Positions 1 through 64,000 of a stretch of 64,000 nucleotides of DNA are shown here, in pieces. Within the stretch, counting starts at the first letter, position 1. Each line of letters starts with the position of its first letter. The notes below the pieces were generated by a model that searched no databases, was not told where the DNA came from, and saw only the letters and a program-made list of their open reading frames with translations. This stretch comes from Archaeoglobales archaeon (lineage in GTDB: Archaea; Halobacteriota; Archaeoglobi; Archaeoglobales; Archaeoglobaceae). The DNA is taken from positions 1 to 64,000 of the forward strand of contig JASFYH010000005.1 of the NCBI GenBank assembly GCA_030055595.1, written 5' to 3'. The position numbers and the translations under genes were made by a program.

Positions 1-2
1 TT

Positions 3-257
3 GACAGCATAGTTCCTTCAGGTTGCAAAGTCTGTCAGGACTTCTCTGCTGTGGAGAGTGACTTGAGCGTTGGAAGTGTAGGCAGTGAAGCGGGATTCTC
101 AACCGTTGTAGTGCGAAGCGAAATTGCGAAGAGAATCGCTGATGCTATTAAAGCCAAGGGCTATGCTGAATTCAGGGAAGCGAGTGTTGATGCGGTCAAG
201 AAGCTCTGCGACTACAAGGTTAAGATCCATCCTTATCAGCAGAGGAAAGAGATTTAA
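3..257 (+). CDS. FrhB/FdhB-type F420-linked iron-sulfur flavoprotein, C-terminal fragment
   Basis: Only the last ~84 residues are present; the gene enters from the left edge without a start codon. The stretch GCKVCQDFSAVESDLSVG followed by SVGSEAGFSTV is typical of the C-terminal domain of the FrhB/FdhB/FpoF family, iron-sulfur flavoproteins that pass electrons between coenzyme F420 and a partner redox enzyme; the CxxC pair is a probable cluster ligand. F420 is a central hydride carrier in Archaeoglobales and methanogens. The partner enzyme (hydrogenase, Fpo-type dehydrogenase, formate dehydrogenase or other) cannot be told from this piece. Its last 38 bases overlap the convergent hydrolase gene. 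Confidence 0.75.
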   Translation, partial: DSIVPSGCKVCQDFSAVESDLSVGSVGSEAGFSTVVVRSEIAKRIADAIKAKGYAEFREASVDAVKKLCDYKVKIHPYQQRKEI

Positions 258-1053
258 GGTTTAGCTTTTTCAAGTGCTTCTCGATCATAATTTTTTCAAA
301 ATTTTTGTAGATCTCCGCTGGTTCTGGTAGCTTTCTGTAAATTATGCCTTTGCCAACGGGATCGATTCCCGACTTTAATGCCTCTATTATTTTTCTTTCC
401 CTTTCGAAGATCTTTTCTCTGTATTTTAAAAGCTTTTCCTGCAAGTTTTCACCTTTTACTGGCTCTCCATGTGATGGAACAGCGATCTCAACGCTTTTAG
501 CAATTTTCAACAGCTTATCGATCGAGTCCAAAAACTCTTGAAGATCGCAGTCCACACAACCATACCAAGGACCAAAAGAAGTAAGATCGATGTCCGCAAG
601 GTAAAGGATCTTGCCCTCGAGCAGAAAACAACAGTGCCCAGCGGAGTGCCCGGGGGTGTGAATAACTTCGATCTCTTTATTGCCAAACTTCAGGACTTCA
701 CCCTCTTCAATGAATTCATTTACTTTCCGAAACGCGAGTTTTGGATAATAGGCTAAGAAAAGCTTTACAACCTCGCCAAGGGCATATCTTCTCTCAAATT
801 CCTCGTAACTCTCGATTGCCTTAGCGTCGAGTTCGTGAGCATAGATCTTCTTTGCAACCGAATTCATCGAAATGTGATCTTCATGCCAGTGCGAGTTTAC
901 GATCACTTCCGGCTTTAATTCCCAAGCACTCTCAGCCCCACCATCGATCAAGCAGAGATCTTTAAGATAGAGACAGTTCGAGGAAGGGTAGGATCCCCAA
1001 TTACGACCGGGAATTATGAAGATCTCCCGAGCAACTTCTAAGTTCTCATTCAT
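220..1053 (-). CDS. metallo-beta-lactamase-fold hydrolase
   Basis: A 277-residue cytosolic protein with the MBL signature HWHEDH at residues 55-60, a later metal-ligand region HTPGHSAGH, an Asp in YLADIDL and a C-terminal PSHGEPV. These are the usual di-metal ligands of hydrolases of the glyoxalase II/lactonase type; the substrate is unknown. I chose the ATG at 1053 over an in-frame ATG 22 codons upstream because a strong TATA-like element (TTATATAA near 1083-1092) lies inside the longer version, 30 or so bases before 1053, which suggests a leaderless start there. The 3' end overlaps the convergent FrhB-like gene by 38 bases. Confidence 0.75.
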   Translation of the reverse strand: MNENLEVAREIFIIPGRNWGSYPSSNCLYLKDLCLIDGGAESAWELKPEVIVNSHWHEDHISMNSVAKKIYAHELDAKAIESYEEFERRYALGEVVKLFLAYYPKLAFRKVNEFIEEGEVLKFGNKEIEVIHTPGHSAGHCCFLLEGKILYLADIDLTSFGPWYGCVDCDLQEFLDSIDKLLKIAKSVEIAVPSHGEPVKGENLQEKLLKYREKIFERERKIIEALKSGIDPVGKGIIYRKLPEPAEIYKNFEKIMIEKHLKKLNLKSLSSADKDGS

Positions 1054-1214
1054 AAGACTGAGAATGGCCCTTAGTTTATAAGTGTTATATAAGACGGTAT
1101 GCAGAACTTGGATCGTCACTCAAAGAAATAAAATTATCAAAAATTTTTCAATTTATATCAATAATCAGCGAAAAACTTATATGGTAAAATGAAATTGAAA
1201 TGTTGGTGATTAAT

Positions 1215-1568
1215 ATGGCGGGAGAAAAACCGACTGCTGCGTATATATTGTCCCTGATCGGTGGAATTTTGGGGTTTTTAGCAGCGATTGGAATTTTATT
1301 TGCGGGCAGTATCTTTGGTCCTCTTGGAGCAATTTTTGGTGGCATGCTGGCACTGATTCCACTGATCTTTTCGTTGTTGATCATCTGGGGCGCAATGATG
1401 ATCAATAGCGGAGAGCCAAACAAAGTGAAAAACGGAGGCATAATAGTTTTGGTTTTCTCGATCCTATCGGGTCTGAACATAATAGCACTCATTGGAGGGA
1501 TCTTAGCACTTGTTTGGAAGCCCCCCGCTAAAACTGAAGCTCAGCCCGCAGAAACCAAGACTCAGTAG
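1215..1568 (+). CDS. small multispanning membrane protein
   Basis: About 117 residues with three or four hydrophobic segments (roughly residues 8-30, 33-60 and 75-100) rich in Gly, Ile and Leu, and a short polar tail with Pro, Lys, Glu and Gln (PPAKTEAQPAETKTQ). It resembles the many small DUF4064-like archaeal membrane proteins, but I do not recognise a specific family. The ATG at 1215 is preferred over the ATG at 1200 because GGTGAT sits just before it as a ribosome-binding site, and a TATA-like ACTTATATGG lies near 1169-1178. No operon partner: the next gene, hisH, has its own promoter. Confidence 0.6.
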   Translation: MAGEKPTAAYILSLIGGILGFLAAIGILFAGSIFGPLGAIFGGMLALIPLIFSLLIIWGAMMINSGEPNKVKNGGIIVLVFSILSGLNIIALIGGILALVWKPPAKTEAQPAETKTQ

Positions 1569-1622
1569 ATTATTTTCTCTCTTTTACCTCAATTTTTTAA
1601 ATCCTCGGTTAGAGCGAATTGC

Positions 1623-2210
1623 ATGATCGCAATCATCAACTATGGGGTTGGAAACCTTAAAAGCATTTTAAATGCTATCAAAAAAGTTGGTGGAGATGCA
1701 AAGGTCACTTCAGAGCCTAAGGAAATAAATAATGCCTCATCGATCATCTTTCCCGGAGTTGGAGCTTTCAAACCAGCAATAGAAAGGATCAGACGCTACA
1801 ATTACGAATTTCCAGAAGTCCCAAAGCTTGGTATTTGTTTAGGAATGCAATTGTTTGCAGAAAGAAGCTACGAAGGTGGCGTTCACGAAGGATTGGGTTT
1901 TATCCCCGGAGAAGTCATTAGGTTTCCAAGCTCTGTGAGAAAGATCCCACACATGGGTTGGAACGAGTTAAAAATAAAAAAAGAAAGTGAAATTTTTGAG
2001 GGTATTGAGTTTGGAAGCATGGTTTACTTTGTCCATTCATTCTACTTGAAGACAGACGAAAAATTCGTAATAGCGGAAACTGATTACGGAATAACATTTG
2101 CATCTGCTATAGAATTCAACCAAAGCTTTGGATTGCAATTCCATCCCGAGAAAAGCGGAGATCTCGGCTTGGAAATTCTCAGAAATTTTGTAAGGCTAAC
2201 TAAAAGATAG
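1623..2210 (+). CDS. hisH: imidazole glycerol phosphate synthase, glutamine amidotransferase subunit
   Basis: HisH releases ammonia from glutamine and passes it to HisF, which makes imidazole glycerol phosphate and AICAR in histidine synthesis. The 195-residue protein starts IAIINYGVGNLKSI, has the oxyanion strand FPGVGAF, the nucleophile elbow GICLGMQLF (catalytic Cys) and the class I amidotransferase His/Glu pair in FHPEKSG near the C terminus. Length fits the family (about 200). hisF is not in the window, so the his genes are scattered. A TTTTTTAAA element near 1594-1602 about 25 bases upstream indicates a leaderless ATG. The gene ends one base before the convergent glycosylase gene. Confidence 0.93.
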   Translation: MIAIINYGVGNLKSILNAIKKVGGDAKVTSEPKEINNASSIIFPGVGAFKPAIERIRRYNYEFPEVPKLGICLGMQLFAERSYEGGVHEGLGFIPGEVIRFPSSVRKIPHMGWNELKIKKESEIFEGIEFGSMVYFVHSFYLKTDEKFVIAETDYGITFASAIEFNQSFGLQFHPEKSGDLGLEILRNFVRLTKR

Positions 2211-2211
2211 A

Positions 2212-2814
2212 TCAAAAGTCGAATAGAGTTCTCTGCTTCCTTTCCTTTTTGCATAACTCCCCTATTAGCCTGAAATGCTTCTCATAATCCTCTCTAAGCT
2301 GTGCTCTGTATAAAACCGCAGCTGGGTGAAATAATGGCACAATTTTGACTTTTTTGTTCCACTCCTCAACTTCAAAAACCTTTCCGCAGAGCTTTGTGAT
2401 CGATGTGAACTGAAGACCAAAGAACTCAAAGATGAACTTTGCTGAATGTCTGCCGAGACAGACTATAAGATCAGGTTTGAGAATGTTTAGCTGTCTAATA
2501 AGATACTCCCCACAGATCTCGACTTCCTCGGGTAGCGGATCACGATTGTTTGGTGGTCTGCACTTTAGAACGTTGCATATGTATACTTCTTCCCTTGTTA
2601 ATCCTATTAAAGAGAGCATTTCCGTCAGAAATTTCCCGGCACTTCCGACAAAAGGCTCTCCTTTAAGATCTTCTTCCCTCCCCGGAGCTTCGCCGACAAA
2701 AACGATCCCCGCTCTACTATTGCCTACTCCGGGAACGTATTTTGTCTTCGTCAAGTGCAATGAACATCTTTTGCAATTCAAAATCTCCTTAGTTAGATCA
2801 TCAAGGGTTTCCAT
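2212..2814 (-). CDS. udg: family 4 uracil-DNA glycosylase
   Basis: Removes uracil from DNA to start base excision repair of deaminated cytosine, a heavy load at high temperature. The 200-residue protein has the four Fe-S ligands of family 4 (C14, C17, C85, C101), the active-site motif GEAPGREED at 41-49 and the second motif HPAAV at 163-167. The last seven residues, QRTLFDF, fit the PCNA-binding consensus QxxLxxF. The start METLDDL is chosen by resemblance to the A. fulgidus enzyme as I recall it; longer in-frame starts lie inside a stable hairpin that I call separately as a guide RNA candidate. Tail-to-tail with hisH with one base between them. Confidence 0.93.
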   Translation of the reverse strand: METLDDLTKEILNCKRCSLHLTKTKYVPGVGNSRAGIVFVGEAPGREEDLKGEPFVGSAGKFLTEMLSLIGLTREEVYICNVLKCRPPNNRDPLPEEVEICGEYLIRQLNILKPDLIVCLGRHSAKFIFEFFGLQFTSITKLCGKVFEVEEWNKKVKIVPLFHPAAVLYRAQLREDYEKHFRLIGELCKKERKQRTLFDF

Positions 2815-2821
2815 AGCAATC

Positions 2822-2883
2822 ATCTGTAGCCCGTCGTGTGGGATCCCATTCATCTTCTTTCATGGGACGCATGGCTGACGGGC
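2822..2883 (-). ncRNA. candidate single-hairpin H/ACA guide RNA
   Basis: On the minus strand, bases 2883-2877 (GCCCGUC) pair perfectly with 2835-2829 (GACGGGC), and 2867-2862 (UCCCAU) pair perfectly with 2849-2844 (AUGGGA); a G-U pair can extend the upper stem. Between the stems is a large internal loop of 9 and 8 bases, like a pseudouridylation pocket. The 12-base terminal loop opens with GA and closes with UGA, as in an L7Ae-binding K-loop. An ACA triplet (2827-2825) follows the lower stem after one base, 15-16 bases from the top of the pocket, the spacing of archaeal H/ACA RNAs. A TTTTTAAT box at 2907-2914 could place transcription start at the hairpin's 5' end. The target is unknown. Confidence 0.55.
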
Positions 2884-2922
2884 ATCTCTTTATAGCCAAA
2901 GAAGATTAAAAATTTTTCTGTG

Positions 2923-3864
2923 TCAATTGCCCCTCTTAACAAGGAAATCTGTCAAGTTCTCAAGCTCCTTTTTCCTCTCAGTATTCTTTAAACATCCCAA
3001 ATTCTTTTTTGCAAGCTCTATATAATCGTAAGCCTTTCTTCTTGCATACTCTATTGCACCGCATTCTAAAAGCTTCTCAACATCTTTTTTAATCTCTTCT
3101 ACGTTAGCTTTCTGCTTTCCAAAGGTTTCAAGTTCAATTCCTTGCTCAAAGGCTTTTATAACTACCAAAGTCTTTTTTCCTTTAACTATATCGCTACCCC
3201 AGTCCTTTCCGATGTTCTTTCCCATCAGGTCGAGAACGTCGTCATGGATCTGAAATCCAATTCCTGCAAATATTCCATAATCCCAAAGTGGGTTGAAACA
3301 TTCCTGCTTCCCGAACAAAACTGCTGGGAGAGACGAAGAAGCAGCAAGTAAAACTCCAGTTTTCAGTTTAACCATTTCAAGATACTCCGACTCTTTTACC
3401 ATCTTGCTCTCAAAACTCATGTCCATATATTGCCCCTCGCAGATCTTTACGCACACATCCGCCACAAGTTCTACCGCCTTTCTTACATTCTCCCCCGGAA
3501 CCTCGCATTTTGATAGCAGACTAAAAGCCTCTGCAAATAACGTGTCTCCCGCAAGAATCGCTGTGGCTTCCCCAAATAAAGTATGGACTGTCTTTACATT
3601 TCTTCTCATCTCGTCCCGATCCATGATATCGTCGTGGATCAGCGTGAAGTTGTGTATTGCTTCAAGGGCAACTATTGCGGGCATGATCCTTCGATAGTCC
3701 TCTCCCAGTGCTTCTGTCACCATCATCGCGATTATTGGTCGCAATCTTTTCCCACCCGCCTTGATCAAGTGCCTTGCAGCTTTATACAGTTCAAATTCTT
3801 TTTCTGGTAGATAGTTTTTTATAGCTTCATTTACAATTTTAGCCCTTTCCTGAATCTCTTTCAT
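2923..3864 (-). CDS. idsA: geranylgeranyl (short-chain polyprenyl) diphosphate synthase
   Basis: Condenses IPP with allylic diphosphates to the C15/C20 chain used for archaeal ether lipids. The 313-residue protein has GGKRLRP at 37-43, the first aspartate-rich motif DDIMD at 78-82 and the second DDVLD at 208-212, the Mg-diphosphate sites of all-trans prenyl synthases. Phe at the fifth position before the first motif (F73) is the residue that limits chain length in archaeal GGPP synthases, so a C20 product is likely; a farnesyl product cannot be excluded. It is the last gene of the mevalonate operon and overlaps the IDI2 gene by 4 bases. Confidence 0.9.
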   Translation of the reverse strand: MKEIQERAKIVNEAIKNYLPEKEFELYKAARHLIKAGGKRLRPIIAMMVTEALGEDYRRIMPAIVALEAIHNFTLIHDDIMDRDEMRRNVKTVHTLFGEATAILAGDTLFAEAFSLLSKCEVPGENVRKAVELVADVCVKICEGQYMDMSFESKMVKESEYLEMVKLKTGVLLAASSSLPAVLFGKQECFNPLWDYGIFAGIGFQIHDDVLDLMGKNIGKDWGSDIVKGKKTLVVIKAFEQGIELETFGKQKANVEEIKKDVEKLLECGAIEYARRKAYDYIELAKKNLGCLKNTERKKELENLTDFLVKRGN

Positions 3865-4928
3865 TTTCTCCCCTCACAAAAAGACTTCAGATCTATCTCC
3901 CTAAATCTTAACCACTCAGCAAGCTTCCCAGAAACAAACAAAGGTCTTCTTTCTAAATCTTCAGCTTTTCTGCAATTTGTCAAAAACATTGCAGTTTTAA
4001 AACCTCGCATAAACCTCTGGATCCGGTTCTTTACAGCACTGGCACTAATATTTGCCGAAACTAAAAAAGGCAAGGCAGAGCTTGCAATTTTGGCTCCAAG
4101 AGCTAAGCTCTTTGCTATATCTAAACCGCTTCTTATTCCCCCTGTGGCAATTGTGGGTAAGATCTTTGCACAATCCACTATTGAAAAAGCAGTAGGAATG
4201 CCCCAGTTCGCAAAATCGAATCCAACTTCTCTTAGAATTTCATCCTCACTTCTATAAGCTTCTACTATGCTAAAAGATGTTCCTCCCTTACCACCGACAT
4301 CAATTGCAAAAACTCCCGCTTCTCTTAATCTAATAGCCACTTCTTTGCTTATTCCCGCTCCTGTTTCCTTTACGATTACGGGAACTTTAACACTCTTACA
4401 GACCTCTTTGATCGCTTCAAGACAGCCCTTAGCATTTTTGTCTCCTTCGTTCTGGATCGCTTCTTGTAAGTAGTTAAGATGGATCGCAACCGCATCCGCA
4501 TCGATCATCTCAATGACTTTGTCAACGATCTCAAGATCCTTAATGATCTGCGGGGCACCAATATTTGCGTATATAAAAGCCTTCGGAGCCTTTTCTCGGA
4601 CAATAGAAAACGTCTTTACGACCTTTTCATTTTCAAGCCCGGCTCTTTGACTCCCAACACCCATTCCAATACCTGTCTCCTCAACTGCAATGGCAATATT
4701 CTCGTTAATTCTTTCAGTCTCCTCATGTCCCCCTGTAATTGAGGCAATTAGAAAAGGAAAGGATAATTTCTTTTTTCCAAAGTAAACTGAAGAATCTATC
4801 TCTGAAAAATCGATTTCAGGAATTGCCTGATGTATGAGCATCACGTCTTCCAATCCACTATAGCCCGTCTCAACCTCTTCGGTCAAGCAGATCTTTATGT
4901 GATCCAGTTTTCTCCTCTCAGTTTTCAC
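3861..4928 (-). CDS. fni: type 2 isopentenyl-diphosphate isomerase (FMN-dependent)
   Basis: Interconverts IPP and DMAPP using reduced FMN. The 355-residue protein starts with RKLDHIKICL, has the FMN barrel strand FPFLIASITGGH near residue 60, MGVGSQRA, the HLNYLQEA segment that carries the catalytic Gln/His region, and the C-terminal ATGGIRSGLDIAKSLALGA phosphate-binding loop. Length is normal. It overlaps both neighbours by 4 bases (isopentenyl phosphate kinase upstream, prenyl synthase downstream), so it is translated from one message with them. The order kinase, isomerase, prenyltransferase follows the pathway. Confidence 0.93.
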   Translation of the reverse strand: MKTERRKLDHIKICLTEEVETGYSGLEDVMLIHQAIPEIDFSEIDSSVYFGKKKLSFPFLIASITGGHEETERINENIAIAVEETGIGMGVGSQRAGLENEKVVKTFSIVREKAPKAFIYANIGAPQIIKDLEIVDKVIEMIDADAVAIHLNYLQEAIQNEGDKNAKGCLEAIKEVCKSVKVPVIVKETGAGISKEVAIRLREAGVFAIDVGGKGGTSFSIVEAYRSEDEILREVGFDFANWGIPTAFSIVDCAKILPTIATGGIRSGLDIAKSLALGAKIASSALPFLVSANISASAVKNRIQRFMRGFKTAMFLTNCRKAEDLERRPLFVSGKLAEWLRFREIDLKSFCEGRK

Positions 4929-5590
4929 AAGATCACCTCTGTTCCCAGTTCCTCACCTTTTAGAAACTTTTTAATATTTTCCCCGCTACCTTTGAATATA
5001 AAAACTCTGCATAGATGTTTCATCCCAAAAACTCTTCCGATCTTTCTTCCCATATTCCCGGTAGCATCAATCTCGCCAATAGAGTCCGCTTTCATTTCAC
5101 GAGTAAATTTTTCAGTTATTTTGCCATTCACAAATATTCCTTCAACGTTGGTTGCAAAACCTATTCTCTCTGCTTTGAACTTCTCCGCAAGTTCCACAAC
5201 AAGATCGTCGCCTGAAACGATCTCGAAATTTGAATTAACATCTCCATGAAGCACCGGAAGAAATCCCTTCTCCAAGAGTTTAGAAACTATCGAAAAGTCA
5301 CATGTAAAAGGATGAATTCCGACCGCAGGGACATTGAATTCAATAAGCTTTTTGCAAAACCTCTCGTTCAGTCTAACGCAAGCATCATGTATTTTAGCTA
5401 CTGAAATTGGATCCTTTAAACCAAATTTTTTAACATGTGGATGCCCAAAAGAGCCCGCTCCGTGAATGAGGATTAGATCACGATAATTTTCTGCGATTGC
5501 AGTGCATACGTCTTCAATTGCTAACTCGTTAAAGCTCTCAAATTTTTCCTTGTGAGTTATTACAGAGCCTCCCACTTTAAGAATCTTCAA
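4925..5590 (-). CDS. ipk: isopentenyl phosphate kinase
   Basis: Phosphorylates isopentenyl phosphate to IPP in the archaeal version of the mevalonate pathway. A member of the amino-acid-kinase superfamily: the N terminus MKILKVGGSVITHK is the phosphate-binding Lys/Gly loop, and HGAGSFGHPHVKKFG at 43-57 holds the His (H50) that corresponds to the catalytic histidine of known IPKs. At 221 residues it is somewhat shorter than the usual 245-260. It overlaps mevalonate kinase by 14 bases. The archaeal partner enzymes (phosphomevalonate dehydratase/decarboxylase) are not in this window. Confidence 0.9.
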   Translation of the reverse strand: MKILKVGGSVITHKEKFESFNELAIEDVCTAIAENYRDLILIHGAGSFGHPHVKKFGLKDPISVAKIHDACVRLNERFCKKLIEFNVPAVGIHPFTCDFSIVSKLLEKGFLPVLHGDVNSNFEIVSGDDLVVELAEKFKAERIGFATNVEGIFVNGKITEKFTREMKADSIGEIDATGNMGRKIGRVFGMKHLCRVFIFKGSGENIKKFLKGEELGTEVIL

Positions 5591-6431
5591 TTCTGACCCC
5601 CTCTAACTCTGGTCTAACTAAGATGCTTCCATCTGGTTTTTTATTTTGAAATATCCCAAAAATACATCCTCCACCGCCGGCTCCGGTCAGCTTCACCTTA
5701 AAACCATCTTTTTCGAGCTTCGAGACTATTTCATCGATCTCGGGAGAGCTAACCCCTATTGCTCTCAAAAGAGACTGATTCATGTAGATCAGTTCCTCAA
5801 ATTCCTCTAATCCGCAATTAGGAGCCTTTAAAGCGATCAAGTCGATCGCATCAAAGATCTTATCCACCGCTTCAGTATATCTTTGTCTCAAATTTGCAAC
5901 TTTTTCAACCATTGCCTTAGTCGATCTCTCCCATAGTCTTATCAAAAAGAACTGAAATGGCAATTCAACCTTTTTTCTTTCTGGAAAAATCCAACTTCCG
6001 CCAAATGTAGAGATAAAGGGATCAATTCCACTTGCTCTCCCTTGGACGTCTATTTCAACTTTCTTAGCAGTCTCAAAGATCTCCTCATTGTCCAACTCAA
6101 CTCCAAATTCATAACTTAAGGCTTTAAGTGTTGCAACAGTAACAGCTGCAGAACTTCCAAGCCCTGATGCGATCGGAATTTCGCTTTTTACGATGATCTC
6201 TGCTCCTTCGATCTTTCTGAAATCGCAAAACCTTTTAATCGCAAAAGTAATGTAGGGGTGGACTTTGAGATCCAATCCAGTTGCACCAAGTGGAGAAATT
6301 ACTCTAAATTCACTACATTTCTTAGCTTCAACTCTACAGCGGAGATCTATCGCAGACACGAGAGCATGCCTTCCATAGACAACCGCATGCTCACCGAAGA
6401 GTATGATCTTACCCGGGGCTGAAGCGATCAT
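5577..6431 (-). CDS. mvk: mevalonate kinase
   Basis: GHMP-family kinase that makes 5-phosphomevalonate. The 284-residue protein has the N-terminal substrate strand APGKIILFGEHAVVYG, the ATP loop PIASGLGSSAAV at 86-97 and the C-terminal KLTGAGGGGCIFG motif. It is first in a four-gene operon (mvk, ipk, fni, idsA) whose members all overlap. TTTAAA at 6456-6461 lies about 27 bases before the ATG, so the transcript is probably leaderless, although AAGGAGAAGG directly upstream would be a good ribosome-binding site if a longer message reads through from the upstream region. Confidence 0.94.
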   Translation of the reverse strand: MIASAPGKIILFGEHAVVYGRHALVSAIDLRCRVEAKKCSEFRVISPLGATGLDLKVHPYITFAIKRFCDFRKIEGAEIIVKSEIPIASGLGSSAAVTVATLKALSYEFGVELDNEEIFETAKKVEIDVQGRASGIDPFISTFGGSWIFPERKKVELPFQFFLIRLWERSTKAMVEKVANLRQRYTEAVDKIFDAIDLIALKAPNCGLEEFEELIYMNQSLLRAIGVSSPEIDEIVSKLEKDGFKVKLTGAGGGGCIFGIFQNKKPDGSILVRPELEGVRIEDS

Positions 6432-6630
6432 CCTTCTCCTTTTTTCGCAGAAGATTTTAAATTTTTCTTGGAAAGCTTTCTGCGAGTTTCACCTAAGTGT
6501 TTCATTAAAGTAGCAAGTAGCGGTGCGGTTATAGAAGCTAAGATCTCGAATCCGAAAGTATGCTTTGTCTTCTAATGCTCTTTTCGGGGGACAATAGAGA
6601 AAAATTCAGAGTGATCTTCTTGTATAAAAA
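6428..6630. other. intergenic region with a short coding-like tail before mvk
   Basis: About 200 bases between mvk and the lipoprotein gene. On the minus strand an open frame ends in TGA at 6428-6430, overlapping the mvk ATG in the ATGA arrangement usual for co-translated genes. Its last 25 codons from an ATG at 6505 are basic (MKHLGETRRKLSKKNLKSS...), but no promoter precedes it and a stop lies about 47 codons upstream. It could be a small protein or a decayed gene tail. Nothing else is evident. Confidence 0.25.
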
Positions 6631-6966
6631 CTACTGTTTTTCTAATATCGCGCCATCATCCATTCTAATTTTGTTTCCCTCCACTTTCCCCCCAAGGCTT
6701 ATTTTTGTCCCGAGAATGCTGACTTTTATGGAGATCCTATCTCCACTTACATCGTATTCCCCCACAATTGAGGGACCACCAAGATGAGATCTGAAGATCG
6801 CTTCTCCATTCGATTTAAATTCAATTGTATCTCCTTTTGAGAAAGTTGGGAATCCACTCCCAGATTTCGTGCACTCATATGTGCCGGAAACTCCTGAACC
6901 AAGGCATCCGATTATCAAAGTCAATAAAACTAAAAAGACCGCGGTTGCCAAACCTCTGATCTCCAT
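6631..6966 (-). CDS. small secreted lipoprotein, unknown function
   Basis: A protein of about 111 residues with an N-terminal hydrophobic helix (residues 7-20) ending in the lipobox LIIGCLG, so it should be exported and anchored through its lipid-modified Cys. The mature part is beta-rich with alternating polar and hydrophobic residues (TYECTKSGSGFPTFSKGDTI, then IVGEYDVSGDRISIKV), like small lipocalin-like or DUF-type lipoproteins. I do not recognise the family. The ATG at 6966 is preferred to a GTG at 6981 because a TTTAAA box near 6991-6996 sits about 28 bases upstream. It stands alone. Confidence 0.65.
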   Translation of the reverse strand: MEIRGLATAVFLVLLTLIIGCLGSGVSGTYECTKSGSGFPTFSKGDTIEFKSNGEAIFRSHLGGPSIVGEYDVSGDRISIKVSILGTKISLGGKVEGNKIRMDDGAILEKQ

Positions 6967-6972
6967 GTTGAC

Positions 6973-7134
6973 TTGACGCACGTATTAATTTTTAAAGTTT
7001 TTGATCCGCCTAAGTGCCCCAAGTGTAATACAAAATGGACATCTTATAAAGAGATGAACGAGCTAAGGAGAGATCGCCCAAAACAAACAGAAAAACAAGA
7101 GTTAAAGAGTAGATCAGACAAAAATTTAACTTAG
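6973..7134 (+). pseudogene. possible zinc-ribbon gene remnant or short ORF
   Basis: The intergenic stretch contains an open frame ending at TAG 7132-7134 that reads ...FDPPKCPKCNTKWTSYKEM..., with a CPKC knuckle typical of one half of a zinc ribbon, followed by a charged tail. The only in-frame start is a TTG at 6973, no ribosome-binding site precedes it, and a second Cys pair is absent. It may be the remains of a longer zinc-ribbon gene or a short peptide; the rest of the 6982-7187 gap is AT-rich promoter sequence for the downstream gene. Confidence 0.25.
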
Positions 7135-7187
7135 ATCTTGGGATCTGATACAAAAAAGATTTAAAATTTTGAAGTCAACATTTTGCT

Positions 7188-7919
7188 ATGAAGGTAGTTT
7201 TCTCTCCTGAGTTCTATAGAGTTTACAGCCATGAACCCGCTGCAGAACCGGGAAGAATGGAAGCTATTGTAAAAGAGCTGAATAATTACGCTTTCGTTGA
7301 ACCAAAACCAGCAGAAGAAGTAGATGTATTACTCGTTCACACAAGAAGGCACTTCGAAGAGGTAAAAAGAGATCGAGATGTTTTTGAACTTGCGATGCTT
7401 GCTGTCGGTGGAGCATTGCTCTCAGCAGAGATCGCATTCGGAGAGCCAAGTTTTGCCCTAATAAGACCCCCAGGACACCATGCAAGCCCCGACAGTGCTT
7501 GGGGATTTTGCTACTTCAATAATGTCGCAATAGCGGTTAAAAAGTTATTGTTAGGGAAGAAGATCTCAAGAGCGGTAATTGTGGACTTCGATCTGCACTA
7601 TGGTGATGGAACCGCAAATACTTTCAGGGATGAGCCAAGAGTAAGATACTACCACATGAGTGGAAGAAACATAGAAGGGATCTTGGAATTCCTTGAAAAA
7701 TACGAATACGACGTCATCGCGGTTTCAGCTGGCTTTGATAGGCACAGAGATGACTGGGGAGGACTGTTGGATACAGAAGATTACACTGAAATTGGCAAGA
7801 TCATCAGGGATCTTGCCGAAGAAAAATGCAAAGGTAGAAGATTCGCGGTTCTTGAAGGCGGATACAACCATGAAGTCCTTGGGAGAAACGTCAAAGCTTT
7901 CTTGAGAGGGTTTGACTAA
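7188..7919 (+). CDS. short HDAC-superfamily (AcuC/acetylpolyamine-type) amidohydrolase
   Basis: Zn-dependent deacetylase fold. Present are the active-site pair RPPGHHAS, WGFCYFNNVAIA, the metal-ligand strand VIVDFDLHYGDGT (Asp and His) and a second ligand Asp in SAGFDRHRDDWGG, followed by a C-terminal VLEGGYN. At 243 residues it is roughly 100 shorter than usual family members (about 340); the N terminus and the loop after DGTANTF are trimmed. The substrate could be an acetylated protein, polyamine or small amide. A TTTAAAA box near 7157-7163 predicts a leaderless ATG. Its last 4 bases overlap the convergent gene. Confidence 0.8.
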   Translation: MKVVFSPEFYRVYSHEPAAEPGRMEAIVKELNNYAFVEPKPAEEVDVLLVHTRRHFEEVKRDRDVFELAMLAVGGALLSAEIAFGEPSFALIRPPGHHASPDSAWGFCYFNNVAIAVKKLLLGKKISRAVIVDFDLHYGDGTANTFRDEPRVRYYHMSGRNIEGILEFLEKYEYDVIAVSAGFDRHRDDWGGLLDTEDYTEIGKIIRDLAEEKCKGRRFAVLEGGYNHEVLGRNVKAFLRGFD

Positions 7920-8266
7920 AATTGCTCTCTCAACCTTCTGACCTCTCTAAGGAATTCTTCTAACGGCATTTTTTCTATTCTCTCAATGATTTTGAAAATT
8001 TCTTCAAGGTTATAAACATCTTTACTTACGTATCCCAAGTCCTTTAAGAGTTTCGAAGCGTGAAATCTTGCTTCACCAATGTCTCCTTGCACTTTTACAG
8101 CCAAAGGAACTGGTTCTCGAACCGCAAAAAGTGATTTATTTTCAGAGGTAAAGGCGATCTCTGTTATGACTCCCGCATCAAAGAACTTTTTCATCTTTCT
8201 TAGGTAATCGATGAGCTCTTCTGAATTTCCTTTAACGATCTCTTCGAAATACGCATATTCAGTCAT
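7916..8266 (-). CDS. hypothetical protein, unrecognised family
   Basis: About 116 residues, acidic and basic in alternation, with no membrane segment or cysteines. The N-terminal half reads as helices (EEIVKGNSEELIDYLRKMKKFF), the middle as beta strands (GVITEIAFTSENKSLFAV, PVPLAVKVQGDIGEARF) and the end as helices (EEIFKIIERIEKMPLEEFLREVRRLREQF). I do not recognise it. The ATG at 8266 is preferred; GAGGAGG about 15 bases upstream, inside the end of the preceding gene, can serve as its ribosome-binding site. It overlaps that gene by 8 bases, so the two are probably made together, and overlaps the convergent HDAC-like gene by 4. Confidence 0.55.
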   Translation of the reverse strand: MTEYAYFEEIVKGNSEELIDYLRKMKKFFDAGVITEIAFTSENKSLFAVREPVPLAVKVQGDIGEARFHASKLLKDLGYVSKDVYNLEEIFKIIERIEKMPLEEFLREVRRLREQF

Positions 8267-8609
8267 TTCCACTCAGCCTCCTCAGTGCACCCATTACTCG
8301 ATCTTCGTCAATAAATGCTATGATCTTTCTCGCCCCCTTCTGGAATACGATCGTTTCTCCATTCACCACAGCATACCCCAAACAATTTTCACTTGGAACT
8401 ATGAGATCTATCAGCTTCCAGACTTCTTCAGCGAAGTCTTCAGGAACCCCAAGAACCGAAAGTGTCTCACCAACAACAATTACTCTATTTGTATCTAAGA
8501 TCCTTGCTAACTTTTCTGCTTCCACGCCTCCATTTTCGGACGTGGATATATAAGCTTTCTGATGCCTCGGAAATAATGAATTTGTCCGCAGATCAGTTAA
8601 TTCTACCAC
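8259..8609 (-). CDS. hypothetical protein, unrecognised family
   Basis: A 116-residue soluble protein with alternating strands and helices (RVIVVGETLSVLGVPEDFAEEVWKLIDLIV, AVVNGETIVFQKGARKIIAFIDEDRV). No cofactor motif is evident. It begins with GTG; the ATTTAAAT at 8629-8636 lies about 24 bases upstream and supports a leaderless GTG start. It is translationally coupled to the next gene (8-base overlap). The pair probably acts together, and both are convergent with the HDAC-like gene, but function is unknown. Confidence 0.55.
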   Translation of the reverse strand: MVELTDLRTNSLFPRHQKAYISTSENGGVEAEKLARILDTNRVIVVGETLSVLGVPEDFAEEVWKLIDLIVPSENCLGYAVVNGETIVFQKGARKIIAFIDEDRVMGALRRLSGND

Positions 8610-8736
8610 AAAAAATCAATCAATTCGATTTAAATGAGCACAACTAAAACAGCCAAAATTTTAAAATTTGTTTTTGATCTTATGTTAAGTCCAATGAATT
8701 AGAAAATGTTATTTAATCTTAGAACTCCCTAAAACC

Positions 8737-9693
8737 ATGCCAGACGACATGTTTGTAGTAGGACATAAAAATCCAGACACCGATAGTGTGTGTTCTGCGA
8801 TCTCTTTTGCATTCCTTTGGAACAAGTGGAAAGAAAAAGGACTATCAAGCAAACTCAAGCTCGAATTCAACGCCTTGCCAGCGGTTCAGGGAGACCTGAA
8901 TGCTGAGACAAGATTCGTCCTCGAGAGATTCGGTTTAAACGCTCCAGAGAAACTCACTGATGCTTCTGGCAAAAAAGTAGCTCTTGTTGATCACTCTGAA
9001 AGAGCTCAGAGCCTTGAGAATCTGGAGAAGGCGGAGATCGTTGCAATTGTCGATCACCACAAACTCGGAGATATAACTACCCCCAATCCGATTCTATTCG
9101 TAAATCTACCTGTTGGGTGCACTGCGACTGTTTTAAAGCTTCTTTACGACAAAACAGGGGTAGAAATTCCAAAAAACATTGCAGGGATCATGCTGGCTTC
9201 GATTCTCAGCGACACCGTGATCTTCAAGTCTGCAACAACAACCGAGCTCGATAAAAAAGTTGCTGAAGAACTTGCGAAGATCGCTGGAGTTGAAGACATG
9301 GTTAAATTCGGTATTGAAGTAAAAGCGAAACTTTCAGAAGTCGAAGGGATGTCTGCAAAGGAAATACTCATGAGGGATTTCAAGGACTTCAACATGAGTG
9401 GCAAAAAGATCGGAATAGGGCAGATCGAACTTCTGGATCTTTCGCTGATCGAGGGAAAAAAGGAGGAGATCTACAAAGAACTGATGAACAAAAAAAAGGA
9501 AGGTTATCACAGCGTTCTTTTTATGCTAACAGACATAATAAAGGAAGGAACGGAGTTGCTGATCGTTACAGACGATCCAAAGGTAGTTGAGAAGGCATTT
9601 GGGAAAAAGCTTGAAGGAGAGAGCATTTGGTTGGAAAAAGTTATGAGCAGAAAAAAACAGCTCGTTCCACCGCTAGAAAAGGCATTCTCCTAA
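8737..9693 (+). CDS. ppaC: manganese-dependent inorganic pyrophosphatase (family II)
   Basis: Hydrolyses pyrophosphate to phosphate. The 318-residue DHH-family protein has the N-terminal metal motif VVGHKNPDTDSVCSA at residues 6-20, a DHS in place of the DHH-like second site (ALVDHSERAQ) and VAIVDHHKLGD, then the C-terminal DHHA2 domain ending in RKKQLVPPLEKAF, whose RKKQ segment binds substrate in family II enzymes. Length matches (about 310). TTATTTAATC near 8709-8718 lies about 23 bases before the ATG. It ends by overlapping the convergent radical SAM gene by 4 bases. Confidence 0.93.
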   Translation: MPDDMFVVGHKNPDTDSVCSAISFAFLWNKWKEKGLSSKLKLEFNALPAVQGDLNAETRFVLERFGLNAPEKLTDASGKKVALVDHSERAQSLENLEKAEIVAIVDHHKLGDITTPNPILFVNLPVGCTATVLKLLYDKTGVEIPKNIAGIMLASILSDTVIFKSATTTELDKKVAEELAKIAGVEDMVKFGIEVKAKLSEVEGMSAKEILMRDFKDFNMSGKKIGIGQIELLDLSLIEGKKEEIYKELMNKKKEGYHSVLFMLTDIIKEGTELLIVTDDPKVVEKAFGKKLEGESIWLEKVMSRKKQLVPPLEKAFS

Positions 9694-10472
9694 ATTTTTA
9701 GATCCCCAAATCCAGAGGTAAACTCGACACCCTTAGCTTTGCAAAGCTCCTTGAGTCTATTCGCAATCCCTATCCAATCAGTATTTTTAGCCTTCTCTGC
9801 AAGTTCTTTTGCAAAACCCGACATATAGGGTTTTACTCTATACTTGTCGTAATAGAGTAAACTATTTGTTGCTTTTGCAATCTCAACGATTCCATTAAAA
9901 CTTTCCTCGCTAATCTCTGGGATAATTGGTCCTAAGAAGATCCATGTTTTAATTCCCTCAGCAGAGAGCTTTTCTAAAGCCTTTACCCTATCGCTTGGAG
10001 GTGATGCTCCCGGCTCTACAATTTTTGAGATTCTCTCGTTAAGCGTTGTGATTGTGAATCCAACGTCTACCAGCCCTTTTTTCGCACACAACAGCTCAAG
10101 ATCACGCAAAACGAGAGAGCTTTTTGTCTGAATGCTGACTTTGAAGTTGTTCTCCAGAAGAATTCGCAATAATTCTCTTGTCAGTTTTGTCTCAGCTTCA
10201 ATGGGTTGGTAGGCATCAGTGATCGTGCTAAGTCCGACTAATCCTTTCTTCTTCCTTCTTAATTCCCTTGCAAGGATCTCAGCAATGTTCTCCTTTACAA
10301 CAACGATCTTACCCCAGTTCTTGCCAATTCTCGGCTCACAGTAAAGCCTTGCATAGCAGTATATACAGCCATGGGAACAGCCGATGTAGGGATTGAGTGT
10401 GTAATCCAATCCGGGAAGGTTGCTCTTTCCGAGAGCACTCGAAACTCTTTTTCGCTCTATAAGAAGCTCCAT
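9690..10472 (-). CDS. SPL-family radical SAM protein
   Basis: A 260-residue radical SAM protein with the cluster motif CSHGCIYCY at about residues 32-40, in the context LNPYIGCSHGCIYCYAR shared by the spore-photoproduct-lyase-like (Rv2578c-type) branch. The family uses a 5'-deoxyadenosyl radical; the true spore lyase repairs thymine dimers, but most archaeal relatives have no proven substrate. It overlaps the 3' end of nreA by 16 bases, so it is co-translated with a DNA-repair gene, which makes a repair or nucleic-acid role plausible. No C-terminal extra cluster domain is visible. Confidence 0.85.
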   Translation of the reverse strand: MELLIERKRVSSALGKSNLPGLDYTLNPYIGCSHGCIYCYARLYCEPRIGKNWGKIVVVKENIAEILARELRRKKKGLVGLSTITDAYQPIEAETKLTRELLRILLENNFKVSIQTKSSLVLRDLELLCAKKGLVDVGFTITTLNERISKIVEPGASPPSDRVKALEKLSAEGIKTWIFLGPIIPEISEESFNGIVEIAKATNSLLYYDKYRVKPYMSGFAKELAEKAKNTDWIGIANRLKELCKAKGVEFTSGFGDLKI

Positions 10473-11662
10473 AACGTTTTCTGACCTCTAATGTGATCTA
10501 TTAACTTTGAATTCTTAACCCAGTTGTCAATTCCCGCCTTTGAAAAGCCCCTCAAATAATCCAAAGCCTCTTCGAGTGTGTTGAACTCAATGAATTTTTG
10601 ATTAAAGCATTTTCTTAGCATTTCTCTGACAAACCAGACGCCTATGGGAATCTTAAATCCCGGATAGATCTCTCTCCATACTATTGCTCCCGCCTGTCGC
10701 CCTATTTTCCTTAAATACTCTGTGGTTGCGAGTCTTGAAGCGTAATAACATCCACCAAGCGAGGCGTAAGTCCTTCTGCCTCTATGATCTTCCCAGTCCG
10801 TCTCTATGAACATCTCATTGCCGAAATTCCATGTCGTCTGCGGGAACCAAGCTTCACCCCACTCAAAGCACCATGTTTGTGGAGTTAAGATCACCATGAA
10901 AAGATTGCTCTTCTCTTTAAGAACGAAAACCCTGTAGTGGTCCAAGTTCTCAAAGTGCTTTAAATATTCAATTATTTGCTTCGAAATCGAGTCATCCACC
11001 GCTGTTATCGCCCACCTTGTCGGAACGAGCTTCCTTCTTACTCCGAGAGCTCCTGCGGAGAGCAATTTTTGAATATGAGAGACTGCAATTCCTTCTTCAT
11101 ACAAAAGCCTCATAGCTTCGAATGCTCCAAGATCAGTGCTTTCATAGACTTCTTCAACTACCCTCGGAGCTTTTGGAGTGCTACAGATTCGAACGTCTTT
11201 TGCTGGCGCGGAAGGACCCATTGGTGGTGTAGAATCATCGAATAAAACCTTTGGTGTGGGTGGTTTCTCAAATATAACTTCGAGCTCCACTGGTTTCTCG
11301 TAGAGGCTTATTTCCTGCAGAATGTCCGCTTCTCTTGATCTCGGGTTTCTCACGTCTGCAATGAATTGCCCATGGATCAGGGAGTAGCGAAAATCGAGTA
11401 TTTTCTCTATGGGCATTTCCCCCCAAAGCTCGGGTTTGTCGTAAAGCGTTGTATCGCCCACAACTGGAGGCACCGCTGGGCAAACTCTAACCTTTGGATA
11501 ATTTGCTCTTCCAACGAACAAAGCTGGCGGAGATGAGCCGAAGATTTCTTTTAAGTTAAAATCAACCTTAATTCTGTAGCCTGAGAGCATCGGGCAATAA
11601 GGAAGATTGCAAAGCATTCTACCTCTGCAGAGAATGCAAAGCTTTGGATCGAGATTTTGCAC
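10457..11662 (-). CDS. nreA: Nre-family archaeal DNA repair protein
   Basis: About 401 residues. Starts with a zinc-finger-like cluster CILCRGRMLCNLPYCPM, continues with FVGRANYPKVRVCPAVPP and the long conserved domain containing STPKAPRVVEEVYE, TRWAITAVDDSIS and GGCYYASRLATTEYL, all characteristic of archaeal NreA/NreB proteins, implicated in repair of DNA damage in Haloferax. The C terminus QKTLWSFL is a PCNA-interacting motif (QxxLxxF). I chose GTG at 11662 rather than a TTG 14 codons upstream because the AT-rich TTTAAA at 11682-11687 would lie inside the longer gene and is properly placed for a leaderless start at 11662. Confidence 0.88.
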   Translation of the reverse strand: MQNLDPKLCILCRGRMLCNLPYCPMLSGYRIKVDFNLKEIFGSSPPALFVGRANYPKVRVCPAVPPVVGDTTLYDKPELWGEMPIEKILDFRYSLIHGQFIADVRNPRSREADILQEISLYEKPVELEVIFEKPPTPKVLFDDSTPPMGPSAPAKDVRICSTPKAPRVVEEVYESTDLGAFEAMRLLYEEGIAVSHIQKLLSAGALGVRRKLVPTRWAITAVDDSISKQIIEYLKHFENLDHYRVFVLKEKSNLFMVILTPQTWCFEWGEAWFPQTTWNFGNEMFIETDWEDHRGRRTYASLGGCYYASRLATTEYLRKIGRQAGAIVWREIYPGFKIPIGVWFVREMLRKCFNQKFIEFNTLEEALDYLRGFSKAGIDNWVKNSKLIDHIRGQKTLWSFL

Positions 11663-11677
11663 AATAAGAGCCAGCAC

Positions 11678-11690
11678 AAAATTTAAAATC
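11678..11690. promoter_or_regulatory. single palindromic TATA box shared by nreA and the MFS gene
   Basis: The self-complementary core TTTAAA (11682-11687) is centred 22-23 bases from the nreA GTG at 11662 and 25-26 bases from the MFS GTG at 11710. No other TATA-like sequence lies between the two start codons, which are only 48 bases apart, so one TBP site probably drives both directions. This rests on start choices inferred from promoter position. Confidence 0.5.
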
Positions 11691-11709
11691 TTTTTTGTAT
11701 CCAAAGAAT

Positions 11710-12810
11710 GTGGAAAAAGCTCTCAGATTTGTTTTGCTAATGGGCATAGTCAGCATGCTTGGGGATACAACCTACGAGGGGGCAAGAAGTGTAATAGGCG
11801 CTTATCTTGCGACCTTTGGGATCACTGCTTTAATGCTCGGACTTGTTATCGGAATTGGTGAATTCCTGAGCTATGGATTCAGGATCTTTGCGGGATACTT
11901 TGCTGACAGATCTAAAAGATACTGGGCTTTTACCTTTGCGGGCTATGCCTTAATCCTTTCAATTCCGCTGATTGCACTCACCAATTCGCTTGAGATCATT
12001 CTTCTGCTCATAATTCTGGAAAGACTTGGAAAAGCTCTTCGCTCTCCCGCTCGCGACACACTTATTTCATTTGCAACAGCAAAGATTGGCAGAGGAAAAG
12101 GATTTGGGATTCACGAAGCTATTGATCAAATTGGTGCGGTTCTTGGGCCATTTATTTTCTTTGTTGTCCTATTCTTGGGCTACGGCTACAGAGAGGGTTT
12201 TCTAATTTTGTTCATTCCAACTATTCTGATGCTTTTAGTTCTCGTGAGTGCAAAGCAGAGCTATGTCGGTGAAGAAATTCCGAAAAAAGGTGAAGATAAG
12301 CTTACCAAAGCCTTTTGGCTTTACATAGTCTTCACGATCCTTGCTGTTGCGGGACTTGTGAATTTCCAGCTTTTGGCATATCATTTCAAGCTGAACTCCG
12401 TATTTTCAGATGAGCTCATTCCAATGCTATATGCTTTGGCAATGGGTGTAGATGCGATCTCCGCGCTTTTAGTCGGCAGAGCTTACGACAAATTAGGGCT
12501 GAAATGCCTTGTTTTGGTTCCAGTTTTAACTCCAATCTCCGTCATTTTATCCTTAGAAGCAAATCCGATTTTAGGCTTAATTCTTTTCGGCGCCATTGTA
12601 GGAATGCAAGAATCCGTGATGCGTGCGGGAGTGGCTGAGATAACTGGAGCGAGTAAAAGAGCAACCGCCTACGGAATTCTTAACACAGGCTTCGGCATCG
12701 GATTTCTCTTGGGAAGCTCTTTGATGGGCTTTCTTTACGATTTCTCGATAAGCTATCTAATTCTGTTTTCCCTTGCTTCTGAAATCTTAGCCTTCGGCAT
12801 TCTCGTGTTG

Positions 12811-12834
<24 letters not shown>
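11710..12834 (+). CDS. major facilitator superfamily transporter
   Basis: A 374-residue protein with about 11-12 transmembrane helices. The first loop GDTTYEGARSVIG and FRIFAGYFADRSKRYW match the MFS motif A region (GxxxDRxGRR-like), and ALRSPARDTLISFATAK the second conserved loop, as in a group of uncharacterised prokaryotic MFS permeases. Substrate unknown; drug, sugar or organic anion are all possible. GTG at 11710 is preferred to a TTG at 11695 because of the promoter at 11682-11687. Its last 24 bases overlap the convergent larE-like gene. Confidence 0.8.
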
Positions 12835-14767
<1,933 letters not shown>

Positions 14768-14825
14768 TTAAAAAGTTTCTTCCGATCACTGAAAGATTTA
14801 TTTCCAATGTGAGCGATCTAACAAT

Positions 14826-15158
14826 GTGAAACTACCACCTTCGATGAGGAGTAGAAAAAGATATATTGCCTTTAAGCTTATAAGTGAAGAAAGTGTTGAG
14901 GAGAAAGCGATAGCTGATGCAATGGTAAGAAATCTTACCAACTTGTTCGGTGAAGTCTCCGCAGTGGAGTGCGGATTAAAGCTTGAGAAATTCGATGGAG
15001 AAAAAGGGATCGTGAGGTGCAATCTCGAAGCATTGGATAGGGTTATGATAGCTATGACGTTAGTTGACCGGATAGGAGAAAAGAACGTTGGTATAATCAC
15101 CTTAGGGATAAGCGGAAGCTTGCGAGGCTGTAATAAAAAATTGGAGGTGTTAACATGA
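14826..15158 (+). CDS. rnp2: ribonuclease P protein component 2 (Pop5 homolog)
   Basis: Protein subunit of RNase P, which trims tRNA 5' leaders. The 110-residue protein starts MKLPPSMRSRKRYIAFKLIS and ends with the LGISGSLRGCNKK segment typical of archaeal Pop5. It opens the archaeal superoperon rnp2-psmA-SBDS-rrp4-rrp41-rrp42, an arrangement conserved in many euryarchaea. The start is GTG, about 26 bases after ATTTATTT at 14796-14803, so it is leaderless. Its stop overlaps the psmA start by 4 bases. Confidence 0.92.
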   Translation: MKLPPSMRSRKRYIAFKLISEESVEEKAIADAMVRNLTNLFGEVSAVECGLKLEKFDGEKGIVRCNLEALDRVMIAMTLVDRIGEKNVGIITLGISGSLRGCNKKLEVLT

Positions 15159-15898
15159 ATCTACCACAAATGGGGTATGATAGGGCGATAACAGTCTTTA
15201 GTCCTGATGGGAGACTGTTCCAAGTGGAGTATGCAAGAGAGGCGGTAAAACGCGGAGCAACCGCAGTTGGAATAAAGGTTGGAGAGGGTGTTATTCTCGT
15301 TGCAGACAAAAGGGTTGGAAGCAAATTGCTTGAAGCGGATACGATCGAGAAAATTTACAAAATAGACGAGCATATCTGTGCTGCGACTTCCGGATTAGTC
15401 GCTGATGCGAGAATTCTGATCGAGAGGGCAAGGATTGAGGCTCAAATAAACAGATTAACCTATGAAGAGCCCATAACGGTTAAAGAGCTTGCAAAGAAGA
15501 TCTGCGATTTCAAACAGCAGTTCACCCAATATGGCGGTGTTAGACCTTTTGGAGTCTCTTTACTGATCGCTGGCGTAGATAAAGTCCCAAAGTTATATGA
15601 GACGGATCCGAGTGGAGCTTTGCTCGAATACAAAGCCACAGCGATTGGAATGGGTAGAAATGTTGTTGTTGAATTCTTCGAGAAAGAATATCGGGAAGAT
15701 CTTAATTTCGAGGACGCTTTGATCTTGGCATTAGTTGCAATCGGCAAAAGCATTGAAAGTGAGATCAGTGCTAATGACATAGAAGTAGGCTACGTAAAGA
15801 CGGATGAAAAGCTATACAAAGAGATGACGGTAGAAGAGCTCAGAAAATACGTAGAAAAGGCTAATGAAAGGATTAAAGAAGAAATGAAGAAGGGCTAA
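15155..15898 (+). CDS. psmA: 20S proteasome alpha subunit
   Basis: Forms the outer rings of the 20S proteasome and gates entry of unfolded proteins. The 247-residue protein starts MNLPQMGYDRAITVFSPDGRLFQVEYAREAV, the alpha-type signature including the gate residues YDR and the DGRLFQVEYA helix. The beta subunit is not in the window, as is usual in euryarchaea. A GGAGGTG ribosome-binding site lies just before the ATG inside the end of rnp2 (4-base overlap). Confidence 0.97.
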   Translation: MNLPQMGYDRAITVFSPDGRLFQVEYAREAVKRGATAVGIKVGEGVILVADKRVGSKLLEADTIEKIYKIDEHICAATSGLVADARILIERARIEAQINRLTYEEPITVKELAKKICDFKQQFTQYGGVRPFGVSLLIAGVDKVPKLYETDPSGALLEYKATAIGMGRNVVVEFFEKEYREDLNFEDALILALVAIGKSIESEISANDIEVGYVKTDEKLYKEMTVEELRKYVEKANERIKEEMKKG

Positions 15899-15904
15899 AA
15901 GAGT

Positions 15905-16609
15905 ATGGTCTCTCTCGAGAAGGCGGTAATAGCGAGAATAAGAAAGGGTGGAAGCGACTACGAGATTTTCGTTGATCCCTATTTAGCGAGAGATCTAAAA
16001 GAGGGCAAGGAAGTGGACTTTGAAGAACTTCTGGCAGTTGAAGAGGTATTTAAGAACTCCAAAAAAGGGGAGAGAGCTTCTACAGAAGAACTTCAGAAGG
16101 TTTTCGGGACAGTAAATCCAAGAGAGATTGCAAGGATCATAATAACGGAAGGTGAAGTTCAGATCACCGCAGAACAGAGAAAAGAAATGCTTGAGGCAAA
16201 GAAAAAGCAGATCGTAACTTTCATTAGTAGAAATTCGATCGATCCAAGAACAAATGCTCCCCATCCGCCCGCAAGAATTGAGATGGCTCTTGAAGAGGCG
16301 AGAGTCCATGTGGATATATTCAAGTCCGTAGAGGCACAAATAAAAGATATTATAAAGGCTTTAAAGCCAATCCTGCCATTGAAGTTCGAAGAAATGGAGA
16401 TTGCAATAAAAATCCCGCCAGAATACACGGGAAAGGCAATTTCAGCGCTTTATAACTTTGGTGGTGTTACTAAAGAAGAGTGGCAAAGAGATGGAAGCTG
16501 GATCTGTGTAATGAGAATTCCTTCCGGAATGTATGGAGAGTTAATGGATCTATTGGGGCGAATAAGTAAAGGTGAAGCCTTGACGAAGATCTTGAGGAGG
16601 ATAGGATGA
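15905..16609 (+). CDS. sdo1: ribosome maturation protein SBDS homolog
   Basis: The archaeal Shwachman-Bodian-Diamond syndrome protein; with an EFL1-like partner in eukaryotes it frees the 60S subunit from its anti-association factor. The 234-residue protein shows the three-domain layout: N-terminal domain ([18 protein letters not shown]), a helical middle with [21 protein letters not shown], and a ferredoxin-like C domain ([19 protein letters not shown]). It sits between psmA and the exosome genes as in other archaea, with 6 bases to psmA and a 4-base overlap to rrp4. Confidence 0.95.
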
Positions 16610-17271
16610 GAAAGATCGTCCTTCCGGGAGATTTGATTTCAACGAATCCCAAGGTAGCAGGTTATGGGACTTATGTAGAAGGGGATAAAGTTTATGCGAA
16701 GATCATTGGTATCTTTGAGCAGGCGGATAACTCTATCAGAGTAATACCGCTTAAAGGTAAATATAGTCCTTCAGTGGGGGATACGATCATCGGGATCGTT
16801 AGAGAAGTTGCTTCTAACGGTTGGAATGTTGACATAAATTCTCCATATCAAGCCTTTTTACCTTTGGGAGAGAATCCTGAAACTAAACCTGGAAAGAAAC
16901 TGAATGATGTGCTTGATATTGGGGATGCGATCATAGCAAAAGTTTTGAGCATAGATCCGAGAATGAGAGTTACGATTAGCATGAAAGATAAGATCTGCAG
17001 AGCTATAAGGTTTGGCAGAATAGTTGCAATAAATCCCGCGAGGGTCCCAAGAGTTATAGGAAAGAAGGGTAGCATGATCAAGCTCATAAAGTCCGAGCTT
17101 GAGGTTCAGATTGTAGTTGGTCAGAATGGTTTGATCTGGCTGAATGGAGATCGTAGAAAAGTTGCAATTGCTGAAGAAGTTGTTTACCTGATCGAAGAGG
17201 GGGCACACACGGAAGGACTAACAGATCGAGTAGGGGAATTTATAAGGAGGAGAAAAGATGTCCAGACCTGA
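16606..17271 (+). CDS. rrp4: exosome RNA-binding subunit Rrp4
   Basis: Cap subunit of the archaeal exosome that binds RNA and feeds it to the Rrp41/Rrp42 ring. The 221-residue protein has an N-terminal domain, an S1 domain ([20 protein letters not shown]) and a KH-like domain with [15 protein letters not shown]. It starts with ATG overlapping the SBDS stop and overlaps rrp41 by 14 bases, so the exosome subunits are translated in series. Confidence 0.95.
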
Positions 17272-17986
17272 TAAATTTATTGTTGATGGAAAGAGGCTTG
17301 ATGGAAGACTTCCCGACCAGTTAAGACCTATAAAGATTGAAGTGGATGTTCTTAAAAGAGCGGATGGTTCTTGTTATATAGAAATGGGGAAGAACAAGGT
17401 AGTAGCAGCGGTTTATGGTCCAAGAGAAGCTTTTCCAAGGCATATTCAGGATCCAAGCAAAGTTGTGGTGCGTTATCGCTATAACATGGCTCCTTTCAGC
17501 GTTGAAGAAAGAAAACGCCCCGGACCAGATCGAAGAAGCGTTGAGATCTCTAAGGTCAGCAAAGAAGCTTTTGAGACGATCATAATGAAAGAGTTATTCC
17601 CAAGAAGCGTTGTGGACATATTCGTTGAAGTTTTACAAGCGGATGCGGGAAGCAGAACCGCTTGCATAAATGCTGCGAGTGTTGCATTGGTGGATGCGGG
17701 AATTCCGGTTAAGGGTATGCTGACTTCTGTAGCGGTTGCAAAAGTCGATGGAACTCTGGTTCTGGATCCAATGAAAGAAGAAGACAACTTTGGCGATGCT
17801 GATATGCCCTTTGCCTTCCTGATCAGAGGGGGGAAAATCGAATCAATTGCACTGCTTCAGATGGATGGAAGAATGACTAAAGCGGAGATCAAAGATGCAA
17901 TAGCTTTAGCTAAAAAAGGTGCGATGGAGATCTACAATCTTCAAAGGGAAGCTATAATGAAACAATTTGTTGAGGAGGAGGAATAA
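17258..17986 (+). CDS. rrp41: exosome catalytic subunit Rrp41
   Basis: Phosphorolytic 3'-5' exoribonuclease and tailing enzyme, RNase PH family. The 242-residue protein has the RNA/phosphate-binding arginines in [10 protein letters not shown] (86-94) and the catalytic Asp D180 in NFGDADMPF, the position known in A. fulgidus and Sulfolobus Rrp41. ATG at 17258 is preceded by AAGGAGGAG inside rrp4. It is followed directly by rrp42, with which it forms the hexameric ring. Confidence 0.96.
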
Positions 17987-17987
17987 A

Positions 17988-18779
17988 ATGCCCGAAGATA
18001 TACTCGTTGACATAAAGAAGGACTATGTTCTGGCAAAGCTAAGAGAAGGGGAGAGGATAGATGGCAGAAAATTCGATGAATTCAGAAAAGTCGAGGTAAA
18101 AGTAGGCGTTATTGAAAAAGCGGAAGGATCTGCTTTAGTTAAGCTTGGCAATACTCAAGTAGTAGTTGGAATCAAAATGCAACCCGGAGAACCTTTCCCG
18201 GATACCCCAGACAAGGGGATCATAATCGTAAATGCGGAACTTGTTCCACTCGCTTCTCCCACCTTTGAGCCTGGACCACCAGACGAGACCTCAGTGGAAC
18301 TTGCAAGGGTTGTAGATCGGGGAATCAGGGAGAGTGAAGCGGTAGATCTATCAAGGCTTTGCATTGAGGTTGGAAAGAACGTTTGGATGGTCTTTGTGGA
18401 TATCCATGCCCTTGACGATGACGGCAATTTGCTTGATGCTTCTGCAATAGCTTCAATTTCGGCACTTATGAATACTAAGATCCCAGCAAGCAGATTTGGA
18501 TTGGGTGAAGATTACGAATTGCCAATAAACGATCTCCCCATCTCTGTCACATCCTTGGTGGTCGGAGACAAGTTTCTGATCGATCCCTCAAGAGATGAAC
18601 TAAGCGTTGGAAACTCGACGCTCACTGTGAGTGTTGATCGAAATGACAATATTGTTGCAATGCAAAAGAGCGGAGATTATCTACTGTCTGAAGCTCTGCT
18701 TGAAGAGATCATCGAAGCAAGCATAGGAGCTGCGAAAAAGCTCAGAGAAGAAATTATAAAACAGATCTCAAAGTCTTGA
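17988..18779 (+). CDS. rrp42: exosome subunit Rrp42
   Basis: Catalytically inactive RNase PH partner of Rrp41 needed for ring assembly and RNA binding. The 263-residue protein starts MPEDILVDIKKDYVLAKLREGERIDGR; I chose this ATG over an in-frame ATG seven codons upstream because TGAGGAGGAGG lies just before it. The segment that would hold the catalytic Asp in Rrp41 is replaced, as expected. Its last 12 bases overlap the convergent tfe gene. Confidence 0.95.
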   Translation: MPEDILVDIKKDYVLAKLREGERIDGRKFDEFRKVEVKVGVIEKAEGSALVKLGNTQVVVGIKMQPGEPFPDTPDKGIIIVNAELVPLASPTFEPGPPDETSVELARVVDRGIRESEAVDLSRLCIEVGKNVWMVFVDIHALDDDGNLLDASAIASISALMNTKIPASRFGLGEDYELPINDLPISVTSLVVGDKFLIDPSRDELSVGNSTLTVSVDRNDNIVAMQKSGDYLLSEALLEEIIEASIGAAKKLREEIIKQISKS

Positions 18780-19250
18780 TAATATTTCGTCAATATTATT
18801 TATCTCCTCTTCAATTCTTGCGATCGCTTTGCTACAGTCCAAGAACTCCAAAGGGTTCTGACAGCTTGGACAAATGAAGTTCATCGAGATTGCATCATCG
18901 TAGCTGACCTTTATACACATATTTGGACAGATGTAATAGACCGCATTGCTCTCGTTCTCAAGTTTTCTCAACAATTTCTCTTTTGTTTTTTGAAGTTCTC
19001 TTTTTAAAACAACTTTGGCTTTATCGTAGTTCAGCTTCCAGTAGTATTCCATCCAACCAGTCTCATCATCCTTTTTTCTTCGGTATTCGGCAATTCCAAG
19101 CTCATACATTGCAAATAAGGCTTTTCTAATTTCATTAATCTCTATTCCAAGCTCAAGTGCAAGTTGGTCGTCAGTAAACTCCCCTTCTATTCCAAGTGAA
19201 TATAAAATTGCTCCAATTTCACCTGCGACCCTTGAGACCAATTCACTCAT
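18768..19250 (-). CDS. tfe: transcription initiation factor E (TFE alpha)
   Basis: Stimulates promoter opening by archaeal RNA polymerase. About 160 residues: an N-terminal winged helix (SRVAGEIGAILYSLG...DQLALELGIEINEIRKALFAMYELG), a helical linker, and a C-terminal zinc ribbon with CPNMC and CPSC. The ATG at 19250 is preferred because GGAGAAG lies 6 bases before it; a TTG at 19301 and a GTG at 19280 are in frame but less likely, since GCTTAAAATA near 19308-19317 predicts transcription start around 19287. Convergent with rrp42. Confidence 0.9.
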   Translation of the reverse strand: MSELVSRVAGEIGAILYSLGIEGEFTDDQLALELGIEINEIRKALFAMYELGIAEYRRKKDDETGWMEYYWKLNYDKAKVVLKRELQKTKEKLLRKLENESNAVYYICPNMCIKVSYDDAISMNFICPSCQNPLEFLDCSKAIARIEEEINNIDEILSRL

Positions 19251-19428
19251 CAACTCTTCTCCTTTCGTCAGTGCTTTCACAACATTGATATTATCATTCA
19301 AATTATTTTAAGCTTGCGTGTCAAACATTTTTAATGTATGGCTAAAGTATAAAATCGAACTTAATCTAAGATTGCCCAGGCACTCTAATTGCACCAAAGC
19401 TTAAATACAAACCAATTATTCTTTCCTC

Positions 19429-20649
19429 ATGGAAGAGATCCCATTACCAGAAATAAACATAGGTCTCGTTGGTCACGTTGATCATGGTAAAACCACGCTT
19501 GTAGCGGCATTAAGCGGTGTCTGGACTGATCGACACAGTGAAGAAATCAAGAGGGGAATTTCTATCAAACTTGGTTATGCTGATGCCACATTTAGAAAGT
19601 GCCCAGAATGCGAAGAACCTGATGCTTACACAACTGAGCCGTTTTGTTCCGTACACGGGGTTGAAACCGAGATTTTGCGAACGGTGAGCTTCGTTGATAG
19701 TCCTGGGCATGAAATGCTCATGGCTACGATGTTAAGTGGTGCGGCGATCATGGATGGAGCGGTTCTGGTGATCGCTGCGAATGAAAAATGTCCCAGACCA
19801 CAGACAAGAGAACATTTGTCCGCTCTTGAGGTTATTGGTGTTAAAAAGATCGTCATAGCCCAGAACAAGATCGATATAGTCCCAAAGGAAAAGGTTCTTG
19901 AGAGTTATGAGGAAATAAAAGCTTTTGTTAGTGGAACAATCGCTGAAAAAGCCCCCATAGTCCCACTTTCTGCCCAACAGAAGATCAATATTGATGCATT
20001 AATCAAGAAAATAGAGGAGACTATTCCAACTCCCAAGAGAGATCTAAAATCACCGCCTTTAATGCAGATCGCAAGGAGTTTCGATGTAAACAAACCAAAA
20101 ACGAAGCCAGAGAACTTGATAGGCGGTGTTGTCGGTGGAAGTTTGATGAGAGGAAAGCTCAAAGTGGGAGAAGAAATCGAGATCTGCCCGGGAATAAAGA
20201 AGGACAAAGATTGGGAACCCATAACTACTACTGTTGAGAGTATAATGGCTTCTGGCAAGCAAATCGAGGAGGCAACACCTGGAGGATTAATTGGAGTTGC
20301 CACAAAGCTTGATCCTTTCCTTACAAAGGCTGATGCAATGGTTGGAAACGTTCTTGGACTTCCAAACGAGTTGCCCCCTGTTCTAAAAGATTTTACGATG
20401 GAAACGAATCTATTCAAGACTGTTGTTGGTATTGAAGAAAATCTTGTGGTGGATAAGATAAAGACAAATGAACCCCTAATGCTTGCGGTCGGAACTTCAA
20501 TCACACTCGGCGAAGTCAAGTCAGTGAGAGATGCGGTTGTAGAGGTTTCTTTGCGAAGACCCGTTTGTGCTGAAGAGGGCTGGAGAGTTGCAATAAGCAG
20601 AAGAGTTGGCGGAAGATGGAGACTGATCGGTTCAGGAGTAATTGTGTAA
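19429..20649 (+). CDS. eif2g: translation initiation factor aIF2 gamma subunit
   Basis: GTPase core of the factor that brings Met-tRNAi to the small ribosomal subunit. The 406-residue protein has the P-loop [10 protein letters not shown] at 14-23, the effector region with a zinc-knuckle-like [10 protein letters not shown]...FCSVHG insert, DSPGHE, and NKID, followed by two beta-barrel domains ending [11 protein letters not shown]. It overlaps the downstream PIN gene by 34 bases. A TTAAATAC box near 19400-19407 indicates a leaderless ATG. Confidence 0.97.
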
Positions 20650-20975
20650 TTTTTGACACAAATGCTTTAATCTACGCAGTAAAAAATAAACTCGATCTTT
20701 CCAATTTTAAGCTCGTAATTCCTACTGCGGTTTTTGATGAGCTTAAAAGACTTGAAGAGAAGCTTTCAGGCGAGGAAAAGACCGCAGTTCGGATAGCTTT
20801 GAAGCTTATTGAAAAAGCTGAAATCGTAAAAAGTGGTCGAGGAGACGAGGGGATTCTTGAAATAGCCAAAAAACTTGGTTGCGGTATCATTACAAACGAC
20901 AAAGAGCTAAGAAGGAAAGCTGAGAAGTTAGGATTGGCTGTTGGGTATATCAAGCTCGGCAAAATAGTTTTTTGA
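20616..20975 (+). CDS. PIN-domain protein (predicted RNA nuclease)
   Basis: A 119-residue PIN domain with the acidic Mg-binding residues at FDTNALIYA (Asp), FDELKRLEE (Glu) and [11 protein letters not shown] / ITNDKEL (Asp). It resembles the single-domain Fcf1/VapC9-like PIN proteins that many archaea carry beside aIF2 gamma, where it is thought to act on RNA in ribosome or tRNA metabolism; there is no antitoxin gene next to it, so a housekeeping role is more likely than a toxin. The ATG lies inside the aIF2 gamma gene (34-base overlap) after GGCGGAAG. Confidence 0.8.
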
Positions 20976-21084
20976 GCTAAGCAACGTATTTGAATTAGAA
21001 GAGCTACGAAAAATGTGAGAAGAGAGACTAAAGAATTGCTGGCTAAGGCGGTCAATTCTGGAGTTAACAGTTAAAAAGCTTTAG

Positions 21085-21801
21085 CTAAGGATCTTTAAGC
21101 TCAACAACACCCCCGATCACGATCACTGCTGGCGGTGAAACGCTCATCGATTTAACTTTTTCAGCAACGTCCTTAAGCTTGCCAACAACCACTCTCTCAT
21201 CAGGCGAAAAACCTTTTTCTATGACCGCAACAGGAGTTTCTGGATCCTTTCCGTTCTCAATTAGAGCACTGCAGATCTTTTCAATATTCGAAAGTCCCAT
21301 TAGGACTACAATAGTTGCATTCAACTGAGCCAATGCCTTCCAGTTTAGCCTTTCTTTGCTTTCTTGACCTGTAATAAAAATGAGCGCGGGATCGTAATTT
21401 CTGTGAGTCAGCGGAATCCCGACTTTTCCCGGGACAGCGATAGCGGAGCTTATTCCCGGGACGTATTCAAAAGCAACACCATTCTTTTTCAAAAATTCCG
21501 CCTCTTCTCCGCCTCTGCCGAAGACAAATGGATCTCCACCCTTAAGTCGAACAACAGTTTTACCCGCTTTGGCATATTCGAGAAGCATTTTGTTTATCTC
21601 GTCCTGCTCAAATTTATGGGCTCCTCTTCTTTTTCCAACGCTTATTAGCTCTGCTTTGGTTTCCTGCAAAATTTCCGCAACTTCTCCAATGAGATCATCG
21701 TATAAGATCACGTCCGCTTGCTTTATTACTTCAAGAGCTCTCAAGGTTAGCAGATCTTTACTTCCAGGCCCAGCACCGACAAGGTAAACCTTACCGTTCA
21801 C
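21085..21801 (-). CDS. cobA: uroporphyrinogen-III C-methyltransferase
   Basis: Adds two methyl groups from SAM to make precorrin-2, the branch point to siroheme, heme (alternative route) and cobamides. The 238-residue protein has the SAM-binding starts VYLVGAGPGSKDLLTLRA, VRLKGGDPFVFGRGGEE and VPGISSAIAVPGKVGIPLTHR, the three family motifs. No fused HemD or CysG domains, so it is the short single-function type. It ends a hemL-hemC-cobA operon and overlaps hemC by 11 bases. Gene names sumT and cobA are both used. Confidence 0.95.
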   Translation of the reverse strand: MNGKVYLVGAGPGSKDLLTLRALEVIKQADVILYDDLIGEVAEILQETKAELISVGKRRGAHKFEQDEINKMLLEYAKAGKTVVRLKGGDPFVFGRGGEEAEFLKKNGVAFEYVPGISSAIAVPGKVGIPLTHRNYDPALIFITGQESKERLNWKALAQLNATIVVLMGLSNIEKICSALIENGKDPETPVAVIEKGFSPDERVVVGKLKDVAEKVKSMSVSPPAVIVIGGVVELKDP

Positions 21802-22648
21802 TTTTTATCCTCCTTGCAATGTCTAAAGCATACTCTAAAGCGGAGTCTTTTGGAATTTTCTCGTCGATCTTTATATAGTTTCCAGAGAGGACTTCGCAAA
21901 CAACTCTAACTTTGCTACCAAGAACTTCTGAGTAAACCCCAAATGGAACCGCGCAGCCGAAGCCAAGCTCTTTAGCTATTTTTCTCTCAACCTGTGCGCA
22001 AAGCCATGTATCTTGATCGTTTAAAAAAGAAACAAGCTCATCTTCGCCCTCTCGCGTGGCGATCGCTATTATTCCCTGATTTGGTGGGGGGACTATAAGA
22101 TCTGGAGGGAACCGCTGATAATCGACTTTCAAGCCAAGTCTCTGGATTCCCGCTTCTGCGACAATTATGGCGTCATAAATTCCCTCCTTAAGCTTTCTTA
22201 TTCTTGTGTCGAGATTTCCGCGTAGATTTTCAAAAACAACATCATTTCTGAGCCTTGAAAATTGAGCCCGCCTTCTTAGGCTTGAAGTTCCAATTTTTGC
22301 CCCGCTCTCGAGCTCTTCCAACCTCTTTCCGTTTGCAATAAGAGCATCGCAAGGGCTATCCCTTTTAAGCACCGCTGAGATCCTTGTGCCTTCAACTCTC
22401 TCGCTTGGCACATCTTTGTAGCTGTGCACCGCCAGATCGATCTCTTTCCTTGCAAGAGCTAGATCTATAGCTCTTACAAATGCTCCCATGCCCTTGAACT
22501 CGTGGAGTGGGCGATCTCTCATTATGTCTCCTGCGGTCTTTATGATCCTGATCTCAACTTCATAACCCTCTTTTTCCAATTTTTCAGCCACGATCTTTGT
22601 TTGAGCCAGAGCAAGCTTGCTCCCTCTCGTCCCAATTCTCAACTTCAT
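21791..22648 (-). CDS. hemC: porphobilinogen deaminase (hydroxymethylbilane synthase)
   Basis: Joins four porphobilinogens into hydroxymethylbilane. The 285-residue protein starts [15 protein letters not shown], has the active-site Asp region [11 protein letters not shown], the arginine-rich [10 protein letters not shown], and the cysteine that carries the dipyrromethane cofactor in GFGCAVPFG. Length is slightly short of the bacterial 310. Between hemL (4-base overlap) and cobA (11-base overlap). hemB and hemD are not in the window. Confidence 0.96.
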
Positions 22649-23904
22649 AGTGCTTCGCCAATTGCCTCGATTGTTCTTTGTATATCTTCATCGCTGTGTG
22701 CAAGGCTCATAAAGCATGTTTCAAACTGTGAGGGTGGCAAAAAGACTCCATTCTCAAGCAATTTCCAGAAGAATTTCATATATGCTTCTTTGTCAAGCTT
22801 TAGAGCTTCAATGTAATCCCTTGGAGTTTTTCCAAAATATATACAGAACATCGATGCGATCTGCGCAATTTCCACATTCGCACTTTTATCGCTCAGCAGA
22901 TCCCGAATTCCACTGCAGAGCTTTTTAGCTTTCTCAGAGACTTTTTCGACTACTCTGTCCCTTTCAAGCACTCTAATCGTTGTATAGCCCGCCAATAAGC
23001 TCATGGGATTTCCGCTAAAGGTTCCCGCTTGGTAAACGTTTCCCGAAGGAGCGACTCTTTCCATGATCTCTCTGCGCCCTCCATAGATCCCGATTGGAAA
23101 TCCACCACCAGCTATTTTGCCTAAGGTAGTTAAATCGGGCTTTATTCCATAGCATTCCTGTGCTCCACCCATTGCAAGCCTGAAGCCCGTTATGATCTCA
23201 TCAAAGATCAGCAAGACGTCGTTTTCCTTTGTGATCTTCCTAACTTCCTTTAAGTAATCCCCTTCCGGAATTATTAGAGCAGAGTTGCCCATAACTGGTT
23301 CCATTATAACGCAAGCAACGTCCTTGTTCTTCTCAAGCACTTCAGAAAGCTTTTCAGCATCATTAAATGGCACTTGCAAAGTGTTCTTCACGAAGTCCTT
23401 TGGAACGCCCGCGGAATTTGGAACTCCAAATGTCGTCGCCCCGCTACCCGCCTTAACAAGCACCGCTTCATGCGATCCGTGAAAGCTACCCTCGATCTTT
23501 ACGATCTTTTCTTTGCCTGTGAAACCCCTTGCAAGCCTTAAAGCGGACATTGTCGCCTCGCTTCCCGTGTTAACAAATCTGAGCATCTCTATTGAGGGGT
23601 AAAATTTCTTTATGAGCTTTGCATAGCTTACTTCAAGTTCTATGGGTGTTCCATAAAGCCAGCCCTTATCAAGCTGTTCTTTCAAAGCCTCCTTTACTTC
23701 AGCATTTGCATGCCCTAAAATCAAAGCTCCGTAGGCTAAGCAGTAGTCTATAAACTCGTTTCCATCAACGTCGATGAGCTTTGAACCCTTAGCTTCATAC
23801 ACGTAGAACGGATGTGGCTTAAAAGCTCTAACTGGACTGCTAACTCCGCCCGGCATGAGTTTAATTGCCTCCTCGTATAGTTCCCTTGACTTTTTCAGTT
23901 GCAT
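22645..23904 (-). CDS. hemL: glutamate-1-semialdehyde 2,1-aminomutase
   Basis: PLP enzyme making 5-aminolevulinate from glutamate semialdehyde (C5 route). The 419-residue protein has [11 protein letters not shown] at the N terminus, [29 protein letters not shown] for the PLP ring Asp, and the Schiff-base lysine in [13 protein letters not shown]. First gene of the hemL-hemC-cobA operon; TTTTAAATC near 23926-23934 lies about 26 bases before the ATG. Its presence shows that the C5 pathway feeds tetrapyrrole synthesis here. Confidence 0.96.
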
Positions 23905-23992
23905 AGAAAAGCTTCTTGCAAAGATTTAAAATTCTTGATCTTTGGTAGGGCAAAGCTTAAATTTAAGCAAAAAAATGAATTGTAGAGTGGCT

Positions 23993-24772
23993 ATGAGAAA
24001 GTTTCGGGCATTATTGGTTCTCTTGCTAATCGCATTGGCTTTGGCAATTCTTATTTCGTCAATTATTTTACAGCAAAGCGAAAGCCCGAGGCTTTACAGC
24101 TATCGGGTGGTAAAAATTTACCCCCACGATCCAAATGCATTCACTCAGGGGCTTGTATATGAGGAGGGCTACTTATATGAGAGCACAGGGTTATACGGCT
24201 TTTCAACGCTTCGCAAAGTAGAACTGGAAACTGGAAAGGTAGTTCAACTTCGAGAGCTTCCGCCAAATTGTTTTGGTGAGGGAATAGCGATTGTCGGTGA
24301 CAGAATTATTCAGCTGACTTGGCGAGAACATGGAGCCTTTATTTACGACAAACACACCTTTGAGGTTATAGGTGAATTCAGCTATTCAACGGAAGGCTGG
24401 GGATTGACCTTTGATGGGCAAAGGCTGATCATGAGCGATGGATCCGCAAATCTCTACTTTCTCGATCCGAAAACATTTCAGATCGTCGCAAAGGTTGAAG
24501 TTCACGATCGCAAACCTGTTAGTGGTCTTAATGAGCTCGAATTCATTGAAGGGCGGATCTATGCCAATGTATGGATGGAAGACAGAATAGCAATTATTGA
24601 GCCGGAAATAGGAAAAGTTGTCGGGTGGATCGACTTAAGCGGGATTTATGAAGATAGAAAGAAGCCAGACGACGTGCTTAACGGTATAGCATATGATCCA
24701 ATAAATAAGAGACTTTTTGTCACTGGAAAGCGATGGTCTCAGCTATTTGAGATCGAAATTGTAGAAAAATAA
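23993..24772 (+). CDS. glutaminyl-peptide cyclotransferase (plant-type fold), membrane-anchored
   Basis: About 259 residues: a single N-terminal hydrophobic helix (FRALLVLLLIALALAILISS) acting as anchor or signal, then a five-bladed propeller of the plant/bacterial glutamine cyclotransferase family. Matching signatures are HDPNAFTQGLVYEEGYLYESTGLYG near the start, ELPPNCFGEGI, EGWGLTFDGQRLIMSDGS and LNELEFIEGRIYANVW. The enzyme turns N-terminal Gln of exported proteins or peptides into pyroglutamate. ATG 23993 is preferred to ATG 23975, given AAGCTTAAATTTAAGC at 23951-23966. Confidence 0.85.
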   Translation: MRKFRALLVLLLIALALAILISSIILQQSESPRLYSYRVVKIYPHDPNAFTQGLVYEEGYLYESTGLYGFSTLRKVELETGKVVQLRELPPNCFGEGIAIVGDRIIQLTWREHGAFIYDKHTFEVIGEFSYSTEGWGLTFDGQRLIMSDGSANLYFLDPKTFQIVAKVEVHDRKPVSGLNELEFIEGRIYANVWMEDRIAIIEPEIGKVVGWIDLSGIYEDRKKPDDVLNGIAYDPINKRLFVTGKRWSQLFEIEIVEK

Positions 24773-24775
24773 AAT

Positions 24776-25129
24776 TTAGCTCAGTAGCGCCCCAAATTTT
24801 CTTGCAAGACCAATTTTTTTAATTTTTAGCTTTCCAGAGAGCATCAGCCTCAGCTGTTTCAGCATTCCAGCGGAGGAAAGCAAAGCCAGAGTATTGTAAT
24901 TTGCAACTGAGATCAGTGCAAAGTCTTTTTGTGGTTTTTCATCTGAAATTTTGATTTTTTCACCCATAAATTCAATCGTTGCACCAACTCCCAGATCTCT
25001 GATCTCCAAGAAGATCTTTCCTCTCATTTTTTTGGCAATTTCCGCTTTCTTTGGATCGCTCAATTTCTGTTCAAGAAGTTGACCAACTATATTCGCAAAC
25101 CCTCCCTCAGGATAACTAACTACGACCAT
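24776..25129 (-). CDS. SCP2-like small protein
   Basis: About 117 residues, MVVVSYPEGGFANIVGQLLEQ..., with an alternating strand-helix pattern ending in ANYNTLALLSSAGMLKQLRLMLSGKLKIKKIGLARKF. The KIKIS...ALISVANYNTL...SGKLKIKG-like layout suggests the sterol-carrier/SCP2 lipid-binding fold, which is a tentative call. ATG 25129 is chosen since GCTTATAAATTGC near 25147-25159 sits about 25 bases upstream; longer in-frame starts overlap that box. It lies divergent from the CDP-alcohol phosphotransferase, which may hint at a lipid role. Confidence 0.5.
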   Translation of the reverse strand: MVVVSYPEGGFANIVGQLLEQKLSDPKKAEIAKKMRGKIFLEIRDLGVGATIEFMGEKIKISDEKPQKDFALISVANYNTLALLSSAGMLKQLRLMLSGKLKIKKIGLARKFGALLS

Positions 25130-25213
25130 AGATCGCATTCGAGAGCAATTTATAAGCTTTATTGGTTTTAAACAGAAAGATAAAATTTTAAACAACTGAA
25201 TACAAAAGCTAAC

Positions 25214-25774
25214 ATGCTCAGCAAATTCAAGCTTGAAGTCACCGAAAAACTCGCTCCCGTGGGTAGATTCATTGGTAAAATGCTAACACCAAATCAGATA
25301 ACTTTTATTGGCTTAATTCTGGGTCTTTTTGCATTCATATCAATCTTTTATGGCATTATACTCCTCGGAGCGATCTTTGTTCTTCTCAGCGGAGTTTTCG
25401 ATCTGCTTGATGGGCTTGTTGCAAGAACTCAGAGAATGGCAACTAATTTTGGTGGTTTCCTTGACTCAGTATTTGACAGATACGTCGATGTGCTGATCTT
25501 CATAGCCCTTGGCTTATACGGCATCGATTGGTTGATCGTTGCCATTGCCATGAGCGGTGCACTGCTTGTCAGCTATACGAGGGCGAGGGCGGAGAAGTTT
25601 CTGGAGAAATGCGATGTCGGCATCGCTGAAAGAGGGGAGAGAATGATCATTCTATTCATTGCAATGGTCTCTGGCTATATATACTGGGGTCTTTTATTCA
25701 TCGCAGTGCTTAGCCACCTTACAGCGGTGCAAAGGATCATTTACACCTATCAGAGATCAAAGCTCAGTCATTGA
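25214..25774 (+). CDS. CDP-alcohol phosphatidyltransferase (archaetidylinositol-phosphate synthase-like)
   Basis: An integral membrane enzyme that swaps CMP from a CDP-lipid for a polar head group. The 186-residue protein has about six helices and the full motif DLLDGLVARTQRMATNFGGF followed by LDSVFDR, i.e. D-x2-DG-x2-AR-x8/9-G-x3-D-x3-D. In archaea this length and sequence type is common for archaetidylinositol phosphate synthase, but glycerol or serine acceptors are possible. A TTTTAAAC box near 25185-25192 supports a leaderless ATG. Its end overlaps the convergent TPP enzyme by 11 bases. Confidence 0.83.
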   Translation: MLSKFKLEVTEKLAPVGRFIGKMLTPNQITFIGLILGLFAFISIFYGIILLGAIFVLLSGVFDLLDGLVARTQRMATNFGGFLDSVFDRYVDVLIFIALGLYGIDWLIVAIAMSGALLVSYTRARAEKFLEKCDVGIAERGERMIILFIAMVSGYIYWGLLFIAVLSHLTAVQRIIYTYQRSKLSH

Positions 25775-27389
25775 GCGCTTCGGTGTTTATAGGAGCAAAC
25801 GAGTCTGGGCTTATAACGAGATCAAGCACAAAGGGCTTGTCGCTTTCGAGCATCGCTTTTATTCCCTCATCGATTTCGCTGTCCTTCTCAACTCTAATTC
25901 CTTCAGCCCCAAAAACTTCTGCTAATTTAGCAAAGTCAGGATTGCTGTGTAGCGTTCCATAAATTCTTCCTTCTTTTCGGTGTTTTTGCCTGAAATAAAG
26001 AACTCTGTAGCTGTGATCGTTTACAACAACAATCTTAACCGCAATTTTTTCTCTAACCGCTGTTTCGAGGTCTTGAATGGTCATCATAAACTCCCCGTCG
26101 CCCAACACCGCAATGGACTCATAACCAAGCAGTTTTGCTGTCATCACAGCGGGAAAACCAAAGCCCATGGCACCATGGTTTGTCGCAGCAAGATAGCTTC
26201 TCGGGAATTTTGCCTTAAGATAATTCTGAGCATACAGCACGTGCATACCTTGTCCAGCGCAAACAACCGCTTTTTCGAGTTTTTCATTCAATTTCTTGAA
26301 GAAAAGATTCGGATTTGCAAATCCCTCATACCGCATTTCACATAGCTGATCTAAAAAAGCGTCCCATGTGTTTTTCCAGCCTACAATTTCTTCGATCCAG
26401 CCTTTGCCAGCTCTGTAATCCAACTTTTGGGCGAGTCTTTTTGCAAAGTCAACTGCATCGCTGTAGCTTATGAGAGAGTAATTGAGCTTACTTCCCGCTT
26501 CTTTGTCAAGCGTTACCGCTATTATATCTCCTTTTGGCATCATTCTGTAGCTGTATGTTGTAAGATCCGAAAGCTGACATCCAAGACAGATCACGCAGTC
26601 AGAGTTCTTCAAAGCTCTGTCCGCATGCAGGCTTCCACCACCAAATCCAACTCTTCCAAAGCAAAGCTCATGTTCTTCGCTTATTGCTCCTCTGCCGTTG
26701 CCAGTTGTGATTACTGGAATTCCAGTTTTTTCAATAAGCTCAAGCAAAGCTTTGCTACCCTCGGGGCTGTTCAATCCATAGCCCGCAACGATCAGTGGTC
26801 TCGAGGACTTCTTTATGAGTTCAACCGCTTTTTCGATCTCCTCTTCACTCGCCACTTTTCTCGAAACCCTTATTACGGGCGGGGAGTAATGAGAGGCTTC
26901 TCTCCATAGATCCTCCGGCACTTCAACGTAAACGGGACCGCATTCAATAAGAGCGGTTGAAAAGGCTTTTTCAATCGTTTCAAGAGCTTTGCTTGGATCT
27001 TCGATCCTGAAACAGCCAACGGTGATTGGCTTCATCACTTCAAACTGATTTGCTTCCAACATCGAATTTTTCCCTTTCAGCGCTCTACTAACACTTCCCG
27101 CGATTAAAACCATTGGAGAACTATCTTTATACGCATTTGCAACGCTGATCGCTGAATTAAGAGTTCCGGGGGAAGCGTGAGCAAGTGCAACTCCCGGAAA
27201 TCCGGTAAGTCGCCCTTCCGCATCTGCCATCGATGCAGAGACTTGCTCGTGTCTGCAGGAGATATATCGGATCTGCTTAAAATCGTAGAGAGCATCGATG
27301 AAGTCTATAATAGAAGTCCCGATTATGCCGTAGATCCTCTTGACGCCAAGCTCGGTCAGAGCTTTTGCAACCGCTCGCGCAAGATCCAT
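25764..27389 (-). CDS. thiamine-diphosphate enzyme, acetolactate synthase large-subunit-like
   Basis: About 541 residues with the three domains of the POX/AHAS family: the PYR domain with the catalytic Glu in SCRHEQVSASMADAEGR and HASPGTLNS, a central Rossmann domain (VAGYGLNSPEGSKALL), and the PP domain with the GDGEFMM...VVNDHSYRV ThDP-Mg motif. No small regulatory subunit is next to it, so it may not be the biosynthetic acetolactate synthase; oxalyl-, benzoylformate- or sulfopyruvate-type decarboxylases share the fold. ATG 27389 is chosen by the CTTTATAATT box about 23 bases upstream. Confidence 0.78.
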   Translation of the reverse strand: MDLARAVAKALTELGVKRIYGIIGTSIIDFIDALYDFKQIRYISCRHEQVSASMADAEGRLTGFPGVALAHASPGTLNSAISVANAYKDSSPMVLIAGSVSRALKGKNSMLEANQFEVMKPITVGCFRIEDPSKALETIEKAFSTALIECGPVYVEVPEDLWREASHYSPPVIRVSRKVASEEEIEKAVELIKKSSRPLIVAGYGLNSPEGSKALLELIEKTGIPVITTGNGRGAISEEHELCFGRVGFGGGSLHADRALKNSDCVICLGCQLSDLTTYSYRMMPKGDIIAVTLDKEAGSKLNYSLISYSDAVDFAKRLAQKLDYRAGKGWIEEIVGWKNTWDAFLDQLCEMRYEGFANPNLFFKKLNEKLEKAVVCAGQGMHVLYAQNYLKAKFPRSYLAATNHGAMGFGFPAVMTAKLLGYESIAVLGDGEFMMTIQDLETAVREKIAVKIVVVNDHSYRVLYFRQKHRKEGRIYGTLHSNPDFAKLAEVFGAEGIRVEKDSEIDEGIKAMLESDKPFVLDLVISPDSFAPINTEALND

Positions 27390-27432
27390 GCTTTGATTGA
27401 TAAACAAATTATAAAGTTTTTACGATGCGATC

Positions 27433-28221
27433 TCAGCCCATAAATTTGGCACAGAATTCCTCTATTTCCTTGTTTACGATCTCAGGTTTTTCAAGCTGGA
27501 CACAATGTCCTGCTTTCGGAATAACTACAACCTTCGAATTTCTGATCAGCTTTTGCAACTCTTTCGATTTTTCTACTGGAAGTAAAGCATCTTTTTCGCC
27601 TACAATGATCAGTGTAGGCTTCTCGATCTTCTTTGCAACTTCTCTAAGATCTATTTTTGTTAGAGTCTTGTAGCAGTTCATTGCTGAGTAACGCGGAGTG
27701 TTTTCAAGCACTTGCTTTAGCGCCCATTCTTTCAATTCCACTGCTTCTTTGGCAAATGATAAGTTTATAACGAGCTTTACAGAGCTTTTATAGTTAATTT
27801 TTGAGAAAAATCTTGAAATTGGATAAAAGAATTTGTGGAAAGTCTTTATTCTTGTTCCGCCTCCAACCAATACGAGAGCTTTAACTTTATCAGGGTGTTC
27901 ACTGCAGTATTTCATCGAGATCATCGTGCCAAAGGAGTGTCCAACGAGCACAAAATCACTCAGCTTTAGCGAATTAATAACCGCATCAAGATCTGAGACG
28001 AATTTTTCAAGCCTGTAATACTCGTAGTCTTTAGGTTTGTCAGATTTTCCATGACCCCGGTTGTCAATTAGGAGAATTGCATTTTTGCCCTCAAAATAAG
28101 CTCTCTGCTCTTTCCAGTAATTCATGTTTGCGGTCCAGCCGTGAACGAATACAAGTGCTGGAGATTTACCTTCCGAGAATTCGTAATAGATCTTCAAACC
28201 CTCGTTTTCAGCAAATGGCAT
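27433..28221 (-). CDS. alpha/beta-fold hydrolase
   Basis: A 262-residue classic alpha/beta hydrolase: oxyanion region VFVHGWTANMNYW, DNRGHGKSDKP, nucleophile elbow VGHSFGTM, acid in VGEKDALLPVEKS and catalytic His in AGHCVQLEKPE. It resembles small esterases or ring-cleavage C-C hydrolases; the substrate is unknown. AAATTTAAAA near 28240-28250 about 25 bases upstream predicts a leaderless start. It has no obvious operon partner, being followed at a distance of 43 bases by the TPP enzyme in the same direction. Confidence 0.82.
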   Translation of the reverse strand: MPFAENEGLKIYYEFSEGKSPALVFVHGWTANMNYWKEQRAYFEGKNAILLIDNRGHGKSDKPKDYEYYRLEKFVSDLDAVINSLKLSDFVLVGHSFGTMISMKYCSEHPDKVKALVLVGGGTRIKTFHKFFYPISRFFSKINYKSSVKLVINLSFAKEAVELKEWALKQVLENTPRYSAMNCYKTLTKIDLREVAKKIEKPTLIIVGEKDALLPVEKSKELQKLIRNSKVVVIPKAGHCVQLEKPEIVNKEIEEFCAKFMG

Positions 28222-28294
28222 AATGAAACATAAGAAATAATTTTTTAAATTTTTCTCTCACAGTTTTTTAATCTGTAATCCCATGGCTGAGATC

Positions 28295-30067
28295 ATGAAG
28301 CAAATGAGCTCTTTCGATCTTAAGGCATGCGTTCAGGAGCTTCAGAAGCTTGTAGGGGGCAAAGTTGAAAAGATCTATCATTATCCTCCAGACGAGATCA
28401 GGATCAAGATCTACGCCGGGGATAAGTTTGATCTGATCATTGAAGCGGGAAAAAGAGCTCATCTTACGAAGTTTCCCAAAGAGAGTCCGAAATTTCCAAC
28501 TCCATTTGCAATGCTACTGCGGAAGCACCTTGAAGGGGCGAGGATAAAGTCGATAAAACAAAAGGACTTTGATCGAGTCCTCGAGATCGATTTCGAGCGG
28601 GAGAAAATGAAGAGGATCGTTGCAGAATTATTTTCCAAGGGCAATATAATACTCATGGAAGAGGATCGGGTTGTAATGCCCTTGAAAGAGCTCAAGACGC
28701 AGAGCTCTGAAAGAAGGCGGGATGAGAGCAGAGAAGTGGTTCGATACCTTGCAAATTCCGGACTTGGGGGTCTTTATGCTGAGGAAGTATGTTTAAGAAC
28801 CGGAATAGACAAGAAAAAGAGGTTCTCTGATTTGAGTGAAGAGGAAAAAAGGCTTTTGTTTAACGAGATTGAAAAGCTGAAAAATTTTGAGACTAAACCT
28901 CAGATCGTGCTCAAGGATGGAAAATATTACGACGTTGTCCCAATGGATCTGCTTTACTACCAGAATTCGGAAAAGAAGTTCTTCAACAGCTTCAATGAGG
29001 CTTTGGACGATTTTTATTCGAAGATCGCTATAGAGAGCATTCAGGAGAGCGAAGAGATCGAAAAGCTTAGAAATAGACTAAAAATTCAGGAAGAGACACT
29101 TAAGGAATACGAAAGAGAGATAGGCGAAAATAGAGAAATCGCAGAGCTTATTTATTCAAATTATCAGCAAATGGAAGAGATCATTGATAAGCTAAGGAGA
29201 GGCGAAAAAATTTCTGAGCTTTTAAAGCTTGATCCAGAGAGAAAAACCGCTTTGCTAAGTTTAGCTGGCAAAGAATTCGAGATCGATCTGAGCAAGAGTG
29301 TTCATGGAAACGCCGAGATCTACTATGAAAGGGCGAAAAAGGCAAAAGAGAAACTGGAGGGACTGAGAATTGCGATCGAGAAAACACTTGAGGAAATTCA
29401 AAAGGCTCAATCTAAAGGTGTTAAGATCGGTTTTAGTGTTCGCAGAAAAAGGGAATGGTTTGAAGAGTATAGGTGGTTCATAACCTCGGATGGCTTTCTT
29501 GCAATTGGCGGGAGAAATGCTAAGATGAATGCTGAAATAGTCTCGAAGAGAATGGAGCCAAAAGACCTGTTCTTCCACACTCAAACTCCTGGAGCGCCAG
29601 TGATTGTGCTGAAAAAAGGACAGGAAGCTCCTGAAACGAGCATAAAAGAGACTGCGGAATTCTCTGCAATCTACTCAGCCTTATGGAAGGAAGGAAAGCA
29701 TTCAGGAGAGGTTTATTACGTTAAGCCTGAGCAGGTTATGAGATCTGCAAAAGCTGGCGAATATTTGCCGAAGGGTAGCTTTTACATCGTCGGAGAGAGA
29801 AATTATTTGACAGTTGAGCTTAGATGTGCCATTGGCTTGGATATGGAGAAAATGCGTGTAGTAGGCGGTCCAGTTAGTGCGGTTAAGAAATACGCAGACT
29901 ACTACGTTGAGCTTGAAATTGGCGATAAGAAGCCAGAGGAGTTGAGCGTTGAAATAGCAAAAATTTTGGCTGAGAAGGCGGGAGAAAATGCTTACCTTGT
30001 TAAGGCAATCGCAAAGCCTGACGAGATTGCAAAGTTTTTGCCTCCGGGAAAATCGAGGATCGTATGA
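28295..30067 (+). CDS. rqcH: RqcH / NFACT-family ribosome quality-control factor (Rqc2/NEMF homolog)
   Basis: Binds stalled large ribosomal subunits carrying peptidyl-tRNA; bacterial RqcH adds alanine tails. About 590 residues: NFACT-N with SSFDLKACVQELQKLVGGKVEKIY and the DR pair in KDFDRVLEIDF (D93, R94), a HhH and long coiled-coil middle (about residues 250-390, rich in Glu and Lys), and NFACT-R with RKREWFEEYRWFITSDGFLAIGGRNAKMNAEIV and HTQTPGAPVIVLK. ATG 28295 is preferred to ATG 28283 because TTTTTTAAT at 28264-28272 is too close to the latter. Overlaps the NSUN gene by 4 bases. Confidence 0.93.
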   Translation: MKQMSSFDLKACVQELQKLVGGKVEKIYHYPPDEIRIKIYAGDKFDLIIEAGKRAHLTKFPKESPKFPTPFAMLLRKHLEGARIKSIKQKDFDRVLEIDFEREKMKRIVAELFSKGNIILMEEDRVVMPLKELKTQSSERRRDESREVVRYLANSGLGGLYAEEVCLRTGIDKKKRFSDLSEEEKRLLFNEIEKLKNFETKPQIVLKDGKYYDVVPMDLLYYQNSEKKFFNSFNEALDDFYSKIAIESIQESEEIEKLRNRLKIQEETLKEYEREIGENREIAELIYSNYQQMEEIIDKLRRGEKISELLKLDPERKTALLSLAGKEFEIDLSKSVHGNAEIYYERAKKAKEKLEGLRIAIEKTLEEIQKAQSKGVKIGFSVRRKREWFEEYRWFITSDGFLAIGGRNAKMNAEIVSKRMEPKDLFFHTQTPGAPVIVLKKGQEAPETSIKETAEFSAIYSALWKEGKHSGEVYYVKPEQVMRSAKAGEYLPKGSFYIVGERNYLTVELRCAIGLDMEKMRVVGGPVSAVKKYADYYVELEIGDKKPEELSVEIAKILAEKAGENAYLVKAIAKPDEIAKFLPPGKSRIV

Positions 30068-31011
30068 GTGTTCTTGACTTCCCCTCAACCACAAAAGCGA
30101 AGGAGATCGCCCGGAAATATGGCTACGATGAGTTCATAATTCGCAGATGGCTCCAATTCTTTGGAGACGAAGCTATAAAGCTCGCTGAAGCTTTCGAGAG
30201 GGGAATTCCAAAGTATATAAGAGTGAATACAATAAAGAGCTCTGAGACTGAGCTGGTAAAAAGGCTGAATGAGAGGGGTTTTAAGCTTGAAAAGACTGAA
30301 GTGCCATTTTGCTACGAAGTTTTGGAGGAGAAATACTCGATCGGAGCAACGCCTGAGTATCTGATGGGTTACTACTATGTAATGGATAAAAGCTCATGCA
30401 TTCCTCCGCTTGTTCTTGATCCGAAGCCCGGTGAAGTGGTTGTAGATCTCTCTGCCTCTCCTGGCGGTAAAACGACTTTTTTAGCGATGTTAATGAAAAA
30501 TAGAGGAGTTATTTTGGCTGTTGAGCCCCAAAAAGAACGTTTGCAGGCTCTGATCGATAACGTAAATAGGATGGGGGCGATGAATGTCGCAATTTTAAAC
30601 ATTGACGGCAGAGATCTTCCTAAGCTTGGAATAAAGGCTGACAAAGTTTTGCTTGATGCCCCATGCACCGGAGAGGGAATAATTTTTAAGGACGAGACTC
30701 GAAAAACAGACAGAGGAAAAGAAGACATATTATTCTGCTCTTCATTGCAGAGAGAGCTGATAATCAGTGCTTTTGACTCTTTAAAGCCTAACGGAGTGCT
30801 TGTTTATTCAACCTGCTCTCTGACACCTGAAGAAAATGAATTCGTTGTGGAATATCTTCTGGAAAAAAGAAACGCCCGGCTTTCAGACATTGAATATGGC
30901 GAAAAAGCTCTTAATTTGACAAAAACAGATGTTAGTAAAGCTAAAAGGCTTTATCCGCACAAGCACAGGTGTGCGGGATTTTTTATAGCGAAAATTATGA
31001 AGATCGAGTAG
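30064..31011 (+). CDS. NSUN/RsmB-family RNA cytosine-C5 methyltransferase
   Basis: A 315-residue SAM-dependent m5C methyltransferase for rRNA or tRNA. It has an N-terminal RNA-binding part (YIRVNTIKSSETELVKRLNERGF), motif I DLSASPGGKTTFLA, motif II AVEPQKERLQAL, motif IV DAPCTGEG with the product-release Cys and motif VI YSTCSLTPEENE with the catalytic Cys. It has no PUA domain. Co-translated with rqcH (ATGA overlap), which links it to ribosome function. The modified site cannot be told. Its 3' end overlaps the convergent TrmB gene by 17 bases. Confidence 0.9.
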   Translation: MSVLDFPSTTKAKEIARKYGYDEFIIRRWLQFFGDEAIKLAEAFERGIPKYIRVNTIKSSETELVKRLNERGFKLEKTEVPFCYEVLEEKYSIGATPEYLMGYYYVMDKSSCIPPLVLDPKPGEVVVDLSASPGGKTTFLAMLMKNRGVILAVEPQKERLQALIDNVNRMGAMNVAILNIDGRDLPKLGIKADKVLLDAPCTGEGIIFKDETRKTDRGKEDILFCSSLQRELIISAFDSLKPNGVLVYSTCSLTPEENEFVVEYLLEKRNARLSDIEYGEKALNLTKTDVSKAKRLYPHKHRCAGFFIAKIMKIE

Positions 31012-31693
31012 TTTTATCTTTCAACTCTCTCAATAAAGGCTCGATCATGAGCTTTGCAAACTGCACAAGGCTATAGCTCTCTCCAACAACACCGATCGAG
31101 ACATCGTTTAGAAAGATCGCAAAGAACTTCGAGTCGTCAAAAACAAATAGTCCATGAGAAATATCCTTGGCCACTTTTTCACCTTTATACTCCAGCTTGT
31201 AAGTCTCTCCTTTGACTTCGTCCGCATTTTCGGAAATTATTATGAGCCTGCAATTTGCTTTAGATAAAATATCCTTTAATTCTGGCTTTAAAAATGACAC
31301 AAGAGCTATTATTTCCCTATTCGCAGAAGTCACGAGCTCTCCAAGTTTTTCAAGAACCGTTTTACCTCTGTAAAGTCTCACAATCTCAACTTCCTCTACT
31401 TTCAATTTCGAGATCTCTTCACGAAGCAATTCGAGGTTTTCAGCGGTTTTTCTTGTAAATGTAGAGAGGATCTCATCTTTGCCAATAGCTTTGAATTTCA
31501 CAGGCTTTCCAAACTCCTCGACGAAGCCTTTCGATTTGAGATTGTTCATAACGTCATAAACAGAGGTTCTCGGTATCCCGCTAAATTCAGCAATCTCTCT
31601 CGCGTTAAGGGCTCCTTTTGAGATTAAAGTGGCTAAAGCCTTTGCCTCGTAATCACTTAGCCCGAAGGATTTTAAGACTTCGACTATGCCCAT
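30995..31693 (-). CDS. TrmB-family transcriptional regulator
   Basis: About 232 residues. An N-terminal winged helix-turn-helix (LKSFGLSDYEAKALATLISKGALNAREIAEFSGIPRTSVYDVMNNLKSKGFVEE) typical of TrmB regulators is followed by a short coiled linker (TAENLELLREEISKLKVEEVEIV) and a PLD-like effector domain (EIIALVSFLKPEL...SHGLFVFDDSKFFAIFL). Starts at ATG 31693, 26 bases from the shared TATA at 31717-31722. It lies back to back with the COG1361-RND operon and probably controls it and itself; the ligand is unknown since the sugar-binding C-terminal domain of TrmB proper is reduced. Confidence 0.85.
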   Translation of the reverse strand: MGIVEVLKSFGLSDYEAKALATLISKGALNAREIAEFSGIPRTSVYDVMNNLKSKGFVEEFGKPVKFKAIGKDEILSTFTRKTAENLELLREEISKLKVEEVEIVRLYRGKTVLEKLGELVTSANREIIALVSFLKPELKDILSKANCRLIIISENADEVKGETYKLEYKGEKVAKDISHGLFVFDDSKFFAIFLNDVSIGVVGESYSLVQFAKLMIEPLLRELKDKTTRSS

Positions 31694-31715
31694 CCCAAAA
31701 GGGCTAAAACGCAAA

Positions 31716-31757
31716 GTTTAAATACCTTTCGTTACGATAGCTACGACAGGTGAAAAA
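31716..31757. promoter_or_regulatory. bidirectional promoter and possible operator between TrmB and COG1361-RND
   Basis: TTTAAA at 31717-31722 is 26 bases from the TrmB ATG (31693) on one strand; on the other, transcription would begin near 31745, followed by AGGTGA (31748-31753) and the ATG at 31758. Just downstream, TTACGATAGCTACGAC contains two TACGA copies nine bases apart, a plausible operator for the regulator. The TATA is the only one in the 65-base gap. Confidence 0.5.
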
Positions 31758-33554
31758 ATGAGATCCGCTATTGCGGTCATCTTACTACTTGTTGTGGGAT
31801 TGATTCCAGTGTCCTCTTTGAGCTACGAAAGAGAGCCAAATGTCGAAGTTGTGAGTGTTAGCTATATAGATCCGCAAAAGGGGATTACCACTCCGATAAA
31901 TTCCAATTTCATAGGTAAGGGCGAGAAAATTCTTGTAATTACGATCTACAATCCCGCGGTTAGAGAAGAAGTGCAATATAACAGTCTTCAAGAAGCCATG
32001 TTTTTCAGCTCCCGCGAAGAAATGCTTTTCACAGCCTACAACGTAGAAGTCGAAGTTATTGGTAGTGAAGCGATAAAAGTGAATACAGGAAAGATCAAGC
32101 TCCCCGCTTTACCACCATTGCAAACAGTCTCTCTTCAATTCTATGTAGAGATTATTGGTGATAATGAAACAGAACTAAAGCTCAAAGTAAACTACGAGAG
32201 AATTGACAGCCTTAGAAGGCTTATTCCTTACTCTCCCTACCCTGTTATAACTGGCAGAACTGATACGATCTCGAATTCAAGTTCTGGCATTACGATAACA
32301 AATACCACAACTTACAAGTATGACCTCTTCGTTAATGAGTATGAACTTGAATACGTTAGCGAAATGAAAGAGATTCCGATAAAAATTCAAATAGAAGAAA
32401 AAGACGTTCTGATCGAGATAAAAGAAGTTAAAAAAGACAAGCTGATCGCTGGAGGCAAAGGGAACATCGAAGTGGTGATAAAAAACGTTGGCAAGAAGAT
32501 CGCCAAGAATGCATATGCTACAATTGAACTTCCGAAGTCGCAACAAACAACGACGCAAGGCATGGCTTCACTGCCAACCTCGATGCTACCTTTCATGACG
32601 TCCAGTTCTGCTCTTACCGCTTCTTCATCAACTTCCACTTCCCAGCCCAGCTACTTCATTGGTGATCTAAAGCCGGGAGAGGCTGCGACGGCAAAATTTT
32701 ACATTTCTCTTGATGTCTCTTCTGGAGGTGTATATCCTGCAAAAATTAAATTGAGCTACATTGACGACTATGGGAACTTGAAAGAAAGTGATCCAGTTTC
32801 ATTTGGCATTGAAGTGTTATCAAAACCCGAGATCATTGTAACCTCAGTGGAGAGCAGAATTTTTGTGAATTCAAAAGGAGAAGTGATCATCAAAATGAAG
32901 TCAAACACCGATCTGAATAAGGTTTCCGCAAGGATCGTCGTTAGCTCTCCGCTATCCGCACTCAGCAGTGAATGCTACATCGGCGATCTTAGGAGCGGGG
33001 AGGAATTCCAGACAGTTTTCAAGCTTAAAGCTTCGAGCGAAGCTGAAGCGACAAAATACCCTGCAGAACTATACCTAAAGTTTAAAGCAGGCAATGAATA
33101 CGTTGAAAGTGACGCGATAAGGATCGGCATCGAGGTAAAGCCAGAGATCGAATTTAGAATACTTGAAAAGGTAAAAGCAAGAGCGGGAGAAGAGGCGATG
33201 ATCACATTTGCAATAAGAAATAATGGAAATGCTGAAGTTAGAGACGCAACCGCAAGACTTATAATCGTTTCTCCGTTCTCCTCAACAGACGACACAGCTT
33301 TCATAGGAGATCTAAGACCCGGAGAGGTAACAAACGCGAGCTTTAAGCTTTCCGTGGATCGTGATGCAACTCCGAAGTCATATGCTCTAAATCTTGAAGT
33401 TAAATATAGAGCAGAAAATGGCGAGTGGGTTATAAGTAAACCCTCAAAAGCGGTTATAGAAGTCGAACCCCCAGCGGTAAACTATACGCTCTACCTGATC
33501 GTTTTAGCCCTAATACTTGCGGGAGCGATCTATTACTTTAGAAAGAGAAGATGA
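31758..33554 (+). CDS. exported COG1361/NEW3-domain protein with C-terminal anchor
   Basis: A 598-residue surface protein. Signal peptide at 1-20 (AIAVILLLVVGLIPVSS), an N-terminal domain shared with the protein at 35766-37295 (FTAYNVEVEV...KIKLPALPPLQTVSL), then three tandem Ig-like NEW3 repeats, each ending in (Y/F)IGDL(K/R)xGE near residues 300, 410 and 515, and a C-terminal helix with YYFRKRR that holds it in the membrane. In the first repeat the loop before YFIGDL is expanded by a Ser/Thr-rich stretch (about 260-296) that could be glycosylated. It overlaps the RND gene by 4 bases and likely works with it. Function unproven. Confidence 0.75.
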   Translation: MRSAIAVILLLVVGLIPVSSLSYEREPNVEVVSVSYIDPQKGITTPINSNFIGKGEKILVITIYNPAVREEVQYNSLQEAMFFSSREEMLFTAYNVEVEVIGSEAIKVNTGKIKLPALPPLQTVSLQFYVEIIGDNETELKLKVNYERIDSLRRLIPYSPYPVITGRTDTISNSSSGITITNTTTYKYDLFVNEYELEYVSEMKEIPIKIQIEEKDVLIEIKEVKKDKLIAGGKGNIEVVIKNVGKKIAKNAYATIELPKSQQTTTQGMASLPTSMLPFMTSSSALTASSSTSTSQPSYFIGDLKPGEAATAKFYISLDVSSGGVYPAKIKLSYIDDYGNLKESDPVSFGIEVLSKPEIIVTSVESRIFVNSKGEVIIKMKSNTDLNKVSARIVVSSPLSALSSECYIGDLRSGEEFQTVFKLKASSEAEATKYPAELYLKFKAGNEYVESDAIRIGIEVKPEIEFRILEKVKARAGEEAMITFAIRNNGNAEVRDATARLIIVSPFSSTDDTAFIGDLRPGEVTNASFKLSVDRDATPKSYALNLEVKYRAENGEWVISKPSKAVIEVEPPAVNYTLYLIVLALILAGAIYYFRKRR

Positions 33555-35737
33555 AACTTTTAAATATTATTTTAGAAAAACCTGGGATCGTTTTCATATT
33601 TACCGCCATAGTCATAATCTTGTCACTAATTTCTGCAATGAGCGTTGAGATGACCTCGGGCACCGAATCCTTCTTTAGCAAAGACAACAAGGTTTATCAG
33701 CAATACAAGCTCTATGAGAAGAACTTTATCAGAGCAACTGGAGCGGTTTTTATTATGATAAAGGGGGATGAAGTTGTTAATTACGACACTTTTCAGCTAA
33801 TGCTTACAATCGGAGAAGAACTGAGCAAGATTGAAGGTGTAGAAAGCGTTACTTCACCCGCCTCAATTCTAAAAGATTTTCTGGGGTTTATTCCGACTGA
33901 TGAAGCACTTTTAAAGGACATAACTGAAAATTACATCTCAAACTTAGTTCCAAAGCCCACTCTTGCGCTGATTATGGTTCAAGTTGCTCCGATGGATTCT
34001 AAAAAGCAGGAAGAGGTTGCTAAGAATATTGAGAAGAGTATAAAGTTAATGGAGATCCCCACGGGATACAGGCTTGAGGTCACGGGAACGCCGGTGCTTG
34101 GATACCAGATCAAAAGCGAGATCCTAAAGAGCCTTGGAATTACGATGATCGCTTCGATCTGCTTTATGGTTCTTTTGCTATTCATCGCTTTTAGCGGGGT
34201 TGTCAGAAGGAAATCGCACGCTTTTATCCCGCTCTTAATTTCAATCTCAGGAGTTATAATCATCTATGGGCTGATGCCCCGCCTTGGAATTCCTCTATCC
34301 GAGCACACAAACGGAGCTTTACCGATGCTCATTGGGTTGTCTATAGAGTATGCGGTTCAGATCCAAAATCGTTTTGAAGAAGAGATTAAGAAACATGGAG
34401 TTGATACCGCTCTAAGGCTCTCGATCGAGAGGACTGGAAGAGCGTTGATTCTCGCCTTGCTTACAACTGTTGTCGGTTTCATGTCGATGCTTTCTGCGGG
34501 TGTCCCAGCTATGGCATGGTTCGGGATCATAGCGTCTCTTGGTCTGATCATCGCCTATATTCTGAGCATAACTTTTCTTCCCGCCCTTCTAAAGATCCTT
34601 GAAAATAGGAGAAGATCCAAGACAACTGAAAAGATCGAGGAAGAAAAGAAAGGAAAACTCGAAGTTGGGCTGTCTTTCGTTTCAAAATTAACCGCAACAA
34701 GACCCTATGGGATCCTTATTTTTGCGATCGTTATGTGCATTTTTGGCTTCTACGTCGCCCCAATGGTTGAGCTCGAGACAAATTACAACAAATACATCCC
34801 CCAGAACATGCCCGCAATTCAAAAATTCAACGAACTAGAAGAACTTGTGGGGGGGCAAACGACCTACATAGTCGTATTAGAGACTGATGGAGTTGATTCA
34901 GGTATTATCAAAAAAGCAGATGAAATAGCAAGCTATATAACGAGTAATGAGGAATTTATCTATTCCTATCAGTCTGCAGGAACCTTGCTTGATGCTTACG
35001 GTAGCCTTGAGAAAATTCCGGAGAATATGCTTAACAGATACGTCTCCGGGAGCACTATAGCGGTTCATCTCTACTCATCAGCAGACAGTTTTGAGGAATT
35101 CAAAAGCACCAAAGAGTCTATAATGAGGAGCTTAGAGTTTTTCGGCTGGGATGGAGATTATTACGTCACTGGGCAGGCGGTTATAGCCACTGAGATCGGT
35201 TCGATCATGGTTGAAAGTCAAACGGTTATGACTCTTGTAGCTTACGGAGCTATTTTGATCTTGCTCATAGGGATCTACAGATCCTTTAGGAAGGCGGTAG
35301 TTCCTCTAATCTCTATAAGCGTTGTAATTGCTGTGATGAATGCTGTAATGTTTATATTTGGAGTTAAGCAGACAATGCTATCAATAGCTCTTAACTCGAT
35401 CGTGCTTGGTCTGGGAATAGACTTCTCGATCATGATCACTGAAAGATATCTCGAAGAAAGAGAGAGAAGCTCTCCAGTCGAAGCTATAAGGAGAGCTATA
35501 GAGAGAACAGGAAAGGCTACGACGACTTCCGCATTGGCTATGATCGGTGGTTTTGGTTCTATGACATTGTCTACTTTCCCAATTATGAGAGATTTCGGAT
35601 TTTTAGCCCTGACTGCAATCTCCTTTAGCTTATTAGGAGCTTTAACAGTTGTTCCAGCGTTTTTAATGGTTACTGAGAAGTTGGGAGAGAAAATTAGGAA
35701 TAGCAAATTCTTCGAGTCCGTGACTCAAAGCAAGTGA
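33551..35737 (+). CDS. HAE3/MMPL-type RND transporter
   Basis: A 728-residue RND-superfamily exporter with two repeats of one helix, a large external loop and five helices. The first loop begins VEMTSGTESFFSKDNKVYQQYKLYEKNF; GLSIEYAVQIQNRFEEE and GLGIDFSIMITERYLEE mark the helix-4 Asp/Glu relay positions, and LALLTTVVGFMSMLSAGVPA and SALAMIGGFGSMTLSTFP mark the following helices. Related archaeal and bacterial proteins export lipids, hopanoids or drugs; no substrate can be assigned. It is coupled to the COG1361 protein, which may be its extracytoplasmic partner, as archaea lack the usual adaptor and outer channel. Confidence 0.88.
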   Translation: MKLLNIILEKPGIVFIFTAIVIILSLISAMSVEMTSGTESFFSKDNKVYQQYKLYEKNFIRATGAVFIMIKGDEVVNYDTFQLMLTIGEELSKIEGVESVTSPASILKDFLGFIPTDEALLKDITENYISNLVPKPTLALIMVQVAPMDSKKQEEVAKNIEKSIKLMEIPTGYRLEVTGTPVLGYQIKSEILKSLGITMIASICFMVLLLFIAFSGVVRRKSHAFIPLLISISGVIIIYGLMPRLGIPLSEHTNGALPMLIGLSIEYAVQIQNRFEEEIKKHGVDTALRLSIERTGRALILALLTTVVGFMSMLSAGVPAMAWFGIIASLGLIIAYILSITFLPALLKILENRRRSKTTEKIEEEKKGKLEVGLSFVSKLTATRPYGILIFAIVMCIFGFYVAPMVELETNYNKYIPQNMPAIQKFNELEELVGGQTTYIVVLETDGVDSGIIKKADEIASYITSNEEFIYSYQSAGTLLDAYGSLEKIPENMLNRYVSGSTIAVHLYSSADSFEEFKSTKESIMRSLEFFGWDGDYYVTGQAVIATEIGSIMVESQTVMTLVAYGAILILLIGIYRSFRKAVVPLISISVVIAVMNAVMFIFGVKQTMLSIALNSIVLGLGIDFSIMITERYLEERERSSPVEAIRRAIERTGKATTTSALAMIGGFGSMTLSTFPIMRDFGFLALTAISFSLLGALTVVPAFLMVTEKLGEKIRNSKFFESVTQSK

Positions 35738-35765
35738 GAGTTCAAAAGATCTTTTTGTTAAAAAA

Positions 35766-37295
35766 TTAATCTCTCATTTTCTTGATCCTCACAGCAATTA
35801 TCAAAGCCAAGAGCATTGCAAATACGAGGTAAGCGTAATATCTCTCAAGCCAGCTCTTCTCAAGCACGGTAACATAAGCGTAGAAACTTCCAGAAACTTC
35901 TTTGCCTTCATAATTGTCTGCCTTGTAGCTTAGCTCAATCCTGTATTCGTTGTTCGGGATTACGTCTTCGTCTACATAAACCCTAAAAGCCACTGAAGAA
36001 ACGCTATTACTTTCAATTCTCTCCAGATAGGCTTCAGGAGTTTTCAGCCTTATTCCGGGGCTTGGATTTAGCTTGAAGTGAACGTTTTTTGCAATTCCAC
36101 CGATGTTGGTAATCTCAAGCCTAAGAACGTTCTCCCCATGGTAAATTATCACCTTTCGATGGACTTCAAAGAATGGATTTTCTTCGATTAGCAGGGGAAT
36201 TGTCTTTGTTTCTGAACTCGCTAATAGTTCTGAAGCGACGATTTTGTAATCTGCAATTAACCTGAGCTCTTTAAAGCCAAAACTCGCACTTTCGCTAACC
36301 TTGTATTTTAATGCAATTCTCCTGACTTCTCCCGCGTTGAGGTAGCCCAACAAAAACTCTGTTGCGTCGAATTCAAAGCTATCCGCTTCAATTTTCAACT
36401 TAAGTCCAGAAATCGGGAAAGCATTGTTGTTCATCACAGCAAGCTCCAAAATTCCGCTCTCGTCTCTCTCGAACTTAGACTTGCTCAAGGCGAACTCAAG
36501 ACCTTTGCTCATTTTTTCGAGCTTCATTGGGATTGGGATTTCTTCATAACCTCTATTCCATCCGTTATCGTAGTATAAGTAGCTAATAGCCAAGGTGAAG
36601 TTCTCTGCCTTTGCAATGCCTTCAAATGTGATCATTGAAGAATTCAGCGGTCTTAGGGTTGGCAAATAAAAAACTTGGGGCGTTACACTTTCAAAGCCGA
36701 GCAACCTTATTTCTAAATCTCTTGCCTCTCCGACGCCAGAGTTTGTGATCATAAGCGTTATTCTGTTTACTTGCCCCTCATAGAGCTTGGAAGTTAAGGC
36801 TGAAACTCTGAACTCGGGCTTAACTGACTCAATAACCTCGAGCTGAAATTCGAATACCTCGAATTCGGAGCAGTATTCGTATCTATAATTCCCGCTTTCG
36901 TTTAAAATATTGCAAAGTCTTTCGTAGTCAACGTATAGCGTAAAGCTGATTTTCTCACTTGCATTCTGTGGAATCGAAACAGGAAAGCTCAAATCAACGC
37001 TCTTTGCTGGCGGAAGCGCTGGAATATAGATCTTTCCAAGCTTAACCTCCGCGTCTCTGCTTTCAAGCCTGATTTCGAGGTTGTAGGCTGTTAGTGAGGC
37101 GTTGTAAAAGAGCTCTTTTTCAATCGTCCCGAATCCAATTTCTTCGGGCTTTGCGAGGTTGACCAAAACAACCTTCAATTCATTCATCTTCCCAGCACTT
37201 AGGTGGCTTGTAGTCGAATAAGCCTCAAGTTCGGGCTGAGCGACAACTTCGAATACCAGAAAAACTAAGAAAAGAGCAAAAAGAATTGCTTTCAT
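35766..37295 (-). CDS. exported COG1361-family protein paired with an ABC exporter
   Basis: A 509-residue surface protein: signal peptide (ILFALFLVFLVFEVVA), an N-terminal domain like that of the protein at 31758-33554 (LTAYNLEIRLESRDAEVKLGKIYIPALPPAKSVDLSFPV), several Ig-like repeats (ITNSGVGEARDLEI, VMNNNAFPISGLKL, ITNIGGIAKNVHF) and a C-terminal membrane helix followed by RIKKMRD. It overlaps the ABC-2 permease gene by 4 bases and ends the three-gene ABC operon. The shared N-terminal domain suggests a common job with two different export engines. Confidence 0.72.
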   Translation of the reverse strand: MKAILFALFLVFLVFEVVAQPELEAYSTTSHLSAGKMNELKVVLVNLAKPEEIGFGTIEKELFYNASLTAYNLEIRLESRDAEVKLGKIYIPALPPAKSVDLSFPVSIPQNASEKISFTLYVDYERLCNILNESGNYRYEYCSEFEVFEFQLEVIESVKPEFRVSALTSKLYEGQVNRITLMITNSGVGEARDLEIRLLGFESVTPQVFYLPTLRPLNSSMITFEGIAKAENFTLAISYLYYDNGWNRGYEEIPIPMKLEKMSKGLEFALSKSKFERDESGILELAVMNNNAFPISGLKLKIEADSFEFDATEFLLGYLNAGEVRRIALKYKVSESASFGFKELRLIADYKIVASELLASSETKTIPLLIEENPFFEVHRKVIIYHGENVLRLEITNIGGIAKNVHFKLNPSPGIRLKTPEAYLERIESNSVSSVAFRVYVDEDVIPNNEYRIELSYKADNYEGKEVSGSFYAYVTVLEKSWLERYYAYLVFAMLLALIIAVRIKKMRD

Positions 37296-38377
37296 TCAAT
37301 TCCACCTCCCATTCTTTTTAGAACATTTACAGCGAGAGTTAGGCTTACGAGAGTATACAAAACCAGAATTCCGAGTTCTGGAAGAATTTGCTCAACTCCG
37401 CTACCTTTAACCATTATCTCTCTGAAGGCTGTGTTTGCATAGGTTAAAGGGATGACGAGAGCGAAGATTCTTGCAGCTTCTGGCATACTTTCGAGCGGGT
37501 AGAAGAAGCCTGAGAGAAATATGTTTATCAGTCCGAAAATCATCACTGCCTGAATTCCCTGAAGCTGTGTTGCTGAAATTGAAGAGATGGATAAACCTAT
37601 TCCCACCGAGCCAGCAAGGAAGAGAAGCTGAGTTAAAATGAGTAAAGCAAAGCTACCCTTAACCTCAACTCCAAATAGATTATGGATCAGAAACATTACG
37701 ATTAAAACGTCGAGCGTTATCATCGCAGTAATTGCCAAGAATTTTCCAAGAATAACATCTCTGCTGTTCAAAGCCTTTAAAGATAATTCAAGAGTCCCTT
37801 CTTCCTTCTCTCTCGCCAACGAGCTTGCTGAAAGTATTAGGCTGATCATTAGCGTAACCACGCCGATGAGCGCTGGGGCTACGAAGTCGATGAGTCTCGT
37901 TTTCGTTGAAAAAACGAATCTCTGCTCAACTTCTATACCGCCGAACGTTTTCGTTGAAATGCTGTAAGCCAAATTCCTTATTCCGTTCACAACAGCGTTA
38001 GCCACTGCAGAGTTTGATTCATCAGCATAGACTTCAACTTCAGCCCTTCCCTTAGCCAATCCGCTCTCAAAATCTTTTGGAATGAAAATCACTGCATCAA
38101 CTTCTCCCTTTTTTATTAAATCCAAACCCTCGCTTTTCGTAGCCAAGAAGTAGTCGAGGTCGAAGGCTTCTCCAAGGCTCAAAGCCGAAATCAGAGCATT
38201 AGATGCTTTGCTGTTGGATTCATCCACAATTGCCAAGCGAACATTCTTTATGTCTCCTGAAAAGGCGTAGCCAAAGATGAGAGTAAGTAGGATAGGCTGA
38301 ATGAGTATTAGTGCAAAAAGTCTTCTCTCTCTGACTATGGTCTTCAGTTCTTTGACAATTACCACTTTTATTGGCAT
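37292..38377 (-). CDS. ABC-2 type transporter permease
   Basis: A 361-residue membrane protein with the ABC-2 layout: one N-terminal helix (RRLFALILIQPILLTLIFGYAFSG), a large extracytoplasmic domain of about 150 residues (VRLAIVDESNSKASNAL...DAVIFIPKDFESGL), then five helices including LAREKEEGTLE, the coupling-helix signature, and a final IPLTYANTAFREIMVKG. This is the YhhJ/YhgE-like exporter type. It is directly adjacent to its ATPase gene and overlaps the COG1361 gene. Confidence 0.88.
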   Translation of the reverse strand: MPIKVVIVKELKTIVRERRLFALILIQPILLTLIFGYAFSGDIKNVRLAIVDESNSKASNALISALSLGEAFDLDYFLATKSEGLDLIKKGEVDAVIFIPKDFESGLAKGRAEVEVYADESNSAVANAVVNGIRNLAYSISTKTFGGIEVEQRFVFSTKTRLIDFVAPALIGVVTLMISLILSASSLAREKEEGTLELSLKALNSRDVILGKFLAITAMITLDVLIVMFLIHNLFGVEVKGSFALLILTQLLFLAGSVGIGLSISSISATQLQGIQAVMIFGLINIFLSGFFYPLESMPEAARIFALVIPLTYANTAFREIMVKGSGVEQILPELGILVLYTLVSLTLAVNVLKRMGGGIE

Positions 38378-39238
38378 TTAACCACCCAATAGCCTGAGAA
38401 ATGCATTTTCGAGCGTTTCTCTTTCAATTTCTAATTCCAAAATATCGTTTCCAAGAATTTCGAACAACTCAGGAACTCTGATTTTTGCGTTGTCAACTAG
38501 CACGCTGAGCTCGTTTCCTTTTAACTCAGCGTTTAATCCAACGCTTTTTAGCTTTTTAAAAGCATCTTCCGCTCTTGCTACTTTTACCTTGACGATTTCT
38601 CCTCCCAAGGCTTTTCTTTTAATATCTTCTGGGCTCCCTTCTGCTAAAATTTCTCCTCCTCGCATAAGGACTATTCTTTGACATTTCTCAGCTTCGTCCA
38701 TGTAGTGTGTTGTGATCAAAATCGTCTTTCCCTCCTTGTTCAGCGATTCAAAGTATTCCCAAAAGCTCTTTCGAAGCTTCGGATCAACTCCAGCGGTTGG
38801 CTCATCGAGAATTAGCAGATCTGGCTCGTGAACCATTGCACATGCAAAAGCACATCTTTGCTTCATTCCTCCGCTTAGATTTCTTACAAGCCTATTGCGG
38901 AATTTTTCAAGCTCCACGAGCTTTAGTAGCTCTTCTATCTTCTGCCTGGCATTCTTTACACCATAAGCTTCTGCAAAAAATCTTAAATTCTCCTCAACGG
39001 TTAGATTTAAATATAGTGGAGCATTTTGTGGCATCCAGCCAATTTTTTCGGCATTTATCTCCACTTTTCCCTCATAGGGAACGAAACCGAGAATTGCTTT
39101 AATTGTTGTTGTCTTCCCCGCCCCATTTGGACCGAGAAGCCCGAGGATCTCACCAGATCTGACCTTCATATTCAGATTGCTTACCGCAACGAACTTTCCA
39201 AATCGAACGGTGAGATCTTCGATCTTGATCTTTTCCAT
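38378..39238 (-). CDS. ABC transporter ATP-binding protein
   Basis: A 286-residue ATPase with Walker A GPNGAGKTT, Q-loop WMPQNAPLY, signature LSGGMKQR, Walker B DLLILDEPTAGVD and switch His in TTHYMDEAEKC, followed by a C-terminal regulatory extension typical of CcmA/DrrA-type ABC-2 ATPases. First gene of the ATPase-permease-COG1361 operon. Start ATG 39238 lies 26 bases from the TTATAA at 39262-39267 inside a long inverted repeat, so expression is probably controlled there. Confidence 0.92.
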   Translation of the reverse strand: MEKIKIEDLTVRFGKFVAVSNLNMKVRSGEILGLLGPNGAGKTTTIKAILGFVPYEGKVEINAEKIGWMPQNAPLYLNLTVEENLRFFAEAYGVKNARQKIEELLKLVELEKFRNRLVRNLSGGMKQRCAFACAMVHEPDLLILDEPTAGVDPKLRKSFWEYFESLNKEGKTILITTHYMDEAEKCQRIVLMRGGEILAEGSPEDIKRKALGGEIVKVKVARAEDAFKKLKSVGLNAELKGNELSVLVDNAKIRVPELFEILGNDILELEIERETLENAFLRLLGG

Positions 39239-39246
39239 GCTCTTTT

Positions 39247-39282
39247 ATAGTAACAAAACCTTTATAATTTTGTTGCCACTAT
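39247..39282. promoter_or_regulatory. TATA box embedded in an extended inverted repeat (operator)
   Basis: The left arm ATAGTAACAAAA (39247-39258) is mirrored by TTTTGTT (39268-39274) and ACTAT (39278-39282), seven plus five paired bases with a three-base offset. TTATAA (39262-39267) sits between the arms. A dimeric repressor bound here would cover the TATA in both directions. The TATA is 26 bases from the ABC ATPase ATG and 24 bases from the GTG of the short divergent ORF. Confidence 0.6.
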
Positions 39283-39288
39283 AGTGTA

Positions 39289-39405
39289 GTGATAAAAGGG
39301 CTTAGTGGTGCGGAGATAAAGCTTAGGAGGAGACCTGAAAGATCAAACGAGCTTATGGTTGCTATATCTGATTCCCGCTTTACAGATTTATTTAAAGTGG
39401 CTTAA
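39289..39405 (+). CDS. predicted 38-residue leaderless small protein
   Basis: A GTG-initiated frame reading VIKGLSGAEIKLRRRP then ERSNELMVAISDSRFTDLFKVA, ending at TAA 39403-39405. It begins at exactly the distance from the TTATAA at 39262-39267 expected for a leaderless start. Basic in the middle, with a hydrophobic-amphipathic C-terminal half; no known family. It could be a small regulator of the divergent ABC operon, a truncated gene, or chance. Confidence 0.35.
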   Translation: MIKGLSGAEIKLRRRPERSNELMVAISDSRFTDLFKVA

Positions 39406-39410
39406 AAAAC

Positions 39411-39494
39411 GCCGGGGGTGGGATTTGAACCCACGTGCTCAAGAGAGCAGTAGATCTCGAGTCTACCGCCTTAGCCGGACTCGGCAACCCCGGC
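39411..39494 (-). tRNA. tRNA-Ser (anticodon CGA)
   Basis: An 84-base cloverleaf with perfect seven-base acceptor pairing (GCCGGGG with CCCCGGC), T arm GTGGG-TTCAAAT-CCCAC, and the anticodon stem GTAGA/TCTAC closing the loop CTCGAGA, so the anticodon is CGA (reads UCG, serine). The long variable arm (GCTCTC...GAGC region) is typical of tRNA-Ser. No intron; CCA is not encoded, and a T-run (minus strand) follows at 39404-39409 as a terminator. A TTTTTAAG box near 39519-39527 is placed to start transcription just before the mature 5' end. Confidence 0.95.
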
Positions 39495-39577
39495 TTATTT
39501 TGTATTCCGCCACTGACTTAAAAACATTATTGCATTGAAAAAGAAAAAATTTTTAATTGGTTGCTCAGATCTTTTAT

Positions 39578-41002
39578 GTGAAAAAGACTTGGCTAATAAT
39601 ATTGCTGCTCGTAACACTTGCAACAAGGTTTGCTTTCCTCGATCTCCGCCCAATGGACCATGACGAGAGCGTGCATGCGTGGTTTGCCTACAGGCAGGTA
39701 ATTGAATCTCCCAGCTACAAATACGATCCCGCTTTCCATGGTCCTTTTCTTTATTTTGCGATCTCACTTTCATTTCTGGCTTTTGGAGATAGCGATTTCT
39801 CTGCAAGACTTCCCGTTGCATTATTCAGCATTCTCGGAATTTTCTTTGCTTTGAAATTCGAAAGATATATTGGCAAGTCCGCATACCTTTTTGCCCTTTT
39901 TTTGCTGATCTCCCCCTCAATCCTTTACTATTCTCGCTACGCAAGAGATGATCTAATCGGAGTTTCTTCTTTTATTGCAGTCATTTATCTTTATTTGCGT
40001 TATAGAGAGACCCGAAAAGACTATTACGCTATTGCAACCGCTATATTCCTTGCAGTGGTCTTTACTGCAAAGGAAAACTGGGTTCAGTATTTTGGGGTCT
40101 TTTTGCTCGCCGTATTTATTGACAGAATTCGCAAAAAGGATTTCAAACTGTATTTAAAACCTTTATTGCCCTCTGCAGTTGTTTTTATCCTATTCAGCTC
40201 CTTTTTGTATTCTTCAGCCTTTGCCTATGCGATCCATGGCGAGGACTGGGTTGAGGTTATGTTCAGCACTGAATGGATCCAGAGATTCATAGACCGATCG
40301 TTGCCCTATTGGCTTTCTCAAGGGGTCAGCTCGCCTCACGACAAGCCGATCTACTACTTCTTTAACATTCTGCTCAGATATGAATTCCTTCCTCTTGCCA
40401 TGGCATTGGCTTCGATCCCAGCAATCGCCAGAAAAATCAGAAATTTGGGCTTAGTGGAAACCTATGCGATCTGCTGGGTTCTCATAGCATTTATTTTCTA
40501 CAATGCGATGTCATACAAGACCTCATGGCTCGTCGTTCACCTTGCAACACCACTTGCATTTCTTAGCGCAATTTTCGTTGGTAGGGAGGTTTTTGAAAAA
40601 AGAGAGTTTGAAGCGGTTTATTTATTGGGTTTAACCGCTACACTCATTATTTCATTCCATGTAACCTATGTTGACTTTAACAACGTCGTAGATCAGCCTT
40701 TGATCTACGTCCAGACTCAATGGGGTGCGGTGGAGATGGCGGATAGAATAAGGGAGCTACTGCATGAAGGAAATAGGGTTTCGGTATTTGCGGTAGACGG
40801 TCATTACTGGCCTTTACCATGGATCCTTAGGCATGAGGTAGATCAGTATTCGAGCAATTTGCTTTTCACAGCTTCTTGCCCGCAGGGTTATGATTACGTC
40901 TTTGTCGTCTATAGAGACTATAAATGCTTGGAAGGCTATGAAATCGTTGGTAAGTATGAGCTAAGGAAATGGTGGGAATTCTACGAGATGAGAAAGTTAT
41001 GA
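39578..41002 (+). CDS. multispanning glycosyltransferase-like membrane protein (TIGR03663/Agl23 type)
   Basis: About 474 residues with some ten to twelve membrane helices. The first loop contains LRPMDHDESVHAWFAYR, with the Asp/Glu pair found in GT39/GT-C enzymes that use lipid-linked sugars, and FHGPFLYFAISLSFLAFGDSDFSARLPVA, the hallmark of the TIGR03663 family associated with archaeal protein glycosylation (Agl23). It probably works outside the membrane on dolichol-linked or lipid substrates. GTG 39578 is preferred to a TTG at 39557 because of TTTTTAATT at 39547-39555. It overlaps mfnE by 4 bases. Confidence 0.75.
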   Translation: MKKTWLIILLLVTLATRFAFLDLRPMDHDESVHAWFAYRQVIESPSYKYDPAFHGPFLYFAISLSFLAFGDSDFSARLPVALFSILGIFFALKFERYIGKSAYLFALFLLISPSILYYSRYARDDLIGVSSFIAVIYLYLRYRETRKDYYAIATAIFLAVVFTAKENWVQYFGVFLLAVFIDRIRKKDFKLYLKPLLPSAVVFILFSSFLYSSAFAYAIHGEDWVEVMFSTEWIQRFIDRSLPYWLSQGVSSPHDKPIYYFFNILLRYEFLPLAMALASIPAIARKIRNLGLVETYAICWVLIAFIFYNAMSYKTSWLVVHLATPLAFLSAIFVGREVFEKREFEAVYLLGLTATLIISFHVTYVDFNNVVDQPLIYVQTQWGAVEMADRIRELLHEGNRVSVFAVDGHYWPLPWILRHEVDQYSSNLLFTASCPQGYDYVFVVYRDYKCLEGYEIVGKYELRKWWEFYEMRKL

Positions 41003-41589
41003 TCGTCAAGGTCGGTGGAAGTGTAGCTGACAAGCTGGAGATCGTCTTCAACGCTCTCAGTAAAGTTGAAGACGTTAAAATAATTCCCGGAGGCTGGATC
41101 TTTGCGGACATGGTCAAGGAAATGAAGCTGAATGATGAAGCCTCACACTGGATGGCGGTGTTAGCGATGAACCTCTATGGCTATTACATGCTTGAATTCG
41201 GAAAAAAGGCGGGTTTTGAAATTGTCGAGCCAGAGGATCTTTCATTCTTCTTGCGGAGAGGCAAATTTATTGTTTTGCCATACAGACTGCTTAGAAATTT
41301 TGACGAACTCCCCCATTCTTGGGATGTAACCTCTGATGCGATCGCCGTTTGGATTGCGAGCAAAATTGGAGAGAAGAAGGTAATCAAGATTACAGCATTG
41401 GGTGGAGTTATTAAGAACCGCATGATCCTCGAAAGGGTAGATCCTTTTGAGGCGGGGGACATTATTGATCGTTTTACACCTTCGTTGCTGAAGAAACATA
41501 ATATAACGCTTTTTGTTTGCTCTCCAGAAGAGATAAAAAATTATATATTGAGAGGAAAAGCTAAAGGCACATTCATAGGAGGTGATTGA
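40999..41589 (+). CDS. mfnE: amino-acid-kinase family protein, MfnE-like (methanofuran pathway)
   Basis: MfnE adds a phosphate to (5-(aminomethyl)furan-3-yl)methyl phosphate to form its diphosphate for coupling to tyramine-glutamate in methanofuran synthesis. The 196-residue protein starts MIVKVGGSVADKLE, has IIPGGWIFADMVKEM and the marker segment DEASHWMAVLAMNLYGYYM, and a C-terminal KITALGG...FTPSLLKKHNI. These match MfnE rather than glutamate or uridylate kinases. Methanofuran is the C1 carrier of the acetyl-CoA/methanogenesis branch also used by Archaeoglobales. ATGA overlap with the upstream gene. Confidence 0.82.
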   Translation: MIVKVGGSVADKLEIVFNALSKVEDVKIIPGGWIFADMVKEMKLNDEASHWMAVLAMNLYGYYMLEFGKKAGFEIVEPEDLSFFLRRGKFIVLPYRLLRNFDELPHSWDVTSDAIAVWIASKIGEKKVIKITALGGVIKNRMILERVDPFEAGDIIDRFTPSLLKKHNITLFVCSPEEIKNYILRGKAKGTFIGGD

Positions 41590-41748
41590 GTGGAGATCGC
41601 AAGGTGCATCAGCTGTGGTGCAGTGCTTGTCGGTGCGGAGCACGTCTCATTTCCGTGTCCGAACTGCGGAGAAACGATAAATCGCTGTAAGAGGTGTAGA
41701 AAGCTCTCAAATAAGTATCAATGTTCATGCGGATTCGTCGGACCTTGA
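41590..41748 (+). CDS. mini double zinc-finger protein (HVO_2753/COG2888 type)
   Basis: A 52-residue protein beginning with GTG directly after the mfnE stop, after GGAGGTG. It carries four CxxC-type knuckles: CISC, CPNC, CKRC and CSC, in the order [10 protein letters not shown]...[20 protein letters not shown]...CSCGFVGP. This matches archaeal one-domain zinc-ribbon proteins such as Haloferax HVO_2753, which binds two zincs and is needed for swarming and biofilm. It lies just before aEF1B, the usual neighbour in euryarchaea, suggesting a translation-related role. Too short for many gene callers. Confidence 0.85.
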
Positions 41749-41757
41749 GGTGAGGAT

Positions 41758-42024
41758 ATGGGAAAGGTGTTCTTGAAGCTAAAGATAATGCCAACTGATG
41801 TAGACGTTAATTTAGATTCTATTAAGGATAAAGTGGTTAAACTGAATTTTGAGGGTGTTGAGATTAAAGATCTTGCAATCAAACCTATAGCCTTTGGTTT
41901 GAAAGCTTTAATGGTATTGGCAATCATGCCAGATGCCGAGGGGATCTCTGATCGCTTCATAGAAGAGATCAGCAAGATCGAGGGTGTTGAAAGCGTTGAC
42001 ATTGAGGACATGGAACTTTTATGA
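41758..42024 (+). CDS. ef1b: translation elongation factor 1-beta
   Basis: Nucleotide exchange factor for EF-1alpha. The 88-residue protein MGKVFLKLKIMPTDVDVNLDSI... with IEDLAIKPIAFGLKALMVLAIMPD-like core (here KDLAIKPIAFGLKALMVLAIMPD split by short gaps) and a C-terminal EGVESVDIEDM is the archaeal single-domain form. It precedes tuf by one gene. AGGTGAGG lies upstream of the ATG, and it overlaps the next gene by 4 bases. Confidence 0.94.
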   Translation: MGKVFLKLKIMPTDVDVNLDSIKDKVVKLNFEGVEIKDLAIKPIAFGLKALMVLAIMPDAEGISDRFIEEISKIEGVESVDIEDMELL

Positions 42025-42647
42025 AAGTGATCAGGATCGTTACTCCACCGCTTGCTGCGAACTGTTATCTTCTCATAGATCAGAAAAAAGCTCTAATTGA
42101 CGTGGGCGGTGACACAGAATTTATTATTAAAGCTTTGAGGAGATACATCGAGCCAAAGGAGCTTGATTATATCTTGCTTACGCACTCACACTACGATCAT
42201 GCTGCAGTGGCGGGAGACTTCAAGGGGATTGCAAAGATCGCAATTCATGAAGAGGAAATGAAGCTTTTGAGATTGCAAAGGTTTGTTTCGGTATTTGGTA
42301 TGAAATTCAAAGCCTTTGAGCCTGATCTTCTGCTAAGGGGTGGTGAAGAATTCGATTTGGGTAAGATGACACTCAAAGTCATTCACACCCCAGGGCATTC
42401 TCCGGGGAGCGTTTGCTTTTACGAACCAAAAAAGAAGTGGTTGTTTAGTGGCGACACTGTATTTGCATACGGGAGCTTTGGAAGATACGACCTTCCCGGT
42501 GGAGACGGAAGACAGCTCTTAGAATCAATTGAAAAGTTGTCCAAGCTCGATGTTGTAAATCTATATCCCGGGCATGAGGACATCGTGGAAGGAAATGCTA
42601 AAGAGAGCATTCTCGAATCTCTAAGGATTGCGAGGATGTTCATATAA
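42021..42647 (+). CDS. metallo-beta-lactamase-fold hydrolase (glyoxalase II-like)
   Basis: A 208-residue MBL protein with the complete metal site: HSHYDHAAV at about 53-61, HTPGHSPGS, the bridging Asp in FSGDTVFAYGSFG, and the last His in YPGHEDIVEG. The GRYDLPGGD sequence after the Asp is typical of small glyoxalase II-like thioesterases. Its substrate is not known. Joined to ef1b by ATGA overlap, yet there is no obvious translation link; tuf follows with its own promoter. Confidence 0.85.
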   Translation: MKVIRIVTPPLAANCYLLIDQKKALIDVGGDTEFIIKALRRYIEPKELDYILLTHSHYDHAAVAGDFKGIAKIAIHEEEMKLLRLQRFVSVFGMKFKAFEPDLLLRGGEEFDLGKMTLKVIHTPGHSPGSVCFYEPKKKWLFSGDTVFAYGSFGRYDLPGGDGRQLLESIEKLSKLDVVNLYPGHEDIVEGNAKESILESLRIARMFI

Positions 42648-42656
42648 TATGTGAAA

Positions 42657-42710
42657 GCTTTATATGCACTCTTGAAATTTTGCTATATCAAAAAACGGTA
42701 GGTGATGAGT
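42657..42710 (+). promoter_or_regulatory. promoter and leader of the EF-1alpha gene
   Basis: GCTTTATATGC (42657-42667) is a strong TATA; transcription should start near 42688, leaving a leader of about 20 bases with AGGTGA (42699-42704) six bases before the ATG at 42711. Unlike most genes here, this one is not leaderless, as suits a highly expressed gene. Confidence 0.6.
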
Positions 42711-43982
42711 ATGCCGAAGGAAAAGGAACACATCAATGTTGCCTTCATAGGGCATGTGGATCACGGGAAGAGCACAACAGTCGGAAGACTGCTTTACGAA
42801 GTAGGCGAAATCCCAGAGCATATAATCGAGAAATACAGAAAAGAGGCGACAGAGAAGGGTAAAGCGACCTTCGAATTTGCTTGGGTTATGGACGGTCTTA
42901 AAGAGGAAAGAGAGAGAGGTCTAACGATCGACGTTTCACACAGAAAGTTCCAGACTGACAAATACTACATAACGATCGTTGACTGCCCGGGGCATAGAGA
43001 CTTTATCAAGAACATGATCACTGGTGCTTCGCAGGCAGACGCAGCGGTGCTTGTGATGGACGTCGTGGACAAAGTTCAGCCACAGACAAGAGAACACGTA
43101 TTCTTGGCAAGAACACTCGGCATTAACCAGCTAATTGTGCTTATAAACAAAATGGACAGGGTAAATTGGGATAAGAAAGAATACGATGCTGCAAAGGATG
43201 CACTTTCGAAGATCCTGAGAATGGTTGGCTACAAAGTTGAAGAGATTCCCTTCATTCCCGCGTCAGCATATCTTGGAGAGAATATCACAAAGAAGAGTGC
43301 AAAGATGCCATGGTATAATGGACCCACGTTGCTTGAAGCTTTCAACTTGCTGAAGCCACCTGAAAAGCTCGTAGACAAGCCTTTGAGAATTCCAATTCAG
43401 GATGTTTACTCGATCAGCGGAGTCGGAACTGTGCCCGTCGGTAGAGTAGAAACTGGCGTCTTAAAGACTGGTGATAAGATCGTTTTTGAACCTGCGGGCG
43501 TTAGCGGAGAAGTAAAGAGCATTGAAATGCATCACGAAGCAATTCCCGAAGCCTATCCAGGAGACAACATCGGCTTTAACGTGAGGGGTGTGGCAAAGAA
43601 GGATCTTAAGCGTGGAGATGTTGCTGGGCATCCTACGAATCCACCGACAGTAGTTAAGGACTTCACAGCGCAAATAGTGGTTCTACAGCATCCAACTGCG
43701 ATTACAGTTGGTTACACTCCAGTTGTGCACGCTCACACAGCTCAAGTCGCTTGTAAGTTCGTTCAGCTACTCAAGAAGATCGATCCAAGAACTGGACAGG
43801 CAAAGGAGGAGAATCCACAGTTCATAAAGACTGGTGATGCTGCAGTGGTTAAACTTGAGCCAACAAGACCCATGGTAATCGAGAAAGTCAAAGATATCCC
43901 TCCATTGGGTAGATTTGCGATCAGAGACATGGGTATGACTGTGGGAGCGGGAATGGTTCTCGATCTCACCCCAAGAAAATAA
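42711..43982 (+). CDS. tuf: translation elongation factor 1-alpha
   Basis: GTPase that brings aminoacyl-tRNA to the ribosome. About 423 residues with [11 protein letters not shown]-loop, the effector [31 protein letters not shown], and two beta barrels ([19 protein letters not shown], the tRNA-binding part near HTAQVACKF). The ATG at 42711 ([14 protein letters not shown]) is chosen for the ribosome-binding site; two upstream in-frame starts overlap that site. It is followed by S10 after 21 bases, as in many archaea. Confidence 0.97.
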
Positions 43983-44003
43983 ATCTATTTTTTTGGTGGT
44001 TTT

Positions 44004-44324
44004 ATGGCTATTAAAGGACCAAAAGCAAGAATAAAGCTTTCAAGCTTGAATCCAACCGATCTTGACAGGATCTGTGCCCAAATAAAGGAGATTGCAGTGA
44101 AGACCGGTGTTGAGATCAGCGGACCAATTCCTCTGCCAACCAAAAGGTTGGTTGTGCCATCAAGAAAGGCTCCCGACGGCGAGGGAAGCAACACTTGGGA
44201 TCACTGGGAGATGAGAGTTCACAAGAGGCTAATAGACATAGCTGCAGACGAAAGAACGCTGAGACAGATCATGAGGATCCAAGTGCCGAGGGATGTGAAT
44301 ATCGAGATCGTTTTAGAGTCTTAA
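44004..44324 (+). CDS. rpsJ: 30S ribosomal protein S10
   Basis: A 106-residue ribosomal protein with [65 protein letters not shown] and a C-terminal [11 protein letters not shown], all typical of archaeal S10. Follows tuf, the conserved EF-1alpha/S10 pair. The stop and the RNase Z start overlap by one base (TAATG). Confidence 0.97.
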
Positions 44325-45232
44325 TGCTTTTCAAAGTCGTTTTTCTCGGCACCGCTGGCACGATTCCTTCTGCTGATCGAAACACTTCTGCGATTTTTGT
44401 TCAGCATTCGAATTACCGTTTTCTATTTGACTGCGGAGAAGGGACGCAAAGGCAGATCATTTCGGCAAAATTGGGCTTCAGAAATCTTGACAACATTTTC
44501 ATCACCCACATGCACACGGATCACTTCATCGGCGTATTTGGTCTGATAGAGACTCTGTCGCTTAATGGCAGAAAGAAAGAGCTGAATTTTTATACACCCA
44601 ATTCGGAAATGCTTAGGACTTTGTTTGAGATCTTCGGCTATGATAAACTTGATTACTCGATTAATGTTAAAAAAGTAAAAGATGGGGATAAGATAAGCTT
44701 TAGAGGATTTAAAATTGTAGTTTTTGAGACTGAGCACATAGTCCCGAGCGTAGGCTATGCACTGATCGAGGATGATATGAGAAAATTCGATAAGAGCAAA
44801 GCTGAAGCCCTTGGAATTCCACAGGGACCGCTTTATGCAAGGCTAAAGAGCGGAGAGAGCATATACTGGAATGGAAAGCTTATAACTCCCGAAATGGTTC
44901 TTGGAGATCTGAAGAGAGGTAGAAAGCTTGTCTATACCGGCGACACCAGACCCTGCCATAGAACGGTTGAAGTTGCAAAGAATGCAGATCTGCTAATTCA
45001 TGATGCTTCTTTCTCGGAGGAAATGAAAGAATGGGCAATAGAGAGCGGGCACTCAACAGCAAAAGAAGCGGGAGAGGTGGCAAAAAGGGCAAATGTGAAG
45101 AAGCTGGTTTTGACGCATTTAAGTGCGAGATATTCGAAAGATCCAGATCTATTGCTTAATGAGGCAAAGGAAGTTTTTGAGAACGTAGAGATCGTAGAAG
45201 ATCTTATGGGATTTGAGATCTCTCAAAGCTAA
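44324..45232 (+). CDS. rnz: ribonuclease Z (tRNase Z)
   Basis: Endonuclease that trims tRNA 3' trailers. The 302-residue MBL protein has [35 protein letters not shown], the metal motif FITHMHTDHFIG (usually HLHGDH in the family), the exosite-like segment, VYTGDTRPC and THLSARY. I chose the ATG overlapping the rpsJ stop; a longer in-frame start reaches 43 codons back into rpsJ and does not align with the family. Its length fits the short form (about 305). Confidence 0.93.
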   Translation: MLFKVVFLGTAGTIPSADRNTSAIFVQHSNYRFLFDCGEGTQRQIISAKLGFRNLDNIFITHMHTDHFIGVFGLIETLSLNGRKKELNFYTPNSEMLRTLFEIFGYDKLDYSINVKKVKDGDKISFRGFKIVVFETEHIVPSVGYALIEDDMRKFDKSKAEALGIPQGPLYARLKSGESIYWNGKLITPEMVLGDLKRGRKLVYTGDTRPCHRTVEVAKNADLLIHDASFSEEMKEWAIESGHSTAKEAGEVAKRANVKKLVLTHLSARYSKDPDLLLNEAKEVFENVEIVEDLMGFEISQS

Positions 45233-45286
45233 GACTAAAACCACTTCTACTCAAAAAGTGTTCAAAAGGAGTGATCATTAAATAAA

Positions 45287-45376
45287 TTAAGCTAAAAAAA
45301 CAAACTGGAGCGCAAGCAGAGCTACTGCCACTGCTATTAAGGAGACCATTTCACTCCAATCCACTGGCAGGTTCAT
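45287..45376 (-). CDS. predicted 29-residue single-helix membrane peptide
   Basis: ATG at 45376 opens a 29-codon frame, MNLPVDWSEMVSLI then AVAVALLALQFVFLA, ending in TAA 45287-45289. Residues 10-29 would form one hydrophobic helix. The TATATAAAC at 45398-45406 lies 26 bases upstream, the spacing seen for leaderless genes in this window, so the frame is likely expressed. No family is recognised; it could be a subunit of a membrane complex. It lies downstream of ahbC but has its own promoter. Confidence 0.5.
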   Translation of the reverse strand: MNLPVDWSEMVSLIAVAVALLALQFVFLA

Positions 45377-45447
45377 GATCTTATGTGTATGTCATTGTAT
45401 ATAAACCTTTTCCTTATATAAAAATCGGGTTATTACAATCATCATTA

Positions 45448-46548
45448 TCATGCATAAGAAACGTAGCAACTCGGGTCCCAACCCCATAGATCTCCACTTC
45501 TGTAAGCTCTAATCCTGAGCCCCCCACAAAGATCCTTGTATTTACAAATTCCGCACCTATCTCGCAAGAATTTTCCTTTATCTCTAAGCATTTTGAACAG
45601 CGGGTCTTTAATCCAGATCTCTTTAAAACTCCTCTTAAGCAGATTTCCCGCGTTGTAATCTCTCCAGAATTGATTTGGATGCACATTCCCTTCAGGATCT
45701 ATGCATACAAGTCTAACTCCGCTATTATCCCCTCCCCTATACTTCAGAAACTCGAGCACTCTCTCATCTTTGGTTTTTTGATATACATAGATCCCATCCG
45801 AGGGATTGTCAACAGTAAGGATCTCCATTCCCTCTCTCTCTGCCTGAGAGATCATGTAGTCTATAACCCTTTTCCGTATTATATTGTCCACATCATCTTT
45901 AAAACTCGCATTTCCGGAAGGGACTAAATGGTAAAGACAGAACCTCGAGATCTCGTTTTCTCTCGCTAAATTTAAGAGTTCGGGAAGCTCTAAGAAGTTA
46001 TACTTTGTTAAAGTGAATCTCACACCAGTCATAACCACCTCATTCGAAATTTTTAGAGCATTTAGTGAGGTTTCGAAAGCTCCATCCATTCCACGAAACT
46101 TATCATGGATCTTTACACCATCTAAACTTATGCCCACATAATCGAACACTTTCAGCTCTTCAGCGGTATCTTTATCAATAAGCGTCCCATTTGTGGAGAG
46201 CACAACCTTTATATTTTTCTTTTTTGCAAATTCTGCGATTTCGAAAATGTCTTCTCTCATCAGAGGTTCTCCACCACTGAATAAGATCAAAGGAACTTTA
46301 AATTCTGCAAGCTCAGTTATGATCCTTTTACATTCTTCTGTCGAGAGCTCTTTAGCCCTAAATCCTGTTTTTGCATAACAATGAACGCATTTCAGGTTAC
46401 ATCGATCAGTAATATTCCAAACAACGATGGGTATGAGCGCAGATGAAAATTCTACAAGCTTTCTCGGAATAAAAACCTCCTCATCTCCATAGGTGAGCTT
46501 CTTGGAAACCGTAGAGCTTCCACCTACCAGTTTGCTTAAACTGATCAT
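45448..46548 (-). CDS. ahbC: 12,18-didecarboxysiroheme deacetylase-like radical SAM/SPASM protein (AhbC/NirJ)
   Basis: A 366-residue radical SAM protein with cluster motif CNLKCVHCY after PIVVWNITDR, FSGGEPLMRED, STNGTLID, VGISLDG and a C-terminal SPASM region (CIDPEGNVHPNQFW...CGICKYKDLCGG) for additional clusters. The start MISLSKLVGGSS and the IVVWN context fit AhbC/NirJ, which removes acetate side chains from didecarboxysiroheme in the siroheme-to-heme route. With hemL, hemC and cobA in the window, this suits the alternative heme pathway. AhbD or another peptide-modifying radical SAM is the main alternative. Confidence 0.72.
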   Translation of the reverse strand: MISLSKLVGGSSTVSKKLTYGDEEVFIPRKLVEFSSALIPIVVWNITDRCNLKCVHCYAKTGFRAKELSTEECKRIITELAEFKVPLILFSGGEPLMREDIFEIAEFAKKKNIKVVLSTNGTLIDKDTAEELKVFDYVGISLDGVKIHDKFRGMDGAFETSLNALKISNEVVMTGVRFTLTKYNFLELPELLNLARENEISRFCLYHLVPSGNASFKDDVDNIIRKRVIDYMISQAEREGMEILTVDNPSDGIYVYQKTKDERVLEFLKYRGGDNSGVRLVCIDPEGNVHPNQFWRDYNAGNLLKRSFKEIWIKDPLFKMLRDKGKFLRDRCGICKYKDLCGGLRIRAYRSGDLWGWDPSCYVSYA

Positions 46549-46613
46549 AAAATTAAGTTTTGCTTGGGCTAAAAAATTTTTTTAATTTCAAAATTATTTG
46601 TCCAGCGAGGTAT

Positions 46614-47144
46614 CTAACCGCAGGACTCCATCTGTAGTGCTCCTTTTTCGTCATAAAAGACTGTGCAAGTCTTATCCCCTTGCCTATACATGCACATTAA
46701 TCCCTCAGAAGATCCATAGACGTCGTAATACTGGATACAATATTTTCCATCCTTCTCAAATCCTTCAGCAGCTTTGTAGAACTTTCCAGTATCTTCATCT
46801 GTGGTCCACAAGAGACTATTTCTGTATCCCCACATGCCCAGTTCAACTGCAACCATATCGTGACAGAATTTTACCTTCTCACTTCCGCTTGTTACTTCCA
46901 TACAACACAGATCCAGTGATTTTCCGGCAACTACATGTCTTTCGATCCCCGTTACTCTAAATTCGCCTTCTTGAGTCCTAACAAAAGTCCCTATGGGACA
47001 ATCGGTCTTTTCTTCAGCTTTTGGCGTTTTAACTGCGGGAGTTGTTCCGGCTGGCGTTTCTTGCGAGGGTGGTTGTCCCGCACAGCCTAAGAATAGTATT
47101 CCCGCAATTAATACTACACAAACCATTATCGAATTCTTCCCCAT
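46614..47144 (-). CDS. cysteine-rich secreted lipoprotein, unknown function
   Basis: A 176-residue protein with signal helix IMVCVVLIAGILFLG and lipobox LFLGCAG (anchored Cys near 21), followed by a Pro/Thr/Lys-rich linker (QPPSQETPAGTTPAVKTPKAEEK) and a domain with about eight cysteines (DCPIG, LCCMEV, KFCHD, YCIQYY, MCMY, TCTVFY, ESCG). Probably a disulfide-linked extracytoplasmic domain tethered to the membrane. No family recognised. Its nearest neighbours, ahbC and a DUF996 protein, are not obviously related. Confidence 0.65.
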   Translation of the reverse strand: MGKNSIMVCVVLIAGILFLGCAGQPPSQETPAGTTPAVKTPKAEEKTDCPIGTFVRTQEGEFRVTGIERHVVAGKSLDLCCMEVTSGSEKVKFCHDMVAVELGMWGYRNSLLWTTDEDTGKFYKAAEGFEKDGKYCIQYYDVYGSSEGLMCMYRQGDKTCTVFYDEKGALQMESCG

Positions 47145-47285
47145 TTTTTATCCTCCGATTGCAATGCACTTAGCCAAATATTGCAATCTTAAAATTTTAA
47201 CCCTCGTTCCATATAAACTTTTAGTATTATGAGCCCGCTTCTTCTACTTGCTGAGAGTGGTTAAAAATAGTATTAGAATTAGATC

Positions 47286-47846
47286 TTATTTCTGAATCTC
47301 TTGAGTCGGAGTTTCAAGTGCTTCTGGCAAAGAGAAGAAAGCTACGATCTGCAAGACCATTGCTATGAAAAGAATTATTAATCCAATAAGGACAATGATC
47401 AAAACTGATCCGATCAGGTAAAATGTAGCGGTCGTTTCAAACATTTCAACTTTTGTCTTTACCGAAATAGAATTATAGCTTCGCCTAAGGAAGACCGCAC
47501 TGAGAATTAGCACGATCCAGAGAGCTATAAATGCCAAGATCAGGGACCCTATGAAAGTCGCTAAAGCTGAAACGGGGTTTGCTATATTTACCAGAGAACC
47601 AAAGATCCCCGCAACTAACAGCACTCCCGCTATAATAAAAGCAACTACACTGAAAATGAAGGAGATCAGAAAATTCTTAAAGACTTCTTGATCCTTTATC
47701 TCGTCAGAGATGTATTTTACAGCTACAAAAACTAATACCAATCCTGCAAGTGCCAAGGCGGTTCCAATTGCTGGAATTAATGGGGCTACAAGCATCAGTA
47801 TGGAACCGACACCTCCAAAAGTTTTTGCTGAAGCCAGTTTGCTCAT
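47286..47846 (-). CDS. DUF996 family membrane protein
   Basis: A 186-residue integral membrane protein with about five helices, beginning MSKLASAKTFGGVGSILMLVAPLIPAIG, the DUF996 signature, then LALAGLVLVFVAVKYISDEIKDQEVFKNF. The family occurs widely in archaea; its function is unknown. The start ATG at 47846 is followed upstream by TTTTTAAATT near 47862-47872. It stands alone. Confidence 0.75.
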   Translation of the reverse strand: MSKLASAKTFGGVGSILMLVAPLIPAIGTALALAGLVLVFVAVKYISDEIKDQEVFKNFLISFIFSVVAFIIAGVLLVAGIFGSLVNIANPVSALATFIGSLILAFIALWIVLILSAVFLRRSYNSISVKTKVEMFETTATFYLIGSVLIIVLIGLIILFIAMVLQIVAFFSLPEALETPTQEIQK

Positions 47847-47893
47847 AAAGAATTCAAAGAATTTTTAAATTATAAATTTTTCGCCGTGCAAGG

Positions 47894-48781
47894 CTATTCT
47901 TCCCTAATCAAGATCTTAAATCCCATATTTCCAAGGATCCTGACGACTTCAGCATTGTATGGAAATAGATCATTATCGATATATTCGCCAACAAATTTCT
48001 CAGCGAGCTTCAATGGTTCCCCATCTGCTTCCTCATCCATAGAAGCGGTCAGTGTCATTTCAAGAAGTTTTCTCTTTAATTTACCATCAAATTCACAACC
48101 ATCGCTAACGGGAAGCCCAGCAAGAGAACCACGCCAGTAAACTACGAGACCGTCGCCAAAAAGCTCTTTATATTTTGAGATCTGCTTTCTAAAGTAAAGG
48201 TTATAAGTTCTAAGATCTGCAAAAAGAGCTTTGCTCTCGATCCACTTCAATTTGTTACCAAAAAGATCTAAAGGTTCTTCAAAGTAGAAGTCGGGGGTTT
48301 TTTGCATTCTAAGTTCTTTTTCTGTTTTAAATTTTATACCTAAGCTCTTCAGTTTTTCTTCAATGATCCTCTCTCCAATTTTACCTAAAACACCCTGAAG
48401 CTTTGCCGCAATTGGTGAATAAATAAAATCTCTCGAGACTGCCTCGTAAACAAGCTTTGAAAGTTCTCCGTCGAGTTTAGTCGGATCTCTAAGCGATTTG
48501 TTGATCTCCTTTGTTGTAAATTGCATACCTTTTAAAAGCAATCTAACCTTCAAAACTGGGGTTAGGGTTAGCCACTCCGGTAATCTCTTCTTTTCCTCCC
48601 AGAACTCAAGAATTTCCTTTGTTCTGCCTGAAAATAAGTGATACTTCCTTTTAACACTCTCAACTTTTTTCTGCATTAGTATGGCATGCAAAATTCCCCG
48701 GGGTATTTGGAATTTCCCAAAATCAGAGATCCTGTTCAAATTTTTCCTTATGAGCATGTATTCGTCTAAGGATAACCTCAT
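47894..48781 (-). CDS. TPD-domain protein (archaeal homolog of CDIN1/C15orf41 nuclease)
   Basis: About 295 residues. A helical N-terminal half (RLSLDEYMLIRKNLNRISDFGKFQIPRGILHAIL...) contains two winged-helix-like segments; the C-terminal half has LGKIGERIIEEKLKSLGIKFKTEKELR, KTPDFYFEEPLDLFG, IESKALFADLRTYN and KQISKYKELFGDGLVVYW. This is the PD-(D/E)xK core of the TPD family (the Asp of TPD, then E-x-K in ESK), whose human member CDIN1 is mutated in an inherited anaemia. Nuclease function is inferred. ATG 48781 overlaps the Pcc1 stop. Confidence 0.8.
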   Translation of the reverse strand: MRLSLDEYMLIRKNLNRISDFGKFQIPRGILHAILMQKKVESVKRKYHLFSGRTKEILEFWEEKKRLPEWLTLTPVLKVRLLLKGMQFTTKEINKSLRDPTKLDGELSKLVYEAVSRDFIYSPIAAKLQGVLGKIGERIIEEKLKSLGIKFKTEKELRMQKTPDFYFEEPLDLFGNKLKWIESKALFADLRTYNLYFRKQISKYKELFGDGLVVYWRGSLAGLPVSDGCEFDGKLKRKLLEMTLTASMDEEADGEPLKLAEKFVGEYIDNDLFPYNAEVVRILGNMGFKILIREE

Positions 48782-48981
48782 ATGCTCTCGCACATTTTAA
48801 GGTGCATCAGATAATCGTCAATCGCATATAAAAGCGAGCTGGGTTTTCTTGCTCTTATTTCTATAACGAGCATACCTTCCTCTGCTCTACAATCACACCA
48901 AGGAGGGTCGTCGACTTTAAGTGCCTTTACAATCTCCTCCGCATATTTGTTTTCGATCTCTAAGCGAGCATAGCACAGCAA
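48778..48981 (-). CDS. pcc1: KEOPS complex subunit Pcc1
   Basis: A 67-residue Pcc1-like protein: MLCYARLEIENKYAEEIVKALKVDDPPWCDCRAEEGMLVIEIRARKPSSL followed by LYAIDDYLMHLKMCES; strands and helices match the small dimerising subunit of the KEOPS complex that makes the t6A tRNA modification. Between the DHH nuclease (22-base overlap) and the TPD gene (4-base overlap). In many euryarchaea Pcc1 sits beside this nuclease. It is short (usual 75-85). Confidence 0.75.
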   Translation of the reverse strand: MLCYARLEIENKYAEEIVKALKVDDPPWCDCRAEEGMLVIEIRARKPSSLLYAIDDYLMHLKMCESI

Positions 48982-50270
48982 AGCCGATCAACCTCTTTCA
49001 AAAATTCCTCGATCTTTTCCTTATTAATGTTTGCCCCCGCAGCAACCCTATGTCCGCCTCCGATTCCATTTACCCGCAACGCTGACAAACGCATAACTTC
49101 CGCCAAATCGAGCTTTTGAGCTATTTTCTCAGTAGCTCTTGCTGAAACTTTAACTTTTCCATCCTTTTTGATGTTAAGCACCACTATAGGTTTATCTGGC
49201 ATGAGATACCGAGAAAAAATTGTGGCTATTGGACTTGTTGAAACCGCATCCTCCATGACAAGATAACGAATGCAGAAACCCTCTTTCACTTCTTTTTTTC
49301 TTTTTACAAGCTCCTCCAATATTTCGGTTGTAAACTTCTCATTGATCTCCAAACCAGTTTTTAAAGCTTTTTCATCGCCAAAGAGTATGCTCAATGCTGT
49401 GCTCATCTCCCCCGCTCTGCCACAGGAGTTTATCAAATCCACGAGACAGATAGCATTCTTAACTGGCAAATTTTTTAAAAAGATCTTTTTTCCAATCACT
49501 TGCTCAAAAACACCTTCGTAAGCACCTATCTTAAGCAATCTCAGTGCTATGGCGTCTGCAAGCTTTTGCACTTCTTTAAGACTAAGATCATCTACTTCTT
49601 TTTCCACGTCGAGCCCAATTTTTTTCAGAAATTCGTAAAGTTCTGCTTCTTTATCATAAAAATCTAAATAGGGCTCCAAGCTCATTTTTAAAGCTTTTAA
49701 CAAATTTCCGGACGGCAAGTAGAGTCCAGGTTTCACTTCAGCATAGCCAGATGAGACTGAGTCTCGCAATATTTCTCCATTTATACCAAAAAATTTCTGT
49801 TTGTCTCCAATTGCTCCCAAAATTGCCATTGAAGCTAGATCCAAATTATTGCCAAGCTCCTTCGCAATTAGATAAGCAATACCACTCGCAGATACTTCGT
49901 AAGTGCCATCAATTCCAACTAAGTGAGGATTAACGTGAACAAACCCTTTTTTAGGCTTTATTTCCCCATTCGGCTTGTGATGATCAAGAATGATTAGATC
50001 TGCATCGATCTTGGACATCAACTCGCTATAACCGCTTCCCATATCTGCAAAGATCTGCAATTCTCCATCCTCTGGCTCAAAATCATTTAAACCTTTCAAG
50101 AAAGTTATCTGAAAGTCTTTTCCAGCCCTTAGCAAAGCCTTCGAAATTATAGCTCCAGCTGAAATCCCGTCAGCGTCGTAATGAGTATAGATCCTCGCAA
50201 AATCGTGCCTTGAAAGCAAATTCACCGCTTTTTTAGCAAGATCTCTAAGTGTTGAGACCGAATTCATCAT
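48960..50270 (-). CDS. DHH-family single-strand exonuclease (RecJ-like, GAN type)
   Basis: About 436 residues with DHH motifs I-IV: YTHYDADGISAGAI, IFADMGSGYSEL, IILDHHKPNG and MAILGAIGDKQ, then a DHHA1 domain ending GIGGGHRVAAGANI. In Thermococcus the homolog is the GINS-associated nuclease; it is a candidate for the archaeal Cdc45-like factor. The start is uncertain: ATG 50270 overlaps the aspartate kinase end by 26 bases, but ATG 50297 and 50267 are also in frame. Co-transcribed with Pcc1 and TPD. Confidence 0.85.
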   Translation of the reverse strand: MMNSVSTLRDLAKKAVNLLSRHDFARIYTHYDADGISAGAIISKALLRAGKDFQITFLKGLNDFEPEDGELQIFADMGSGYSELMSKIDADLIILDHHKPNGEIKPKKGFVHVNPHLVGIDGTYEVSASGIAYLIAKELGNNLDLASMAILGAIGDKQKFFGINGEILRDSVSSGYAEVKPGLYLPSGNLLKALKMSLEPYLDFYDKEAELYEFLKKIGLDVEKEVDDLSLKEVQKLADAIALRLLKIGAYEGVFEQVIGKKIFLKNLPVKNAICLVDLINSCGRAGEMSTALSILFGDEKALKTGLEINEKFTTEILEELVKRKKEVKEGFCIRYLVMEDAVSTSPIATIFSRYLMPDKPIVVLNIKKDGKVKVSARATEKIAQKLDLAEVMRLSALRVNGIGGGHRVAAGANINKEKIEEFLKEVDRLCCAMLA

Positions 50271-51633
50271 GGATGACTTTAACAGCGTTGATTCCATCTT
50301 CAGACTTCACCGCAAACGAGACGTTGTATTCAGAACAACTCTGGCTGATCATAACCACGTTGATCTTATTTTTGCCTAAAGCTGAAAAGATCCTGCCAGC
50401 AACCCCGGGAGTTCCCGCCATGCCCGCCCCGACCGCACTTACGATCGCTACATTATCGATCTTAGATACCTTAGTAACACCGTTCTCTATTACCTTCAAC
50501 GCTTTGTAGGCTTTTTCTACATCTTTCTTGTCCACAACGATCGACAGATTCAGCTCGGAAGAGCTTTGAGACAGCATGATCACATTGACTTTTTCCTCAG
50601 CAAGGATCTTGAAAACTTCAGCCATGATCTCTGCAAAATCCGCCCCCGCACCGCTAACATTCACGATCCCTGCATTCTGAATTAAACTAAGAGCTTTTAC
50701 AATATCTTTACTTTCTCTTGTATTTGCCCCAATTACAGTTCCAACCCCCTCCGGATTGAATACATTCTTGATCCTAACTGGGATGCCCTTCCTCATCACC
50801 GGGATCAATGCTAATGGGTGAAGGATCTTAGCTCCGAAATGCGAAAGTTCCATCGCCTCTTGATATGAGATCTCCGGTATGAACTTTGCATTTGGCACAA
50901 ACTTTGGATCACATGTCATTATTCCATCAACCTCCTTCCAAAGCCATACTTCATCAGCATTTAACGCAGAAGCTATGATCGTCGCTGTGTAGTCACTACC
51001 CCCTCTCCCAAGAGTAGTTATGGTTCCCTCTTCAGTCAAGCCAATGAAACCAGTTACAACTGGCACGGTTTTCTTTATTTTCAAAAGTGGCTCAAGCCTT
51101 GTTCTTATGAGTTCATAAACCCCCGGTAATGGTTTTGCTCTACCATAGCTCTTGTCGGTTATGATTCCCGCGTCTCCTCCTGTTAGAGCAACAGAGTCAA
51201 CTCCGAGAGATAAAAGCGACGCGGAGAGAATTGGAGCAACAAGTCTCTCACCAAATGAAACGATATAATCTTCACTTCTCTTTGTTAACTCCCCCAGATA
51301 ACTTATTCCAAGCAAAACCTTTTCAAGCTCATCAAACAGCCTTTCAAGAGCCTGAATTACTCTACTCTTTATTTCGTCGCTCGAAACAGCTTTTTCAACC
51401 GCTTCATAGTGTTTCTTCATCATTTCTGCGACGAAGAGCTTTATGTAACCCGCACTTGCTTCAGTACTACACTTCATAGCTGCAGAGAGTAGGGCATCAG
51501 TAACACCGGACATTGCAGAAACGACTACAACCACTTCATTACCTTCAGAAAATTTCTTGATCAGATTAGCGCAATGAAGGATCCCATTACCATCTTTTAC
51601 ACTTACTCCCCCAAACTTCATTACGATTCTCAT
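50245..51633 (-). CDS. lysC: aspartate kinase
   Basis: Makes aspartyl phosphate for Lys, Thr and Met synthesis. The 462-residue protein has KFGGVSVKDG, SAMSGVTDALLS, FGERLVAPILSA, LGRGGSDYTATI and a tandem ACT region at the C terminus (VNVIMLSQSSSELNLSIVV; KINVVMISQSCSEYNVSFAV), the allosteric sensor domains. No fused homoserine dehydrogenase. TTTATATTT near 51656-51666 lies about 26 bases before the ATG. First gene of an operon leading to a DHH nuclease, an unexpected pairing. Confidence 0.95.
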   Translation of the reverse strand: MRIVMKFGGVSVKDGNGILHCANLIKKFSEGNEVVVVVSAMSGVTDALLSAAMKCSTEASAGYIKLFVAEMMKKHYEAVEKAVSSDEIKSRVIQALERLFDELEKVLLGISYLGELTKRSEDYIVSFGERLVAPILSASLLSLGVDSVALTGGDAGIITDKSYGRAKPLPGVYELIRTRLEPLLKIKKTVPVVTGFIGLTEEGTITTLGRGGSDYTATIIASALNADEVWLWKEVDGIMTCDPKFVPNAKFIPEISYQEAMELSHFGAKILHPLALIPVMRKGIPVRIKNVFNPEGVGTVIGANTRESKDIVKALSLIQNAGIVNVSGAGADFAEIMAEVFKILAEEKVNVIMLSQSSSELNLSIVVDKKDVEKAYKALKVIENGVTKVSKIDNVAIVSAVGAGMAGTPGVAGRIFSALGKNKINVVMISQSCSEYNVSFAVKSEDGINAVKVIHDEFGLNT

Positions 51634-51726
51634 ATCTCTGCAAGAAAGTTCTGAGAAATATAAATTTGTCGGATTCCCTGGGATAAAAAGATCGTTTAAA
51701 AATAAAGATCTATAAAATAGGGATTT

Positions 51727-52353
51727 TTACTTTCCACTCCTGATCACGATCTTCTGTCCTATGATCATCGTGCTTGGGATTAGCACCGTGTTGGAGTCCG
51801 ATTTTCTCTCAGCTTTCGTGAATAGGGCTCCGATCTCCTTAACAATAAGATCCGTTTCTCCAGCGAGATCAACGTTATCGCCGATCTTGAAAGGTCTCGC
51901 GAGCAGTAAAAACATCCCCGCTATTGCCTGTCCAAGAACTTGCTGAGTCGCAAAGCCAACTACCAAGCCGATAAAGCCACCCAAGGCTACGCCAGCGGTT
52001 CCACCTGCAATACCGCCAGCTATCGCAGCGAATAAACCGCCAAGTCCAAGGATCTTGATCATGTTCTTGACCGCAGAAGCGGTCGAGATGCCATATTTTG
52101 GCTCAAGTATTGCACTGAAAAGTGAAGCTATAGATGAAATGATCAGCCAGCCAATCACAAGGGCAACGATCACGAATATATACGGTGCAAAGTCCACGAT
52201 CATTGCTAAACTGTGCAAGCTTGGATTCTTAGCAACTATGTCGGGTATGAGGTAGTAGAAAAACCAGTTCAGAATGCCAAGAACCAAAACCGCAATTACA
52301 ACATAGATCACTAACCTCGAAAGCGCTCCACCAAAACTGTCCTTCTCCGCCAT
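51727..52353 (-). CDS. small MscS-family mechanosensitive channel
   Basis: About 208 residues. Three or four membrane helices are followed by the MscS pore region GGIAGGTAGVALGGFIGLVVGFATQQVLGQAIAGMFLLL, rich in Gly/Ala for tight packing, and the start of the beta domain LARPFKIGDNVDLAGETDLIVKEIGALFTKA. The usual C-terminal cytoplasmic vestibule is nearly absent, so it is a minimal member; opens on hypo-osmotic shock. ATG 52353 lies 26 bases from ATATATAGG, so it is leaderless; an upstream start at 52374 is unlikely. Confidence 0.85.
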   Translation of the reverse strand: MAEKDSFGGALSRLVIYVVIAVLVLGILNWFFYYLIPDIVAKNPSLHSLAMIVDFAPYIFVIVALVIGWLIISSIASLFSAILEPKYGISTASAVKNMIKILGLGGLFAAIAGGIAGGTAGVALGGFIGLVVGFATQQVLGQAIAGMFLLLARPFKIGDNVDLAGETDLIVKEIGALFTKAERKSDSNTVLIPSTMIIGQKIVIRSGK

Positions 52354-52414
52354 GTAAATAAATATACTATGCACCTATATATTATTTTCCGCAGAAGTTG
52401 CTAAAAATTTGAAA

Positions 52415-55132
52415 TTAAACAATGAAGATGGCGGGTTTTCCGGGCATTGCCATGCGTTTTCTCTCAACAGGGATCTTGCTTGAATCAAAAGAGACTTTAA
52501 TCTGTAGCTCTCTTTCAAAGAATTCAATTGCTTCTTCTAATACTTCTCTTTCGTTCGGAATGAACTCAGAGCTTTTGAACTTCTTTGCAAAGTTTGAGAT
52601 CTCCACCTTATCAAAGCCCTGAGCATAAAGCCACTTATTAGCTTCGCTGATCCCCTTTTGAATTGCGATTTCGAGAGCCTTTTGCTTCCACTCCTCAGCT
52701 ACATGTATATAAACTGCTGAAGGCTTCTCAACGAACTTCATAACTTCTTTTATGTCCTCAAGCAGTTTTGCTATGTATTGCTCCGATCTCTCCGCGTTCT
52801 CGTCAACTTTTGCGGGATCAAACTCTGGATAGCTCTCAAGGCTCACGAAAGTTGAATGCTTCATGTGCCAAAGCTCTTCGCAGATGTGCGGAGCAAATGG
52901 GGTTAGCAGTTTAATCCAGTCATCCAGTATTAGCGAAAGATTCTTACCTCCCCTTCGCAGATACCATCTAACGTCATTCATTATTTCGAAGAAGGCATAA
53001 TTTACCGCTTTCCTTGTTTGAAGCTTGTCCATCGCATCTCTCACTTCCTTTACAGCCTTCTGGAACCTGCTGATCAACCATCGATCGAGTCTCGTGATCT
53101 GCTTAGGCTCTTGCAAATAGTTTTCTTTTACGACGTTGAAGAATCTCTGTAAATTAGCAGAAAGCCCCTCGATCTCCCTGCTTTTCCAGTCCGCATCGCT
53201 GTCGTATTCTGCAGAATGCAAGATGTAGAGCCTTGTAACATCCGCCCCATAAGTTTCAAGAGCTTTTTTCATTGTAAGCAAAGGTCCCTTGCTCTTGCTC
53301 ATCTTCTGCCCTTCGAGGCTAACGTAGCCGTTTACCGCAATAGCCCTTGGCCATTGCTTTTCGTTGAATAGGGCAACGTGATGGAATAAGTAAAAAAGCA
53401 AATGATTTGCAACCAAGTCTTTACCACTGCTTCGTAAGTCCACTGGATACCAGTATTCAAATTCTTTCTTGACTTTCTCGATGATCTCTTCGCTCAATCC
53501 TGAGCTCTTCGCAAGATCTAAACTGCCCTTTCCAAGCAGAACGTAGTCCAAAAACTCCTTGGTAATGTTTTCAGCCCTAATCTGTCCAGAATTTATGAAC
53601 TTTGCAAGAATATAGTAGCACATGTAGATCGTTGAGTCCGAAAGGCTCTCGATCAGCCATTCCTTGTCCCAAGGTATTCGAGTTCCAAGACCTTTCCTGC
53701 GAGCACAGGCTTTGTCTTTTAGCCATTCGATCTTGTTTCTGAACTCTTCTTTGTAGTAATCTGGAATTATAGTCATTCTTTCCAGATGATCCAAGACTCT
53801 TGCCTTCCAGCGCTCATCAGAGTATCTTAGGAACCACTGATCCTGAACAAGTTTAACTACACACTTTGTTCCACATCTACAAACCACAGGTTTTTCGCTG
53901 AACTCATAAAAAACATCTGCAAGCCCCAGCTCTTTTAACTCCCACTCCACCTGATCTTTAGCCTCAGAAACTTTCATTCCCGCAAATTTGCCGGTGTTCT
54001 CAAGCATCACGCCGGTGTGAAACTCTCGCTTGTATAGGATCTTTGTAGCCCTCTCAAGCTCTGGATCATTCTGATCTTTAATTTTAAGCTCTTCAACAAC
54101 TTCTTTCGCTGGAAGATCTTTATTCCCAGAGGCTATGATCACGATCGGTTCGATCTTGGCTCCAAACTCTTTCAATGCCACAAAATCATACGGGGCGTGA
54201 GCGGGAACGCTCATAACTACGCCTGTGGCATTGTCCATGTCCACAAAGTTTGCGGGGAGAATTTGCACAGCCCTATTAACAATCGGGACAATTACATTTT
54301 TGCCGATGAAGTCTTTTGCATCGACTTCGTTTATTAGCTCAACTTCTCTATCCATGAACTTCAGTTTCTCAAAGGCTTCTCTGCTAACAATCCATTTCTC
54401 TTTGCCGACTTTTGCAACAACATATTTTGATGGTTTGAGCCAGATGTTTGTCACTCCAAAAACGGTCTCGGGGCGGAGTGTTGCGCATGGGAAAATAAGA
54501 TCTGAATTTTCAAGTCTGAATTTTATGACAGTGAACTCGACAATGCTCGCCTCTTCTCCCATAAGAATGTCGTGATCCTCTACTGGATTTTGGTCGTGCG
54601 GACAGTAACGAACTGGATGGCTTCCCTTTTCGATCAGTCCAAGCTCTTTTAGTCTCCAGAACTGCCATTCTATAAACTTCTGGTAAGGAGGATCTGTAGT
54701 TGTAAAGGTTCTACGCCAGTCTATTGAATAGCCAATTCTTTTTAAAGCACTAAGAGCCTCTTTTGCGAAGTATTCAACAATTCTCTCGGGGGTTGTAAGC
54801 TTTAAAAGTTCTTCTTTCGGAACATCGTGGAACTTCGTATAAACGTCTAAAGTTCTCGGATCACGCTTTTCTATAAGTTCAGCCAATCCAATGATCGGGG
54901 TTCCAGTAACATGGAATCCGAGAGGAAAAAGAACGTTGTAGCCTTTCATCCTCATGTATCTCGCATAGGCATCGCCAATCGTGAAAGTCCTTGTGTGTCC
55001 AGCGTGCAAATTCCCATTTAGGTAAGGATAAGGAACAGTTAAGAAAAACTTCTCCTTCTCACTTGGCTCAGCCTCAAAAACATGAGCTTTTTCCCATGCT
55101 TTTTGCCACTTTTCCTCGATCTCTTTAAACAT
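52415..55132 (-). CDS. leuS: leucyl-tRNA synthetase
   Basis: Charges tRNA-Leu. The 905-residue class I enzyme has the HIGH-like PYPYLNGNLHAGHTRTFT, the editing CP1 domain (about 190-440, TLRPETVFGVTNIW and the T-rich pocket), KMSKS in GQKMSKSKGPLL, and an archaeal C-terminal domain. Editing motif VCRCGTKCVVKLV marks the zinc-like region typical of archaeal LeuRS. Last but one gene in a lipid/kinase cluster; 35 bases after the DGGGPS gene, so probably co-transcribed. Confidence 0.97.
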   Translation of the reverse strand: MFKEIEEKWQKAWEKAHVFEAEPSEKEKFFLTVPYPYLNGNLHAGHTRTFTIGDAYARYMRMKGYNVLFPLGFHVTGTPIIGLAELIEKRDPRTLDVYTKFHDVPKEELLKLTTPERIVEYFAKEALSALKRIGYSIDWRRTFTTTDPPYQKFIEWQFWRLKELGLIEKGSHPVRYCPHDQNPVEDHDILMGEEASIVEFTVIKFRLENSDLIFPCATLRPETVFGVTNIWLKPSKYVVAKVGKEKWIVSREAFEKLKFMDREVELINEVDAKDFIGKNVIVPIVNRAVQILPANFVDMDNATGVVMSVPAHAPYDFVALKEFGAKIEPIVIIASGNKDLPAKEVVEELKIKDQNDPELERATKILYKREFHTGVMLENTGKFAGMKVSEAKDQVEWELKELGLADVFYEFSEKPVVCRCGTKCVVKLVQDQWFLRYSDERWKARVLDHLERMTIIPDYYKEEFRNKIEWLKDKACARRKGLGTRIPWDKEWLIESLSDSTIYMCYYILAKFINSGQIRAENITKEFLDYVLLGKGSLDLAKSSGLSEEIIEKVKKEFEYWYPVDLRSSGKDLVANHLLFYLFHHVALFNEKQWPRAIAVNGYVSLEGQKMSKSKGPLLTMKKALETYGADVTRLYILHSAEYDSDADWKSREIEGLSANLQRFFNVVKENYLQEPKQITRLDRWLISRFQKAVKEVRDAMDKLQTRKAVNYAFFEIMNDVRWYLRRGGKNLSLILDDWIKLLTPFAPHICEELWHMKHSTFVSLESYPEFDPAKVDENAERSEQYIAKLLEDIKEVMKFVEKPSAVYIHVAEEWKQKALEIAIQKGISEANKWLYAQGFDKVEISNFAKKFKSSEFIPNEREVLEEAIEFFERELQIKVSFDSSKIPVERKRMAMPGKPAIFIV

Positions 55133-55167
55133 AGCCTTAAAACCTTCTGAGGGGTTAAAAACTTATC

Positions 55168-56013
55168 TCAGAATGTTCCCGCTAAGAATCCTATTAGTCC
55201 GAGAAGCATTGCTAAAAGCGTCTCTTTTCTGAATTTGGAAATTCTATCTGGACTCCTGTATAGTCTTAGAGCCACAGAAATTAGAATAAAGTCAGTGATT
55301 GCCACTGGGATACCATATTTCAGGTCATAATACTCCGCAATTAGTATTGGAGGAAAAAAGCTGAGAATAACAGCCAAAATAAATAATAATGAGGACAATT
55401 TCACCGCAGTTTCAATTCCATGAACTCTTGCCACGCTTTTCACGTCTCTCAGAGCATCTCCCTCAATATCTTCGATGCCCTTCATGATCTCTCTTCCAAG
55501 TCCCGAAAGGAAGGCTATTAGCGATAATAAAAGCACAGCTTGATTGAACTCCGAAATTACCCCTCCGAAAATAAACGGAGCGGACATCGTAAAGGCAACA
55601 TAGGCATTTCCAATTAGCCCAAATTCCTTTAATTTAGCGTTGTAAGCATAAGCCAAAATCGTTACAACAAGCACAAACAACAGAGCCTTTATAGAGATAA
55701 GAAAGGCTGAAAAAAGCCCGAGAGGGAAAAATATTATCGACAATGCCAATGCAGTTTTTTTGCTGAGATCTCCACGAACAAGCGGTCTGTCAAGTCTCTT
55801 GTTTGCCACATCCACTTCATAGTCCAAGAAGTCGTTCAAGGCGAATGCTGACGCCTCAAGGAAAACCGCAGTCAGAAAAGCAAGGAGTAGAACATTAAAT
55901 TCCGCTCCACCGCCCAAAAAGATACCGATAAGCACACCTAAACCATACATTATTCCATGTTCAAGCCTTAAGAGCTCCCAGTATGCCTTAAGGAATCGTT
56001 TCAAGGAAGGCAT
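55168..56013 (-). CDS. digeranylgeranylglyceryl phosphate synthase (UbiA family)
   Basis: Adds the second geranylgeranyl chain to GGGP to give archaeal core lipid. The 281-residue membrane protein has about eight helices, the UbiA motif [25 protein letters not shown] (N-D-x2-D-x3-D) and the second Asp cluster [18 protein letters not shown]. It directly follows and overlaps GGGP synthase by 26 bases, the expected partner. The enzyme is DGGGPS; other UbiA substrates (quinones, heme) are possible but less likely given the neighbour. Confidence 0.9.
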
Positions 56014-56677
56014 TTATCCCCTTCTCGTAAATAACGTTTCCAACGATTATTGTGTCCGCATAACCGCTCATTTCAAGTGCCTTAGACTTTGAATCAATAC
56101 CACCGCCATAGAAAAGCCTTGAAGTCCTTAGAACACTCTTTACTTCTTTCACAACCTTAGGATCACCATAAGTTCCGCTGTATTCAATGTAGATCACGGG
56201 CAGTTTCATCATTCTCTCGCCTACAAAGGCGTAGCTCGCAGACTTCTTGGGATCAATGTCGCATTTGGAATTTGTAACCCTTGCAACCGCTGAATTAGGA
56301 TTGAGAACTATGTATCCTTCGAATATCACTTCTTCGAAGATCTTCGAGAAATCTTCAAGCTTTTCGTAGTTTCTCTCAACCCAATCCGCATGCTTTCCAG
56401 TGATCCACTCACCGCTTTCAGCATTTAGCACGACTGGAATGAAAAGATAGTCCGCCTCATATAGAACGTTGTCTGGCGAAGAGGGTTCAAGAACTGTTGG
56501 GATAGAATGATCTTTGACCGCTTTGAAAAGCGCTTTGGCTTTTTCATAAGTAACATTCTGCGTTCCCGAAACCATCACCGCATCAGTGCCACTCTCAGCA
56601 ACCGCTTTGATCAGTTCTTCAGTATTTTTTCTATCAGGATCGAGCTTCGTGATGTGCTTCCACTTCTTCCACTTCAT
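55988..56677 (-). CDS. geranylgeranylglyceryl phosphate synthase
   Basis: Joins sn-glycerol-1-phosphate to geranylgeranyl diphosphate, the first committed step of archaeal ether lipids. The 229-residue TIM barrel starts [22 protein letters not shown], has [18 protein letters not shown]-like [30 protein letters not shown] and [12 protein letters not shown]. It closely resembles the A. fulgidus group I enzyme as I recall it. I trimmed a long upstream frame to the ATG at 56677, which follows GGTGG and lies about 25 bases from a TTTATAATC box. Confidence 0.93.
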
Positions 56678-56711
56678 CGAACCACCGCACTTCGAGAGAT
56701 TATAAATTTTT

Positions 56712-56885
56712 TTAAAATCTAAGCCTCGGATCCTTCTTAGCTGCGTCTCTAACGCAGTAATATTCTTTGCCAATCTTTCTCAGATATGGGCACTTTTTTC
56801 CAGTATAACCAATTATACACAACTCACAATCTTCCTTATATACTCTCTTGCCTCCAAGTTTCTCAACGATAAGCCTAAGATCCAT
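56712..56885 (-). CDS. 57-residue cysteine-containing small protein
   Basis: A short frame [22 protein letters not shown] then [13 protein letters not shown] and [17 protein letters not shown], with four cysteines (C20, C23, C32, C44) suited to binding zinc or a small cluster. TTTTAAAAT near 56903-56910 lies about 25 bases before its ATG. Between PfkB and GGGP synthase in the same direction. I do not recognise the family; orthologs in other Archaeoglobales would settle it. Confidence 0.6.
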
Positions 56886-56902
56886 CAATTAATAATCTTC
56901 GC

Positions 56903-57757
56903 TCATTTTAAAATATTTGCGAGAAAATTTTCAATTTGCCCAGGATCAGGAAATGCTCTTGCCCCCACTCTCTCAACGTTGTAAGCCCCACAAAAGTTCC
57001 CAAGTTTCAAACAGACTTCCAATGGAAGATCATTTATAAAACCATAGAGAAAACCAGCAGAAAATGCATCTCCCGCCCCAGTTGTATCCACTACCTTCAC
57101 CTTAAATGCCCTCTCATAAAATTTTGCAGAACTTGTATAGCAAACGCTACCTTCACTACCAAGAGTTACGATCAGGTAATCAACAAAATTCAGCAATTCC
57201 TCAGGAGACACTCTTAGCGACTCAAATTCCCCCTTAGACATTACAAGCATGTCTGTAAATTTTAAAAGCTCTCTAAGATCTTCAAAACCCATGCTCGTAT
57301 ATAAAAATCCCGGATTTAGAATTACAAAACCACCAAATTTTTCCATAACTCCTCTTTGAACCTCAAAGCTGAAATCGCTTGGAAATGGATCTACGTATAG
57401 ATAATCGCCACCTTTTACCTCTACGAATGGCTTTCCCGCAGCATTTGGCTGAACAAAAAAAGTTCTCTCACCACTCTGATCCACAAAAACAAGAACTTTG
57501 CCTGTTTGTTTGTCTGTTACTTCGGCAAAAACTTTGGCTTTCGTATTCTTAATGAAAAAGCTTGCATCCTCATCATTTCCGATCGTAGTGAAAAGTGCGG
57601 TTTCCAGACCAAGAGTTGCAAGATCGTGCACAACATTGGCTCCCGCTCCTCCGGGAGATCTTGCAGATCTTAGGATCCTTGCGTGCCCTCCAGAAGTTGG
57701 AAATGAATCTATGAAGTAAACGTAGTCAACAAGGGCGGGAGCATGTGCGGAGATCAT
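56903..57757 (-). CDS. PfkB-family sugar kinase
   Basis: About 284 residues of the ribokinase fold: GGAGANVVHDLATLG near residue 40, a lid region with FFVQPNAAGKPF, and the C-terminal signature DTTGAGDAFSAGFLYG with the catalytic Asp (GAGDAF). Substrates in archaea include ribose, nucleosides and ketose phosphates. ATG 57757 is chosen over a TTG nine bases upstream. It faces away from the RHH-ftsZ unit and leads a run of genes down to leuS. Confidence 0.85.
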   Translation of the reverse strand: MISAHAPALVDYVYFIDSFPTSGGHARILRSARSPGGAGANVVHDLATLGLETALFTTIGNDEDASFFIKNTKAKVFAEVTDKQTGKVLVFVDQSGERTFFVQPNAAGKPFVEVKGGDYLYVDPFPSDFSFEVQRGVMEKFGGFVILNPGFLYTSMGFEDLRELLKFTDMLVMSKGEFESLRVSPEELLNFVDYLIVTLGSEGSVCYTSSAKFYERAFKVKVVDTTGAGDAFSAGFLYGFINDLPLEVCLKLGNFCGAYNVERVGARAFPDPGQIENFLANILK

Positions 57758-57852
57758 GGACGCCAATATTCTTACGGAAATATATCTTCTTCTCTTTCAT
57801 ATCTTTCGCTTTTATCACAATTGACACCGAAAAATTTAAATATTATAATGTC

Positions 57853-57934
57853 GGACAATATGCACCCAAAAAATGTCATGAAGCGGACAAATGGTGAACA
57901 AAAGAAGCCATTTGTCTGCCGATCGAGGGACAAA
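57853..57934 (+). promoter_or_regulatory. leader of the RHH gene with repeated GGACAA boxes and a 12-bp hairpin
   Basis: Between the TTTAAATATT box (57834-57843) and the RHH ATG, the motif GGACAA(A/T) occurs at 57853-57859, 57885-57891 and 57928-57934, and as its complement at 57911-57917. The second and the inverted copy form arms of a hairpin (57883-57894 with 57908-57919, 12 pairs including one G-T, 13-base loop). Arrays of short repeats before an RHH gene suggest self-repression. Confidence 0.5.
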
Positions 57935-57949
57935 ATTTCCGGTGGAAAC

Positions 57950-58132
57950 ATGCCTGCAACGAGAAAGATCAGTATAAGGCTCACGGAAGCCCAATACAGC
58001 AAACTCGAAGTTTTAGTTGAGCTTGGAGAATATACCTCGGTAAGTGAGGCAATCAGGGCGGCAATAAAGAAGTTCATCGAAGAGAACAGGGAGCAGATCG
58101 AGAAGGCTTCCAGCATGAGGGGGTTTAGTTAA
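57950..58132 (+). CDS. ribbon-helix-helix (CopG-like) DNA-binding protein upstream of ftsZ
   Basis: A 60-residue protein [21 protein letters not shown] then [31 protein letters not shown]: the ribbon strand KISIRL followed by two helices is the RHH fold, which binds DNA as a dimer. ATG 57950 follows GGTGG closely and starts at the ribbon; an ATG at 57860 would add 30 residues encoded across a hairpin and is less likely but is the better leaderless candidate. It ends 26 bases before ftsZ, so it may tune ftsZ expression. Confidence 0.75.
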
Positions 58133-58158
58133 AATTTGGTTTGGGAGGTGTGTGAAAA

Positions 58159-59298
58159 ATGAAAAGTATAGTTAGTAAAGCCCAACAGTATTTGGAGCAG
58201 GATAGGATTAGAAGGGAGGAGAAGGTTAAGGAAGTGAAGGACTTCTTTGAGAAGCCACGGATTTTTGTAGTTGGATGTGGTGGTTGCGGAAACAATACGA
58301 TAAATAGACTTTCGCAAATGGAACTTGATGCGACTACGATTGCAATAAATACAGACAAACAGCACCTGTTAATGACAAAAGCAGATAAGAGAATATTGAT
58401 TGGCAGAAGTCTTACAAGAGGACTTGGTGCGGGAGGATATCCCGAAGTAGGAAGAAAAGCTGCGGAGCTTGCAAGAAGCGTGCTTGAGGAAATTCTTGTA
58501 GATGCGGATATGGTCTTCGTATGTGCGGGAATGGGTGGTGGCACTGGAACTGGCTCCGCTCCAGTTGTTGCTGAAATTGCGAAGAAACAAGGAGCAATCG
58601 TTGTCGGATTTGCCCAGACGCCTTTCAAAGTCGAAAGGGCAAGAATTGGTAAGGCTATTCAAGGTTTAAGAGATCTAAAAGAGAATTGCGACACCGTTGT
58701 TGTGCTCGACAACAATAAACTTGTTGAATACTATCCAAACTTGCCAATCGACGCTGCTTTTAGCGTTATGGATCAGCTCATCGCTGAGACGATTAAAGGC
58801 TTGACAGACACGATCACAAGACCCTCACTCGTTAACATTGACTTTGCAGATCTCAAGGCGATAATGGGACATGGTGGAGTTGCGGTTATGCTCGTTGGTG
58901 AGGCAAAGGCTCAGGATAAAGCTTCAACAGTTGTTAAAGATTGCTTGTCACATCCCTTGCTCGATGTTGATTATCGTGGAGCGACTGGATCGCTCGTTCA
59001 TATTTCTGGAGGAAATGACCTGACACTTAAGGAAGCGGAGGAGATCATAAGGAATCTTACTTTTGAATTAGACGATACCGCCAATGTGATCTGGGGAGCA
59101 AGAATTTCAAAGGATTTTGAGGGGTTCGTTAGAGTTGTGGCGATAATGACTGGGATCAAGCACAAACTACTCGTGGGTAGCGAAGAATACGAAACTCTTG
59201 TCGAGGGGCAATCAGAACAAAAATCAGCTTTAAGAGAAATAGGAGTTAGCAAGGTAGAAAAGAAAGTTGTAAAGAAAGTTGCTATAGATACTCTCTAA
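58159..59298 (+). CDS. ftsZ: cell division GTPase FtsZ
   Basis: Tubulin-like GTPase that forms the division ring. The 379-residue protein has an N-terminal extension ([22 protein letters not shown]), [13 protein letters not shown], the GTP loop [12 protein letters not shown], the T7 region [11 protein letters not shown] and a short variable tail. Fits archaeal FtsZ1. GGGAGGTG precedes the ATG. Downstream of the RHH gene, with which it probably shares a transcript. Confidence 0.97.
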
Positions 59299-59346
59299 AC
59301 TTTCCAATTTTTTAATTTAAACAAGCGAATCTCATACAGACCGTAT

Positions 59347-60171
59347 TCAGGGCATAAATAGTTCAGATGTTATTACAACGTGTTCCGCAGGCATCTCTGC
59401 AATTTTTCTCACCAAAACTTCCCCATATTCTCTCCATACTTCCTTAGCGATCAAAACTTCTTCTTTGCTACCGATTGCAACGAATGCAGGACCATTTCCA
59501 GAAAGACCACAACAAATTCCCTCTTTCCAAAGTCTTTCAGCGATCTCAATAGGATATCCGATCATCTGACAGTAAAATTTGGTATTCTCAACCATAACCT
59601 CGAAGAAACGGAGATCCTCGAGCTTCTCCAACGCACTTTTGAGTCTATGGCTCTCGGCTCTGATCTTATTCCAATCTACATCTCCTCTTTTAAATTCGGG
59701 AATTAGCACAGCAGTTTTCTTTCTACAATGGAACCAGCTTCTAAGCTTCATTTGATAATTTTCAGAAACAACGAAACCGCCAAGAAGCGACGCTGAGGCA
59801 TCGTCAAATGCTCCCGTATAGCTTATTCCCGCTTTCAACGATAGTTCTGCGTTTAGCCTCAGAATCTCATGGGCAAATAGCCCTTTTTCTTTCATTAAAG
59901 CACACAAAACTGCGTTTATGAAGGCGGAGCTACTTCCAAGACCACTCCTTTCAGGTATCTCTGTTTTCACAACAACCTGAGCTTTTATTCCAAAATGAGT
60001 CAAAACCTTCCCTAAAATCTCTGCACTTCTTTCCTCACCATTCACAATGAGCACATTAACCGAATCAGGCTTTACTTTCGCTTTTGTTATTAGATCAATT
60101 CCAAAAGCACTCCCAATTCCAGTTGCAAGTGCATTTAGCACCGTGCCCGCTGCATAAGCCTTCCCGATCAT
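59347..60171 (-). CDS. aroK: archaeal GHMP-type shikimate kinase
   Basis: Phosphorylates shikimate in aromatic amino acid synthesis; archaea use a GHMP-family enzyme unrelated to bacterial AroK. The 274-residue protein starts GKAYAAGTVLNALATGIGSAFGID, has the ATP loop PERSGLGSSSAFINAV and the C-terminal GLSGNGPAFVAIG. The start and GTVLNALATG stretch fit this family rather than homoserine or mevalonate kinase. Last gene of the MCM - RecA-like - Cgi121 run, with no bases between it and Cgi121. Confidence 0.9.
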   Translation of the reverse strand: MIGKAYAAGTVLNALATGIGSAFGIDLITKAKVKPDSVNVLIVNGEERSAEILGKVLTHFGIKAQVVVKTEIPERSGLGSSSAFINAVLCALMKEKGLFAHEILRLNAELSLKAGISYTGAFDDASASLLGGFVVSENYQMKLRSWFHCRKKTAVLIPEFKRGDVDWNKIRAESHRLKSALEKLEDLRFFEVMVENTKFYCQMIGYPIEIAERLWKEGICCGLSGNGPAFVAIGSKEEVLIAKEVWREYGEVLVRKIAEMPAEHVVITSELFMP

Positions 60172-60600
60172 TCACTCACCAAAAGCAGAAAAAAGAGCGA
60201 TTCTTTCTCTTATCAAAAGAGGCAGTTTTTCAAAACCCACGATCTTAAGTTCTTCTTCTGAGATCTCGTAATTTTTCTTTACAAGTTCCAGATCGAACTC
60301 TGGAAAAAATTCTTTCTCTTTAAAATCGATCTTTGAGAACTCATTTTCATCCAAGACTACTGCAACGACTCTTTTTGTTCCGGCGAGCTCCTTGGCGACC
60401 TTAATCTGCCTTGTTGCAGAGTAATACAACAGGATCTCCATTGCAAGCGATCTTGAAATCCTCTTACCGGAATTCCAATTCTTTATAGCTTTTTTTACAG
60501 CAAAATCTACTATCGAGACGTCAACAATGTATTTAGAGTTTATAAAGCAGGCAAAATCGCCGAAAACAGGTTCTTTCAGCTCCCCAAATAAGATCCTCAT
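60172..60600 (-). CDS. cgi121: KEOPS complex subunit Cgi121
   Basis: A 142-residue protein with the conserved segment GKRISRSLAMEILLYYSATRQIKVAKELAG, near-identical in pattern to the Cgi121/TPRKB core (E-x-L-x-Y-x-S-x3-Q-I-x3-L), and a C-terminal helix (LIRERIALFSAFGE). Cgi121 binds the tRNA 3' CCA end and Bud32 in KEOPS, which installs t6A. Pcc1, another KEOPS subunit, is 11 kb away in another operon. It overlaps the RecA-like gene by 4 bases. Confidence 0.85.
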   Translation of the reverse strand: MRILFGELKEPVFGDFACFINSKYIVDVSIVDFAVKKAIKNWNSGKRISRSLAMEILLYYSATRQIKVAKELAGTKRVVAVVLDENEFSKIDFKEKEFFPEFDLELVKKNYEISEEELKIVGFEKLPLLIRERIALFSAFGE

Positions 60601-61283
60601 ATAACTCTCATCGTCGATTCCATCTTCACACCTTTGTCTGTCAGCTCGTATCTCATTATGAGCCTCGGAACGACGATACCTTTAAATTTTATGAATTTTA
60701 GTCTTCTCTGAACCTCATTCTCAAATTCTCTCAGATTAAGCTCTATTACACCATCACAAAAGTGTTTTACTGCGGTTTCCTGATTTTCTTCAAGCATACC
60801 CTTCGTCATTAGAAGGAGAAACGCAGATTCGTTCTCCTTTGCTAAACTCGAAAGAAATTCAATGAGTGAAATAACGTCCTCTTGAGAATATTTAGAGAAA
60901 AAGAAAGTCATATTGTTTATTACAACTCTGTCAAACTTTTCATTTTTTAGGATCGTTTTTATTCCAGTTAAAAGATCATACATGGTCTTTCGAAGATATC
61001 CCCTTGCATCACCCTCTTGCTTACCTTTGAAACTAAGGATCGTAAATTCTCTGAACTTCTCAAAGTATAGATTTAGGAACTTTTTTATGTCCTTTTCAGA
61101 GTCGTCAGTTGCAATGTATAGCACGTTTTCGCCATTGTTTGCCCCTTCGACAGCGAAGTGGTAAGAGAACACTTCGCCACCCGCACCTGGCTCTTCAAGA
61201 ATTATTAAAACGGTTCCCCCTGGCACTCCTCCTCCGAGCTGAACGTCCAAAGGGACGATGCCGGATCTGTAAACCTTCATCAT
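60597..61283 (-). CDS. RecA-superfamily ATPase-like protein with a degenerate P-loop
   Basis: About 228 residues with the KaiC/RadA-like core: PLDVQLGGGVPGGTVLIILEEPGAGGEVF at 9-37, VLYIATDDSEKDI and VVINNMTFFFSKY (Walker B position). The Walker A loop reads EEPGAGGE instead of GxxGxGK(T/S), so the Lys is lost and ATP hydrolysis is doubtful. RAD55/KaiC-like single-domain archaeal proteins often act as regulators. Next to MCM and ahead of Cgi121, with ATTATATACT at 61301-61310 placing a leaderless ATG at 61283. Confidence 0.8.
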   Translation of the reverse strand: MMKVYRSGIVPLDVQLGGGVPGGTVLIILEEPGAGGEVFSYHFAVEGANNGENVLYIATDDSEKDIKKFLNLYFEKFREFTILSFKGKQEGDARGYLRKTMYDLLTGIKTILKNEKFDRVVINNMTFFFSKYSQEDVISLIEFLSSLAKENESAFLLLMTKGMLEENQETAVKHFCDGVIELNLREFENEVQRRLKFIKFKGIVVPRLIMRYELTDKGVKMESTMRVI

Positions 61284-61314
61284 GCACCGCACCACCTCAT
61301 TACTTATATACTTT

Positions 61315-63393
61315 TCATCCTCTTCTCACGATCCTATAGAACCCGTATTTTGGACAAAATGCCTCGCCCATCATCTTAAGCTTGGAAAGAATCTCTCTTG
61401 TTTTGCTCTCTTCTATACCTTTTTCCCGGGCTCTATTTACTATTTCCTCTTCCGCTGCACCATTTTCATTCAGGTCTTCAAGCTCCTCTATTAGTTTCTT
61501 TATTGTGAAGATCCGATCTCTCTGCTTCTTAGATGTGCCGGTATAAGCATAATCAATATCCCAGTCTCCAGTTTCAGGATCCACTGCGATCTGGGCAAGA
61601 CACCTCTGCACGACACCAATAACCCTCTCTACGTCTTCAGCAGAAACAGTTTCGCTTAATCTGATCCTTGCTGAGGCTTCAGCAAGTCTGACGATGCTTT
61701 CAAGCTGTCTTGCAGTGATTGGCACCGGTGAATTCTCCTTTACTTTCGAGCGAAGAGAGACGTAGAATTCTTCAATTTTCTGCTTAGCTTCTTCGCTCAA
61801 AACCGGAAAGATGTTTCTTGAATGAGCAATATATTTTCTGAAGAGCTCTGGATCGATTGCAGGCTCAATTTTCGAAATTTTGCTCTTTAGCTCCTCTCTT
61901 ACATTACTGCCTTTGAATTTCTCAAGCATCTCCCCAAGCTGATGCATACCGAGAATATGACTGGCAAGCTGTTTGTCTCTCTCCTCCCCCGGCTCGTCGG
62001 TCATGACGAAGATCAGATCAAACCTCGATAAAAGCGTTGGAGAGAGCTCTATCTGCTCCGCTATCGGAGAGTAGCGATCAAACCTGCCAAGTTTTGGATT
62101 TGCTGCTGCAAGAAGAGCACACCTTGCTTTAAGAATTGCATTTATTCCCGCCTTTGCAACGCTTATAGTCTGTTGCTCTAAAGCCTCATGAAGTGCGGAG
62201 CGATCCTCTTTTCGCATTTTGTCGATCTCATCTACTAAAGCCACGCCTTTATCTGCCAAAACCAATGCTCCCGCTTCCAGTGTCCATCTACCATCGATCT
62301 CGTCTCTCACTGCGGTAGCGGTTAAACCTGCAGAAGTCGTGCCTTTTCCGGTAGTGTAAACACTTCTTGGAGCAATTCTGTGAACATATTTCAATAGCTG
62401 AGATTTAGCCACACCTGGATCGCCGACAAGCAGGATATGCACGTCTCCCCTGATCTCAGTCCCATCAGGTAGCTTTTTTGCAACTCCTCCAAAAAGCTGT
62501 AAGGCGATAGCAAGCTTTATGTCGTCATGACCGTAAATGGAGGGGGCAATCGTCTTAACTACTTTTTCGTATATGTCATCACTGCTCGCAAGCTTTAAGA
62601 TCTCCTCTTTGTCCTTTTCGGTGATCTCGAACTCCTCATACTCCTGCTGGAGCATCTCGATCGAATTTCCTTCAATGAAAAGATCCATATGAGTGAGCAT
62701 TTTTTGCTGAATCCCTCTCGGTTTTGCCCTTACAACGCCGTTTACAATGACTCTGTCTCCCGGATTGATCACCCCGGTAAGATCTCCTTCGAGGACCACA
62801 TCGATACTCTGTGGCTGTTCTCCACCTCTTAGATTTTCGGGATACTCCTGGATCTTTACCCTTTGACTGTCAATTGATATGCTCTTTTCTGGAATAAAAT
62901 GAAACCTTTTGCTTCCACACCTGCATTCATAAGGATATCGAAGTGTTGAATCTTCCTGTGAAACGTAAATAATGTTTCTACAATTTAAACATTTGAAAGC
63001 TGCTGATATAACTCTTGGTCTAACTTCTGTAACCTTCCTGACAATTCCCTCAATCGCTACGAATTTCGAAATGTGCGAACTTCTAAGATCCCTGATCATG
63101 ACTTTCTTTGTTATTGGCAAGGAGTAGAAACGTGGCTTGCAACCTTCGAGAGAGACACCATAGATATTTGTAGATTGGGCTAATCCTTTTTCTGCGTGAG
63201 CTATAACCTCGTCAGGAGCCTCTATCAGCTCCTCACCCAATCTTCCTTCCTGGAATAAAGAGAGATCTCGAATAAAATTAACGTAGATCGCTTTTTTATC
63301 TCCTCCGCTTTTTATACGAAACGCAAGGTTGTTGATCTCTTCTGAGTAATACTTCTCAAAAAACTCCGTCCATACCGCGGGGCAACTGATCAT
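61315..63393 (-). CDS. mcm: replicative minichromosome maintenance helicase MCM
   Basis: Hexameric 3'-5' DNA helicase. About 692 residues: N-terminal A domain, a zinc finger ([10 protein letters not shown]...[10 protein letters not shown]), the beta-barrel C domain with the beta hairpin, then the AAA+ motor with Walker [10 protein letters not shown], Walker B LVDEIDKM, sensor AAANPKLG and arginine finger LSRFDL, and a winged-helix tail ([25 protein letters not shown]). No intein or frameshift. ATG 63393 is chosen over a start 17 codons upstream because TTATAA at 63416-63421 lies 26 bases away. Confidence 0.96.
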
Positions 63394-63413
63394 TAAAAAA
63401 GGATCTGCAAAAA

Positions 63414-63424
63414 GCTTATAAAAT
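63414..63424. promoter_or_regulatory. single TATA box shared by mcm and the alpha/beta hydrolase
   Basis: TTATAA at 63416-63421 is self-complementary and centred 25.5 bases from both the mcm ATG (63393) and the hydrolase ATG (63444), which are 51 bases apart. No other TATA-like site lies between them. The geometry predicts leaderless transcription both ways from one TBP-binding event. Confidence 0.55.
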
Positions 63425-63443
63425 TTTAGTCGAATTTTTAGCA

Positions 63444-64000
63444 ATGAATATCGAAATAAAATCGATTAAAGCCACCTACGAGGATCTGGGTAGCAATGCG
63501 GTCCTTTTATGCCCCCCACACCCGTTAATGGGTGGAAACAGATTTGATGAAAGACTCGAGAGGATCACAAAAAAACTTTCCGAAGCGAGTATTTCAAGTC
63601 TCAGATTTGACTACAGAGCTTACAGAAAAGGAATTGGCGAAATAGAGGACGCAAAAATATGTTTAGAGTTTCTAAAAAGAAAGTATGAAAAGATCGCGAT
63701 CGTTGGATACTCTTTTGGTGGTGTTGTCGCCTCTAATGTTGCTGAAGAATGTGATCTTGCGGTCTACATATCCGCATTGCCTTCAATAGACTCCATAGAG
63801 TTTAGGGACTGCAATAAACCAAAGTTTTTCGCAATTGCAAGAAGAGATCAGTTTATTTCCTTGGCAGATAGCTTCAAGTTATTTTCGAGTATTAGCGAGC
63901 CCAAAGATTTTGTAATTTTAGACACAGACCATTTTTACTTTGGTAAATTCGACATACTCGCTGATAAAGTTTGCAAATTCATTATAGAGTCTTTTCATAA
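63444..64000 (+). CDS. alpha/beta-fold hydrolase, right-edge partial
   Basis: 185 complete codons are visible; the frame is still open at the window end and is probably nearly finished (the family is about 190-210 residues). [16 protein letters not shown] and [10 protein letters not shown] open the fold; the nucleophile elbow is [11 protein letters not shown] (Ser), the acid is in ARRDQFIS and the His in [10 protein letters not shown]. This is the compact COG2945/dienelactone-like hydrolase group, of unknown substrate. It shares its promoter with the mcm gene. Confidence 0.8.

Follow-up and report, generated by a model that had tools for sequence, protein, structure and literature searches.

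We have analysed a stretch of archaeal DNA 64,000 nucleotides in length, referred to here as the window, and conclude with high confidence that its minus strand carries a gene for an archaeal box H/ACA sRNA, the orthologue of Afu-190 of Archaeoglobus fulgidus, which has its own TATA promoter and would be bound by L7Ae and Cbf5/Nop10/Gar1 and guide pseudouridylation of U996 in 16S rRNA. Expression of the RNA, RNP assembly and the modification itself are what we infer for this organism. The RNA is a further H/ACA guide, orthologous to one already described, and its only novelty is its place before udg, a gene of the uracil-DNA glycosylase superfamily. The features required for the argument, with the evidence for each, are the following.

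2905 to 2918, minus strand: putative promoter, BRE-like GAAAAA at 2918-2913 and TATA-like TTTTTAAT at 2912-2905; upstream conservation.
2825 to 2884, minus strand: H/ACA guide sRNA, conserved part; covariance-model match of 79.7 bits in single copy, conservation and covariation.
2877 to 2883, minus strand: lower stem, 5' strand, GCCCGUC; fold and covariation.
2870 to 2875, minus strand: 5' guide element GCCAUG, complementary to 16S CAUGGC on the 3' side of the target U; unchanged in all 52 sequences.
2862 to 2867, minus strand: upper stem, 5' strand, UCCCAU; fold and covariation.
2850 to 2861, minus strand: K-loop, presumed L7Ae site; tandem G2861.A2850 and A2860.G2851, with U2852 before GA.
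2844 to 2849, minus strand: upper stem, 3' strand, AUGGGA; fold and covariation.
2838 to 2841, minus strand: 3' guide element CCAC, complementary to 16S GUGG on the 5' side of the target U; unchanged in all 52 sequences.
2829 to 2835, minus strand: lower stem, 3' strand, GACGGGC; fold and covariation.
2825 to 2827, minus strand: ACA box; ACA in 52 of 52 sequences.
2212 to 2814, minus strand: udg, with its start corrected to 2814; Pfam UDG at 8.9e-37 and comparison with relatives.

The conserved RNA, extending from 2884 to 2825 on the minus strand, reads UGCCCGUCAGCCAUGCGUCCCAUGAAAGAAGAUGAAUGGGAUCCCACACGACGGGCUACA. Its minimum-energy fold is the single hairpin that the initial annotation had proposed as an H/ACA guide on this strand (-22.4 kcal/mol, z = -3.1, 1 of 200 shuffled sequences being equally stable), with the stems, the K-loop-like terminal loop and the ACA all present. 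Both stems are as claimed there, the lower pairing 2883-2877 with 2835-2829 and the upper pairing 2867-2862 with 2849-2844 and being extended by the wobble G2868-U2843, and the arrangement of lower stem, pocket-type internal loop and upper stem is supported by the fold and by covariation in both stems. In the terminal loop, GA (2861-2860) and UGA (2852-2850) are invariant in an alignment of 20 sequences, consistent with a presumed K-turn fold of 2850-2861 serving as L7Ae site. The mature RNA may contain a few extra bases past the ACA.

Folding energy alone is weak evidence, being only moderately unusual, and comparison with relatives was therefore undertaken. A blastn search of 60 related genomes, using 331 nt around the hairpin as query, produced matches in 33, and in many of these conservation is confined to query positions 47-106, corresponding to window positions 2884-2825, at unrelated genomic places. 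A covariance model constructed from 20 of the blastn-matched sequences detects the RNA, always as a single copy, in 49 of the 55 Archaeoglobaceae genomes sampled. A. fulgidus has one such match, at 220967-221023, and when its genome was screened with a pattern requiring both guide elements and the ACA, 10 matches were obtained, of which only one, judged by eye, forms the hairpin. Of the four matching genomes outside the family, one belongs to a sister family, one to a different family within the class and two to a different family within the phylum; the remaining sampled genomes of the phylum gave no match under filters that can lose weak matches. In the two genomes from that other family of the phylum (L107 466-538 and L108 447-519) the upper part of the RNA is much longer and the guide bases are the same. 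A strict RNA pattern applied to named genomes matches only Archaeoglobus, Geoglobus, Ferroglobus and other members of the Archaeoglobaceae, Archaeoglobales or Archaeoglobi, which places the window in the Archaeoglobaceae. Within the family, the RNA gene has moved genomic place several times.

Compensatory changes in relatives, on which the initial annotation had staked its proposal, are abundant. In an alignment of 52 sequences (50 distinct) fitted to the covariance model, 99% of cells are standard pairs and 46 cells are compensatory, with two-sided changes in 8 of the 12 pairs, compared with a mean of 8.6 compensatory cells in shuffled controls and 1-3 when pairing partners were slid. A MAFFT alignment of 20 sequences, which was not fitted to the model, also contains compensatory changes, 14 cells in 6 of the 15 pairs tested. 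Rfam has no family matching the window at gathering score, a permissive E-value yielding chance matches only, and no match was obtained in A. fulgidus even at E values up to 1. We conclude that the hairpin represents a genuine small RNA gene with deep conservation among Archaeoglobus-type archaea.

Conservation within the pocket distinguishes the guide from its surroundings. An internal loop of 9 and 8 bases had been proposed as the pocket, and although the loop is present, the whole of it does not act as the conserved guide, which consists of GCCAUG (2875-2870) and CCAC (2841-2838); the base before GCCAUG may be A, C, G or U, and the two bases before CCAC and the one after it also vary among the 52 sequences. 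A bipartite rRNA site around a U had been correctly anticipated, but in the register GUGUGGG-U-N-GCAUGGCU, two positions off on each side; this target was dropped, as the bases outside GCCAUG and CCAC vary between species. Since only these two elements are conserved, the target becomes GUGG-U-N-CAUGGC. GCCAUG and CCAC are exactly complementary to 16S 5'-GUGG-U-G-CAUGGC-3', giving 4+6 Watson-Crick pairs around an unpaired U-N, and the site, with 4 bases before and 6 after the U, is present in every 16S examined, agreeing with the expectation of an rRNA match of at least four bases on each side of a U. The target uridine is number 996 in the 16S of the window organism, 1004 in the 1492-base 16S of G135, which we take to be A. 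fulgidus DSM 4304, and U1052 in E. coli. U996 belongs to helix 34 and precedes by two bases the equivalent of C1054 of the decoding site. C1054 contacts the A-site tRNA. On the 5' side of the target the duplex is short, 4 bp at -3.5 kcal/mol, which speaks against the guide reading; this value comes from ViennaRNA duplexfold and is not on the RNAsnoop scale to which the published -6.0 cutoff applies. When guide bases were permuted, 28 of 20,000 guides reached a perfect 4+6 site in 16S plus 23S rRNA, the 23S being that of a relative (G001) because the organism's own assembly (G000) lacks a detected 23S. This 23S gene was not found in an assembly with a stated completeness of 99%, probably reflecting an assembly gap. 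Very probably, as judged from this complementarity, the RNA directs pseudouridine formation at one 16S uridine.

An H/ACA guide could also have its main target elsewhere, at a tRNA, mRNA or 23S site. Weaker partial matches do occur at other places in rRNA, and some relatives contain extra genomic matches to the target pattern. Against this, an exact genome-wide pattern, by which alone the tRNAs were covered, finds GUGGUNCAUGGC once in the organism's own genome, within 16S, the 16S site is common to all 16S sequences examined, and 16S U1004 is the target published for the guide of A. fulgidus (PMC4652768). We consider a different main target very unlikely. Candidate 23S targets were rejected, showing only partial matches not common to all genomes. 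The 'LSU' loci scanned were ambiguous in strand and included the neighbouring 16S, and the 16S site therefore appears there too. In one genome (G009:C11:18255-20988, L041-L043) the 23S rRNA match is broken into five segments and parts of the model are left unmatched, which could reflect an insertion, divergence of the gene or a faulty assembly.

The reading as a guide for U996 can be compared with rules described for archaeal H/ACA RNAs. Productive guides have a stem of 10 layers between the second G.A pair and the pocket, followed by 14-15 nt to the ACA (PMC4652768). In the window RNA, 10 layers are obtained by counting A2860.G2851, G2861.A2850, six standard pairs, G2868.U2843 and the mismatch C2869/C2842, after which CCACA (5) and 9 further nucleotides lead to the ACA, describing a 10/5/9 fold with a 6-base 5' guide. 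Without G2868.U2843 and C2869/C2842, there are 8 standard layers in an 8/7/9 fold. The 10-layer count is an interpretation, since neither of its two lowest layers is conserved as a pair, and its dependence on a G.U and a mismatch counts against the guide reading. An ACA 15-16 bases from the top of the pocket, as originally noted, is correct if the count begins at the standard pairs of the upper stem, but CCAC itself starts 14 nt before the ACA, a spacing found in 50 of 52 sequences, so that the box lies within the 14-16 nt prescribed from the pocket-closing stem. The tandem G.A/A.G with UGA agrees, on sequence alone, with a K-turn or K-loop. Genes for Cbf5 and Nop10 are found in the genome of the window organism.

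Two described guides are close to this RNA. According to PMC4652768, Tang et al. 2002 showed that Af190 guides S1004 of A. fulgidus. Afu-190 and the window RNA share their target, 16S U1004 in A. fulgidus numbering, the likeness compared being that of target nucleotide. As U1004 is the target of Af190 and A. fulgidus contains one RNA of this type, the window RNA is almost certainly the orthologue of Afu-190, an assignment based on target nucleotide and single A. fulgidus copy. The A. fulgidus copy is flanked, judging from the translations, by a Cdc6/Orc1-like gene on one side and genes similar to an iron-transport regulator and FeoB on the other, whereas that of the window clade lies directly before udg. 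Pab19 of Pyrococcus abyssi has 16S U1017 as target and was first modelled as 8/7/9 with 16 nt from stem to ACA (PMC4652768). This first model is the arrangement of the window RNA when standard pairs alone are counted, and the Pab19 target, like U1004 of A. fulgidus, falls in the 1000-1020 range of 16S, a likeness limited to numbering and fold.

Conservation upstream of the RNA points to a promoter. In 51 aligned upstream regions, counted from the first base of the RNA, two elements are conserved, AA at -33/-32 and, at -28 to -22, a T/A-rich box resembling TTTTAAA. By sequence these elements are the BRE and TATA of an archaeal promoter, with a start that would fall at the 5' end of the RNA. Transcription would proceed from the RNA's own TATA promoter, starting at ~2884, L7Ae would bind the K-loop, Cbf5/Nop10/Gar1 would bind the pocket and ACA, and the guide would direct pseudouridylation of 16S U996 (A. 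fulgidus U1004, E. coli U1052).

The position of the RNA relative to udg depends on where the coding sequence begins. The longest udg open reading frame starts at 2853, within the guide RNA, and automatic annotation may therefore hide the RNA. The methionine at 2814 (METL...), 10 nt after the ACA in the window, is conserved in most relatives, and in G007 an in-frame stop codon is located just upstream of it; we therefore place the udg start at 2814, and the 2853 start is probably a gene-calling artefact. With udg starting at 2814 and not 2853, the coding sequence begins shortly after the hairpin. The ACA is located about 10-12 nt before the udg ATG in four genomes of this genus (G000, G001, G003 and G007), leaving no room for a separate udg promoter. 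This RNA-udg arrangement is observed in the window, L003, L004 and L005, in contrast to L006-L011 and L024. In several relatives with the RNA elsewhere, udg has, by eye, its own TATA-like box ~25-30 nt before the ATG, a position which suggests a leaderless message. Among 43 other genomes, 28 have T-runs after the RNA, and these are absent in the four. The lack of room for a udg TATA box, combined with the absence of T-runs, indicates that a single promoter probably serves both guide RNA and udg in the window's clade.

Proximity to udg raises the alternative that the hairpin acts mainly in cis, as an L7Ae-responsive leader of the udg mRNA, and not as a guide. The distance of 10-12 nt to the udg start in the four genomes and the lack of a separate promoter favour a leader, as does the action of L7Ae on a K-turn in the leader of its own message, described in the abstracts of PMC5539422 and PMC6298567. 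As in those leaders, a K-turn-type element is found close before a start codon; in contrast to them, the window element is a complete guide RNA and occurs without udg in most genomes. A leader has no need of an ACA box or a 16S-complementary pocket, and the invariant guide bases match 16S. A udg leader cannot be the main role of the RNA, which in most genomes is found away from udg, and this alternative is very improbable. The structured leader that the initial annotation had offered as a second reading survives as a possible additional role. That the hairpin is a functionless product of chance, as its moderately unusual folding energy (z = -3.1) might allow, is refuted by covariation and by conservation in 53 genomes and has a negligible probability.

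As an H/ACA guide, the RNA is significant in several respects. It represents a well-supported RNA family lacking in Rfam, with 52 aligned sequences from nearly all sampled Archaeoglobaceae, and it has a precise predicted target near the decoding centre. Its location 10-12 nt before the udg start in four genomes of the genus means that the guide RNA may also be the udg mRNA leader. We tentatively suggest, as a speculative possibility which we consider rather doubtful, that the guide RNA lies between promoter and udg start in one transcript, that its maturation would free a nearly leaderless udg mRNA and that assembly of the H/ACA RNP on this leader could link rRNA modification with the expression of an enzyme of uracil-DNA repair. 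The udg arrangement offers a testable example of a guide RNA that also serves as the leader of an mRNA.
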